In this document: piece by piece, positions 1 through 64,000 of the stretch
How positions within the stretch are numbered: position 1 is the stretch's first letter
How the letters are laid out: the number at the start of each line of letters is the position of its first letter
Origin: Norana najaformis
Taxonomy: Eukaryota; Annelida; Clitellata; Crassiclitellata; Hormogastridae
NCBI GenBank assembly: GCA_964023275.1
Contig: OZ029922.1
Location: 3,905,696-3,969,695 of the forward strand
Direction of reading: 5' to 3'
DNA length: 64,000 nt
Position numbers and translations under genes: made by a program
Notes under the pieces: generated by a model
Database searches by the model: none
The model's input: the letters and a program-made list of their open reading frames with translations, nothing else
Told to the model about the DNA's origin: nothing

Positions 1-44
1 AAATGCATGCATGTGTGAATGACTGATGAACAAAATAATACACA

Positions 45-71
45 AATCAATCAATCAATCAATCAATCAAT
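45..71. repeat. (TCAA)n microsatellite
   Basis: Seven uninterrupted copies of the tetranucleotide. Similar TCAA runs occur near 19345 and 24160, so this is a common simple repeat in this genome. Confidence 0.9.
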
Positions 72-176
72 ATCTCTTCCACTATGAGTATGGCTATTAA
101 TTTTTACTGTTGACAGTGTAAGTCAAGCAAAGTCATCACCAGAAGAAGGTGTGCATTCAGTTTGGTACAGTTTGAT

Positions 177-208
177 ATCCTAATCTAATCTAATCTGATC
201 TAATCTAA
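177..208 (-). repeat. (GATTA)n tail of a LINE, minus strand
   Basis: A run of TAATC units (GATTA on the minus strand) identical to the 3' tails of the LINE copies at 10828, 39421, 50843 and 53288. Only the tail and little body are recognisable here. It lies in the NPRL3 intron or downstream region. Bases 209-521 show no exon that I can recognise. Confidence 0.5.
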
Positions 209-521
209 ACTGGGTAATCTGTCGGTCGACAGGCTTCAAAGTTCCCCTCTGACCTGATGAGGTAAGGGGGACATGTATATCACACTTCAGTTGCATTGTA
301 TTGTACTGAGGAAAAAATACAAACACAGTATATTAATGTAAAGTAAGGTAAGGTAAGATCAATGTCATTGGCAGTCATAAGATGCTTTCAAAACACTGGC
401 AACTACTGGACTGTACCTGCATGCAATGTAGCATATTTACGTAACACCTGACTAATAGCCTCTCGTAAAGTATGACTCAGTGCACTCCATAGATAAAAGC
501 GTAAAGAAGCTGCATACTTAC

Positions 522-3500
522 TCTTCATATATACGCTTAAGACATCTTGCCAATGTGGACGCTTCTAGAGACTTCTCAAAAATTTCTGCACTCAGTGGAC
601 CATCAGCTAAATATCAAAAATAAATACCCAAGGTTATCCAAGCAAAACAAAAAGCCAGGATTCCAAGCAAAACAAAAGTTCGGATTCAAAGCTAAAAGTT
701 CAGATAACAAAAAGTTATGGATCTAAGGAAAACTAAAACAAAACAAAACGAAGTTAGGAAGAGACAGATATTTTCAATCAGAATCAGATAAACATTAAGT
801 TCAAGTGTTCACTGTTTGCTGTTAGAATTCACTGCAGAATTTTCAGTATTTCAAGTGGAAAGTCAGGCAACAGACAAAGCACCTAACAGATAAAACTATA
901 ATTGTAATCACAAATTTATATAGTGTCACTTCAAGAGAAATGTCAGAAGTGTTCCTGACATGACAATACAAAACCACAACCCAGCACAACAGTCTTCAAC
1001 CGATTACAGAAAAGAGGCAAAGAGGTTGAGGAGTTCATAGGTTGAGGAGTTCATAGGTTGAGGAGTTCATAGGTTGAGGAGTTCATGTTGCAGGTTGCCA
1101 GGCAACTTATTCCGCAAAACAACGAATACATTACCAGAGCAAATATCTTAGCAGCAGTGATATATTCACCACGTTTCTCAAGACAATTGTTGGACTTACT
1201 CTGAACCCAAAGTGCTTTAATGAATGTCTGCAGCTTACTCCTCTATGCAAACCAAAAAGTCTTAATTTAACCTTCTACAGTTTAGAAAAAGTTCATCAGT
1301 AAATTCTGCATTTGGACAGCAGCTTGGTCTTGTTTGCATAATTTTCAAGGCAGCAGAGTTAAGCTACCAGTATATCAATCCACGTTAGTACCTTCTACAT
1401 TAGAGTAACATCATCTCCTACATTTGAGGAACAGTTACCTGCTACATTCAAGGAATGGTTTACCTCCTACATTCAAGGAATAGTTTACCTTCTACATTCA
1501 AGGAATAGTTTACCTTCTACACTCAAGGAATAGTTTATCTTCTACAACAGAGGAATAGTTTACCTTCTATATTCAACAAAAGTTCATTCTACATTTGAGG
1601 AACAGTTACCTGCTACATTCAAGGAATAGTTTACCTTCTACATTCAAGGAATAATTTATCTTCTACAATAGAGGAATAGTTTACTTTTTATATTCCAATA
1701 AGAGTTACCTTCTGCATTCAAGGAAAAGTTCACCCATATCAGAGGAACAGTTACCTTCTACATTTGAGGAACAGTTACCTTCTACATTTGAGGAACAGTT
1801 ACCTTCTACATTTGAGGAACAGTTACCTTCTACAGTAGAGGAACAGTTACCTTCTACACTTGAAGAAAAGTCATCTTGAATGCTGAGCATCATCTGTTTC
1901 TGACGAGACATGTAACCAGCGCGGTGCTCCTCATGACACAGAGCAACGGCCAACTGCCTCGAGAGATCCTGGTAGGTTGCGATAACTTCGGCACTCACCC
2001 AGGACTAGTTAAAAAAATAAAGCGTAATTTAACGTAACATAATGTAATTCCGTATTTATGCAACATCACCTCAAGAAGAAATCTTCAGATGCATTTTTTG
2101 ACAGACAACACAAAGCACAGCCTGAAAACAACTGCTTTGCACCATGGAATGATTTGTTGTCATCTCAGAATGACACTAAATAAATTAAGCAATAACACAA
2201 AACAAGTAAACATACAAAATAAATTTTAAACAGACACACTTTGTGAAATGTTGAGAAGCCGTCAAGCATTTGAAGTTGTGCGTTTTGTGAAGCAGCCTCA
2301 GCAAAGGGCGGCATACATGGCTATTGAGTGGCTGTTTGGCATTGTTACTGTTGCAGTGAAATTAAGCAATGCCCAGCTTGGGCATTGAATGCCTGACCAT
2401 TCATGGAATATCACGCTAAATGGTTACCCACTTGGCATTCCGTACTTTCAGGGTTGAAAGGTCAAAAGGTGTCATGTCACTGGACTGTTGTTCCCAAGTT
2501 TGCATCTCAGCCAGTTGATCCCTCAACCCCAAAATGCTCCCGAGAGTTTCTGTAGAGGCATGTAAACAAATCTATTACCGTTACCGGCTTCTGAGGCATT
2601 TACATTTAGCATGGTCCGTACACTGGGACCTTAAATTGCATGGCACCCATTCAAACAGGCAGCAGTGGTGAAGGATCTCACCCAATCAACTGAATGAAAA
2701 ATGATTAGGGTCGAGGCCATATGGTTGCTATAGAAAAACGTGTACATTTACATTTCACATTTACCTAACACAGTTTAGAATGAAATTGTCTGACTACCCG
2801 CAGAGCAAAGACAACGTTGAAGATGAAGTCTGTCGGCTGTGATCCATGTGACTGGCTGTCATCCTTCCTGACGTTCAGAACAGTGGGGAAACCGGTGAAA
2901 ATGACGTCGTTGATCTTGACCTCAAACTTCTGGCCACAGAAGTCTGGCTTTGTTGGTGCCAGAAGGTTTGCGAGCACTTTTTCTGAAAAACTGAACAAGT
3001 TATGCTCTTTAAATGTGTAGGCTACACGCCAGACATTAAGCTAGTTTTACACAACATAGAACAGCAGTCCTTCAAGGTAACCCCAAGAGGCAACTTCATT
3101 TTCTCACCCTTGGCACAAGAGAGCCAGTTGTCAGTCCTCTCCCTTGCCACCGTGATCATCATCATCACCACCACCATGGCCACCATCATCACCACGACAA
3201 CAGTGACCAAGACAATTACCATGACCATGACCACCACCATGACCATCATCATCAGAAATTTGTAAAACACAACATAATGTTATTAAATTCTCTGCATATA
3301 CGCTAGAAGAAGCAGCCAAGAACAACAGTCAAAGGGAGAGAAGTGAAGCTGACAGCATCAGTTGAACCCTTGTCCACTGCAATGTCCAATATTTCAGACT
3401 GCTACGGGCAGCACATTTACACAAGATCTACTGTTTATGTAAGATTTACTATGAATCATTTTACACAAGGTTGACACAGCTGTCTTCTTCAGCTGTCTTA

Positions 3501-5537
3501 CCCAGTCAGAATGCCGTCACTGGAGCCAAGACTGTAGTTATACCTAAAACAAAAGTTACCATTGCATGGTAAAAATAGAAAATCTTTGCTTTCACCTCTA
3601 CATCCTAGGTAAATGTGATAAGTTGTCAAGACATCTAACCCAAGTTGCCCATCTGTTACATCACTGAAAATGCCCTTCAACCAAATATCAGCAAGGACTA
3701 TCATTAGTTACTTAGCTATACAGACACTTAATATAGCACCTTTAAGCACCAAACTTATCTTACAGTATCATTGCAGAAGGTATCCATGGATTAAACAAGC
3801 TATCATATTAACCTAACCTTGCCCAGTGTAAATACAAAAGTAATGTAAATTTCCAAAATATCTTATTGCCACACAATAGCTGCATCCAGGTGACCAGCTT
3901 ATTAACTAGCTCTTAATCAAGTCATAATTCACAAAAGCCAGGTCTTCCTATTAAAACTCTGCCACTGCCTTTAGTCGGGAAGTGCCAGTCCCAAGCCTGG
4001 ATAAACGAGGAGAGTGGCGTCAACGGCCTCTGATGCCATAAGATGTTGTTAAACATTGGAACTACTACTACTTCTTCCTATTAGTTTTCATTGGCAAGGG
4101 GATCGAGCCAGATGGAACAGCAGAACGTTAACGTGAAAAACAATAATGAAGACAACAGTGTTGGAGGATATGCAAGAGTGGAATCAGAACAGGTCAGTTG
4201 GAAAAGGCCATTTTTCCTTTGGGTGTGAAATACTTGAGGAGAGAGTGCAAGAGAAGGACAGAAGTGAAAATTGATGTAACCACCCAATGGTAATAAAAAT
4301 TCACTTAAATACAAAACAAGTTACCAATTCAAGTAAAAAATTCACCGAAACGTTAAGTCCATCAGAGTTAAAAAGATGTTCCCTTGAAACTTCTACAACA
4401 GAGCAGTACACGCTTCGATACAAGATCACTTATGCAGTTGACGAAAGCAGACTTACTTTGGAACGGTGTATGTAACAATCAAAGAGTTCTTCATAGCAAA
4501 TCGATTCTGGGCATAATCTACAAACGGGAAATGGCAGCAAAGTCATAACTTAACTCATAAATAGAAGCCAGTGAATAAGAAGAAAACTACAGTTTCAAAT
4601 CGTAAATGCATTACATAATACATTTACTGTACTATATCTGTACTACATCTGTAAATGTAATGTGATATATATGTTTTTCCATAGCAACCACATGTCCTTG
4701 ACCCTGCTCATTTTTCAATGAATTAATCAGGTGAGATCCTTCACCACCACTGCCCAACTGAATGGGCACTATGCCCATTAAGGTTCCCATGTATGGACTG
4801 TGCTAACCCAAGATTCAAATCTCTGAAATAAGCCACGACCAGGAAGCAAACTGGCTGTACCTATATGGTGCAAATCAAACGAGTACAATTAAGTTACAAG
4901 TTTGGTTACAAACTAAATTCAAATGTAAGAGTATGTATGTATGTAAGTATGCATGGATTATTTGTGTTAGGCCTGTCATCGAGTGCCAGGAGGCCCAGGT
5001 ACCTGCCCAAAGGGTTGCATCCTGGTTGTAATGCATATACAGTAACCTGGCCAAAGAAGCATGATTATCTTAAACAAATTGCTGTACCAGTCACAGGCTC
5101 CCAGATTTTCTGTTGCATGTGAAGCCATGGAGTGGGAGCAATCGGGTTGCAGGCAACAGTTACTAATCAGCACCTGTTCGTTCTGCTCAGTCTCGTATGT
5201 CGTGTCAGTCTCAGCTCAAGACTGACCTTTACCAGCTGGGTTATCAATCATAGGCTGTCTCTGTCTCTGTAGCCTGCTTTCTGTGTATTAACCTAATTAG
5301 GGCTTAGTTTAGGTGCACCAACGGTTGATGCCTTGTCCTTTTACTCTGGTGCTACAGAAGTTGCTAAGTAATAACAATAATAACAATAATCAAAATAAAT
5401 TCTAAAAACAATTTACCCGGTTTGTCCAGTTCGGCAGGTAATGGTAACTCGTATGGATATCGGAACAACAGCTTTTCTCCTCCTGCACTGTATGTTACTA
5501 AGAACAATCCAATTGGGTCCGATTCCGACTTCGTCAT
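522..5537 (-). CDS. NPRL3: NPRL3, GATOR1 complex subunit (5' part of gene, runs off the left edge)
   Basis: Known role: NPRL3 with NPRL2 and DEPDC5 forms GATOR1, the GTPase-activating complex for RagA/B that restrains TORC1 at the lysosome when amino acids are scarce. Seen: exons on the minus strand at 5537-5417 (start codon 5537-5535; SESDPIGLFLVTYSAGGEKL followed by LFRYPYE), 3604 or 3543 down to 3502, 2990-2798 (FCGQKFEVKINDV and FNVVFALR, the longin-like N-terminal domain), 2004-1851 (YQDLSRQLAVALCHEE) and 606-522 (LARCLKRIYE). Phases join cleanly from exon 2 to exon 5 (G|GT, 0, G|CT), and each exon matches the animal NPRL3 N-terminus in order. Exon 1 ends in phase 1. Exon 2 starting at 3543 would need phase 2, so either the acceptor at 3605 is used or a small exon is missing. 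The remaining exons (winged-helix and C-terminal parts) lie beyond base 1. The first methionine that aligns with the family was chosen; the frame is open upstream. Confidence 0.9.
1023..1086. repeat. 16-bp direct repeat, four tandem copies
   Basis: Four near-identical copies of AGGTTGAGGAGTTCAT lie head to tail inside NPRL3 intron 4. No coding meaning is seen. Confidence 0.9.
1387..1866 (-). repeat. 24/25-bp minisatellite spanning an NPRL3 exon end and its 5' splice site
   Basis: About 20 units of GAGGAACAGTTACCTTCTAC plus four bases, best conserved at 1741-1866 (24-bp period) and degenerate to the left (about 25 bp). Read on the minus strand, each good unit contains GAAG|GTAACT, a consensus donor, at 1851, 1827, 1803, 1779 and 1755. 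The first donor joins NPRL3 exon 4 to exon 5 in frame. The units stay open in the exon 4 frame down to 1705 and encode the octapeptide NCSS(x)VEG. The array probably arose by duplication of the exon/intron border. Confidence 0.9.
2611..2745 (+). mobile_element. Short dispersed repeat (GGTCCGTACAC family), plus strand
   Basis: Starts CATGGTCCGTACACTGGGAC and ends GGTTGCTATAGAAAAA. It contains two small hairpins (GTGAAGGATCTCAC; TGAATGAAAAATGA). Related copies are at 4672-4805 (minus), 6066-6122 (minus, partial) and 55881-55997 (plus). About 130 bp with no coding capacity, so MITE- or SINE-like; class not established. Confidence 0.7.
3150..3260. repeat. ATC/ACC imperfect microsatellite
   Basis: A run of ATC, ACC and ATG triplets in NPRL3 intron 2. 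It gives long open frames on both strands with His/Asp/Gly- or Thr/Met-rich translations; these are by-products of the triplet repeat and not genes. Confidence 0.85.
3951..4077 (+). mobile_element. SINE-like repeat with (ACT)n tail, plus strand
   Basis: Contains CCCAAGCCTGGATAAA, then TGATGCCATAAGATG, and ends AACATTGGAACTACTACTAC. Closely similar copies are at 11208-11328 (plus), 34290-34395 (minus) and 38460-38575 (minus). No coding capacity. Confidence 0.7.
4672..4805 (-). mobile_element. GGTCCGTACAC-family repeat, minus strand
   Basis: Inverted relative to the copy at 2611; the reverse complement has CTCACC, CATTGAAAAATGAGCAGGG and GGTTGCTATGGAAAAA in the same order. It lies in NPRL3 intron 1. 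Confidence 0.7.
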
Positions 5538-6065
5538 TTTAAACATCCCCTTCACATCCAGGCGCATCCTCCCCTCGTCGATCTCACTTTGCGTTGGATA
5601 CGCGTCAATTAGGTTCATGGCATTTACAAGCAACTATCAAAGCAGTCTAAATGAACTATTTTTAAACAATGGGACTATCGCAGTTTCCTCTGGCTGCAAA
5701 CCTGCGCCCAAGGAACGCCTGTGTCCAGTGATGAAATGTATCCGCTGCAAGCCACATGTAAACAATTAAATACGCCTGAGGCGACACAGTTTGGTCGTTC
5801 CGCGCATATTAACCCCAATGTATATCGTCAATAAGAATTTCGGAAGACAGCGTTAGTATAATTATACAAGTCAGTCAACATCGCATCCTATGTTTGATGT
5901 TTACAGAAACGCTAAGGACTTCCATAAAATCGAAGCCTCGGGTAGATGCTGATGGAAACAAATAATATAACGCCTTCATTCTCATTATTGTTGGTTAAAA
6001 CCATCCTTACCAAAACCCGATTGTATAATAGCATTATTTTATTTTTAATATCATGCTGATTAAAC

Positions 6066-6122
6066 ATTTTTCTATATAGCGACCGTATGAACACGATCCT
6101 GCGCATTTTTCAATAAAATGAT
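6066..6122 (-). mobile_element. GGTCCGTACAC-family repeat, partial, minus strand
   Basis: Only the right part remains (TTGAAAAATGCGCAGGATCG then CGGTCGCTATA on the minus strand). Between NPRL3 and RPL27A. Confidence 0.5.
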
Positions 6123-6404
6123 CGACAGATAAAAGGAAAAGAAGGAACAAGAAAAGGAACGTGGAAGAGGAATGTATTCAGTTTTAAATGAAATAGCTGC
6201 GTAGAGATCGCAAGGGGTGATACTCTTCGATTTAAATAAAATATATAAAAAATAAAATACGACTTTTTATTGTACAACACATGTAGTGAACTACAGTTTT
6301 GTATAATTTGTTTTTTACTAAATACAAACATCCCAAATAGTTTTGTTGGCATTACTATGGGTAACAATACTTTAAGTACTCTTTCTAACATTTGGCACAT
6401 TTTA

Positions 6405-6675
6405 CTATCGAGGAATCAGTTGCATGTCCCGCAGTCTTCCACGAAGTTTGACGAACGTTCCTTCACTGTCGCCGGACCCACTGCGTGGAACAGTCTTCCT
6501 GAGAATGTGACGAATGCCCCATCCCTGAACACATTCAAGTCACGACTCAAGACATCTTTTTAGGATATCTTATGACTGTAGTTGATTTTTGTTTTTAGCC
6601 CATGGACAGCGCCCTTTTCTTCGGCCTCGGCTGTGCTACGGCGCTATACAAATTGTCTTATTATTATTATTTTCT
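6405..6675 (+). mobile_element. 5'-truncated LINE 3' end, (TTA)n tail
   Basis: Encodes the C-terminal block typical of CR1/jockey-type reverse transcriptases (RSFTVAGPTAWNSLP then NAPSLNTFKSRLKTSF, stop at 6561-6563). A short 3' region with GCTACGGCGCTATACAAATT follows, then a TTA tail. The RT catalytic domain is missing. It sits just upstream of the RPL27A promoter, between two divergent genes. Confidence 0.85.
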
Positions 6676-6787
6676 TGATTAAGAAGTCTTACACATTTGA
6701 TACATACTTACGTGCTCATATGGGTTGCTATCTTGAGATGCGGGTTCTTTCCCGTCTTCCGCGTGATCTTGTTTCTAGTTGACATCG

Positions 6788-6799
6788 TCCTTTCCTTTC
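6788..6799 (+). promoter_or_regulatory. Likely 5' TOP tract / transcription start of RPL27A
   Basis: The pyrimidine run TCCTTTCCTTTC lies 26 bp before the RPL27A start codon. Animal ribosomal-protein mRNAs typically begin with a C followed by 4-15 pyrimidines (5' TOP), which ties their translation to TORC1/LARP1. Start probably at 6789 or 6790. Inferred from sequence and context only. Confidence 0.65.
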
Positions 6800-6824
6800 A
6801 GGACTGTAGCGTTGAGTTAGAAAG

Positions 6825-9291
<2,467 letters not shown>

Positions 9292-9366
9292 GAACGTTCC
9301 AACCAAAAACACATTAAAAGTTACCATTTGGTGGTGTGGCAAGATGTTTTATGAACACAAATCTTC

Positions 9367-9372
9367 AATAAA
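9367..9372 (+). terminator. Polyadenylation signal of RPL27A
   Basis: AATAAA 76 bp after the RPL27A stop codon, giving a short 3' UTR as is usual for ribosomal-protein mRNAs. Confidence 0.75.
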
Positions 9373-10827
9373 ACATTTCAGAATGGACCTGACGAGTTTC
9401 TGTGTTCACTTCTGTACATCTAACAAATGTAATTGTGGCCGATTTATTTATGTTGGCAGTTTTGTTCAGAGAAATGTTGACCTATGAATTAAGTAAGCTT
9501 GGTAATCTTTCAGACAGGTATTTCATTTGTTGATGGTGGATATATTAAATAAGTTTGATCTGGTGTAAGGCTAAAGATTCATGGCTAATTTAGTGGTGCG
9601 GCTGGTGTAGAAGATAAAGCAGCAAAATACTATTTTAAAATTCATTCAAAAATGGCAATACTTTCCAGAGTCCTGTCTGTAAGCATTTTGCTTAGAATAT
9701 GTTCAGTAATAAGCTGGTTAAATGCAAGTGTAGTTTTATTAAGAGAAAAGACAATGAGATATCCAGCTAAGTTAAGAAGGAAATTACAATTTTCTCGCTG
9801 TTGTAATAGACATGTGCTGTCTAGACTGAAACTTGAACATAAGCTTCAGTGGCCAAATTAATCTTTCCAACAACTTCCACAATACAAGTATTGCAATAAA
9901 TGAGTACAGAATTTGCCTTGAAACATTGACTCCCACCAACAATAACAATTTCATGTTCCAGTGGACAAATGTAACTTTAAAATTACACCCAAAAAGAAAA
10001 TTCCCAACTTTAATAAAGCCGTTGAGAAAACTGCTTCAGTGAATCCAGATACATTTTACAGCCAGAAATTAACGCATCATTAACAGTGCAGCAGATGGCC
10101 TAGTTTAACATTTGTTTACAATAACAAATCGTCCAATAAATTAACAATAAACATGAAAGAAAACACAAGGGGAGATGAGAGATCAAATAAAACAAAGATT
10201 GTAGTCTAAATAGCTTGCATCTGTACACTGCTAACCTCCCCTTGAACAGCAACTACTGCACTACAAATAAATTGTCTAGAATTCTTGGTGTTCAACAGAA
10301 ATGGATATGTTGTACAAACATGCACCCGAAAACCTTCATCTACATAGCTTTGCAATGTTGTGTAGCAGAAACAAATCCTTAAGGTTAAATATATATACTC
10401 CATTTGTTTTACATTAAGTTCTCTTATGCAAAAAAGAAACTCCCTAGTCATAATATTATTTTGAACAAAGCTCAACACTAGAAGTTCGTAAAGTGACTAA
10501 GCAGCTAATATATCAGACTTTCAGCTTTCTGACCTGGGTTTGAAACTTCATATGCAGTCCATCATAGGAAAGTAACGTTTCATGTTGAGTTGTGTAGCCC
10601 TCAACTGAAATGTGATTCCTGAAATCCGAAACACGAAAGTTAAAAAAGTTTCCAACAAAACCAGGATATAGAGAGGCCTGCTATTTGATGACTTGAACAA
10701 CCTGATCTTGTAAATTAATGGCATCCCTAGTTCGTTTAACCATGCTTTGGTGAATACAGTTAACCAGAATACTAGATACTGATTAAAGCTAAAACTGACT
10801 TAATTCATGCTGTGTAACAGAATCTAA
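9373..10827. other. Intergenic DNA, nothing recognised
   Basis: AT-rich sequence between RPL27A and the LINE fragment at 10828. Short open frames here have no recognisable similarity, splice logic or codon pattern. Confidence 0.5.
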
Positions 10828-11190
10828 GCTAATGACTTCTATAACATAATGCCCAAGGTATGAATCGATGGTCACTTCAAGTGAGATCGTAACCATTTGG
10901 AGGAGCCAGGTCAAGTTCTGGTATGTCAGAGAAACCAGAAGTTAGTCTACAGTAGGTAGGCAAGTTGAAACAGACGAGTCTTAAATTTAGACTTGTATGA
11001 TGTTAAGGAACTGTGACAACAACTTGAGCCTGGCAGCAAATTCCAAAGCCGTGGAAGAGCAACTGACAGTTCTAGAACCCAACTGTCATGGTATGAGGCA
11101 CAACAAGAATCATAGTGTCCATTGATCAAGCGCAATATTTCTTAATATGATGGTAGAGCATGGAACAGATAGGTTGGCTCATTTAAATAC
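10828..11190 (-). mobile_element. LINE 3' end of the (GATTA)-tail family, minus strand
   Basis: The minus strand encodes an RT C-terminal tail (ELSVALPRLWNLLPG then SYKSKFKTRLF) with stop at 10947. The 3' region that follows (CATTGGGC..., TAGAAGTCATTAGC) matches the bodies of the copies at 24574, 39421, 50843 and 53288. This copy therefore links that dispersed repeat to a CR1/L2-like LINE. Confidence 0.75.
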
Positions 11191-11207
11191 GGTACTTCGT
11201 TAACTAT

Positions 11208-11328
11208 AAGAGAAACTCCGCCACTGCCTTGTTTGGGGGCAGTGCCATTCCCAAGCCTGGATAAAGGAAGAGGGCGACGTCAACAGCCTTTGATGCTGTA
11301 AGATGTCATTGAACATTGGAACTACTAT
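11208..11328 (+). mobile_element. SINE-like repeat with (ACT)n tail, plus strand
   Basis: Same order of blocks as the copy at 3951: CCAAGCCTGGATAAAGGAAG, GATGCTGTAAGATGTCATTG, AACATTGGAACTACTA. Confidence 0.7.
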
Positions 11329-11339
11329 AAGAGATTTTA

Positions 11340-13789
11340 AACTAGATTCTTTCTCACAGGGCAGCCAGTGTAACAGATGCAATATTTGTCTAACTGGCTG
11401 ACACTTAAGTATTTTTGTTAAGACTTGGCCAGAGAGGTTTGAACCATTTGTAGTTGGTGCAGATCTCTCTTAGTGATGCCAGTGAGTTACAGTAATCAAA
11501 TCTCCTAAAAACCAATGCATTAGCTAGTGGGACTAAGATAGTATGAAGCAAAACACCTAAATGACATCGTAGAATAATGTAAAATAATCACTGCACAAGC
11601 TTGCATCATTCAAATTTTACTCCAAAAACGGGTGCAAAATTTGACATAAATACACATACACCAAGAGCTAGCTTTGAATTTTCTATCATTCAAATCAGTT
11701 TCTATCTTTCAAATCAAGGTTGACAATCAAATCACTACAGATAGTAATGATCCATTATAGCATCAGCTTTAAAACCAATACTTTAGCATTTCAAAGCTAA
11801 ACAACAAAGACATACTTAATGGTGGTTAGTCATCTAAGTCAAAGTTCAATACTTAATCTTTCTTGTATTTCTAGTATTCAGAATATATCCACTAAAGTTG
11901 ACTGTGTAGAAGCTTGGACTGTATGAAGGAAATCCACCTTGAATATGATTAATAGCCCATTCACTGCCTTGACTTTTCCCAGATTATGGACAGTTTACCT
12001 TAAATGTAACAAAGGGTGAAGGCCAACTGATATACCTGCCTTATCCATACTTTTGGGTTAAGTCAGACCAGAAGGTGGTAACTGATTTTTACATACCCAT
12101 ACCATAATAGTAATGGTAACTGATTTTTACATACCCATACCATAATAGTAATGGTCCTGAAATAGTATTATTTTAGCTGAAGTGTATACATACCAGCAAG
12201 CAATTGCCGGAAACTCTATCCTTACAGGTTATACCTCTCAATAGTGAATTGTTAGATACACATTGGTAATACAGGAAGACTTCAAATGCAGACCACAAGG
12301 CCGAAGGCCAATCCTTAGCAATCAAATTGGCAATTAGTCCGTGAAGGGTGGAACCGTTATGTAAAGATGTACATGGAGCAACAGGTGTGCAAGGTGTGAT
12401 TATATTACTCTGCCTGGGTTTAAAAGGTGCTTCCATATGTGGTGCTACTGCCTACCCTTATACTGCTTAGCATCTAAAAGCAACATAAAAGCAGTATTAC
12501 GTTGGCACATTTCAGACACTGATATTCACTACTAACAGAAAAATGCTAACATCAAATTTTATCTGTGAGCAGATCAGTTTTTCCAACATGATGGGAAGTA
12601 TTTTCCTAGACTTTTTACTGCAGATCATTATAGTCCCCTCTTTCAATATCTCTCTCATTCACATCAGCAGGAACTTGCCCAGTCTTCGTGTTGGTGGGTC
12701 AAAGGTCCAATCTTTCAATATCTTGCAGTGAACTATATTGTTCCATTTCCAGCCACCTACTCATCAGAACAATGCCCTTTTGGTGGGGATTTCAAAAATT
12801 AAATAAGCAGTCTTCATCCTTTTCTCCGGACTGTGATATGTCAGGATACCTTGGAAGATATCTTGAGAAATTACTGTATAAATCTTACTAGCTTAATCAA
12901 CTTATCATGCTTAGACTGTTCTTCCAAAAAATGTGTCACACAGACATCAAAAGAATGGAATTCAATTTACTGGTATTTGTTTAATTTTAATATGCTATTT
13001 GATTCTGTAAAACAACAGCAAAATTCAAAAGAGAATAAAGACCGTTGTATATTCAACATTGTGAGAGGTATTCAGAAGATTTGGCAACATAGCAAACATC
13101 TCACCATTAAACGCCTTAGGATACCTTTCATCTTTTCTAGACAAACATGGGAAAATACGTGAAAACTTGATCCCAGAAATATTCAAATGTTGGCATCAGA
13201 GATAATTAGATTTATGCAAAAAAACTGATTTATGTAAGTGAAAGAACAGCTTAGAGACGCCGAGAACTTTCCAGTGCATTTGCGAGGCACTTTTTAAATG
13301 TTCACACCCACACATTCATTAATACTCAAACCTGCGTGACTGGGTACTGTGATAATTCACTTATGACATCTCTTCTCTTTCATCAAACAGTGCACTGGGG
13401 AATGGTCTTAATTTGAAGCATGAGGTGCAAATGTGGCAACAGCAAACCTCTCCTCATAGATTGCGTCAGAGTTTTTCTTATTGTTAAAGCGTGCATACAT
13501 GAAAGAAACCAAAGTAATAAATCCCACACCAACCATGCATTACTGTTGATCTGATTTTATAACAGATTTATAATTTTAAAATGTATGTGACCACCAAATA
13601 AAAGATAAACCAGCGGTAGAAAAAAGATGTGCTAATTTTTCAGTGTGTAAATGTGAAAATTGGTCAATCTCTAAATGCTTTTACTGAAAAGTTACAGTGC
13701 CATCATAGAATACAGCTTTGAACTCCAATTAAGCAGAGTAAATTTAATTCAAATGTATTGTCAATTTCAAAGCACTGTTCTTTACCAGT
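11340..13789. other. Intergenic DNA with no recognised gene
   Basis: Low-GC DNA downstream of the GMPS 3' end. It contains one perfect recent duplication (12077-12152, listed separately). The open frames at 12543-13162 look like chance frames in AT-rich sequence. Confidence 0.45.
12077..12152. repeat. 38-bp perfect tandem duplication
   Basis: Two identical 38-bp units beginning GGTAACTGATTTTTACATAC lie head to tail. The lack of differences implies a recent duplication. Confidence 0.9.
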
Positions 13790-13944
13790 GGTAGCAAAAG
13801 CCTAGTTTTCCATTCAGAATTTGGCAAATTTATTATGAAAATATGAACAATTTTGACTGTCAAAATTATTTATACTTTTCGTAATAAATTTGGCTAAATT
13901 CTAAACGGAAAGACTAGGTTTTGGCCACAAAACATCTTGCTACT
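13790..13944. mobile_element. Near-perfect palindrome (foldback MITE-like)
   Basis: Left arm AAAAGCCTAGTTTTCCATTC through ATTTTGAC is followed almost without a spacer by its inverted copy, ending ACTAGGTTTT. Short outer arms GTAGCAA and TTGCTAC extend the symmetry. Arms are about 60-75 bp. No coding capacity. A transcript would form one long hairpin. Confidence 0.85.
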
Positions 13945-14920
13945 ATCTCATCGTTTCACATTACGGTTTCAGTTCTATTTAGGCAGTATAAAAATCTGAA
14001 ACACAAGCACTGACATCCTAACGCATAAACTTCTGCACTACCCCATACAATCTCAAGCATTCAACAACAGAAAACAATACTCATGTTTTTCTTGAAATTT
14101 TTAACATCAAATATTTCACAAGGCTTCCAATTTTACAAGGAAGACTCTTCGAAATGGAGAACTCACTACAACTCAACCATGTTGTACTGTGACACACAAT
14201 GTGGCTAAAAATGCAACACTGAAGCTTAAATGTTCATTTTGTTATCCTTCCCATTTGGTCTCGGAACAAATGGTTCACTTGATAAATACACTGACCATGA
14301 ACTAAGAAGATGAAACAACATTAGCAAAACTGGAGAAGTTAGATATTTAAGTAAAGATGCCGTCACACCACAGGCAGACAAGAAACACAGTAGATCACAG
14401 CAAAATGTCATTTAACCCATAGGTACAGATGGACTTATTCACACAATATCACCAGGAAGTCCTAATCCAAATGACTCATTTGCAACAGCAAACAACCGAA
14501 TTCCAATTCAAGAAATTCGCCCACCTTCAAAGACGTAACAAGCAGCTTCTTATGTCAAAGCACACAAAGAGATACACATTGCAACAGACTGAAGTGAATC
14601 CTTAAAAAGCCTAAACTTCACATGGCTGACTAATGAAAGAATAAATTATTTGAACACCACAAAAACAGAACTTTAAGACTGCAATCAGCACACAGAACAA
14701 AAGCATTCTCATCAACACACAAGACGGTTTGGACAGGCAGAGGCTCAATATGCAACCTTCCGAGAGGCTTTCAAAAACTTTGGAACTGCGAATAAGAAAC
14801 ATTTAACAGACACTCAGATGTCGGAAAACAACTGCAAGAGAAAGTCAAGAAATTGACAGCATATTCTTCTTATATGTCAAACTCAAAACAACTCCAATTT
14901 CATACAATCAGGTGAAAAAA

Positions 14921-14926
14921 TTTATT
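14921..14926 (-). terminator. Candidate polyadenylation signal of GMPS
   Basis: TTTATT on the plus strand (AATAAA on the minus strand) lies about 420 bp after the GMPS stop codon. Other copies further left are possible; this is the nearest clear one. Confidence 0.4.
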
Positions 14927-15030
14927 ATTTGAATATCTTCTGTTTCCACTAGCAATTTGGCTTCATAAACTGGTATGGGTAAATATCCTTGTGGCTTAAA
15001 TATATACATTGTGTATGTATACATATATCT

Positions 15031-15062
15031 AAACACACACACACATATATATATATATATGT
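15031..15062. repeat. (CA)n/(TA)n microsatellite
   Basis: Runs of ACAC followed by ATATAT inside the likely GMPS 3' flank. Confidence 0.85.
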
Positions 15063-15345
15063 AAAATACACAGTGGACCTCCTTATGAGCATAATCAAAT
15101 ATCTTTGTTATGATGAGGTCTCATTACGAAGCAGAATTAAACTTTGGATCTGTGTTCCCGCCTGCTTTATAACAAAATTCACATCGGAGTGATGCTGTTT
15201 TAAGGAGGGTCAAACGTATACGCAGGCTAGCTCAGACACTGAAAATGGTCAATGGAATAGAAAAGTGAGACTACGACTGAGAGGGGAATGAAGCCAAGGA
15301 CAGGTCATGTTTCCTAAGTCTTCAGTCTTGTTCATGTCCATCGTG

Positions 15346-18300
15346 TCACTCCCATTCTGTCGTGCCGGGCGGCTTTGAGGTCAGGTCGTACATGACTCGT
15401 GAAATCCCCGGAACTGTCTTCACTGCAAGAACCATCCTGTTCACAACCTACAACAGCCAACAAATAAAAGCATGCAATACTCTGCTTTATGTATATATAT
15501 TTCCCAGCTACCTGTGCTTTTGAGATGCATTTATAAACTAGTACAACATAAGTATCTGATTAATAATAAAATTATATATGTGTGCAAGTACTGTAAGTGT
15601 GGTGCCCTCTAGGAGTGTTGGTAGCTGGAGTTTTAGATTCTTTTTCCAGCCAGCCATGTGCTTTTGAGGCAAATTCATGAACCAACACGACACAACCATA
15701 AAAAGTATTCATAAAAGGTACATATGTTTGTAAGTATGCATTTAATCATTTTATCCATCTACATGTCAGCATTAAAACAGCACATTTTAAACTGTCATTG
15801 AGACTTGAAGTCTTATATAAGAGACTTTCAAATCACTGCAATACAAAACTTTAGGTAAAAACGATATTACAACCTTTGTGACATTCTGTTAGCACCTCCA
15901 TGATGTTCTTAAATAGCCAGACACATGCAAACAATGACAAGCCAAATGTGACTGCTAGAAAGAAAAACTTAATATTTTAACAAAATATCTCTGGTGCGAG
16001 TTACCTCTTCCGGTATATGTTTCCCAGGTACGGCAGCTATTCCTGTCATGAAATCTGAAGTTATGAAGGGTCGAATGATGACCGAGCGCTGACAAGAAGG
16101 CTGGTGGGAAAGAGGATCGCGATCAAAATGTAGTGGAACCAGAATGACTGGCATCTGACTGATCTTTGTAATGAAACCTAAACATTTCAACAGATCACAT
16201 CACAAAAAGTTCTAATCTCACAACAAATCAACCATCAGACTTTAAAATAATTCACTGACTTTACACAGATACTAAAGTAATTCAAATAGGTCGCAAATCA
16301 TCACAAATCCCTGAAAAGACCTTTAACAACAGTTCATCAATAAATATAAACAAATAAATAAACATCAAGGACATTTTTAGAACAGTTATCCAGTGAAGTA
16401 CACAGCAGATAAAGTTCTTTGAAAATCAATGTTCGGTACTGTATGGTCAGGTTTGAGGAGTCTCCTTTGAAAAGACCCTACATAAATATGCGAATACAAT
16501 CACAGAACCATTAGATAATATATCTATAGAAGTTGTTTCATTATTTGTAGCACAACTGGTCATCAGCCACTTACAAGCCACAAGGTACTAAGAGACATAA
16601 TATATCAACTGCTAGGATGGAAGAGTTAAAACAGATCAGCAAGTTGAGATGTGGGTACTGTGCTTTTAAAAAGTCCTGAAAAGTAGCTACATTAAGTGTC
16701 TTGATACATATATACTGACAATTTAATTCACTGTTGGTCATTTAAGGCACAAGAAGCACACAATAAATGCACTGCTGTATTAGCATGTAGCCATACCAAT
16801 AGATACGAGTGTCTTTAGGGGTCATCCATTAAAGATGCCTGCATTGGTGAGGAATCACTCAAAAAGCAGACAGGGAGGGGTCAAGAGTAGGTCATTTATG
16901 GATGACCCCTTAGACTTCAGTAACCATTTCAGAGGAGAAAGAAAGTATTTAACTACAATTGCTTTAACTCACAACTACTACACCACAACAGCGTAAAAAC
17001 GCACATGGCATCAATCACGGGTCAGTTTTACGTGTAATTGATGGGCAAGCCTAAACTACGGGTCAGTCCAGTAAAAATCTAAAGGGTAATCCTATCAGCT
17101 CTAGGAACGGTTGCCTCCATCACTGATTGCCACCAACTGAACTGCAATTCATTTGCTGTCACACGGATGCATTGGCACTCATTATATTGCCAATTATTTA
17201 ACGTCAGTCATTTGAGTTCAGTTACCACTAGCTTGGCATTGTAATCACTGATTTGCCAACGTGCTGATGCGAACTCAATGAATTGCGAACCTGATTCATG
17301 CAGAACATGATTGGCGAGGCTGTCTGCATTCCTCAAGGTTGCCAAAACACGCTGCGATAGAAAGGTTGGAGTAATATCATTCACTTGCTCTTTTACACGG
17401 TCACCAAATACGTGAACAACCCTGTTCATAGAAAAACATAAAACAAACAGTTCAACTATCTTGCAGATCTGATCTTTTTCCAAGCATATCACAACGAATA
17501 ATGATAATATGACAAAATTCGAATTAGCAGAATGAATTAATAATTATTTTGTTTGAAAGGTATACTTGACTTAAGACTGAAAAATGCATTCAGCATTAGG
17601 TTCATTTACATTACTGTCAGCAATAATTTGGTTCGGTGGACACTAGATTCGAACACAATACTGCCAGTAATTTGATTCAGTGGATATATTCCACATCTGT
17701 TTAAATATGTCACCGCCAACTTTTTGATTCAACAGATAATTTGACATTAAGGAAAACCAGCAATGCCAATAATGAGAGTCAAAGTCTTGAAGCAATTTGT
17801 TAGTAGGTAAAAATTAAACTTCACGTAATACTTTTGTATTTCTGATGGAACTGCAAAACTGAGTGACTAACTGCTCTAAAATGTTTGGAGCTACATCACA
17901 CAAATGGTCAGGTTAGTGGATATCGGTGGTACATGGCTCATCATTCTCCAGTCCACAAGTGGCAACATTTCTAGTTATCTGAGCATTACTTGCATACAGA
18001 TAAAATTTTGTGTTCTCACTGAGCTTCAGCACCACTTAGGTTTCTGTAGGCTGCACTTTATGAGGTCCCTAAAAGGTGCTATATTCACTGTCTTGATACA
18101 AACAGTATGGCATTCATAACAGGTACAATTAAAGAAAATTAACAAAGGTGTGAATGTAGTTACGCGTGCAATATGTGCAGAATGATTATGAAATTCTCGA
18201 CAAATGCTGGGCTGGATGGCTCAGCTGTGGTATTTCAGTACACAATTGATTAACCTTTGTTAAAATTACCTATTCACATTGGTACCTATTCTGGGTAATT

Positions 18301-21300
18301 ACCTATTCACATTGGAACATATTCTGGGTATAAGCCTAGCCAGAAAAGACAGATCTTCCCAACTGGGTTTCTTGTCGCTTGACAAACCAACAACGTAACT
18401 GTACGTTCGACAGTCACCCTAAAATAAACAATGGCAACAAACTTTGAAATATTTGAATTCTATGGCTTCATTAAAAAATAAATTAATCGAATATTTCTTA
18501 ATGCAAATTTTTATCAAAATCCACATCACATGCCAGTTTCTGGGGAAACAAATCACTGGCTTTCTTACTTTCCAAAAGATGCTAAAAATATATACATGTA
18601 TTTATGCCTATAGATGCATTCATTTTCACACATACATGTCTTTTAATGAATTATTAGTAATGAAAATATCCAGCAGGACAACATTTTGACTTTGACCAGA
18701 CAACCTCATGTTACTTAGAAGCAACATATTTGTTTTTTGGCTTTCAGATTCAAATTCTATAATAACAGGGAGATGAACTGGAAAGTGATATAACAAAATT
18801 TCTCATATGTATTTTTGGGATGAACTCATCCAATGCCACACAAAACTGCAACCAGTCTTTCTTCCGAGGTTGGAAAATGGTTGCTTACCTGCACTCCGAC
18901 AGTCTTGATGGGTAACAAAGTAGCAGTGAGGTCACCATTTTCACCAATCTTCAGCAAACGGTTCTGTTCCACCTCTGACGTTCCAATCTTCACTTTGTTC
19001 AGTAATGTATTTGGCTAAAATAGCAAATAAAAAGGTGATATATAAATGTCAAGATAATACATAAATGAATACATACACACAAATACATAAATAAAACAAA
19101 CACAATCACATACACACAAACATGCAGAGAGCATGAACTACTAATAACTCTATACTAGTATTATTCACAGCACATACTCGTAAAAACAAAGTAAGATAAC
19201 TTAAGTTATATGTCAATAATGCCACACTCAAATCGGTTTTAAGTAACCACTTAAAGGTACATGATGTCATTTCAGCTTCACTTTTTCACTGTAATTGTCA
19301 CATGGTAAGTCGATTGTTGTACAGTATTCTATAAAGCTTGCAATCAATCAATCAACCAATCAATTAATCAATCAATAAACCTGATTATGAACCTCAACTT
19401 ATTGAAGGATTCTTTGGTTGATGAACAAACCGGCAACAGGAAAACCTTTTAACAAAACCTTTAATGGTTTACACGGCTAAACATCCAATGCTCATTTCCA
19501 GAGTTAACTATTCCAGACCTCAGCTGAATCATATTTCAGCTGTAGCCGAAATATGACAATGCCACTGAAAACCGCTGTTCTGATCTTTCAACTGCACATG
19601 GAATTCAAACGCTGGGGTAGGTCATGTGCCAAGCAAAGAAAAACACGGGGCACGTCGATTCGATTAGCTTAGAAGAGTGTATACTGGAGTAAGTCTACGT
19701 TCCGTAACCAAGATATTTAAGCAATTATACAAAGAAAACAACACAAGTAATAAGAACTTAGAATAGAGAAGCGAGAATTAGCAGTCAAACAAAATCCGAC
19801 TTTATGTTATTAAAGACTCACTTTCTTGATGGCATTAGCAAAGTCAACAATTATTCTAAGCATGATTCCAGTTTCAGCAAAGTCCTTTTCCATGTAGGGT
19901 TCCTCGGCACATATGACACGTATGGCCAAGCCAGGTCCTAGAACAAAACAACTCAACTGCTATTCAGTGAATTTCTGTAGCATAGCAGAAAGGTCCAACA
20001 GAAGCAGTAAATGACGGGTCAAATATCTGGGCTCTGGTTAGCACGTTGAGGTTGCATGTAAGTCTATACAGGAATGCAGCACCCAGAGAACAGCAGCCGG
20101 AGTGACCAAGCAAAAAGAAGTAAACACAAATACCAGAAATCCAGCAGATATTTTAAAGTGCATGTCTGAGTAATTTTATCTAAGCTGTACAGGGGAAGCC
20201 ATGCAGTTCAGCTGAGAAAATATTGCGGTAGAGTCCAACACGCATTTCAAGGCTCTTGAAAGGTGTTACATACAAGCCTCTCCAGACAGACATGTTCATT
20301 CTGCCTTTAGTTGGCCCATGTTTTGACAAACAAACATGGCTGTCACAGTTAATTGGGGATTCAAATTCTGGCCAGGACAGAAGACCTTTCAAGATTCTGT
20401 TAGCATACGATTCAGGGAACTCAGCTATAAAATTAGCAACCTGGACTGTACACTTTGATGAAAGGATCAGACAGGCAGGCTATGTGCCTCTTGTGCTAAG
20501 GAAATGAAGATCATTTCACATGCATGTGTATATGTATCTGGCTATTTATATAAAGCCTTTAGAGAACCTCACAAAAGTGCTAAAATGGCTATCTAAATGT
20601 CCAAAAAAAGGTATAACTGAATCTAAAAGTTCTAAAAAGGTGCACTTTAATGTAAGCTGAAAATCTTTCTTTCTCAGTCAAGAAAGTACATAGTTTAGCC
20701 AAAGATTCTTCCAGAAGGACATTCCAGTGCAAAAGAAAATTACGATGTTACCTTATGATAAGGTAATTTTCTAAAGCTTAACTAAATTTTGGATCCTGAC
20801 TGCATTTGATTCAGAATTCACATTATAAATTGGCTCTAAACAGTTTAAGTTACTTTCATACCTGGAAAAGGATGTCGCTGGACCAGTTCATCTGGCAGAT
20901 CAAGGTCGTGACCAATTATGCGGACTTCGTCCTTGTGGAAGTCTTTCAGAGGCTCAACAACTCGACCCTGTCACATCACACGAACGCACGTAACACCATT
21001 TTGAGACTAAAACTTCATCCATTAAGAGCATTTACTTAGTACCCTTCAAGAAGCCTACTCAGTGGAACTCTGAGCCAAGCCCTGACTATAAAAGAACAGT
21101 TTGAAGCTTTGATGAAAGGTACATATAGCATCCTAGGACAGAATGACCAGCAGATCCAATGAAGGCTATTTTAAGCAGATGTACCAATCAATGAGAAGGC
21201 AAAAACAACACTGCATTATCAAATGAAGTGTGCACAAAAAGAACAATAAGTTGCCTTCTGACCAATTTTTTTCAACCCAAGGTGAACATTTCTTCCTCCT

Positions 21301-24300
21301 GCACACTTGCCGTCTAATCTTATTAACTTCAACAGTGTGACAGTAACGATGCACAAACTGTCAGTAGACGACGATAGCAAAAAGCCACAGGAGTGCTCAG
21401 CAGAGTTGACATTCAGCAACAAAGTCAAAGCCCATACCAGCTCTTTCTCTACCATTTATGATACATAATTTCATATTCTACATAAATCCTCAGCACTAAA
21501 AGACAGCAAAACCATAAGTACAACACACTCCAGCCATTTTGAAACTGAAGCACCCAACATGGAGCCCGTCATATTTTCATTGTCATGATTGGCAGAGTCC
21601 AAGACAGCAAAGTCACTAACACATCAACCAATAATGGAATACCTGAAACTCAGTCAGTCATATTTTCCTTGCCACGACTGAAACCCAGTACATTTGAGAT
21701 TAAACAGTAGTGTGAATCTGAGGTGTGGTATGTCAGCTGCCAAATCGGTAGTTACCTGTTTGCGCAGCTCTCTAACGAGATCTGTGTCATTGTGATGGGT
21801 CTTGATAGCATCTGCTTTGTGACTGGCCAACTCAGAAGCGCTTTCAATTAGGTCAGGTCTAAGGGTTCCTGTACATTAACACAGCACACAAAATCACACT
21901 GACATATACATTATATACAACGTGAAGTTAAAATACAATATAATGCAAGGTAAAGAAGACATTAGCAAAGCAATTTAAGTCACATGATGTCAGACACACG
22001 ACTTTAAAAGCAATGTTTTGTGCTCTCCATAAAACAAAATCAAATAAATTACCGTGTATCAAATAAACCTGACCAAACAGTCATGGTCTCCTTTGATGAT
22101 GAATTTTTGGCTGTACATTATACAGATAAAATAAAATCATATTAAAACCATTCTGAAAATTAGTTTTGAAATTTAGTTTAAATTTCATTTATGTACCATT
22201 TATGAACCAAAACAACTGCATTTAGATTACCTTGACCGAGATAAACATCCTCGGGTGACAAGTTCATTTCAGCGATCAATTCGTTGGCCACCTGCAATTT
22301 AGTTAACCAATTTAGTTAACCAAATGAACCAATTTAGTTAACCAACTGAACCAAGTTAGTTAGCGAACTGAAGTCAGTGATCATGGACTGGGAAAAGAAG
22401 CAGAAAGTTGTCAATATACAGCACCTGTGCTGAAACTCGTAAGAAATGAAGGTAGGGTAGAAAGGAGAATGGGATAATCAGGCAGACAAGCACATAAATC
22501 CTTGCATCAGTTCCTCAGTGGTAAAAAGACAATACCACGTGTGTGTGTGTACATATGTGAACATTTATATAGTGCCTTTTACAAATCTCTCAAAGGCAAT
22601 GAAATGTGGCATAACTAATATCTCAATATAGGCTGAGATCGCTTCGTAGGAAGACAGCTGGCACAACTAAATCCATATGAAGACAGTTATAGCTGCTGCC
22701 ACCAGGCAGACAATTGATAAACTATGAAAGCATGTGAAAGGATTGAGTCATTTTACGTACGTTCATGAAGGTATCGCCTATGATTTTCCGCTTCTCCTCT
22801 GGGTCCGTCGTCTGGCATAGCATCTTCGTCTTTTGTTTCTGAGATCCAACGCAGTTTCGATCACCCGAAGCCATTGTGACTGCATTGTAAAATGTGTGCG
22901 ACGCATTCACCGCTAAATAATTTTCAGAACAGAAGCAAATTTTAAATAAAAATTAATCAACAAATAAAACCAAACAAAAAAATAAACTAAGCTTTACCAA
23001 TGATATAAATTTCAAATATGAAAATCAACTTAATCAGGCAAATCACTACAAAAAAGTCCAAGGCTGCATAAGTTTTATTGCTAAATTTGTCTTGAAGACT
23101 AAACCTAAGTTCTTTCATGCAAATTTTTAAATATTTCCCATTACAGCTTGTTCTTTTGACATTTCTTGTGATCTGTCTGAAGCTGACGTAAATAAAAGAA
23201 ATTTACTGTTTTATGAACTTCAATTAAATAAAAGAAATTTACTGCATCCATTCTTCTGACCTTCTAATAAAAATGTACTGGAGTCAGAAACCACTTGGGA
23301 TTTGATGGGGCGTGAACTTCAGTCCATCTATAACCAACACCTATTCATCAGGTTTTCAGATTTGCTCAGCCAGATAAACACTATTAAATGTAATGTCTGG
23401 ATACATCAGACAATAATGTGGCCAGAATGCTTACAAGACACCAGCTGTCTGGTAATAAAGCACAGTCAATGTAGCCTATAGCCAGACATCATAGTGGCCT
23501 TTTGAAGTAATTAGGCAAAAATGTCTGGTGGCAAGTGACATAGAATGTGCTTTGACAACAGACAATTTTGTCTGTACTTCAAGAGGTTACAGTAATGTCT
23601 GGTTATGGGCCACAATGAACATAATAAATACCAGACAGTTGATGTCTCTGAGCATTCTAGCCACATAGTGTCTGCTCTTGGCAGACATTACTTTTAACAG
23701 CAAGAGCTGTTAAATCAGTACCCTGCTTCCCAGTTTCTGCCACCGCGCCATCTTCAACAAAGTACGTTTACCCAATACAGCTTGACTTCTGGTTCCCCTG
23801 ATGCACTGCATTCTGGGCGTCTTCTCCAGCGAATTACAAGTTCTGACTGCGGATTCTCTTGAAGCAACCATTGATTGACGCCTTTTGCATTACGATAATT
23901 ACACAATTTTGTCCAATTACTTTAAAAGGCCAGGGTAGAAATCATTAGATTAGAAGGCCCAGGATCAAGTGATTCATTTGACGCAGACTGACCTTGGAGC
24001 TTCAGTCCGAGCTTCTTGAGAGATTCCTCCACCTTCTGGCTCTCCTTCTGCCGCATGAAGCCGTTGTCAATGTGCAGCGCGATCACCTGGTCCTCCTTCA
24101 AAGCCCGGTGCAGAAGAGCGGCACAAACGGTTGAGTCTACTCCACCGCTGACCAGCATCTACGCCAATCAATCAATCAGTCAGTCAGTCAATCGTTCAGT
24201 ACAAAGCATGGCGAGCATATGTAAAACATGTAGAAAGTCATGGTAGTACAGTTAAATATGCACACTTAATTATTATTTCTTAATGTTAATTTATTAAAAG

Positions 24301-27300
24301 CACTTACAATAAGCACAAGGTAAGTAAATCTGAATTTAAGACCCTACATGACGCAGTTATGGCTGAATGGACAAAGTGATAACACTAAATGATCAGGCCA
24401 TATCCCTACAAGGGGGGGGGATCATTGCTCTTGGTTACAGAGCAATGGATGCAGCATGTGACAAAGCTGACTTTAAAAGACAGGGCTATATATCTGCAAG
24501 GATGAATTGTAGCCCCAGAGATGACACAGCTTTGGCTCTAAATGACCAAGTCATGATCTTGCAAGATCAAGTTCTAATCTAATCTGAAAACTTCTATAAT
24601 GGCAATGATCACACAGGCACTGATTGATAGTCACTCCTAAGCGAAACCGCAATCTGAAATCACACTCCTCTGAATAGAACCAGACAAGATCCTCGAGACC
24701 CCAGAGACCGGAAGACAGGCTACTGAGAATAAGCAGTAAGCAACAAATAATAAATAAATCAGCAATAAGCAATAAAAATAGACAGATAAGGAAGGCAGAG
24801 TACCAAAAAAGCAATAAGTAATAAATAAATAAGCAATCAGTGATAAGAATAGACGTTAAAAGGAGGCAGATTATCCGAGAGTTTATTAGTTATATAAACA
24901 CTTAATATAGTACCTACTGAGTATCTTATCTTAAGTTTCTCACCAATGCAACCCTATGCTAGTCTACATGGTGTTCCGCACCTCAGATTCAGGTGTAATG
25001 ATATTGACACGTGCTTTAAATAAATAAATAAATAAAAAGTCCATTAAAGAGTCTTACATATCAGATCAGGTTGAATCTGAAACACGTGCTATCATGACGA
25101 TCTGATTCGGAAGTCAGAACCTACCAGGACTTTTTGATTGCCGACAGTCTCACGAATGTACTTGATGCAGGACTCCTTGCGGCACTGCAGGCTGTAGCAG
25201 CCCTTGCACTTGGCGACCTCATACAGGAAGTTCTTCATCATTGCCGTTCCATTCTCTGACAGATCCACCTCCGGATGGAACTGGACGCCGTAAATGTTCA
25301 ACTTCTGATTGGCTATGGCTAGAAAGCAAAAACAGCAGATCAGCTGGTCACTCCACATCTACACTCCCAACTTTTCACGTTTGTGACACTCTGATGGAGC
25401 CTATCTTTTGCTCTAAGCTGAGAACTTACCTCTTCCAATCTGCCTCAAGTTCATAATGTTGCTAGGCTTCACAGTGCTCTGCTTATCTGCTCTAAAGAGG
25501 CATTATCAAACTTCAACTGTAATGTACAGAAGTTAGAGAGGCAATGGACCAGTTGTTTGAGCTTAATCACAAATTACAAATGAAGACGTTTTCCAGCCAT
25601 TCGGATGAACATGTCGATATTAATGAACCTGAACATTATTTATGCTAGTAAAATGTGTCTGCTAGAGGTTCTTAGAAGATGCCATACACATATTCTGACA
25701 AAGATTCTGGGCATGGTAGCCGACTGGATAGAGTGCTTGGCTTGTAACGTGGAGAGTATGGGTTCGAGCCTCCCCTTAAACAGTTACTATGTAGGGACCT
25801 TGAGCAAGTCCTTCACTCACAATTGCTTCATGCCTCAGATTCAGATTTACTGACTTTGTGTGCGTAATAAATGCAAATAATAATAATAATACACATATGC
25901 CATACCGCACTGCAGAACCGTTATTGAAAACTGTAAAGTAAAGGTAAATGTAACATGCCTGTTAACGTGCCTCAACAGCTCAGAGACGTGGTTCTGTGGG
26001 CAAAGGATCATTCAGCCAAGGTGCAAACACCAACCACAGCAATCCATACTACTTTAACCTCCCAGCTTGCTTTTATACTGTCTAATCTTCTCAGTTTCCA
26101 TTGGTACTTTCTAAAACTCCTGGTTTGCACTGATAATGAATTTATCTTGGGATTCATTGATAATGGATTTAGTTTTACCGGCCACAGTTGTTCCCGTGCG
26201 AGCAACTTCCTTGAAACCATCAGCAATAGTGTCAACACTATCTCCATGCGTCAGTAGGACAGTCTGCTCTGAACTCAAATTCCTTTAAAAAAACAACAGC
26301 CTTCATCAGACAGTCTTGAGTCATAAAATCGAACTTCATAATATGTCATAAAAATCACTTAGTGATTACTCGAGTTACCTTATGTCCGAACATAAGATCA
26401 CGAAAACTATTTCATAATTACATATATATAACCTCACTTCTAAATATATCATGAGATATTTTGTAATAAGTGATTACTTTAACAAGTTTAAAACAGAAAA
26501 CATCACAAAAACCAATTCCTAATACTTGAATAACCAAATACCTGAACATATCTGAACATATATCTGATTCGTTATTACGTCATTAACCTTACTTGAACAG
26601 TGGACAGTTGGTATCGATGGACACCGAGAACTGGCCATCTTCACGGCCTTCCGCTTTTTTGACAGTTCCGCCAAAATGCTGGTTAATCATCTACAACATC
26701 ACACATCAAACGATGTACAGCATATCAAAGCCGACCCACAAATTCATTCCGATTTCGTTAAGCACAAGAGGCTTCTGGACACAAAATTTCAAAAGTAACT
26801 GCCAGCAACGCAGTCACTACTGAAAAGGCATGCATACTGTTGTGCATTCAGCTTTAAAAAGTTACAAGGGAGCCACTGACGGACGTAATGCACCTACATT
26901 CCAAAAGATTAGATTAGATTTGATGTTCAAAGGCAGCACTCGTTATGCAGTTGTCAATATTTAAAACCTATCTTAAATAGTTAACAAAAAATGGTTTGTA
27001 ATTGTCTCTGAAGATTCCTTCCAAATTCCCAAGAATTTCAAGGAAAAAACAAAAAGAACAAGAGCCATATTAGACAGTCTGCAAACATGACCATCAATGC
27101 ATAACGTATTAGCGTTTCTCGATCTGAAAAAAGGAGCACAAACAATGCCATACCTGCATTCCATAGCAAATGCCTAAAACTGGAATGTTGCAGTGAAAAA
27201 TCTCTGGGTCATAGGGCAGCGCATCGTCTGTGTAGACAGAGTTTGGCCCTCCCGATATAATGATAGCCCTATAAACAATAACAGAAGCTTAAAAACCTTT

Positions 27301-28938
27301 GAGAACAATCACACACAGTTCAATCACTCAATCCATCTATCACTCAATAATCAACCAAACAATCACATAATATAAGCAACAGCAGAATGATCATAAATAA
27401 AAAAGCAAACAACCTGTCAACAATTCAGGTCAAAAATTTAATTATTAAGCAGCTTTCTCATCTCATTCAAAAACTCTTGCCAACCCTTTCTACAGAAACT
27501 CTGAGGTGATACGGTACTTATCACAGCCCAAGACAACTAGAACTGATGCATTCTCACTTGTACTGCTTTTCTTTCAGGGCTGAAGCCTTTTCATTCAGAG
27601 GCAGGAAGTCAGTGTCAACAGACAATTCACGAACTCTGCGATCAATCACCTGAAAATGCAATCAACACAACACCAATAAAAGCTCTTGTATCCCAGGTGC
27701 TTCAATCCATGAAAACATGTTCGTATGCACGTGTGTGTTTGTGTATGCCTGTCTTCATGTAAGCCTGTATGCATCTAAACACTTAAATATGGTACCTTCT
27801 CAGTATCTCAGAGAAGCACTGCTTACATTAGTCAAAGTTTATTAAGAACAAGAAATTCATCAGTAAGCAAACAATGCTCCAGAAAAGGCACCACTGACTT
27901 CTGTCTTCCTATTTTCATTCCTTTATTTCTTTAACAGTAATATTTTTAGCTGTTTCTTCACTTTACTATTTCCATGAGCAACCCTCCCTGAAACCTGTTT
28001 GGGGCAACTTAGTGGTGGAGTCAACTAAATCAAATGAGGAAGCTATGGCTGGATTTGTCCCCTTTTGTCTGCCATTACCAGACCCGTAAAAAACGTCAAC
28101 AGCACTCAACTTAAGCCTGGAACTCAACCAATACATCACCTACAATACATATTTTTATCAAACACCACCAAAACTATTCTTATTTTTACTGTTTAGTTTT
28201 TATTCTTATTTCTTCAGGACCTCTAATTCATAAATATTATTATCAAATACCACCAAAAGTGTTTTTATTATGTGTCTAGTATGTAAACATTCCAAAAATC
28301 TGTAGATATTTTAACAGAAACTACTCTGGCCAAATATCTGAAGACAGAAGTCATCCACCAATCGTGAAGTCTCAAGACTTGGCAATCGTGAATTAAGAAC
28401 TAGTTAAAGTTGTCACACAACAGCTTAAACCCATACTGTGCTGTCCATTTCACATTTAGATGCTAAACTTGACCAATCAGCTACCCATCTAAGAAAAATC
28501 CCAACCATCTCAACACAGAGCATAGGTCTATCAATCAATGGTGTTTAGCAGCTGTGCGTTAAAAACTTGCTCAGAGCCGGACAAAGAAAATCCTTCAATC
28601 ATGCTGTGCTGTAATTTCCACATCAGAAGCTAGACGCAATCAATCAGACATTCATCTAAGATAAATCTCAACAACCTCATAACAAAGCATCTATCAATTA
28701 ATGGTGCTGATCAGCTGTGCATTTAAAAACTTGCTCAGCGCCTTGACACAGGAAAAGCCTCCCTGAAACCACACTGTGCAGTAATTTCCACATTAAAATT
28801 ACTCAATCTGTTTCAGAAAAGCACTTCTGTTAAATTACATCATCATGGAACTGGACAACTGACCTTTCCATACTGAGCTCCTGCATCCAATATGGCCACC
28901 TTCTCAGTGGAATCCAGTCCGTTCATCTGGGTGGCCAT
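15346..28938 (-). CDS. GMPS: GMP synthase (glutamine-hydrolysing), 17 coding exons
   Basis: Cytosolic enzyme of purine synthesis: XMP + ATP + glutamine to GMP. Exons, 5' to 3': 28938-28864, 27649-27558, 27268-27154, 26690-26593, 26282-26179, 25318-25125, 24158-23993, 22912-22761, 22291-22231, 21868-21756, 20967-20862, 19937-19822, 19014-18889, 18418-18303, 17421-17291, 16177-16005 and 15447-15346. All introns are GT-AG and all phases agree: 2040 nt, 679 residues (human 693). Seen: GATase class I domain (ILDAGAQYG near 16; nucleophile in GICYG, Cys90; FHPEV, His176 and Glu178), the ATP pyrophosphatase P-loop SGGVDST (230-236), [32 protein letters not shown], and the C-terminal dimerisation domain with [18 protein letters not shown] and [12 protein letters not shown]. 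All catalytic residues are present. The start is MATQMNGLD; a 5' UTR intron ends at 28944, so the promoter lies further right. Confidence 0.97.
18265..18330 (-). repeat. 33-bp tandem duplication of a GMPS exon end and donor
   Basis: Two 33-bp copies (18265-18297 and 18298-18330) of ATTACCTATTCACATTGG plus following bases. The right copy holds the last 28 bases of GMPS exon 14 and its donor. The left copy is a decoy exon end with the same GTAATT donor. Using the decoy donor would read an in-frame TAA straight after the Arg codon. Confidence 0.85.
23384..23697. mobile_element. 306-bp foldback element flanked by TTAA
   Basis: Bases 23388-23693 form an imperfect palindrome over almost their full length. 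The left end is ATGTAATGTCTG and the right end, read inversely, is AAGTAATGTCTG. Inner blocks such as ATGTGGCCAGAATGCT and CTGTCTGGTA recur inverted. TTAA lies immediately outside both ends, as expected for a TTAA-specific transposase (piggyBac and some other families). No coding capacity. It lies in GMPS intron 7. Confidence 0.85.
24574..24690 (-). mobile_element. LINE 3' end, (GATTA)-tail family, minus strand
   Basis: Begins AATCTAATCTGAAAACTTCT followed by AATGATCACACAGGCACTGA, a diverged match to the copies at 39421 and 50843. In GMPS intron 6. Confidence 0.55.
25711..25890 (+). mobile_element. tRNA-derived SINE, (AAT)n tail
   Basis: The head has a box A-like TAGCCGACTGG and a box B-like GGTTCGAGCCT at normal tRNA spacing. 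The body is GGGACCTTGAGCAAGTCCTT, and the 3' end is AATAAATGC followed by AAT repeats. It matches the copies at 29768 and 60284. In GMPS intron 5. Confidence 0.85.
28425..28806. repeat. About 170-180-bp tandem repeat, 2.2 units
   Basis: Each unit contains a TGTGCTGT...TTTCACAT-like start, CATCTAAGA..AAATC, CTATCAAT.AATGGTG and CAGCTGTGC.TT.AAAAACTTGCTCAG. Units start near 28430, 28601 and 28769 (the last is partial). In GMPS intron 1. Confidence 0.7.
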
Positions 28939-28943
28939 GGCTT

Positions 28944-30984
28944 CTAAATAAAAACACCACAAGTCTCAAATTTCTCAACAGACATAATGATACCCTGCAA
29001 AGCAATTTAATGCAACCGAAACATAAATCCAAATAAGCGTTGACATCTATAGTTCTATAAAGAACCTCCTTGTAAATGACCACTGCTTACAAACTTCATG
29101 AGAATGGGTAAGTCTTAAGACCTGGCAATCTAACCCCTGCAAGAGAAGTCGGGCAAATGAAGAAACTGCTCAGAAGCATCCACTCATACGAACTTCGTCA
29201 GAACATGCAGGACTTAAGACAATGAAAACTAAACCTCCTCTTCAACCAACCAGACCCAAACTATATAACTCTAAGATCACTAAGTGGTAAATATTATTTT
29301 TTTCAGTATTTATATAAAGACAAGACATTGCAAGTACGTGCAGTGAATGACACTAAACATTTGTGAACAAGGGATTTGCTTAAAGTTCTTAAAAACTGAC
29401 CATCCCAATCCTGTACCCATTAAGTAAGAAGATGAGCATCACTGAATCTACTGGCCACAATGTCAAATCCAACAACTGCTAAAGTTTAGTAAAGTTCCAT
29501 TAATCTTTGTACAAATCAATCCTTGAATCTACAAGAAAATAACTAGTTGGACAACATGAGAAGTACACAGCTGATGAAACAACAGAAATTAGGACCCTCA
29601 GCACTTCTCTTAATGGTCATCCAGGAGAACAGGGCAAATCTACTAAGACATTTTACTACACGTGTATATGATGTTGAAAAATAAGCGGTTAGTCACACAA
29701 ATAAAACAGAAGCCATATGCGTAAATCACAAACTCTATGTGTAAACGTAAAACCAAAGCATGTGCAGTATGGTAGCTGACTGGATAGAGCACTCGGCTTT
29801 GAAACATGGAGAGTACGATTTGAGCCTCCTCTGAGATGGTTAAGTGTGCATAGGCACCTTGAGCAAGTCTCACTCAAAATTACTCATAGATTGATGCTTA
29901 GTCACTGGATAGTGATGCTTAATAAATGCAGAAATAATAATAATACCTTAAGCAAACGTATCAGGAAATGCGTGGTCAACCACAGGTCACACAACTTACT
30001 TGGTTGTATCAACTTCTGCACAAATTTTATGACAGCAGCAAAGTTGTTAATTACAGAATAGCTCACTTTCATTCAAACGTCATTAGCAAACAATACTAGC
30101 AGAGTAATTGGAATTGTCTCATTCATACATTGCATACCCAATGACCTTATGCAAACAAATATGGAGTGTAATTAGTGCGTCTGTTCGGGCATTAATTTGT
30201 GGCACCGGAAAAGCTTTGAATGATTCCAGTTAAAATAAATGGTTTATTTGGTTGACAGATCAAAGAAACAGCAAACTCAAATAACGAACATATGCTAATC
30301 TGACACCAACGATTTGAGCTAAGACACCCCGGTTGCATCGAACAACAGTTATCATTAATTTTAACGAAGATTAAAACGTGGATTGAATCCAGGCAACAGT
30401 ATCATTCAAGGGCCCTATCTGGAAAATTTATTTATAACACGTCATTAGAATCAATGTTAATTACAGCAAAAGCACAGTGTATGTGAACAACTAAAATCGC
30501 CGCATGATTGAAGAATGTGGCGCGCGACAACTTTGTAAGTCGTATGAATCGTATATGTTTATGTTTAGTCAGTGTACAACACCTTAAGAAATCAGCACAA
30601 TTTGCACGTCTCTTAGTGACTGTTTACAGCAAAATCACGATAATAATTTAATTTAGAGCAACCGTCGGAGAACGATAAAATGCGAATTGACTAAGAATTA
30701 GCGGTCAAAGAAGACCCTTGATCATCCAACAGCGTGATGCTGAGACGGAAGCATAGAGTTCCATATAGCTATCTGATATTGACACTTCCGGGCCTGCCTT
30801 GGGCGCACCACTCACGCTGCAGCCCTTATTTTAGCATCGTGTATTTTGGCTGAGATTTTGATCGACTGCATTTGGCCTACTACTGTTTTGCTCATGGGCA
30901 TCTTCTGCCGATTATGCAAATGCAGAGTTACACGATAACACGTACTTTAGGCTACACTAATCTGCTCAGTTCACTTATAAAAGC
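28944..30984. other. GMPS 5' UTR intron and presumed promoter region
   Basis: The acceptor at 28944-28945 shows that the first GMPS exon is non-coding and lies to the right. No coding exon is recognised. The ETS/NRF-like CACTTCCGG at 30783-30791 marks a possible promoter. A SINE copy at 29768-29943 lies inside. The noncoding exon itself cannot be placed from sequence alone. Confidence 0.4.
29768..29943 (+). mobile_element. tRNA-derived SINE, (AAT)n tail
   Basis: Head TATGGTAGCTGACTGGATAG, body CACCTTGAGCAAGTCTCACT, then TGCTTAATAAATGCAG and AAT repeats. The box B (GATTTGAGCCT) is diverged. Confidence 0.85.
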
Positions 30985-32045
30985 AAGCAGTCGATCATCA
31001 CCTTTATGCTGATGACACTCAACTGTTCATCTCTTTTTCTCCGAACTGTTTCAACGACTCCATAGATCATCTTCTTCGTACAGTTACCCAGATCTCCTCC
31101 TGGATGACATCTCATCTCCTGTGCTTGAACTTATCCAAGACCGAATTCATACTTATAGGTCTATGCGAGTATGCGACCAGCTCAAGAAAATTTCAGATTC
31201 CTCTGTATCTCTCTCAGCCTGGACTCTGCCTGCACCCACACCTTTAACACTAACTCTTCTGTCCGTAACCTAGGTGTGATCTTCAACCAAAACCTCAGTT
31301 TCTCTTATCACATGTGACATTACCCATCTAAATTAGGCTATTGCAATTCACTATTCCTGAACACAGGCTCCACCCAAATAAACCGCTTTCAAGCTGTGCA
31401 GAATGCTCTTGCTCGTGCTGTCACCAAAACCCCCAAACACCATCACATAACTCCTGTTCTTAGATCACTACATTGGCTTAAAATACCTGAACGAATCCAG
31501 TACAAAGTCCTATCACTTACCTACAACACACTTCAATCTTCCCAACCCTTCTGCCTTCGTCAGTTATTTACAATACAACAGCTTCGCTCAACCCGCTCCT
31601 CTTCTGCCCTAACACTTCGCCCTCCCGCCACCTCATCCTTAAAATTTGGTATCGCTCCATAGCCATAGCTGCCCCACTACTCTGGAATAAAACTCCCCCC
31701 AGAACTGCGACAGTTATCTGACCCATCATACAAACTCATCGGTGCTCCATCGCTTGCAATTTCTGCATTGGCCTTTCACTCAAAACTGAAAACGTTCCTA
31801 TTTCACAGATCCTATCCTGACACCCCTTCTCCCTCTTATCTCTCTCTCCTCTCAAACCCCAAACACCACCCCATGGCTGCCACGCTGTCCTCTGCCTGAC
31901 TTTTGGATCTTGACCTGGAACCGAACCCTTTGCGTATCGATCTTGTTTTGACTGATCGCCTGTGAATAAGCTGGTCCCCGCGACGTGGCTTTCGTTGGGC
32001 GCTGTAGAAATCTCGGGATTACGATTACGTTCACTCTTAATCAGA
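30985..32045 (+). mobile_element. 5'-truncated CR1/L2-like LINE with GATTACGATTAC tail
   Basis: Begins inside the reverse transcriptase domain: HLYADDTQLFISF (catalytic YADD), SSWMTSHLLCLNLSKTEF, VRNLGVIFNQNLSFSYHM and VQNALARAVTKTPKHHHITP then VLRSLHWL. A 3' UTR with CTGGAACCGAACCC and GCGCCTGTGAATAAGC-like blocks follows, then a GATTACGATTACG tail. Several frameshifts and stops mark it as dead. The 3' 120-260 bp recur at 34716, 35283, 37391 and (minus) 40762. Confidence 0.9.
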
Positions 32046-32094
32046 TAAACTAAATGGGGCCATTTATCCCAGGCACGAGGGGTCAACTTAATCA

Positions 32095-32480
32095 TAATCG
32101 TTACCTCGAAAATTTCTAAAGCTACTCTAATAGCAGGGCACCAGCTTATTCACTGACGCTGCATCAAGTCAGAGGGGTTGTCCAAAGATGCCAAGGAAGA
32201 ACGAAATCTGGTTGCTAGAAGACCAGAGAGAGAAGGGATGAGCGAAGATGGTATGGTGGATTGTGTTTAGGCTGAAAGAAATGGGAAGGCGGCGAATTGG
32301 ATAGATCCAGTGTAAGATTTCAAAAGGTGGGACTTTAGTTTTGAATGGAAACCCGAGAAGTAATAGAAAGAGAAGCTTAAGATAGATGATGGTGGGTGAA
32401 CGAGGGAAGGAACAGAGGAAAGGAGAATTTGCGAAATTCAGGAGGGATCTCGTTCCAGAGTCGAGGTACAGTGTGGTGTG
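32095..32480 (-). mobile_element. LINE 3' end (second CR1-like family), minus strand, tail-to-tail with the previous LINE
   Basis: The minus strand encodes TVPRLWNEIPPEFRKFS, an RT C-terminal motif, near 32480. A 3' region with TTGGACAACCCCTCTGACTT follows, then ATTTTCGAGGTAACGATTATG at 32095. The same 3' region recurs at 56865-57215. Its tail abuts the tail of the plus-strand LINE ending at 32045. Confidence 0.75.
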
Positions 32481-32532
32481 TGGATTGGTTAGAAAACTGA
32501 ATTAATAGCTACAGAGGCATTACCAAGATTTG

Positions 32533-32609
32533 GGTAGAGCGAGGTGAATGAGTAGAGCGAGGTGAATGGGTAGAGCGAGGTGAATGGGTAGAGCGAGCGG
32601 GGTGATTGG
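32533..32609. repeat. 18-bp tandem repeat, about four copies
   Basis: Units of GTAGAGCGAGGTGAATGG in direct tandem; the last is shortened. Confidence 0.9.
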
Positions 32610-32639
32610 ATGGTAAAGAGTTTGAGAAGGTAAGTAGGT

Positions 32640-32754
32640 TGTTAAGTCCTATCGTAATCGTAAACTGGGTGGATTACGATTTTGATTACGACTTCATTTG
32701 GGCATTATGGCAACGGCGCTACAGAAGTCATTAGATTAGATTAGATTAGACTAG
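32640..32754 (+). mobile_element. LINE 3' ends with GATTACGATT and (GATTA)n tails, plus strand
   Basis: Contains a GGATTACGATTTTGATTACG run, then AACGGCGCTACAGAAGTCAT followed by GATTAGATTAGATTAGA, the end of the (GATTA)-tail family in plus orientation. Confidence 0.6.
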
Positions 32755-33360
32755 TGCAATCGAGAAATTGGAAAATGGGAACGGGAAGTGTATAGGAGAA
32801 ATGAATGGAAGATTCTTTTGAGATCAGTTTCCTCTGGCCAACGCTTCATCCCATCCTATCAAAGAAAGACTTAGGCTAGGTCTGTGGTTTTAGTGCCTCT
32901 TCGCACACTGGGCCAAGTCTGTGGAATTCACTACCACCAGCTCCCTTCTCTTTCTCTTATCTCTTCTCGGAAACAGCTGAAAGTTCAGCCTATCTCCAAC
33001 CATCTACCCGCGGTTTTGAGGTGCATTCACAAGTCAGCGCGATATACAGTAAATATCAGTTTATTATTAGAAAGAAGAAGTCAGGCACTCAGTTATGAAG
33101 TGAACTCACGGAGTAACTGTCTATCATTTCTAAGGTCATGCGACTGTAAAAGGTCACGAGAGGTCACGAGGGGATCTGGTTTGGCAGCAGAGCTTCCTGA
33201 AACAGATTTCAAAAGGTCGTTTGAGTCGGACAGTAAGCACTGAAGCAAGCCAAATTTCAAAGCTGAATTCTGCTCGCACCCGAGCGAATAGTAACACCGT
33301 ATCTCTGCTTATCTCATGCACTCAGTGAAAAAGGGCAAGTTCTTTGATTCCAACTGCATA

Positions 33361-33475
33361 TCTCTCTGTCTCTGTCTGTCTGTCTGTCTCTATATCGTGC
33401 TTGATGCTTCGATTCGTTCACAAAGACAAACAGAAAGACAGACGGACAGACAGACGGACGGATAGACAGAATACT
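33361..33475. repeat. TCTG-type and GACA/GACG microsatellites
   Basis: TCTGTCTG runs at 33365-33393 and an imperfect AGACAGACGGACAG run at 33435-33470. Confidence 0.8.
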
Positions 33476-33536
33476 ATGCTACAGTGTAAGACAGATCACA
33501 AACAAAAATTGAAACTCATAGGCCAGCATACATTCT

Positions 33537-33655
<119 letters not shown>

Positions 33656-33914
33656 TACAGAAAATGAACAGTAAATAATAATATGCCGTGGAAAAATCGT
33701 TGAATTTCGTCTGACCCACCTTTGACCTCTGCTACGCCGTACGTCACTTAATCGTCACTTAATAGCACATGGACCTTTTCCTGTGATTAGTCATTGACTA
33801 AGCTTAGATGAGACCTATCAGGGCCTGCCACGCGTGAAAGAAGGCAGCATGGAAGGCTCTGCAAAAGGAGGCAAGTTGCCTTCATACTTTGTTAGAGAGG
33901 AAATTGTTTCCCCT

Positions 33915-34165
33915 TAGGCAACTACCCTGGTGGGGAATTACAGTTGAAGACAGCTGGAGCGGATACAAGGGCGTATTTGTTATCAGTGGCAGACCCAGAT
34001 GTGTAGGCCTACAAAGGGGCTAAACAAGCAAGGCCGTACTCAACCAGGCAAGTCCCCCTTCCTAGTGGGAATTAGAGGAGATGACAGCTGGAGCACATTT
34101 AAGGGCGCATTTACTATCAGTGGCGGAACCAGATGTAGACGCCTACAAAGGGCTAAGCTAGCAAA
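33915..34165. repeat. About 120-bp tandem duplication
   Basis: Two diverged head-to-tail copies share GACAGCTGGAGC, AAGGGCG.ATTT, ATCAGTGGC..A.CCAGATGT and GGCCTACAAAGGG-like blocks. No gene is recognised. Confidence 0.7.
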
Positions 34166-34289
34166 GTCGCACTTAACTTCGATGCTTTAGCCTTGCCGCT
34201 GGTGCATTAGGCTAAAAAATTCGTGTTTTTATATTTTCCAGTTCCCACTTTGATGATCTTTTTAAGCTTTCCAGTTTATTTAGGACCAT

Positions 34290-34395
34290 TTATAGTAGTT
34301 CCAATGTTTAATGACATCTTATGGCATCAAAGGCCGTTGACGTCGCCCTCATCCTTTATCCAGGCTTGAGACTGGTACTATCTGAGCGCGACAGT
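34290..34395 (-). mobile_element. SINE-like repeat with (ACT)n tail, minus strand
   Basis: TAGTAGTTCCAATGTTTAAT, then GGCATCAAAGGCCGTTGACG and TTTATCCAGGCTTGAG: the reverse complement of the family at 3951 and 11208. Confidence 0.75.
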
Positions 34396-34715
34396 GTCGG
34401 AGTTGGACCATTTATACTTTCCAAGTTTAGTAGGCAACCCCAGCCCCGGAACCAGCAACCCTAGGGCTTCTTCCCCAAACTCAGAAGGGCGCAGGGCCCG
34501 AATGCCTCCCTTTAGATCCGCCTATAGCGCTCGGTGCCAAGATCCTAGGCACAAACCGAGTCATTGTTGGATGGTTGTATAATTATTATTGGCCCTTCAT
34601 TTAGACAGACACATGCAATTAATCTTTATTTATATCCACTGAGTGTATGAGTAAAGAAGCAGGACTGGTTAAAGAACTATTTATCATTCCACCAGCAGAA
34701 TAATTAACATTATTG

Positions 34716-34853
34716 ACTGTCTCTCTGCCTGACTTGAAACTTGACCTGGAACCGAACACTTCTGCCTATCGATTTTATTCTGACTGAGCGCCTGTGAATA
34801 AGCTGGTCCCTGTGACGTGGCGCTGTAGAAATTTCGAGATTACGATTACAATA
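34716..34853 (+). mobile_element. LINE 3' end, GATTACGATTAC-tail family, plus strand
   Basis: CTTGACCTGGAACCGAACAC, GAGCGCCTGTGAATAAGCTG and GAGATTACGATTACA in the same order as the LINE at 30985. Confidence 0.85.
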
Positions 34854-35282
34854 CGAAGTGTCAGAATCTAGTAAATGTTAGGGGCAAGAATTTGAGTAAA
34901 AAATTTTATGCAACTGTCTTCACAACTGCATATTCTGAGTGTTACCAGCACAATAGAATAATAAAAGAATTTATTACTGCAGAGGAAAACTGTTCCGAAG
35001 AAGGGGAAAACTGTTGGCCCGGGTAGGGTCCATCTACCTGATCCAGTAAGTGACCCAAGTCAAGTGTGCGCCTCCAGTCTCTGGGACACGTATGATCCCA
35101 CACAAATTCCTGACAGTATGCATAATTAGCTTATACATTGAGGCCTGAGTTTGATAGATTGTAATTTAACAGGACATTCATTTGTATAGCGCCTCTAGAT
35201 AATAAAGGCGCTACACGACTAGACTTTCTCTACATATGTATGCATGCGTGTATGTGTGTATGTATGAGTGTATATATTTATA

Positions 35283-35547
35283 CGCAGGTCTTCCGCTCAA
35301 AACTGAAAACATCTCTTGCGCAGATCCTATTCTGATTCCTCTTCTTTCCCTTATCTATCCTGCATATCCAGTTCCAACCACCAACCACCGTAGCCATCCG
35401 CTTGTCTGCCTGCCTGACTCCTGGATCTTGGCCTGGAACCGAATCCCTTCTGATTATTGATTTTGTTTTGGTTGAGCGCCTGTGAATAAGCTAATTCCCG
35501 CGACCTAGCTTTCGTTGGGCTCTAGAAATCTCGAGCTTACGATTAGA
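35283..35547 (+). mobile_element. LINE 3' end, GATTACGATTAC-tail family, plus strand
   Basis: CGCTCAAAACTGAAAACATC (end of the RT frame), then CTGGAACCGAATCCCTTCTG, GAGCGCCTGTGAATAAGC and a CTTACGATTA end. Confidence 0.85.
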
Positions 35548-35689
35548 TATGTATCTAAAGATATGCATGTAATATATAGATATGTATGTATGTATCTGGT
35601 CAGTAACATAGCGCCTTTCGAAACCATACAATCGCTAAACATGTCTTTCTAACAAACACGAGACTATCAGTGATATGGCAAAAATGTGT

Positions 35690-36510
35690 ATCTTTAGTGT
35701 TAATAACTGTAAAATTATCTGCAAATTTTATTGGGAAGACTGTTCCCGATAGAGAAGCGGAGGAGAAGATACGACGACATGCACTTCAAAACGGAAGTAT
35801 ATATCACTAAACTTATATAGCGCCTTTTAAGTAACTCACAAAGGCGCCACAGCAAGGATAGGGCTTAGCTGCCTAAATGGACGTCGAAACGTTAATACGG
35901 TAACACAAGTGAAAGATAAACAAAGACGAAGACCAGTCCATAAATAATAGGTAACATAAATAAAGACAGAGCACGACTTCTACTAAACACGAGACAAGCA
36001 ACATTTGACAAAAGACTGATAAGAATGGAGGTTTTATGATGATGATGATGATGATGTATGATGGTGGTGATGATGATGTATGATGATGATGACGAAGATG
36101 ATGACGATGATGATGATGTTTTGAAGTGCATATCGGATCTTTTCCTCCGCTTTTCTATCGGGAACAGTCTTCCCATTAAAATTCGTAGGTCATTTTACAG
36201 CTGATGATGATGATGATGATGACGACGATGTTGTTGTTGATGATGATGATAATGAATGATGATGATGTTTCGAAGTGCATGTCGGATCTTTTCCTCCGCT
36301 TTTCTATCGGGAACAGTCCTCCCATTAAAGTTAGCAGCTAATTTTACAGTTGCTGATGATGATGATGACGATGATGATGACGACGACGATGATGTTGTTG
36401 ATGTTGTTGTTGATGTGGTGGATGATGATGATGATGACTGATGATGATGATGATGACGACGATGTTATTGTTGTTGATGTGGATGATGATGATGATGATG
36501 ATACAGGCTA
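35690..36510. repeat. Composite GAT-triplet array with three copies of an ~85-bp unit
   Basis: Long (GAT/GAC)n runs at 36035-36118, 36202-36264 and 36350-36510 separate two direct copies (about 36118-36205 and 36265-36352) of a unit with CCTCCGCTTTTCTATCGGGA followed by ACAGTC. A third, inverted copy lies at about 35700-35790. Asp-rich open frames here come from the triplet repeat. Confidence 0.85.
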
Positions 36511-37201
36511 CTTACTTAATCAAACCCAGAGGCCTGACAGAGCGGGCTAAGGGTGTTACATTAGGTTGGGTGGAAGGTTAGGAGAGGAGAGGAATGTGGA
36601 CAAAGGCACAAGAGTCAAGTACACTCCTGTCCGATGCACAAAGCAAGCGCAGAACGGTTCCGCTGTTTTAGTGAAGCCGTAGAACTACAGTTGTATTCAT
36701 CCGCGAGACTGGAATCAGCGCGACGTCCTTATCTCGAATGCGCTGATAAGAGAGATTGTCTACATAAGAGCCAACGCCATGAGAAGGGACAGATGACACG
36801 ACCCTTACAGATAACGTCTTTTATGGATTGGGCTGTGTAAACTTCACAAGTTCCCCATACACAGCGGGGTATCACATGCCAGGGGCCGTTCCAAACCACC
36901 TAGCCCACAAAAAACGACGAGCACGTGAGTAGAGGTCACGTAGAGGTCGCCGAACTTATTCGCGTAGAGCATCCTGTGGCGGGAACCACAAGTGCTTAGC
37001 CGCTCCACACAGCAGCTGGGCCAGCGAGGTAGCTGGGCCAGCAACAATGACCGCTGATGAGTTGCAGCCTGTGCACCAACGGCGAGCTCACGCGCTATAG
37101 CGCGCAGTACGTCGGCGCATTGGTTCAGATCGGTTGCGGTTCGCATCGTGGATTGCTGAAGTCCGTGAGGAGACCCCCTGAACTTCCAGAAGAAGACTAA
37201 G
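36511..37201 (+). promoter_or_regulatory. Upstream region of the FABP gene
   Basis: Less AT-rich than its surroundings and free of recognised repeats. It ends at the FABP start codon. TGGACAAAGGCA at 36597-36608 resembles a DR1 (HNF4/PPAR-type) nuclear-receptor site, which is common in vertebrate FABP promoters; this is only a resemblance. No TATA box stands out. Confidence 0.3.
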
Positions 37202-40200
37202 ATGGCTGGTAGTTTGTTCGTCGGGAAATGGAAGATGGAGTCGAGCGAAAACTTCGACCAGTACATGAAGGCAGTTGGTAAGACGACTTTCTACTCTGCT
37301 TTTTGCGTGGCCCCTGAGAAATTTCGAAGACTTCATTGCCTTTCTACGGTTTGATGAAAACATGAGATAATGAAGCTCAGATCCACGAGCATTACTCTTT
37401 CACAGATCTTATCCTGACTTCCTTCTTCCCTTATTCCTCTTATCTTTCTGCTCCAATCCCAAACACCACCATAGCTGCCACGTTGTCTCTCTGCCTGAAT
37501 TTTGGATCTTGACCTGGAACCGAACCCTTTTTTGCCTATCGATTTTGTTTTGACAGAACGCCTGTGAATAATCTGGTCCCCGTGGCGTGGCTTTCGTTAA
37601 ACGCTGAAGAAATCTCGGAATTACGATTACGATTGAGAGGCCTGCCTGCCTAAATGGAGCTATATTAAGTGTCGTAACGTATACATTCATGCATACATAC
37701 ACTCATGAATAAAACATACAATGCATAGTACATACATACAGAATATACCGGTACGTATGACGGACTATATATTAAGGCGCCTTTAGGCTGTAACCTATCA
37801 AATTATATTAAGAACTAAACTATATATTCTATGCATCTACGGGCAAACATGTCAAGGTGTTTCAGACGTCATAGTGCATATTATAATTGTGTCTCTCTCC
37901 AGACATCGGGTGACAGTTTCAAGGGCGGCAGATGGCGAGTTCATTTAAGTGCATCTTAAAATGTAGGTCAAAACATTTCTCCCGCCGTCGGAAACAGACG
38001 TCATCAGCTAGAATTTTAATTTGGTTGCCGTTAAACGTATTAATCGTGCATCGATTTTACGTTGGCTATTTTGTGTTTGCTAAACGTGCTATTAATCATG
38101 ATTTGATAGTTGCATGCAACTTACAAGCAACAGTTATGAAGCAGCTTCCAACTAATTTGATTAAGATCCGGCGATCGAACCCAATTAACATGGTCCCAAT
38201 TAATAAGTCTGTACCCAATTAGCCTGGTCTCTATAAGGCAGCTTTTATGCAGCACTTGAGTTTTTCATTTGATTCGGCCTACAGTGCACTGGTATACCTT
38301 ACTAAGGTTACGTAATACTTGTATGTATGCACTTTTTAATAAACGCAGTAACCGCCGTGACGTTTGCTTAAAAGTCGCTTGACGCTGTCAGCATAATAAT
38401 AGATCTACTTTGTAGAGATCTCTGGGTAAAGGTCTCGCCTGCTCTTTTAGGCTTCAGTGTTGGTAGTTTATTTTTAACGATGCTGTGTCATCACGAAGAT
38501 GATTAATGTCGCCCTCCTCTTTTACCCAGGCTCGGGACTGACACCGCCTGAGTACAGCACTGGTGGGGTGTCTTTAAGTGCACCCAGCCAAACCACTTAT
38601 ATATAGGTTAGGCAAAACATTCATTCGTTTTTTGATGGCTTTGTACTCGTATGCCTAATGCTAGATGAGAACTGAGGTTGAATGTGGTGTTTGGAACTAT
38701 AAAGTATATCTGTTTAATGGACGCTCGACGCCTCGGTGTCTGATGTCGGCGATCTGCTGCGCAAGGTTCTCAAATGACTCTGACTCCTAATAACTTCCTT
38801 TTAATTGACGCCAGCTCTTAAACTGTTTGCATCACCAAGTCTCGTGAGTTCTATACGTATAAGCGCGCATGCATCAAAAAATCTATTAAGCACCTAGGAA
38901 AAACTCTCTAGAGCGCGGAAAACCTGTCAAAAAAGCTGAAGAGCCTCTCAAAAGCGAAGCGTAGCACAGGGGACTTTTCTTCACCCTCAACCCCCATTTT
39001 TTCTCCCCCAGTCTCTCCAATCGCCCACCCTAGCGATAACGAGCATCAAGAAAACACTTGGTTTTGAATGACGGGTGACACGCTAATTGGTTGATCGTTT
39101 GTTAAGCCACAGTGACAGCCTCTTCCGAGACGGTCCCTGGTTGCCTAGTAGCGAGGGCTTTGTATGTTTCGGGTGGAGGTGGTAGGATTCTTCTTTGTTT
39201 AACAAGGGGCAGTTGCTAGCCCCATTTCAATCCCCTAAATCAGCGGTTCTCAAAGTGGTCCGGGGAGCTTTGGGGTCCCCGAGACCGTTTTAGGGGGTCC
39301 GCTAGATCTAAACTATTTTCTTAAGGATACTAGTGTTTTGTTTTGAAAAATACTGTGACTTCTCATAAAAATATGCTATTTATGTTAACATGTAACGGGT
39401 TTATTACTCTTATTTTGTTATCTAATAATATAATCTAAAAACTTCTATAGCGCCACTGCAATAATGCTCAAGGCATCAGCCGATGGTCGCTGCTAAACAG
39501 AATCACTGCCCGAGTCAAATTCCATGTTGAGTCCGGGTCGAAAAGCCAAGGAGTCCAGAAGTCATAGAGACAGCCTACAATTATGTTATGAATTAATACA
39601 TTCATTTCTCAAGTTTAATTTCTATTGCGGTAAATATCCATAGATATAACTCACCTAGATCTTTGGGGTCCTCGATAATTTTAAGAGTGTAAAGGGAGAT
39701 AAAAAAAAGTTTGAGAACCGCTGTCCTAATGGATTAAATAAAGGTGCTGCCTTGGGCTTTGGTGATAGTGGGCCCTGCGCCTAGGGACTTAAAGCCAGGC
39801 ATTACCTTGACGCACAATTGGTTAACGATATCGTTAGAAGTTTTATCGTTAAATAAAAATCTAATAAATTAATAAGCTAAATGACTGAACTACATTCTCA
39901 TCCAAAATCCATCAGAACACATTCACTGCATTAGATTCTGACGCACTTTGGTCGCGATTCAAAGACCTAAATTCAGAGGCTCCAAACTGTCGGCCTTGTC
40001 CAGACAATGCAGGATGCAGCCAGGGCAGTGGCTGTGAGCAAATTAAAGACTTGTAATGCTATATCAGCATACCCTACGCAACTTTGCAGACCATGCATTT
40101 TTTAAACTGTATGCGCCTCAGTGCAAACCCATACCGTTTAGGGTTTTTGCAGCTTATAGTAGACCCTAATACTGTAGCTAGTCTACCAGCCTCCGAGCGA

Positions 40201-41097
40201 ATGTAGGCCTCCGTATTGTTGCGATCCTCCCTCCGCGTTGGCATCTCTCTCCATTTTATCCCATTCTTATCGAAACTTATCAACCTGTTTTGTTCTCTTA
40301 TTATTGACTGGATAGCGCCAGAGTTCAGCATCAGCATCACACGAGTGCCAGACCACGCAGGCACTCGTGCGTCTAACATAGTTTATATAACTATAGTATG
40401 TGTGTACAGTGTATGTATCGATAAGCATGTATCAAACACAGGTAGGTCTGTTATAATAAATATATGCATTATAGTTTATAAAATATATAAGGTATTACCT
40501 ATAATGTAACGTATCATAGGCTGTAAAAATAAATAATATATAATTATCAGTGGCTCTGCTAAAGGGTGAGTGGTGCGGCTGCCGCGCGCCTCCCACTGTC
40601 TAAGGGGCGGCAAAAGGGCGGAAACGTGAAATTTCTAAAGACAAATTGTTATCATCTGAACCCAAAATTTCAATGGTGATCACTTAAAAGAGGACGAGAG
40701 CCTAGGTCCCAAAGATCCAAATGATGTGCCATGAAAACAGTCCCGATAGGTCTACTGTATACAATCGTTATCGTAATCTCTAGATTTCTACAGCTCCCAA
40801 CGAAAGCTAAGTCGCGGGAATCGGCTTATTCACAGGCGCTCAGTCAAAACAAAATCGATAGGAAAAAGGGTTCGGTTCCAGGTCAAGATCCAGGAGTCAG
40901 ACAGGCAGACAGTCGGACGGCTACGGTGGATGGTGTTTTAAATTGAAGCGAGAAAAGAGATAAAGGGAAGAGGAAGAATCAGGATAAGAGTTTTGGAAGT
41001 GTTTTCAGTCTTGAGTGAAAGACCAGAGCAGAAACTGAAAGAGGCTTACTGTACAATGTGTACAGTAGGCCGAGGTTAAACTCTGGAATTGAACTGA

Positions 41098-41150
<53 letters not shown>

Positions 41151-44100
41151 GTGTCTCTCTCTCTCTCTCTCCTCTGAGTGTTGTAACTGAACAGTCTAGT
41201 GGCGAGTTGTGGTCATCTGAACGCCCTACAAATTCATGCGTTGGGCAAACAGCCGTTGTCCACTGGCCTTCTACCCCAAGAGGGCAATGATACGATGTTT
41301 GCAGAGATTGACTTGTAACATACAATGCCCCCGTTCTTCCGATGTCTTGGCTGTGGTCCCGTTGCGTTGAAGTCTCGCTTCCTTCCCTGCTTTTGTAACG
41401 TAAAGTAAGGCCGAAGTTAACGGCCCTCGCAGACTCAAGATGTCATTAAACACTGGATACTATAACCTTCCGGCTCGTCTCCGTCCTTTATCTACTTTTT
41501 GGATCATAACTCGTGTGTGTTCGCAGACATCTACCCGATACCCACATCCAGGGGCCCCGTCAAACTATAGGATTTCGGCAAAAATAGAAGCATAATCTTT
41601 AACATCTGACCTACAGGCGTATAACTGGGACAGTGTCTCGTACGAGTTACGTATTTTGTCCTGCAGGATCTATAGCCTTAGTTCTTTGACACGTGCGTGT
41701 ATGGTTCGGCGCATGTGTGCGATTGTGAACGCTGGCGTTATCTGGCAAATAACATTCGAATAGAAAGGTTTAGAAAAGACGGTATACTGGGGTAAAGTTC
41801 TCGAAATCGCAATAGGTTATGGGAATTGTTTTAGCTGCCGATAGCTAACGACGAGCAACAGACAACTTGTCTCAGAAGAGGCTTTTTGCGAACTGGCCAG
41901 CAGACTCTGTGTTCACTGGAGACTAGTTTAATAAGCACTTCGCGTGACCTGGAAGCTAATAAAAACTGACTCTAGATCAAGGTTATTCAGATGGACAGAT
42001 AATAGCAGTTAATTACTGTAATTAGCCCCTGTGGCCAGAAGGCAGCAATGGAAGTGATAAACTTTCACAGGTGCTGGAGGATAGAGTGAGCTATTAACCA
42101 GAAGTGATAAACCTTCTTACGCCAAAAGAACGTTGTAGCTCATGGGCCGGGGTTATAACCTCTGTTCCAATCTACGGGGCGTTAGAAATTGCTAAAAAAA
42201 TTTCCTTTGCCTTTTAAAGGAGTCCAGCCGCTGGAGGATTCCGTAGCGCAGTTCAAACTGGCAAACCCATGCACGAGTTTTTGAGTTAATTCGGTCGAGT
42301 TTTTATTTATTGAAAATTAAAGTACAGCCGTCACGTCGCGTGCGTTTGCAAGACTCGAAGATAAAATTCTCGGCTGGTGTTCAGAGTTTCTGAACTGAAG
42401 TGTCGCCCGTTTATTTAACCATAGTCTATAGGAATTCGGTGTCACCAAGACATCGGTAATGCAACGCTTTACAAAAACGACAATTTAAACACTATGGCTA
42501 ATAGCAAGCCATTTCTACATTATTTTATGTAGTCATCGCTTCAACGCCAACATATTTAAGCATAAACGAGATTTCAACTGGTTTATGCGAATCCAGAATT
42601 GAATATAATTCCCAAATAACTTTAGGAACAGAGTGAGTAAATGTCATACAGCCGGTGATTGGTCAACACCCACATCTAGCACTGGATTGATTCTAAATAT
42701 AGCTAACCTACTCCCAACAGTCTTCTCCTATTATTAGATTTCGCGGAAATCAGTTTTATGCCTAACTTATTCGCCTCCTTATCTTCGCAGATATCAAAGG
42801 ACCGCATAGGGGTTGTTGAAATAACGAGTCACTTCCATCTCAATACAAGAAGCAGTGGAGGATCCACAATTGCTTACGTGGGATCAAGGGCATTTCCAGA
42901 GGGGGCCTCATTCTGGCTGTCCACCAGGCCGTGGTCTGATCTCCGGCATATAACCAAGAGGGACGCGAAAGGAGGCGAGCCGCCCCCTCGCACCTATAGC
43001 TAGATCAGCCACTGACAAGAAGAAGCCTTCTAGTAAGAGTAATTTACTAAAAGTAAAAATGACTTGGATACATGCCCTGTAGGCCTCACATGTATCTGTT
43101 ACGCACAAAGTAGGCAAAATTGGAACAACGTTGAGCTGTAGTAAAACAAAGGACAATGAATGGTTAAAACAGCTGAAGGCAAATGAAAATTAATCCTGAG
43201 TGCCGACCGACTACAGTTTTTCTCTTGTGTACTTCTGCTTATGTCTGTCTTTCACTTATCAAGGATGTCTCTCCGTCCTGCAGCTTGTCCGTGTATCTTT
43301 TCAGTCTGTGTTTCTCTGTGTGGCTTTCAGTTTCAGTCTACCAGTATGTGTCTTTCAGCCAGTCAGTCAGTCTTTCACCGTCCGTTGCTCACAGCTAAGC
43401 TATCAGTAGTCTTGTCTGTCTTGCAAAGGCACACTTCAGCCAGCCAGACTCAACTAGCGGTGTTTACAAATGCCCTGAAAGATTAACGATTCGTATTATC
43501 TTCCGAAAAACGAGTCTAATAAAATAATAAAAACGTCTAATAAAATGTAAAATGTATACTTACATCTTTAAGCATGGACCAATGTTTCTGTTATGTCTCA
43601 GTTACCGGAAATACTGAGCATAAACAGAGGTTAAAACGTAGTGCAGAGGCGAGAATGGGTAGCAATATAATACGTGAACTTAATGTACAGCGGAACTGGT
43701 TTTACGCATGTGGACTTTTTCACAGGTAATAAAAGTTGCTACAAACTGGCCTCGTGACCCCAAACAGGGCAAATCTCATCTGCAGGTACGCAAACGGGTC
43801 CATTGTTTAGGTTCCTATTTAGCAGGGTCTCATTTGACCCTGTGACCTTTGTGAAATGGGCCCATGTTGCGCCCAGTTCCTCCCGCTGGGTGGTTTAATG
43901 GGTGTACCTGCGCATGCAGGTGAATTTAAGCCTCCAAGTTCATATAGGAAGATAAATATATTGCTAGGAACTTTAAATCTACTTAAAACGGTTTATTTAT
44001 TGCTCATAGTCATAAAAACTACAACTAATTCTGTGCAAAGTTGAGACCACTTCCATCTAACCTACACACTACATCAAATCTAGGCAAACACTCCTTCACT

Positions 44101-47100
44101 TGTTCACGTAGGTCTGGCGTGATCAGGCGTCTGGAGCATTTTATAAGAACAGGACACTCCTTTTAAAAGGTTCTGTCATTAGTTCAAAGGTGCTCAACCG
44201 TCACACACACACACACACACACCACCACCACCACTTCCCGTATCATCAGGGTCTAATGTTCTGTCATTAACAGATAGCATCAAACAATGGCGTGAGGACT
44301 TGCTGTTTTCAAACAGTCACAATTATTAGGGAAACTCAAAACCATACTCTGTGTTAAAAGGCAAGTCAGGTGGAACAGTGGCCGAGCGGCTGAGGTGGCT
44401 TTACACCTCTGCGACCCAGGTTCAAATCCACTATGCAAGCCTTTAATTATTATTATAATTCACGACTGGATTGCACTGTTGAACTGGGCATAACCTCGGA
44501 GACCACCATTTTTGATCAGAGTAGCTCCTTATGCACTTCAACACACAACTGGCGCTCAAACACTCGCATAATTCTGACATTCACCAGATTCGCCTTATCA
44601 TGATCAAAATACCTTATCAGTAAATTACACAATTTTAAAAAATCACATCGACCGTAAGTTTTGTTGCAATAGGGCAAAGGTTAGTGAAGCTTTTCAAGTT
44701 GTTTACAGGAACCCAATCATTATCGTTTGGAATTTCATTTCATCCTTTCAGCACTTATCTTGCATCTCACGGACTGAAAAATTACTCCGCAGTGAGTGAG
44801 TAGTCCGAAAAGTTGACGGCTAATGTACTGTTTATTATCTTGATTGCCCTCATTCACCACCTCATCAAACTTGCGTTTATATATAAACGATTTGAGATGT
44901 ACACGTATTCACATGCACACGCACAAACCACACACACACACACACACACACACAAACCATACACACACACACACAAAACAACACGGTCATACATACATGC
45001 CAGAGAGATAAAAGTTCATACATTGTTACAAACTTAAAATGTAGTTTAAACGGCACGTTTATTCCTCCTAGTCATAAAAACTACAACAGCTTTATTCTTC
45101 ATTTTGTTGATGGCCTCTATTATTTCTTTCTGTATAAAACTGAGACTGCCCTACTGTATTGTTTATGGGCATCTCGGCAAGGACTGTCGAGTCATTAGGA
45201 AAATCGATGTTTTTAGTTGTTTACAGCCTTCCTTCCGTCGTTCTTGCTTAGGTGCATTGTCTTCTAAGACTTCACCGTTTGGGTCTCTCTCTAACTGATG
45301 CAACTTTATGTATGAATTGTCCACTAAATAGTTTTATCTTACCGTAGACTTCATGCATTCGTTTATCTTGAAAACTTCTGCTGCTGCTGCCTTGTTGTTC
45401 CTTCCATCCAGTAGTTTTTGTCTCGTCGTAGTTTCCTTCTGATTTCTCCAGCGACCCAGTTGATTTTTTCGGTCTGTAGTGTAATTCTGCCGCCTGGCTA
45501 TGTTTTTCCTTCCCTCCGCCAGTGTTAGCACATCATCTGATATACATCAATTGGTCTTGAGGCTTGTTACATGCCCCTCCAGTTGCTACGCTATTCGCCG
45601 CTGTTTGTATTCCTTGTTATTTTCCACGTCTTATATGTCTCATACGCTGATTGATCACTCGTGATGTGTATGTTCCTCTCAGTCTCCTTTTCGTTTTTCT
45701 GTCTTGTGTCTTCATCTCTCAGCGTCTTGGTATCATACTTGATGGTCTCTTTTGGTCGGATTCCTCTCCTTATCCTCTCTTTGAGTTGGGGAGTACTAGC
45801 TTGTGATCAGAACCAATTTGAGCGTTGAATGATTTGCAGTTTGTCAAGCTTCAGCTCCAGCTGTTGTTTATTACGATATAGTCTCTCAAGTTATGTGTCA
45901 AGTTATGTGTTATGTGTCCGTCTGGTGATGTCCATGTCCAGTTCCTTTGTGGTTTTTTTTGTTCAAAGAATGTGTTCATTAGCTTAAGGTCGTTTATAAC
46001 ACAGAACTGAAGGAGTTTCTCCTCTTTCGTTCATTTCTCCCCATCCGAATTTTGTTGTTTGTTCTGGAAGCCAACGTATCATATCCGGCCCCTGTCCCCC
46101 CCCCCCCCGGATGCGCGGACCTTGGTAGACCGGGAGGCTTCCGAGCAGGGATTGCTTTTTGTGTCTTTCACCATTTCATTCGCTTTCTGGGTCTGGTATT
46201 CTTGGCCAGTTTTTCCCGACTGAGTGGTTGGCCAATTGTAGGTGTTGATTTTCTTTCATATATCACATAACGGGCAAGTGATGTTATATTTCAAACAACT
46301 AACACATAAACAAACCTGCTCAGCCCAGCAAACAACTGGGAAACCAAAAGCACATAAATTGTCTGAAATATGAATCTGTATATATGTTTGTGTTCATATA
46401 TACAAACATATAAATACATACATGTATATGTACTGATCCATGTATATATATATGTAAACATACATGCATCACTATATATATATTAATATATACATATACA
46501 CTTAAATCTATGCAAGCATATACATACATATGAATGGATGGATAAATATATGGATGGATGGGCACATAGGTATTTAGATAGGTAGACAGATGGATAGTAG
46601 ATAATAGATAGACTGGTAGATAGTTAGGTAGATAGATAGGCAGTTAGACAGACATACAGGCTGACACTTAGTCAGGACGACAGTCAGACATATAGGCAAA
46701 CAGGCATACTCTCAGACCGTCAAGCAGACAGACAGCTAGATTGGCAGACTGACAAACACAGATAATGTAGCATGTAAGCTCATAGGGCATGAAAGACCTG
46801 CATAAAGAAAGACCCAGGCCTGGGAAACTAGATAAGCAGCGCCCCTGCAGAACCAGCCTAGCGGCCACCCCGTGGGGAACAGATGTCAAATACCCTCACC
46901 CCCATTCTCCAACAGCGCGGCCCTGTCTAGGTCATCTCTGGACCCCGATTCTCCCTCAAACTGACTCTCCAACATCAGAGGCAAGAGGCTTGTTGACGTC
47001 CTACCGCCATGTTTGCTATACAATACAATAGAAGTATAATTTAATAATGCCCTCCTTAGAAAGTTCCGAAGTGCACACTGAAGCCGGGAAACAAGAAACA

Positions 47101-50100
47101 TTAAGAGCCACAAACGGATCGAGGGGATAGCTTCAGTGGAGTGATGTCTGGTGTAGGCAGACTGCTGGGATTTATGGGTTAGAGGTAAGACATCCAGTGT
47201 CCGCCACAGGGGACTGCAAGCCAGCAGTCCCTTGCGCCGGTCCTAAGCCCGGATAAAGGAGGAAGGTTTGCCAGATGGGTGTCGATACTCTGGCAGTAAA
47301 AACCAAGATGATTGAAATCTGATGCCAAACAAAAAGGATGGAAGAGGTTTACGAAAGAGTGGCTATAACCGAGAATCTACTGCAGAAGGTTATTCAGCGA
47401 AAACTTGGATTGTTTGGACATATCTGTAGAATGAAGGATGACAGAAATATTAAGACTCTGATGTTTGGAATTATGGAAGGTACGAACAAGAGAGGCAGAC
47501 CACATCGAGAGTGGGTGGATGACATTGAGGAGTGGTGTGGCGCGGACTTGCAGAGACTGGGACATGCGGCTCAAAACAGAATCGAGTGGAGACACATTGT
47601 GAAACGGGCATCGGACACCTACGGGCATTGAGCCCACGGTTATTGATGATGATGATGATCCAGTGAGGCTTGAGAGGTGGTTCCTTTTTCAAGGGATGGT
47701 TTGGAGAGTTTTGGCAAGAATGAGATTTTACAATGGACGGTAGTTAGAAAGGATTTCCTAGTCAAGGATGGTATTAGGAAGGGCTCAAACGACAGCGCTT
47801 TTAAAGAGCATCAATGCGTCATGACATACACCCCTCTCAGATCCAATGGCCATTAAAAAATCAGAATTATTTAAAATTGTACATGGGGACCTCCTTACAA
47901 GCCTGTGTTTTGGGCCATATCAAGAACCTCATAATAATCAGGCTAGTGATTTTTTTGTAAACACTGAGAAACTAAGCAAACGAAGCTTTTTTATTATGTC
48001 AGAATTCGTGTTTAATGAAGCTTCTTTCTTCATAACGCGGGTCAGTCGAAATGATTTTTTGAACAAGAACGTTTTATTTTCATGCATTTCAGTACTACAG
48101 TTTAATACTTTATTTGATTTAATAATAATAATGATTTAGAGCGCCATAGTACGGCTGAGGTCAAAAGGATGCTGTACAGGTACAGTCGTTCGCTGACTGC
48201 TGTTCAGTGATGTCACCCGCTACAAAGAAAGATGTAACCGAAGCAGCCCTTGCAGCAGACATCATCATTCTTCATTGTTGCTCAACAAAGGATCTGAAAG
48301 ATGAATCTGAAATTTGAAGACATCATTCTGAAGAACTGCCTAAAGCTGCTCTGATTTCCACACAACAACAGTAGCAGTTTGCTTGCGCTCCAAATGGCTG
48401 GTGCAGATGCTCCTGCAATCTGCATGACAACTGAGTAATACATCTGTAAATGTTGAATTCTAGGAGTTGGAGCTGTCATGGCTAAGCTCGGCAGCACTGC
48501 AAAGCCAACGGTCATCATAACAATCAGCGATGGTCAGTGGAACCTCAGGACAGAGACAACCTTCAAGTCCAGTGACTGCACCTTCCGACTGAACGAAGAG
48601 TTCGATGAAACCACTACAGATGGCAGGAAGTGCAAGGTAAAAACATCAGACACAAAAACACGAAGAGTAAGTTGTACATATTAAGGCGGCAGAAAGTGCC
48701 AGGTATAAAAGATCAAGAAAAGTCTTAAATATAGCATACAGTGGAACATGCAAGGTATAAAAGAAAACAAAAGGAAAAAGTTAAAAACGTTTATATGTTA
48801 CTTGCAAAGGTGATCCAGGATTTAAAGTTGTGTAAGAGTCGGTTCTGGGGCACAATGATATCATTTAGTCGAAATGTCTTTCAACCAAATTTGTGTTTGT
48901 TACACCTCAAGAATCTTCCATTGAACAAGATTTAAAAGTGACAGGGTGAACTTTGCAGGAAAAATGAGTAGACAGACCAAAATACATGAATGCAAGGAGT
49001 TATTTGCATTTTAAATATTATTCCCAGATCATGTAACCAGTTGACTGATCTCAGGAGGGAACAAGATAAAGATTCACAACAAATGACAACGAATAATAAT
49101 GCACATGGCATCAATCAATGGTTGCCATTATGTAACCACTGCTACGGAAATCCAACACCCTTGTTGTTTTGGTAAGGTAATCCACTGGGACAAAAGAAAC
49201 AGCCTATGGGGGAAATTTGATGTGCAAAGGATACGTTCAGTCTGAATGCAAGCTAATGCTTTGTAAAACACGTATACACATGGGAAGAGAGTTTTGGAGC
49301 CGAGTACTGCCAGTCAAGACAGTGGCATCGGATCCATTTGAAAACACGGAGAAACTAAGCAAATGAAGTTTTTATAGTCTATCCAGTAACTGTTGAGATG
49401 GTGAAGACATTAGGAAATTGATAATATTATTTGAAATTGTTTCTTTTTCAGACTACTTTCATACTGGAAGGTGATCGAAAGTTGATCCAAGACCAGAAAG
49501 GTGACGTTCCATCTATTATCATCCGGGAACTTCCAGATGACAACACTCTGGTGGCAGTAAGCATAGCTAGTTTTTCTTTAAAACAGTAAGAAATCACAGA
49601 CAGTTTAGCATCATTATCTTGACCCGTGTTATTCGAGATGAACTTCATCTTCTCATAAGTCATGCTGGATTGACTCTCAACCCAGAAGTTGGATTCAAAT
49701 CGCCAAACAGAAAGATATTCCAAAGTTGTAGTTCTGTTTGTGCCCTCAATGTTCACTAAGATGTCAGCATTAGGCCAGAATAAGGAACTAAGCTATCAGA
49801 GTGCTGGTGTATGCGGAGAGAGGATGAAAAGAGAATACTGGTGGCGGAAATGAACTGGCTCAGGAGAATTATGGGCAAGACAAGAAGAGACAGGATCCGC
49901 AATGAGATGATACGTAAAGAACTGGGGCAGTGAGAAGATATGGTGGAAAGGATAAAGAGGAAAAGACTAACGTGGTTCGGACACGTGTCGAGGATGGAGA
50001 GCGAAAGACTACCGGCGAGGGCACTTTACCATCATGCAGAGGGAACAAGGAGCCGGGGGAGACAGATAAAGACCTGGATGGACAACATAAAGGAAGACCT

Positions 50101-50616
50101 ACAGTCAAGGGGAATGGACATCACAGCAGCCGTGGGGCTAACGAAGAACAGAACACCGTGGAGGCATTTCGTTCAGACCTCATCGTCGGCCATAGCCTGA
50201 CGGACGAGAGAAAAAGAAGAAGAAAGAAGGAACTAAGCTGCTTGTGGCATTAGGTTTGTGTTTGAAGATGCTACATCTTGTATGTAGCAAATACTCTTTA
50301 AATGATCATGTGTAGCTGCTTAAACTTTCTTGGCAAAATGTTTCTGCAGTAACTTAATCCCAGTTTCTCCTGCAATTCTGTCATTTGCCATCAGTAATCA
50401 AGTCAGTCCTTTAATCTTAATAAATTACAATGATAGTAAACTTCACAGTTTCTGTAATTCTTATGTGTAAGCTGTAAGCAATAACATTTTGTCAGCTGCA
50501 AGTATTTTGCCATTTGAACAAACACAAAGGAATGTTGTCTGTTTGGATAGATTTGCAAAGCCACGGACTCCACTGGCAAAGAAGTCACCTCCAAGAGAGT
50601 CTACAAGAAAGCATAA
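37202..50616 (+). CDS. Fatty acid-binding protein (intracellular lipid-binding protein family)
   Basis: Small cytosolic beta-barrel carrier of long-chain fatty acids. Exons: 37202-37277, 48464-48636, 49452-49556 and 50551-50616; all introns are GT-AG and in phase, 139 residues. Seen: the family signature at the N-terminus (FVGKWKMESSENFDQYMKAV), KLGSTAKPTVIITISDGQW, FKSSDCTFRLNEEFDETTTD, and the ligand carboxylate-binding pair Arg134-x-Tyr136 near the C-terminus (SKRVYKKA). The four-exon layout with intron phases 1, 0, 0 and a 173-bp exon 2 is the ancestral layout of this family in animals. Intron 1 is 11.2 kb and holds most of the window's transposons; intron 3 carries a LINE with a target duplication. 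AATAAA at 51250 may be the polyadenylation signal. The subtype (heart, brain or other) cannot be assigned. Confidence 0.95.
37391..37632 (+). mobile_element. LINE 3' end, GATTACGATTAC-tail family, plus strand
   Basis: TTTCACAGATCTTATCCTGA, CTTGACCTGGAACCGAACCC, AACGCCTGTGAATAATCTGG and GGAATTACGATTACGATTG. It lies 113 bp after FABP exon 1. Confidence 0.85.
37640..39240. other. FABP intron 1, left part
   Basis: No coding exon is recognised. It contains an (ACT)-tail family repeat at 38460-38575. The open frame at 37932-38222 has no recognisable similarity. Confidence 0.4.
38460..38575 (-). mobile_element. SINE-like repeat with (ACT)n tail, minus strand, diverged
   Basis: Minus strand: AGTCCCGAGCCTGGGTAAAA, then GAGGAGGGCGACATTAATCA, matching the internal part of the family at 11208. 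The ACT tail is lost. Confidence 0.55.
39241..39723. mobile_element. hAT-type non-autonomous element with a nested LINE fragment
   Basis: Left end CAGCGGTTCTCAAAGTGGTC; right end, read inversely, CAGCGGTTCTCAAACTTTTT. Subterminal GGGGTCCCCGAGA and GGGGTCCTCGATA blocks are also related by inversion. These ends are typical of hAT (Charlie-like) MITEs. Flanks CCCTAAAT and TCCTAATG are a plausible but diverged 8-bp target duplication. A (GATTA)-tail LINE end (39421-39590, minus) is inserted inside, so the hAT element is the older insertion. Confidence 0.8.
39421..39590 (-). mobile_element. LINE 3' end, (GATTA)-tail family, nested in the hAT element
   Basis: TAATCTAAAAACTTCTATAG, then CAAGGCATCAGCCGATGGTC; the same body as the copy at 50843 and the LINE at 10828. 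Confidence 0.7.
40762..41095 (-). mobile_element. LINE 3' end, GATTACGATTAC-tail family, minus strand
   Basis: Reverse complement of the family end: CAATCGTTATCGTAATCTC, TTATTCACAGGCGCTCAGTC, GGGTTCGGTTCCAGGTCAAG, then GTTTTCAGTCTTGAGTGAAA. It is the only minus-strand member of the five copies and extends to the RT C-terminus near 41090. Confidence 0.85.
41101..41172. repeat. (CT)n microsatellite
   Basis: About 70 bp of CT dinucleotides with few interruptions, directly beside the LINE end at 41095. Confidence 0.95.
41173..42844. other. FABP intron 1, middle part, no gene recognised
   Basis: Unique-looking sequence with a partial (ACT)-family trace near 41430-41465 (AAGATGTCATTAAACACTGG). 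No exon is supported. Confidence 0.4.
42845..43022. mobile_element. 162-bp hAT MITE with perfect 8-bp target-site duplication
   Basis: The element spans 42853-43014, begins CAGTGGAGGATCCAC and ends GATCAGCCACTG (inverted: CAGTGGCTGATC). It is flanked on both sides by ACAAGAAG (42845-42852 and 43015-43022). An 8-bp duplication with CAGTGG termini is the signature of hAT transposition. No coding capacity. Confidence 0.9.
43023..44200. other. FABP intron 1, no gene recognised
   Basis: Ser/Cys-rich open frames at 43183-43486 come from TCTG/TCAG-rich sequence. Nothing else is supported. Confidence 0.4.
44201..44222. repeat. (CA)n microsatellite
   Basis: CA run followed by CAC triplets. Confidence 0.9.
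44367..44441 (+). mobile_element. tRNA-like SINE head (Ser/Leu-type)
   Basis: GTGGCCGAGCGGCTGAGGTG is a class II tRNA D-arm/box A, and GGTTCAAATCC is a box B. The anticodon arm (GAGGTGGC...ACCTC) is misshapen, and the T-rich sequence and LINE-like text that follow argue for a SINE head or tRNA pseudogene and against a functional tRNA. Confidence 0.6.
44921..44975. repeat. (CA)n microsatellite
   Basis: Two CA runs separated by AAACCATA. Confidence 0.9.
45335..46055 (-). mobile_element. LINE relic: endonuclease domain, minus strand
   Basis: The minus strand from about 46030 reads FCVINDLKLMNTFFEQKKPQ, RNWTWTSPDGHITHNL, RDYIVINNSW and FNAQIGSDHKLVLP. The order NTFF / TW.SPDG / DYI / GSDHKLV is the C-terminal half of the apurinic-type endonuclease of non-LTR retrotransposons. 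Downstream frames (IRRGIRPKETIKYDTKTLRD) fit the linker towards the RT domain, which is missing. Stops and frameshifts show that it is inactive. Confidence 0.8.
46380..46720. repeat. TATA/CATA and GATA/GACA degenerate microsatellites
   Basis: 46380-46530 is made of ATATAC/TATATA units; 46555-46720 of GATA, GGTA and GACA units. A C11-type run also lies near 46088. Confidence 0.8.
47190..47660 (+). mobile_element. 5'-truncated LINE (RTE/craft-like) 3' end with (TGA)n tail
   Basis: A single open frame at 47338-47631 encodes VIQRKLGLFGHICRMKDD, TNKRGRPHREWVDDIEEWCG and QNRIEWRHIVKRASDTYGH, the conserved C-terminus after the RT domain. The 3' end is GGTTATTGATGATGATGATG. The leftmost part has a CCTAAGCCCGGATAAAGGAG block. 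It lies about 0.8 kb before FABP exon 2. Confidence 0.85.
47661..48463. other. FABP intron 1, 3' end
   Basis: AT-rich, ending in the acceptor TGTTGAATTCTAG before exon 2. Nothing else is recognised. Confidence 0.5.
49782..50239 (+). mobile_element. 5'-truncated LINE with 13-bp target-site duplication in FABP intron 3
   Basis: AAGGAACTAAGCT stands at 49782-49794 and again at 50227-50239. The 432-bp insert encodes, with frameshifts, NWLRRIMGKTRRDRIRNEMI, RLTWFGHVSRMESERLPARA and TWMDNIKEDLQSRGMDI, the C-terminal part of an RTE/craft-type RT. Its 3' end is A/G-rich. The intact duplication indicates insertion by target-primed reverse transcription, more recent than most repeats here. Confidence 0.93.
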
Positions 50617-50842
50617 AGAAATTGCTCTTTCAGCAACAAGTGCATTCTAAGTTACAGAAAACCAGTTGAAAAACTAAATGTATAAGCTTTGTAATCAGGC
50701 ATACTTTTATTTTACAGGTAAAAGATTCCGTTATTAGATTAAGCCAGTCAGTAGGTTTGTTTGCGCTTTTTGTTCTGAGACGATGAATATTTTCACAGAA
50801 AATACAAGGTTTGGATGACGCTACAGACTTACAGCTGTTTCA

Positions 50843-50960
50843 TCTAATCTAATGACTTCTATAGCGCCGTTTTCACAATGCACAAGGCAAGTGAGGGTCA
50901 CTCTGATGAAACCACAGCCAAAAATTGTATCAAATCAGTAGGAGAAGCCTGTTTGAAATT
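50843..50960 (-). mobile_element. LINE 3' end, (GATTA)-tail family, minus strand
   Basis: CATCTAATCTAATGACTTCT, then ATAGCGCCGTTTTCACAATG and CACAAGGCAAGTGAGGGTCA. It lies in the FABP 3' flank or UTR. Confidence 0.75.
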
Positions 50961-51249
50961 CAGCTGATAACATGTAAACAAACGTTAACAAAACATGCAT
51001 TTAAACTGAAGCACTTGGGTTTTCATCAACTGGAGGGATGTGAAAGCACAACTATCCCTTAGCCCCAGATTTCTAGATTTTCTGTAAGATACCAGAGAAC
51101 TGCATTGCAGAACTAAAGCTGCTCTCACATTTAGTTTGTCAACAGCATCAGCAGGAACAATTTGATACATGAATCCAAGGCCAATAGAAATGCAGTGTTT
51201 GTAGGTGCAGCTTCCTAGGAACCTTGCGAAAGCACAGCATGGCTGTATT

Positions 51250-51255
51250 AATAAA
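51250..51255 (+). terminator. Candidate polyadenylation signal of FABP
   Basis: AATAAA 634 bp after the FABP stop codon; no closer match was found. Confidence 0.35.
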
Positions 51256-52210
51256 TCTAAAAAGTGAGACTTGAGATGAGCTCAAAAAGTTCTTTGTGCT
51301 GTACTACTAGACATGACAGACTGGCATTTATACGCCTCAGAAAACTGCACACACAGCATAAAATGGTTTTCAAAACTTAAATGGATAAAGTCAAGGAAAG
51401 GTTCAGAAGTTCTTGTAAAGAACAAGCACACACTTCCAGTGAAACTAAGGCAGTTTTCATGCTATAACTGAAAATTCAGAACGAAATAATGTTTGGCTGC
51501 CAAGTAATTTAGATACACTTGTGGCTGGCAAATGCAAAGACATTTTAAGCTCTTTACATTAACATATATCCATGGGTATATGATAATGATATATCATCAG
51601 TTGTATGCTGGCAAAAGGCATCCAATGAACAGGATTTCAACAATTAGCAATTACAATTAGCAACAATTACACCTACGATTCCTCGCTCAGCCGATGGACG
51701 TATAGCGTGTTAACAAATGTCTTACTTAGTTAATTAGCTAATGAGGCTAATTTTGGAGTACTGATAGCCATAGTTTTAGGCCTCTTACTGCAGTATAAAA
51801 GAACAGCTGCTATTCAAAACTCAAACTTTTTTACAAATATTCTTGCCAGGGTTCAGCAGATATGGATTCAAATCATGTGTGTGTGGTGGGATGGGTAATG
51901 TAAAATAACAGGATTAACCATATATAGTGGCCCTTAACACGTCAGCTTAGAAGCACTCTGGGCCCAGCCTCAGTGAAAAAGTAGTTTTCAGAAGTTGATA
52001 CACACGAAACTTCTCTTTGGAAGCTATCAAGAATATCAACTTGAAACGAGATTATAATGAGCAATAACGAAGTCATTTTCTGATGCTGAATTAAACTTGG
52101 AACCCATGTCCCTGTTCATTTTATACCAGAATCGTGTATTACTTACGCTGTTATGAGCAAACGGTGGTGCTTCCAGCGCAAGTGTTCATCGTAAAGCGCT
52201 AACCAGGATG
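51256..52210. other. Space between the convergent FABP and ZMAT5 genes
   Basis: No coding region. It probably holds the ZMAT5 3' UTR; no clear AATAAA on the minus strand was found. Confidence 0.4.
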
Positions 52211-55200
52211 TCACCCCCACTGGCCAAACTCAGTGTTAAGTAGCACATCCGGTTCAGGTGGCAGAAGTGAGATTGGTAAATTTATAATGCCATTTAGCAC
52301 AGAGGGAAGTTTGTACATGCAGCCAGGCACGCAAGTGTTGGCAGCACGGTCTGGATTGTCTTTTGGCTCCACAGGTTCATCAGAATTTGGGTTCTTGGCT
52401 GAGAGTTTGCTTCTCTTTGCCAGCCATTCTGCCAAGTGTTCTGGTCCGTCGGCTAAAACCACCGACGATCTTTTGCTTTTCTTGGCTTCCTGTTGAGCAG
52501 CCACTATGAAAAAAATTTCAAAAATCATTAAAACATATATTTTCTCTGAGCAGCATAATTTGTACATTAAATGAGATAATGTTAACAAACAACACATTTA
52601 ATTAAAATCCAAACTTCAATATAATATGCTTTCTTCTGTGCTGTGTAACATAAAAATCTGACAAACTATGTAGGCCATATAGCAGATCAATATTTACCAT
52701 CATATCCAGTTACAGAAACTCTTGCTAACTGAGATCGACAAAACTATACTGGTTTAATGTTATGTAATTGTCTGCATGATGACAATGAAGTTCTGACAAA
52801 GCCGATGACAGCAGCCAAGAGCTGATGTTGATATACATCATACCTACTTAGGCAAGTAGGCAAGGTAAGGTAAAGTAAGGTAAGGTTATTGCTTATTTAT
52901 TAAGCACCTACATCAACATTTCTCATCATTTCTCAGGTTGAAGGACACTTCTGCTGAAGCGCAGTCATGCAACAGCATCACAACAACTGTACAACTTTTA
53001 CCTACAGGTTACTCGGTTTGACGACAGGTTGCAATCCTCACAGGACACAAAAAGGGATTCAAATCCAAGGGAATAAAGACACTACGTCATTGCAAACACT
53101 AACTTATGCAGAGAAAACATTGACTGATTGGGTCGTTTATTAAGTCACTAAGAACAGTAAATGACATTACAAAAGAATTCGTTACAACTTCATTACATAG
53201 AAGCTTTATGTTACTGTAGAGGGTGTCAACACACAGACCTAAATCATCATTAGAATGGCTTCATTCAGGGTTGTCCCTGTTCCGTTATTTCTAATCTAGT
53301 CTAATCCAGAGACTGTTGTCATAATCCCCAAGGCATCAGTCAATAATCCCTTTCAAGTCAAAATCGCAATCCAAAATCATAATCAGCTGGAGAAGCCAGG
53401 TGAAATTCCAATTGGCCAGAAAAATCAGAAGCGTGGCTACGGTGAGAAAGCAAGCCAAAAAAGTTGCATCTTTAGTGTAGATCTGAATGACTTCAACGAA
53501 ATGACGTAATGAACTGAACTGGGCGGTGAATTGGACCAGCTTCCGAAAAGGCCCCAGAGCCCAACACTGTTCAGGATAAGTGCAGAAAAACTAGGCACTG
53601 TCACATAATATTAGAAGAAAGAAATCTGCCTACCAAGAGCCTTCAATTGTTCCCTGTCCTCTGGTTTCAGATGTGAGTATTTGCAGGCACTGCCGAATTT
53701 ACACTCTCCTAAATAACAGAATTACACACATTAAAAATTAAATGATAACAAGCAATGGGGTGCAGCACATCCAAAGATGACTTCTAAATTAATGTAGCTG
53801 GAAATTTACATGGGACTATCATAAAGCGGTCATTACAAGCGGTCTGAAATCCTCATCAGCTGTGTCAAGTAACTCTTCTCTCTCAGCTGCAATCCAACAA
53901 CAGAAAATCATACACATTCGTATTCACGTGACATACCTGGGATTCAAAATCGTCAAACCTAGGTTCAAAGCTAATATGAATAATCCAAGTGGATGCCAGA
54001 CCAATGAATGGACAGCAAACATGCTGAATATAGTCCTATGCAATAAGCTACTGCTGAAAAGCCCTATATTACTGTATCCGTGTAACTTACTCACTAAAGA
54101 ATACATGCTGGAAAGGGGAACCACAATTTCCAAGAGCTTTTCCCTGGAGTTTTTGCTCTTTTTAATTGGTTCAACATTCAATCAGCCATATAAAATAAAC
54201 CTACCCAATCCCTATTTTATACTGCTTTTTTCATCATTAGCTAGCCTTTTTATCCATCTGCTTTTACATGCACTTTGGAAGATTTTAGTTCAACATATCA
54301 CATACCACACTGTGCTTACATTTCTAAATGTCATTAGACAAGAACAGTTAAAAACCAGAATAAAGTCATCAAATTGCTAAGATTAACCAGAAAAACTGTT
54401 GTTGCAATGATCAATGCAAATCAGTTGCTTTTGTGCATATGCAAAAAATAAATGCTTGAAAAATTAAAAGCCAGAAACAGCCAAAATCCCATGGCAACAT
54501 GAAGGACATGTTGAATAAACACAAAAAATACATGGCTAGATAAATATACTTGCTATACCATAACACAAAATATAGAGTACTAATTTATACCAAAACTCCA
54601 CAACGGTTCACATTTACAAATACCTGCTTGATGAAACTGTCTGCAAGGCCGCTTGTTGGAATCGTCAGATAAGATAATTTCTGGATCTGCAATATAAAAC
54701 AAAATCATTGCTCCAATAACAATATTTATATAATGCTCTGATAATTCAAATACACCAACAAATTATGTATACGTAACACTTCACACATTAAATACTCCTT
54801 GCTTTCTGGAAGTTTTTGGTCTCTGAAGTTCTGTCATTTGTGACAGCAGCAGCCAGTCAACAGCAGCTGGGTGTTTATGCACATCACTCTATGTAAACAA
54901 CTCTGTTATGTATAAAACTGTTTACTGTGACATGCTGGAGTCATACATTACCTAGAATGCAGCATAAAAGTCTATTCTATCAACGTAACCTAAACTAAAC
55001 TCGGTATTTTACAAAAGTCCAGACTTTGAATTCCAGTGCTTCAACCGACAGGCAACAAGTTAAACGGCTGTCGAGGTGTCTGACTGCAGATGGCGTGCTT
55101 GCGATGCAAATAACTGCATTACATTGCGTTACATGCGATTGAAATCCACATCCTTTCCCCTACCTTCACAGTCAACACTATCCAGTAATAGTAAACTGTT

Positions 55201-55401
55201 TACACTACTTTTAAGATGTTTGGCATGAAAACGTGTTATGCAAGTACAAGACACCAAATAAAAAATTATCAAACCTTGAAATGAGTCATAATGAAGCTTT
55301 CTCATCGTCCGGTGCTGAACACCGTTGAGATGATTCCGTCTATTTGTAGCATTATCAGCAAACGATTTATCACAATAATCGCAGTAATATCTTCGACCCA
55401 T
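52211..55401 (-). CDS. ZMAT5: ZMAT5, U11/U12 snRNP 20 kDa protein
   Basis: Nuclear component of the U11/U12 di-snRNP of the minor (U12-type) spliceosome. Exons: 55401-55275, 54686-54624, 53708-53634 and 52503-52211; all GT-AG, phases agree, 185 residues (human 170). Seen: an N-terminal matrin/U1-like C2H2 zinc finger (YYCDYCDKSFADNATNRRNH, with HLNGVQH following), a CCCH zinc finger built across exons 2 and 3 (CRQFHQAGECKFGSACKYSH; spacing C-x8-C-x5-C-x3-H), a linker with a short acidic/basic helix (HLAEWLAKRSKL), a hydrophobic Pro/Leu-rich tail (LPSVLNGIINLPISLLPPEP), and the C-terminal end QWG, which is also the last three residues in the human protein. Start codon at 55401-55399 is the first ATG of the finger. 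Same strand as SETD1, convergent with FABP. Confidence 0.95.
53288..53420 (-). mobile_element. LINE 3' end, (GATTA)-tail family, minus strand
   Basis: TCTAATCTAGTCTAATCCAG, then CATAATCCCCAAGGCATCAG and GGAGAAGCCAGGTGAAATTC, parallel to the LINE at 10828. In ZMAT5 intron 3. Confidence 0.7.
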
Positions 55402-55880
55402 CCTCTAGAATTTATTCCAACAAATAAATTAAGTGTTTTTACTAAGAATATCTTAATAACGTCTGCAACACAGCCTTATAATTTCTTTCGTTTACAACAC
55501 TAATTTTGTGCCATGTTCGTTTACAATACGGTCACATTAAGTTATTTTCTGTACTTAGTTTTCTCCCAAGGTAAGGAATGAATTTGTGGACATTTATGTG
55601 GCACCTTTATAGTATTGTAAATGCGCGTAGCAATTTTGTTTCTGTAAAGATCACAACATGCGAAAGCATTAGCAAGACAGTAATTGTAATAATGCTTTAT
55701 GACACCTAAAATGTGGGAGTACACAAAATTCGTATTAAAGGTTTAAGATTCAGCTTATTTAAACACAGCAAACACTTGCCTCTGAATAGATACTTTAGCT
55801 AAAGCATATGTCAAAGTTCCTCTGCGCGTGAAGATGTCGGTTCGCATAACCAGCGTGGTTATATTTGAATTTTGGGCTAG
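55402..55880. promoter_or_regulatory. ZMAT5 upstream region
   Basis: Upstream of the ZMAT5 start codon; presumably 5' UTR and promoter. No specific element is recognised. Confidence 0.3.
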
Positions 55881-55997
55881 CATGGTCCGTACACGGGGAC
55901 ATTAAATGGAATGGCCCCCACTCAGACGGACAGTGGTCATGAAGAAAATCACCCAATAAATTCATTGAAAAATGAGCACGGTCGAGGCCATAATATA
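55881..55997 (+). mobile_element. GGTCCGTACAC-family repeat, plus strand
   Basis: CATGGTCCGTACACGGGGAC, TGGCCCCCACTCAGACGGAC, TTCATTGAAAAATGAGCACG and GGTCGAGGCCATA in the same order as the copy at 2611. Confidence 0.75.
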
Positions 55998-56864
55998 TTC
56001 ACTACAGAAATTATATATGGTATATTTACAGTTTGCATATATTTATTCCCAAAAGCCGAGCTGATTGAAAAGACAATGCCCCATTATATTATTGTAAAAC
56101 ACACTTGCTTAGATCACTTACACAGCAATTTTGGGAAGTACTAAGATTTTATACCCATAGTGTCTCGATACATACATGCGTACATGTACATATATACACA
56201 GCATGTATTAAGAATCTGGATGTTGGTTGTTGCCAGGTTCTGAACCCAGCACCTTTGCAAGCACGTCTCATCTTCAAAACCACTGTGTCAGTCACAGTCC
56301 CTGTGACAGTGCGCCAACTGACTGTTGGTTTGGGTTCTATTTCTTTGCAAAAGCCTGCCAGTGGCGACTTTTCCATTTTTTGGGTATTATTGCAAGACTT
56401 TTAAAAGCTAAAAGGCGATGGGTTCAAGTAGCTGATGGTTTCAATTCTGGAATGCTAACAATAAAATATTTATGTAATGAAATAACAACATTTAGAGTAT
56501 TGTAAATAATGGACAGTCAAAAATAACTGCTCTGAAACATGATTCAAACTGACCTAATGAAAGATTAATTTTCAACCTATCTCGAGTAGCATCTATTTAA
56601 ACACGACAGTGCTTTCAGATGTGCTTAAAGGATGCTACCTGAATATCCAAACACATTTAAAAAAAATTACAATACAAAAGAATGTTCCAACAGGTTATAA
56701 GGTGTGTCCAATATTTAACATAAAATTTGGAACCAGATATAAAGCTTTCTGCATTGACTAGGTCTTTCTGCAGATGTCACGGAGATGCCTAAGGTCATGA
56801 GAAGCCAATTATCATTCAAGCATTCTGTGCTCCATACATGCATGGAATAAATAGAACGTTGTAA
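55998..56864. other. Intergenic DNA between ZMAT5 and SETD1, no gene recognised
   Basis: Open frames at 56105-56505 lack recognisable domains. Confidence 0.4.
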
Positions 56865-57215
56865 TCATAATCTCAAAATTTCTAAAGCACTACTCAAAAG
56901 CTAAGCACAGGACACCAGCTTATGCGTCAAGTCAGAGGGGTTGTCCAGAGATGCCATGTCAAGAACCAAGTCTGGTTGCCAGAAGACCAGAGAGAGAAGG
57001 CTGTTAGACAATTCTGCCTTCCACTTATGAATAAAATTAGCAGAAGATCAGGTGAACTCATCAAATCACTACCAATGGCAATTCTCCCTTCTACACAAGG
57101 ATTGGATATGTAGTGTATGCAATTTGTAGTCAATTCTGCCATCCAAATATGGGTTGCAAAAACAGAACGTTACTTGAATTTGTCACTTTGTTCCAAAGTC
57201 GAGCAACTTTTAGAA
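56865..57215 (-). mobile_element. LINE 3' end (second CR1-like family), minus strand
   Basis: Shares CGTCAAGTCAGAGGGGTTGT and GAAGACCAGAGAGAGAAG with the copy at 32095. The far end, read on the minus strand, encodes VARLWNKVTNSS, an RT C-terminal motif. Confidence 0.75.
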
Positions 57216-59463
57216 CAGGAACTGATTAAAGAATTATAATTCATAAAGCATCGTAAAAAGAGCTACTCTATGGTCCTTTAAGCTATAGATATTGCCCAAC
57301 GTGTCCTTAAATGCAATAACAAGTGTAGTCAATAAAGGCATGCAATACTTGAGACATTAGCTTACTTTACATCTTCAGCAGTAAATAGCAAGTTTTGTAG
57401 AGCACTGGCTATTCATGTCAGGGACCTATTCAGTGACCAATTTCCTCAAAGAAGAAAACAACTCATCAGAAATTACTGCAGAGACTGCAGCTGTATTGTT
57501 TGACACCCAGCAGCTCAGAAGTCTCCACCCGACTTCTTCGTAACGAAAATTTTTTAAATAATGTGAATTACACGCAGATAGAAGAAGTTTGCAATTTAAT
57601 TTCACTTCAGAATCTTTTACAAAAACATCCAACTATTTCACACATGCACGCACATACTTGTGCGCAAGACTTTAATATATTTACATCTATGTGACGTAGT
57701 AATAATATTTCTCAAACACATTTACTTTCAATTCCTCTACAGACATTGGTATTTCTTATACTACAAATTACAAAAGAATACTCAATGACCTTCCCGATGA
57801 ATATCTTATTCCAAAGCAAAGGTAAGAAGTAAAGGTAGCATTCCTCACAAAATTTATCCACAGCAGGGTCCCAAAGCCGGAGAAACATTTGGCTGAGGTG
57901 CAAACATGACCACAGCAAACCGGCAACAGGACATTCTTTCTAACCCACCAACTTACATTAGCACTCATTAACTGGCCAGTTAGGATGGAGGGCTAGGGTG
58001 TGTGTTGGTGGTGGTGGCATTCCAAAGATGATCACCCATCCAAGAACTACCATGACCTGAGTTAGCTTAATTTCTTGCACCAGCATCATATGAACTAAAC
58101 TGAGCTGCCAGCCTTAAGTACCTGTAAGCAACTTAACATAATATAAACATTGCATACTTAAAATCATTCAGGAATTTATGTTGGCGGCAGCTGTTCCCAC
58201 ATTCAGCATTTTTCATTGTTTTGAAAAATAACTAAAAGTATTTTCCCTATTTTAAAACTATCAATTGTACAGATTGTCTAATCAGTCTGAATATTATTCC
58301 CATCGTGTGTTGTAGAACGCAAAAACGATGTTCCCATAAAAATTTACAACCAGTAATCTCCATCACTGCAAATCGTTCGGAAATGGTAACAAATCTAACG
58401 TAAGATATACTATATACAACGACTTCATATGCATAGCTCTGATCAACACGTAAAAGTTCTCATGATGGGTTTCAGCAAATAAGTTTTTACATATTAACAT
58501 AGCTACATTTAGCCAACCCACGTGCATAGGTTTGTCTTTGATTTTAACTCAGGATTGGAATAATTAGACGTCTTGATTCCTCAGTGTTCCTTCTTCCTCC
58601 CGGGTGGGTTATGAACGGCGAAGTTTTACATGTTTCATCGCATGTTCCGTGGTGTTACAAATTTCTGTTAATATTAAGTCTGCATTTATTTATGGCCAGT
58701 ATAAGAATATTCTAACTTATTCAACCCCAGCTACTTTTGCCCAATACGGTTCTGATGTTAACCAAGTTAATGCTTTATAAACCAGAACAGAGTTTCCAAT
58801 TTCGTAACCAGTCAAAATACCAATTCTACCATCGGTAGAATAATCACAAAGATGATGACAATCATAAAAACGATGATGACAATGACAATAATGATGAAGT
58901 TATTATAATATTAATAATAATAATAATAACAACAGTAATAATAACAATAGATGCAGCAGGAGTAGTAAAGCAATGAAGTGTTAAAATCTTGGAATTCCAT
59001 TCAGTCAGTAAAGGTTCCAAGTCTAATCCCATAGAACTACTGTACGTGCATCGGACATACACTCACACAAACACAGATTATTACATTTACAAAATAATAC
59101 AAACGAAGATATAACATACGTATCCATCACCTGAGGCACAAGCAAGCAAATTCAACACATGTACACACAATCCTCCCACTCTTAACAACAAACGACACCA
59201 CGTTGTGAGCGTCCATCGCAACAAAACCCCAAATGTTCTGGCTCCTAAATGGCATATCAAGAACCTACACAAAATCAGACAAATATTTCTAAAACTTTAC
59301 AGTCACAATTTTAGAAGATTTCATAGATTTCAGTCATGCATTTATCAAGTTCAGCAGCGTCGTCGAGCGACTTGGCCACGTCTTGGCAACTGTCAATCAT
59401 AGTCAACAATAATTTGTTGCCGTGCAACAAAGCACGAAAAAGGTTTGGGTGGAGATGCCAGAG
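57216..59463. other. SETD1 3' flank, no gene recognised
   Basis: AT-rich. It includes an (AAT)n microsatellite at 58885-58935. TTTATT at 58685-58690 (AATAAA on the minus strand) is one possible SETD1 polyadenylation signal. No coding exons seen. Confidence 0.4.
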
Positions 59464-62400
59464 TTAGTTCAGGGAGCCACGACAACCAACAGCATTACAA
59501 AGACAGCGAATCTTGTCTTCTTCCAGCGGAAACTTGTAGTCGTACGTAATTTCTTCTCGTACGCCGATGTCTCGTTTAGAATAAATTACGATCTTTTTCT
59601 GAGACTCGACGGTAACGATTTTGGCACAACAGTTTGGCTGCAGGAAAACAAAACAGCAATTTGATCATGAAAACTTTTGAATAAATTGATTAGATTGGCA
59701 GCAGAGAATAAAAGAAGACGTAGAATAATTGTAGGTCTGATCGTAAGCAAAAAACAAACAAATAATTACAAATGACAATGAAAGGATGAAAAGCGTTCCC
59801 TCCCTGTGAAAAGCAAAGACAAGTCAAGAATGTTTATAGTGCTCAATTTTTTTTAATTTAGAAAATTTATAAATATTAAAAAAAAACTAAGCAACATCCA
59901 AAAATTTACAAAATTTAGACAAACTTCACCGATGAAGCAGACATGTGCCTGTGAATTTTCCTTACATAAACTAATAACACAGATATGGTCTCTGAAATCC
60001 GTGTCAACCACAGGAGAGTTTCCTCAGCGCTTCAACTCAAGGTTGCGGCCACTTCCAACACTCCGGATCGCTCAATCATGAATTTAAAAAGTAACAGCTG
60101 GAACTACAATTATTTGGCAAGTTTACAAACAGTGTTTTTGACAGTGAGTTCTTAGAAGGGCATTTGGGATTTTCAGCAAACACTTTTAACATTTTTACGA
60201 CTATGTTATATCTTATATTATACGAATATAAAAAACATTGTTCCAATAGCAACGTTATACACACACACGTCACGCATATACTGGGGATGGTAACCAGCTG
60301 GTTAAAGCTTGGCTCGTAATATGGGGAGTACAGGTTTGAGCCGCCCCTGAGTCAGATACTGTGTAGGCACTGTAAGGGAGCAAGTCTTTCATTCAAAATT
60401 GCTCAGTGACATCAACTGATGCTTAGTCATACGATAGTGGTGCTTAATAAGTGCAGCAATAATAATAATAAGTAAGTAAGTAGCCTTTTACTCGTGTAAG
60501 ACAAATGCTCATATTTTGCAAAATACAAACATATGAGTGATACATCCACACATACAAAACAACGAATATAGCAGATAAGGTTTCTTACAGTTACCAAAAT
60601 CAGCAAACTGTAATAAGTAAAGTAAAGAACTCACACTGCAACAGTGATTGATGAACCTGGCCAGATTTCCATACTTGGTTGCATCAACGATTGCATCTCC
60701 ATCAACCCTGAACAGGTAGCTGCTGCCAATGCCCAGCGCTTCGTAGCGTTTCTCTCGCAGGTCAGCGACAGACTGTCGGACGACCTGACCCACATATTCG
60801 ATGACCATCTCACCTTCTTGGATGGGTTCCAACGCAAACAAACCCCAGTCATGTATATTGCTTTTGGCAAACTTCAGCTGCTTCTTTCGGAACTGTTTGA
60901 AAACAAAACAAGCGAAACACTTACTGCCTCGATCTGTCATTTAATTCCTCAATCAGTCATTTAATGCCTTGATCTTTCATTTAATGCCTCGATCGGTCAT
61001 TTAATGCCTTGATCTGACATTTAATGCCCCAATCTGTCATTAGCCTCGATGTGTACGTGCCAGTCATTTTCTTCGCCTTCTGATTTTCCCACTGACTGGG
61101 TTGATGGTTCAAGGAAAAAACTTTTCTCACTGCTAAAACAAGTTTCAACCCCCCACTGTCAAGCAGCATTATGCACCGTGATAAACAAACATGTCTAGTA
61201 TTAGCTGACAAGCATGCCCACTGCTAGACAATTGCAGTTTCCCAAGATTTGAACAAACGTTGGTGGTAATAATTTTACAATATGCCTAAATGTTCTGCAT
61301 TCAGTACTGGCAAGAATTCATAACTAAAACTGAACAGAGCTGTGAAAAGACAAGGAGAAGGTAAGTTGCATCAAGACAGCCGTGCCAAGTTTTAACACAC
61401 CACAGAGCAACACTTAATTCATATTGGTTCATTTAACTTATAAACACTTATTGCTTTAATGTACCCGTATGCAGAGTAATGGTGGTGACACTTCGGTCTT
61501 TTTCACCTATTCCTACTAAGAGTGCTTCTAAATAATGGTAATTTCAACATATGGCGAGAAGTGACACTCTGTAGCAGTGACACTTTCATCTTTTTCTGGA
61601 AGACTAAACCAGCAAGCAAACATGAAAGGCATTTCTACACATTACATCAGACAAATTCTGTGTCTTCTTGCACAGTGTATCCCTGAAAACTCTATAACAG
61701 CCAAACAGATTAAACAGAATGAATTCCTGGAAGGCAAATGGCAATATATACATAATTCAGAATTTTAACCTATCAGGTTTACTGTCATTTTCTGAAAAGA
61801 ATCACTCAGTCATAACTCAGCTTGTAAACCATTTAGTGTAGAAGTGCCCAGGCAAAACCACTCCTTGCACCGCTTGAGTGTAATTTAAGGTGTGCAAATT
61901 AAGCACAAACTGTTTAACATAGAAACTAAATTTCAGTAGCCTGTATTAGATTACATTCATAAATCTACAGAAATACGTTACATCAGAATTTATGTTACAG
62001 TGGCATCAGTAACAAGGAGTTTGAAAGCTGGAAAATGGAATTAAGTTTCAACAGTCAGTTCGTGTCAGTGAGGTTCTATGAAAGATCAAATCAAATCAAA
62101 CTGGATCCTCTGTTCAACAGGAAGTCAATGCAGCATTTGGGTGATGTGTCTCAGTGGAAAAACGACATGCCATCAGTCATTTCATCACCTCATCAAAGCT
62201 TCTTAAAACAGACGCCACATACAAACCTTGAGCTGGTTGAACTTGAGAAGATCTCCAACGTCCTCTCCCAAAGATCCAAGAACGCTCTGCCATCTCCTGC
62301 TCTCGGACCGAGCCTCACGCGACTGTTGAACCTTCTTCTTTGTCTGACTGGCCGGGTCTAACTCAAACGCTTGCTCGCTTTCCTGCGACTGATTGACACC

Positions 62401-64000
62401 ACGTGCATGGCACAAGTACCCTCGCTTCTCCTGATGGCTGATCTTATAGTAGCCTTCAGTTCGAGCACTCCCTGTTTTAAAACACACACACAAAGCAATC
62501 TCCTGATTAACTGACAAGGAAATAAACATGACAAGGCTCTGCTATAATAAGAATAAACAAAAGATTGTGAAGAAGAGCAATTCCTTAATCCCTTAAAGGC
62601 AGCCATGAGCACGAAGCGTCACTGACTTCACTTTTTAGCCTCATTGTAATAACAACACAGTTTCAACATAAAGTGAAATTATATGACAAACATCAGAGAA
62701 GTATGTTTCATAATGAACTGATACAATGAAAGGCTTTCTAAAATTGACAAGTACCATATTTTCATGCATATATACCACGAGTTTTATAAGATTTTACAAA
62801 CCCTGTATCACTCTGTGAATTATATCTTGGTGAGTGGGTTATACCATTTTACACTGGTGGTCGCCATGAGCTTACAGCTTATGGATAACACAGCGGCTCA
62901 TCCCATAAAAGAAATACAAGTTCAATAAAACCACGAATCATTCGAGTGTAAATGGAAAAATGGAAATGTAAACAACGAGAAGGCCAGTTAAAAACCTATA
63001 TCAAACAAGCCAAGCAAAAATGCAACTGATGCATATCTGAAAAAGGTGAAAATGGATTAACTTACCAGTTAAGTGTTTGGAAACACATCCTTCGTGATGC
63101 AGCTTTCGTTTCTTTAGCGGTGGAGGCCCAGCAAGCGAGTCAGCCGAAAACGTCGTTGGGTGATCAACCCAGTGAGTATCGTTGAGCCAGTAGGTTTGCA
63201 TGTTATCATCTTGCAACAGTTCCTCATAGCGTCTTTTCAAGAACTGCACATCTTCCTGATCGATACCACTAATCAGAAAGTCGTAGGCAGTCCGTACTTC
63301 CTGCTGGTAGTCCCTTGGCAAAAACTGTGGCCGCATGGGGGGCGGAACATAGGGGAAAAGTCCTGCAAGTTCCCGTGATCCAGAAACATTTGTCATATCG
63401 GTCAGCAGAGGGAGTTTATGAGATCGTGCCTTTGCTGCCTTTGCTTTAGGATGCTTTGGTTCCACTTCTTTTGCCAGCTCAGCATTGTTAGGAGGTTCGG
63501 TCGTGTGAAATGGAATGATGACCGACGACTCTGCTACCTCCGAGAATGGCAGTGAATCCATGGGCAGCTGCGATTCATTGGCTGCAAGGAAACGCTGGCA
63601 GTAGTTGTGATCTATCTCAACGTCTGGATGAAGACTCGGAATGAGCACCGGCAGATTGCACGGCAAAGAACTTGCGTCAACAATGGAGCTGCCATCAGCA
63701 ACGGGCAACTCCTTGGTCGATGAAGATGCACTTGTGCGATGGTCCTTGCGGCTTCGTCTTGGCAGTGTTTCATGAGTTGAGAAATAGTTGTGCTCAGAAG
63801 CCATGGCTACGCTAACCGGTGACAGCAGAGGAGTATTACAAGGCACTTCCTCCAGTGTCGGCGGCTCGCTGGTTAGTGCCGCCACTGGCACAGACACCAC
63901 GTCGAGTTCGCCATCGGATAAGCCGCATGTCGCGACTTGAGTCGCAGTGTCATGACACAAGTCATCGACATCAACGATCATCTCCTCTTTTTGGTCCTTT
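59464..64000 (-). CDS. SETD1: SETD1 (Set1/COMPASS) histone H3K4 methyltransferase, C-terminal part; runs off the right edge
   Basis: Catalytic subunit of the Set1/COMPASS complex, which methylates H3 Lys4 at promoters. Exons: from beyond 64000 to 63066, 62471-62227, 60892-60635 and 59637-59464; all GT-AG, phases agree. Seen in order: a low-complexity Ser/Thr/Pro region, the N-SET domain ([31 protein letters not shown]), a WIN motif GSARTEGYY for WDR5 binding exactly at the start of the second visible exon, the [17 protein letters not shown] linker, the SET domain ([71 protein letters not shown]) and the post-SET zinc cluster CLCNAVGC followed by RGSLN and stop. Catalytic residues appear intact. 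SETD1A/B are the vertebrate counterparts; invertebrates usually have one gene. The N-terminal RRM part is outside the window. Confidence 0.96.
60284..60471 (+). mobile_element. tRNA-derived SINE, (AAT)n tail
   Basis: TGGTAACCAGCTGGTTAAAG and AGGTTTGAGCCGCCC (boxes A and B), then GAGCAAGTCTTTCATTC, TGCTTAATAAGTGCAG and AAT repeats. Same family as the copies at 25711 and 29768. In the last SETD1 intron. Confidence 0.85.
60943..61055. repeat. About 20-bp tandem repeat beside a SETD1 acceptor
   Basis: About five to six diverged units of TCATTTAATGCCTCGATC, beginning about 50 bp upstream (in the gene's sense) of the acceptor of the SETD1 exon at 60892. They lie where a branch site would be expected to be close. 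Confidence 0.8.

Follow-up and report, generated by a model that had tools for sequence, protein, structure and literature searches.

Arrays of repeated putative 5′ splice sites at exon ends in NPRL3 and other genes of the annelid Norana najaformis

How one of several identical 5′ splice sites is chosen has long been asked, mostly with artificial minigenes; in classical two-donor minigenes, the intron-proximal of two identical donors is preferred. The human IFI6 gene (6-16, G1P3) contains a minisatellite with a 12-bp unit and consensus donors. The IFI6 minisatellite is the subject of a 1995 paper by Turri, Cuin and Porter (Nucleic Acids Res 23:1854). Two downstream repeat units of this array serve as donors, giving three mRNAs, according to a paper that cites the original work (PMC4526556, citing Turri et al. 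1995). Competition between adjacent donors is described for DOK7 intron 4, where two unequal donors are under SRSF1 control and the intron-proximal one is preferred (PMC5585400). Tandem duplication across splice-site-like sequence is the basis of the AGGT model of intron gain, exemplified by potato RdRp (PMC4974935).

Our analysis of a 64-kb window (64,000 nucleotides of contig OZ029922.1) of the N. najaformis genome revealed that exon 4 of NPRL3 leads directly into a 20-unit minisatellite. Its tandem units carry the 5′ splice-site consensus in the sense of the transcript, and it starts where a coding exon ends (1851) and faces one common acceptor (606); among the 15 downstream donors with GT, frame is kept by five (1827 to 1734), and the other ten would lead to a premature stop codon (PTC). 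With its putative donors, the array is of the same kind as the human IFI6 minisatellite. Both consist of tandem units each with a donor at an exon end; they differ in that the NPRL3 units are of 24 or 25 bp, lack G at +5, and lose the frame after six units, in another gene and another animal, and in that this genome holds ten further homology-supported cases. In comparison with DOK7, adjacent donors would again compete for one acceptor, but here they are many and near-identical, and the exon-side one must be productive. Duplication across splice-site-like sequence is likewise shared with intron gain, whereas NPRL3 multiplies an existing exon-intron junction and no new intron is inferred. A literature search of titles and the beginnings of abstracts, with few subscription papers, found no description of an NPRL3 donor array or of a genome-wide class of exon-anchored donor arrays.

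The 5′ part of NPRL3 lies on the minus strand of the window, and the gene has further exons in the adjoining 10 kb past the start of the window. The first coding exon (5448..5531) and exon 3 (2798..2989) are given as extents of homology, not exact ends; exon 4 to its first donor (1851..2004) is placed by homology and by the acceptor ...aactag before 2004. Intron 4 (607..1850) measures 1244 nt if this first donor is used, and exon 5 (522..606), with its acceptor AG at 608-607 and the donor AGA/GTAAGT, has its frame fixed by homology on either side. The join of 1851 to 606 matches two solved NPRL3 sequences of the GATOR1 complex (E = 5.7e-7 and 6.1e-7), which we take to be human; the alignment is interrupted by a gap of one residue at the join and by another of two residues in exon 5. 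Pfam NPR3 scores of 25.5 bits for exon 3 and 26.7 bits for the exon 4-5 join both lie just under the curated cut-off of 27.5, and exon-by-exon matches reach residue 562 of human NPRL3. A search for an NPRL3 retrocopy with joined exons, allowing E values up to 1, returned no retrocopy and three matches, each an exon of the gene itself (3, 4, and 5). Since the 1851 join aligns to the solved NPRL3 sequences with a gap of a single residue, 1851 is most likely the ancestral and main donor.

Tandem Repeats Finder called the array at 1390-1873 (period 24, 20.0 copies) and 1418-1858 (period 25), with a higher-order call at 1413-1858 (period 121, score 479); together with unit parsing this places it at 1392..1874 on the minus strand. 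The exon-end unit of 24 bp is followed by seven 24-bp units, nine 25-bp units, and one each of 21, 22, and 23 bp. The 24-bp type (GTAACTGTTCCTCAAATGTAGAAG) lies near the exon and recurs with one change in units ending at 1586 and 1415, and the 25-bp type (GTAAACTATTCCTTGAATGTAGAAG) occupies the intron side. The most upstream unit is coding: exon 4 ends within it, and the last 24 nt of the exon (1874-1851) share 19 of 24 positions with the 24-bp unit, as counted by hand. Expressed as last exon bases, the unit ends are 1851, 1827, 1803, 1779, 1755, 1734, 1709, 1685, 1660, 1635, 1610, 1586, 1564, 1539, 1514, 1489, 1464, 1439, 1415, and 1392, and most units carry the exon-4 5′ splice site, the sequence after the unit end being GT in 16 of 20, AT in three, and GA in one. 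A DNA search of the genome with 134 bases of the array yielded five matches, all within the NPRL3 array. A phage trimerisation domain in the exon-4 frame (Pfam 8.2e-05, under its cut-off) was judged a repeat artefact. On the opposite strand, part of the array (1655-1879, +) is open for 74 codons, probably a by-product of the 24-bp units. Intron 4 also contains four copies of a perfect 16-bp repeat, AGGTTGAGGAGTTCAT (1023-1086), and a further repeat of period 24 (640-697).

All putative donors are on the minus strand. Donor 1, AAG/GTAACT (1845..1853, last exon base 1851), the probable main and ancestral one, is followed by donors 2 (1821..1829, last exon base 1827), 3 (1797..1805; 1803), 4 (1773..1781; 1779), and 5 (1749..1757; 1755). 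The earlier note had described a minisatellite of AAG/GTAACT donors at these five positions, with offsets divisible by 3 and open joins to 606 that add 0, 8, 16, 24, or 32 residues; the sites, the offsets, and the conceptual joins are all as it said. It overlooked a sixth in-frame open donor, TGG/GTGAAC (1728..1736, last exon base 1734), which would add 39 residues and is weaker by matrix. Its view of the repeat as a series of in-frame donors also holds for the exon-side units, where isoforms longer by multiples of eight residues are possible. Of 16 conceptual joins of GT donors to 606, six are open and ten give a PTC. These ten (1386..1711; last exon bases 1709, 1685, 1635, 1610, 1564, 1514, 1489, 1464, 1439, and 1392) fail through the in-frame TAA that closes the exon-4 reading frame (1705..1707) or through a frame shift. 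They include another AAG/GTAACT at 1709, out of frame, and CAG/GTAACT at 1610 and 1439, both frame-breaking.

The proximal AAG/GTAACT donors lack the usual G at +5, and their predicted pairing with U1 is -6.5 kcal/mol versus -11.6 kcal/mol for CAGGTAAGT; the best U1 pairing of the array, -8.0 kcal/mol, belongs to the two CAG/GTAACT sites. Scored with a donor matrix, 13 sites in the array reach 6 or more, and it contains eight donor-like 9-mers scoring at least as high as AAGGTAACT, compared with at most four in any other 480-nt stretch of the window on both strands.

We consider it probable that the array arose by duplication of the junction, has come to lie within the intron, and persists with 1851 still the main donor, in-frame spares behind it, and PTC decoys beyond these. 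A tandem duplication across the exon-4/intron-4 junction, taking in exon tail and intron head, would have started the process, and slippage or unequal exchange could then have extended the array into the intron. The exon-side donor would have been left in front, still the main one and giving a protein of ancestral length; the next five would be in-frame spares, with possible minor isoforms carrying 8, 16, 24, 32, or 39 extra residues, and the remaining ten decoys, whose use would lead to a PTC and probably to nonsense-mediated decay. The array would persist because the first donor wins often enough, and the other exon-anchored donor arrays of the genome would have the same origin. The duplication origin is suggested by the 19/24 match of the exon tail and by the like anatomy found at ten other exons recognized by homology.

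These exons came from a search of the genome (608 Mb, 17 contigs) for donor words in tandem. The AGGTAAGT x3 pattern gave 534 hits against 1198 for its backward control, CAGGTAAGT x3 gave 60 against 178, and CAGGTGAGT x3 gave 26 against 13; backward controls were compared by hits and, for one pattern, by loci (GTGAGT, 10 loci against 4). Because the controls outnumber the hits for AGGTAAGT and CAGGTAAGT, tandem arrays are not enriched in donor words, with the mild exception of GTGAGT. The survey counts cover these three patterns, and the NPRL3 array, having a different donor core, falls outside all three sets. The 60 CAGGTAAGT hits represent 18 loci and the 26 CAGGTGAGT hits ten loci, all of which were fetched, and the AGGTAAGT sample comprises 29 distinct arrays among the matches listed, tetranucleotide-like ones having been left out by eye; with four loci common to two lists, 53 arrays were fetched in total. 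In ten of the 53, an exon with recognizable homology ends precisely at the point where the first unit begins, and the statement in the earlier note that donor arrays of this kind are rare is not supported. The anchored share is 3/18 for CAGGTAAGT and 5/10 for CAGGTGAGT, both complete sets, and 3/29 in the hand-picked AGGTAAGT set.

Homology spans the first-donor join in eight of the ten: a tektin (L021; 7.5e-15), a MAGI-type PDZ protein (L029; about 1e-22 to MAGI chains), an R3H/SUZ protein (L023; SUZ, 9.4e-13), an EGF protein (L054; cEGF, 4e-12, with stretch 21-44 spanning the join), a WD40 protein that is presumably SPAG16-like (L066; 4.4e-12, 33-bp unit), transaldolase (L067; 5.4e-14), a P4-ATPase (L072; 2.4e-17, 27-bp unit), and a FYVE protein that we take to be PIKfyve (L073; 1.3e-13). 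For NPL4 (L059, 42-bp unit) and an ankyrin protein (L069), homology reaches the last exon residue. The exon parts of the WD40 and R3H/SUZ genes by themselves had no Pfam match, and these two cases rest on the joined sequence and the neighboring exons. In seven of the ten arrays, the 3′ part of the unit copies the exon tail behind the intron head over 10 to 35 nt at 80% identity or more (tektin 10 nt; R3H/SUZ 11; EGF, P4-ATPase, and FYVE 12 each; WD40 25; MAGI-type 35), which therefore suggests tandem duplication across the exon-intron junction; the shared tails of NPL4 (5 nt), transaldolase (5 nt), and ankyrin (7 nt) prove nothing.

Two of these introns have features of their own. The 42-bp units of NPL4 (GTAAGT...ACAG) fill nearly all of an intron of about 158 nt, its acceptor chosen by eye, and each resembles a tiny intron with donor and acceptor; if that acceptor is right, this array comes closest here to intron gain by tandem duplication. 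The R3H/SUZ intron contains, deeper in, a second donor array with 22-bp units, AAAGAGGTAAGTGCACCAGCTT (1799-1909 of the reverse complement of L023).

Up to eleven equally scoring donors lie within the 500 bases that follow the exon-side donor. The downstream donor-like sites with matrix scores of 6 or more, a few of them beyond the array, number 76 in the ten arrays. With acceptors picked either by eye or by script, 72 of them would lead to a PTC; two (R3H/SUZ, +15; ankyrin, +54) are open and keep the frame, and a further two (tektin, +32; FYVE, +28) are open out of frame for as far as the tested stretch goes. For R3H/SUZ, 7 of the 11 downstream donors were joined in the frame test and 4 lie beyond an in-frame stop. 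With 72 of 76 sites predicted to give a PTC, in conserved genes, use of the exon-side donor must be frequent enough even though many equal rivals lie close by. We propose, tentatively and with a little less than even confidence, that exon-anchored donor minisatellites form a standing class in this genome, born by junction duplication and subject to a strong rule that the first donor wins, contrary to the intron-proximal preference in classical two-donor minigenes. NPRL3 would be a rare member of the class, where the rule could relax harmlessly and leakage could be exposed as octapeptide isoforms.

Recurrence of exon-anchored donor arrays in one genome is a more interesting result than the NPRL3 array. 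About eleven such natural constructs occur in conserved genes of this genome, each with between three and twelve near-identical donors; only the first donor, or mainly the first, would lead to a working protein. If the first donor nearly always wins, repeats that span a junction are harmless and free to grow; if it does not, the arrays generate isoforms and cause a hidden loss of transcripts, and repeats of this class deserve to be looked for at exon ends in other genomes, the human one included.

A different reading of the NPRL3 array is that its in-frame donors are used appreciably, giving isoforms with up to four octapeptides (NCSS.VEG) or 39 extra residues in a mix that shifts with copy number. 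There are six open in-frame donors, five with an identical 9-mer; the insertion point coincides with the gap in the alignment to solved NPRL3, and in human IFI6 two downstream units do contribute to three mRNAs (PMC4526556). The first five unit intervals, moreover, are all multiples of 3, though only 8 of the 19 intervals are so overall (p = 0.0048 under random order, hand calculation), a pattern that selection on frame could give. However, three of the units in these five intervals are identical and so not independent, a single series of duplications being their probable source. Three of the ten other arrays (NPL4, P4-ATPase, and WD40) have a unit length divisible by 3, the share that chance predicts, and their downstream donors give a PTC all the same, so the frame-keeping in NPRL3 may be chance. 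Although NPRL3 is the only one of the eleven arrays with more than one open in-frame downstream donor, about one such array is expected by chance on a rough estimate, because a frame-keeping unit length and an open frame each have a likelihood of one in three.

Column conservation also speaks against appreciable use of the repeat donors. Mean identity over 19 units is 16.6/19 for the nine donor columns versus 15.9/19 for the rest, and among the 24 circular windows the nine-column donor window comes eighth (the six-column core fourth); the donor columns hardly exceed the remainder of the unit in conservation, and selection on them is unsupported in the NPRL3 array. We judge appreciable use of the in-frame donors rather unlikely. 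In the MAGI-type array, GT opens all eight units and the donor window has the top rank of 38. This might point to constraint, although the first three units had been chosen by their donor pattern; this rank and those of tektin (4 of 16) and L034 (5 of 19) are inflated by the pattern used to find the arrays.

Still less probable, in our estimation, is that the intron-side donors, above all CAG/GTAACT at 1610 and 1439, lead a share of transcripts into nonsense-mediated decay and thereby adjust the dose of NPRL3. Both sites would give a PTC and both outdo the proximal donors in predicted U1 pairing, and the minigene preference for the intron-proximal of two identical donors would work in the same direction; but 4 of the 20 units are without GT, the donor columns are not specially kept, and regulation has no sign in the sequence analyzed. 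That the donors act jointly as U1 landing sites, for recruitment or for protection from early termination, and not as alternatives is highly improbable: this is the densest donor cluster of the window and sits at a donor without G at +5, but the leading donors of other arrays in the genome are at full strength and need no help, and no RNA structure signal accompanies the array. Sequestration of the donors by RNA structure was rejected, as the array folds no better than shuffled sequences (z 1.33; of 100 shuffles, 89 equal or better its folding). Junction duplication, with the exon-side donor still in command, is the reading we retain for NPRL3.

The 43 fetched arrays not counted as anchored were mostly judged by eye, so some anchored cases may be missed among them. 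Five (L034, L050, L068, L070, and L074) have an open exon-like end and look similar to the anchored arrays; searches with the ends of L034, L050, L070, and L074 found no homology. L050 may be HECTD4-like. In L040, L055, and L060 the exon seems, by eye, to lie on the other strand, and the peptides before L019, L024, L032, L037, L043, L057, and L065 had no credible Pfam match. L043 extends for about 1 kb (about 1500-2547) in units of about 13 bp, with 35 AGGTAAGT words and, before it, the open frame that is among those lacking a match. The 19-bp units of L034 (1498-1642; TTTTCACTTCAG/GTAAGTG) each combine a pyrimidine run with an AG and a donor, so that the array resembles a series of recursive splice sites.

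Known RNA families were absent from the 64-kb window at gathering thresholds. Elsewhere in the window, a frame at 9151-9291 (+) matches ribosomal protein L27A (Pfam 4.2e-14) and one at 60509-60940 (-) matches the SET domain (Pfam 2e-13), indicating that the window holds several conserved genes. Trinucleotide ATG/TGA tracts occur at 36036-36502, partly within a 149-bp repeated block present in 2.2 copies.
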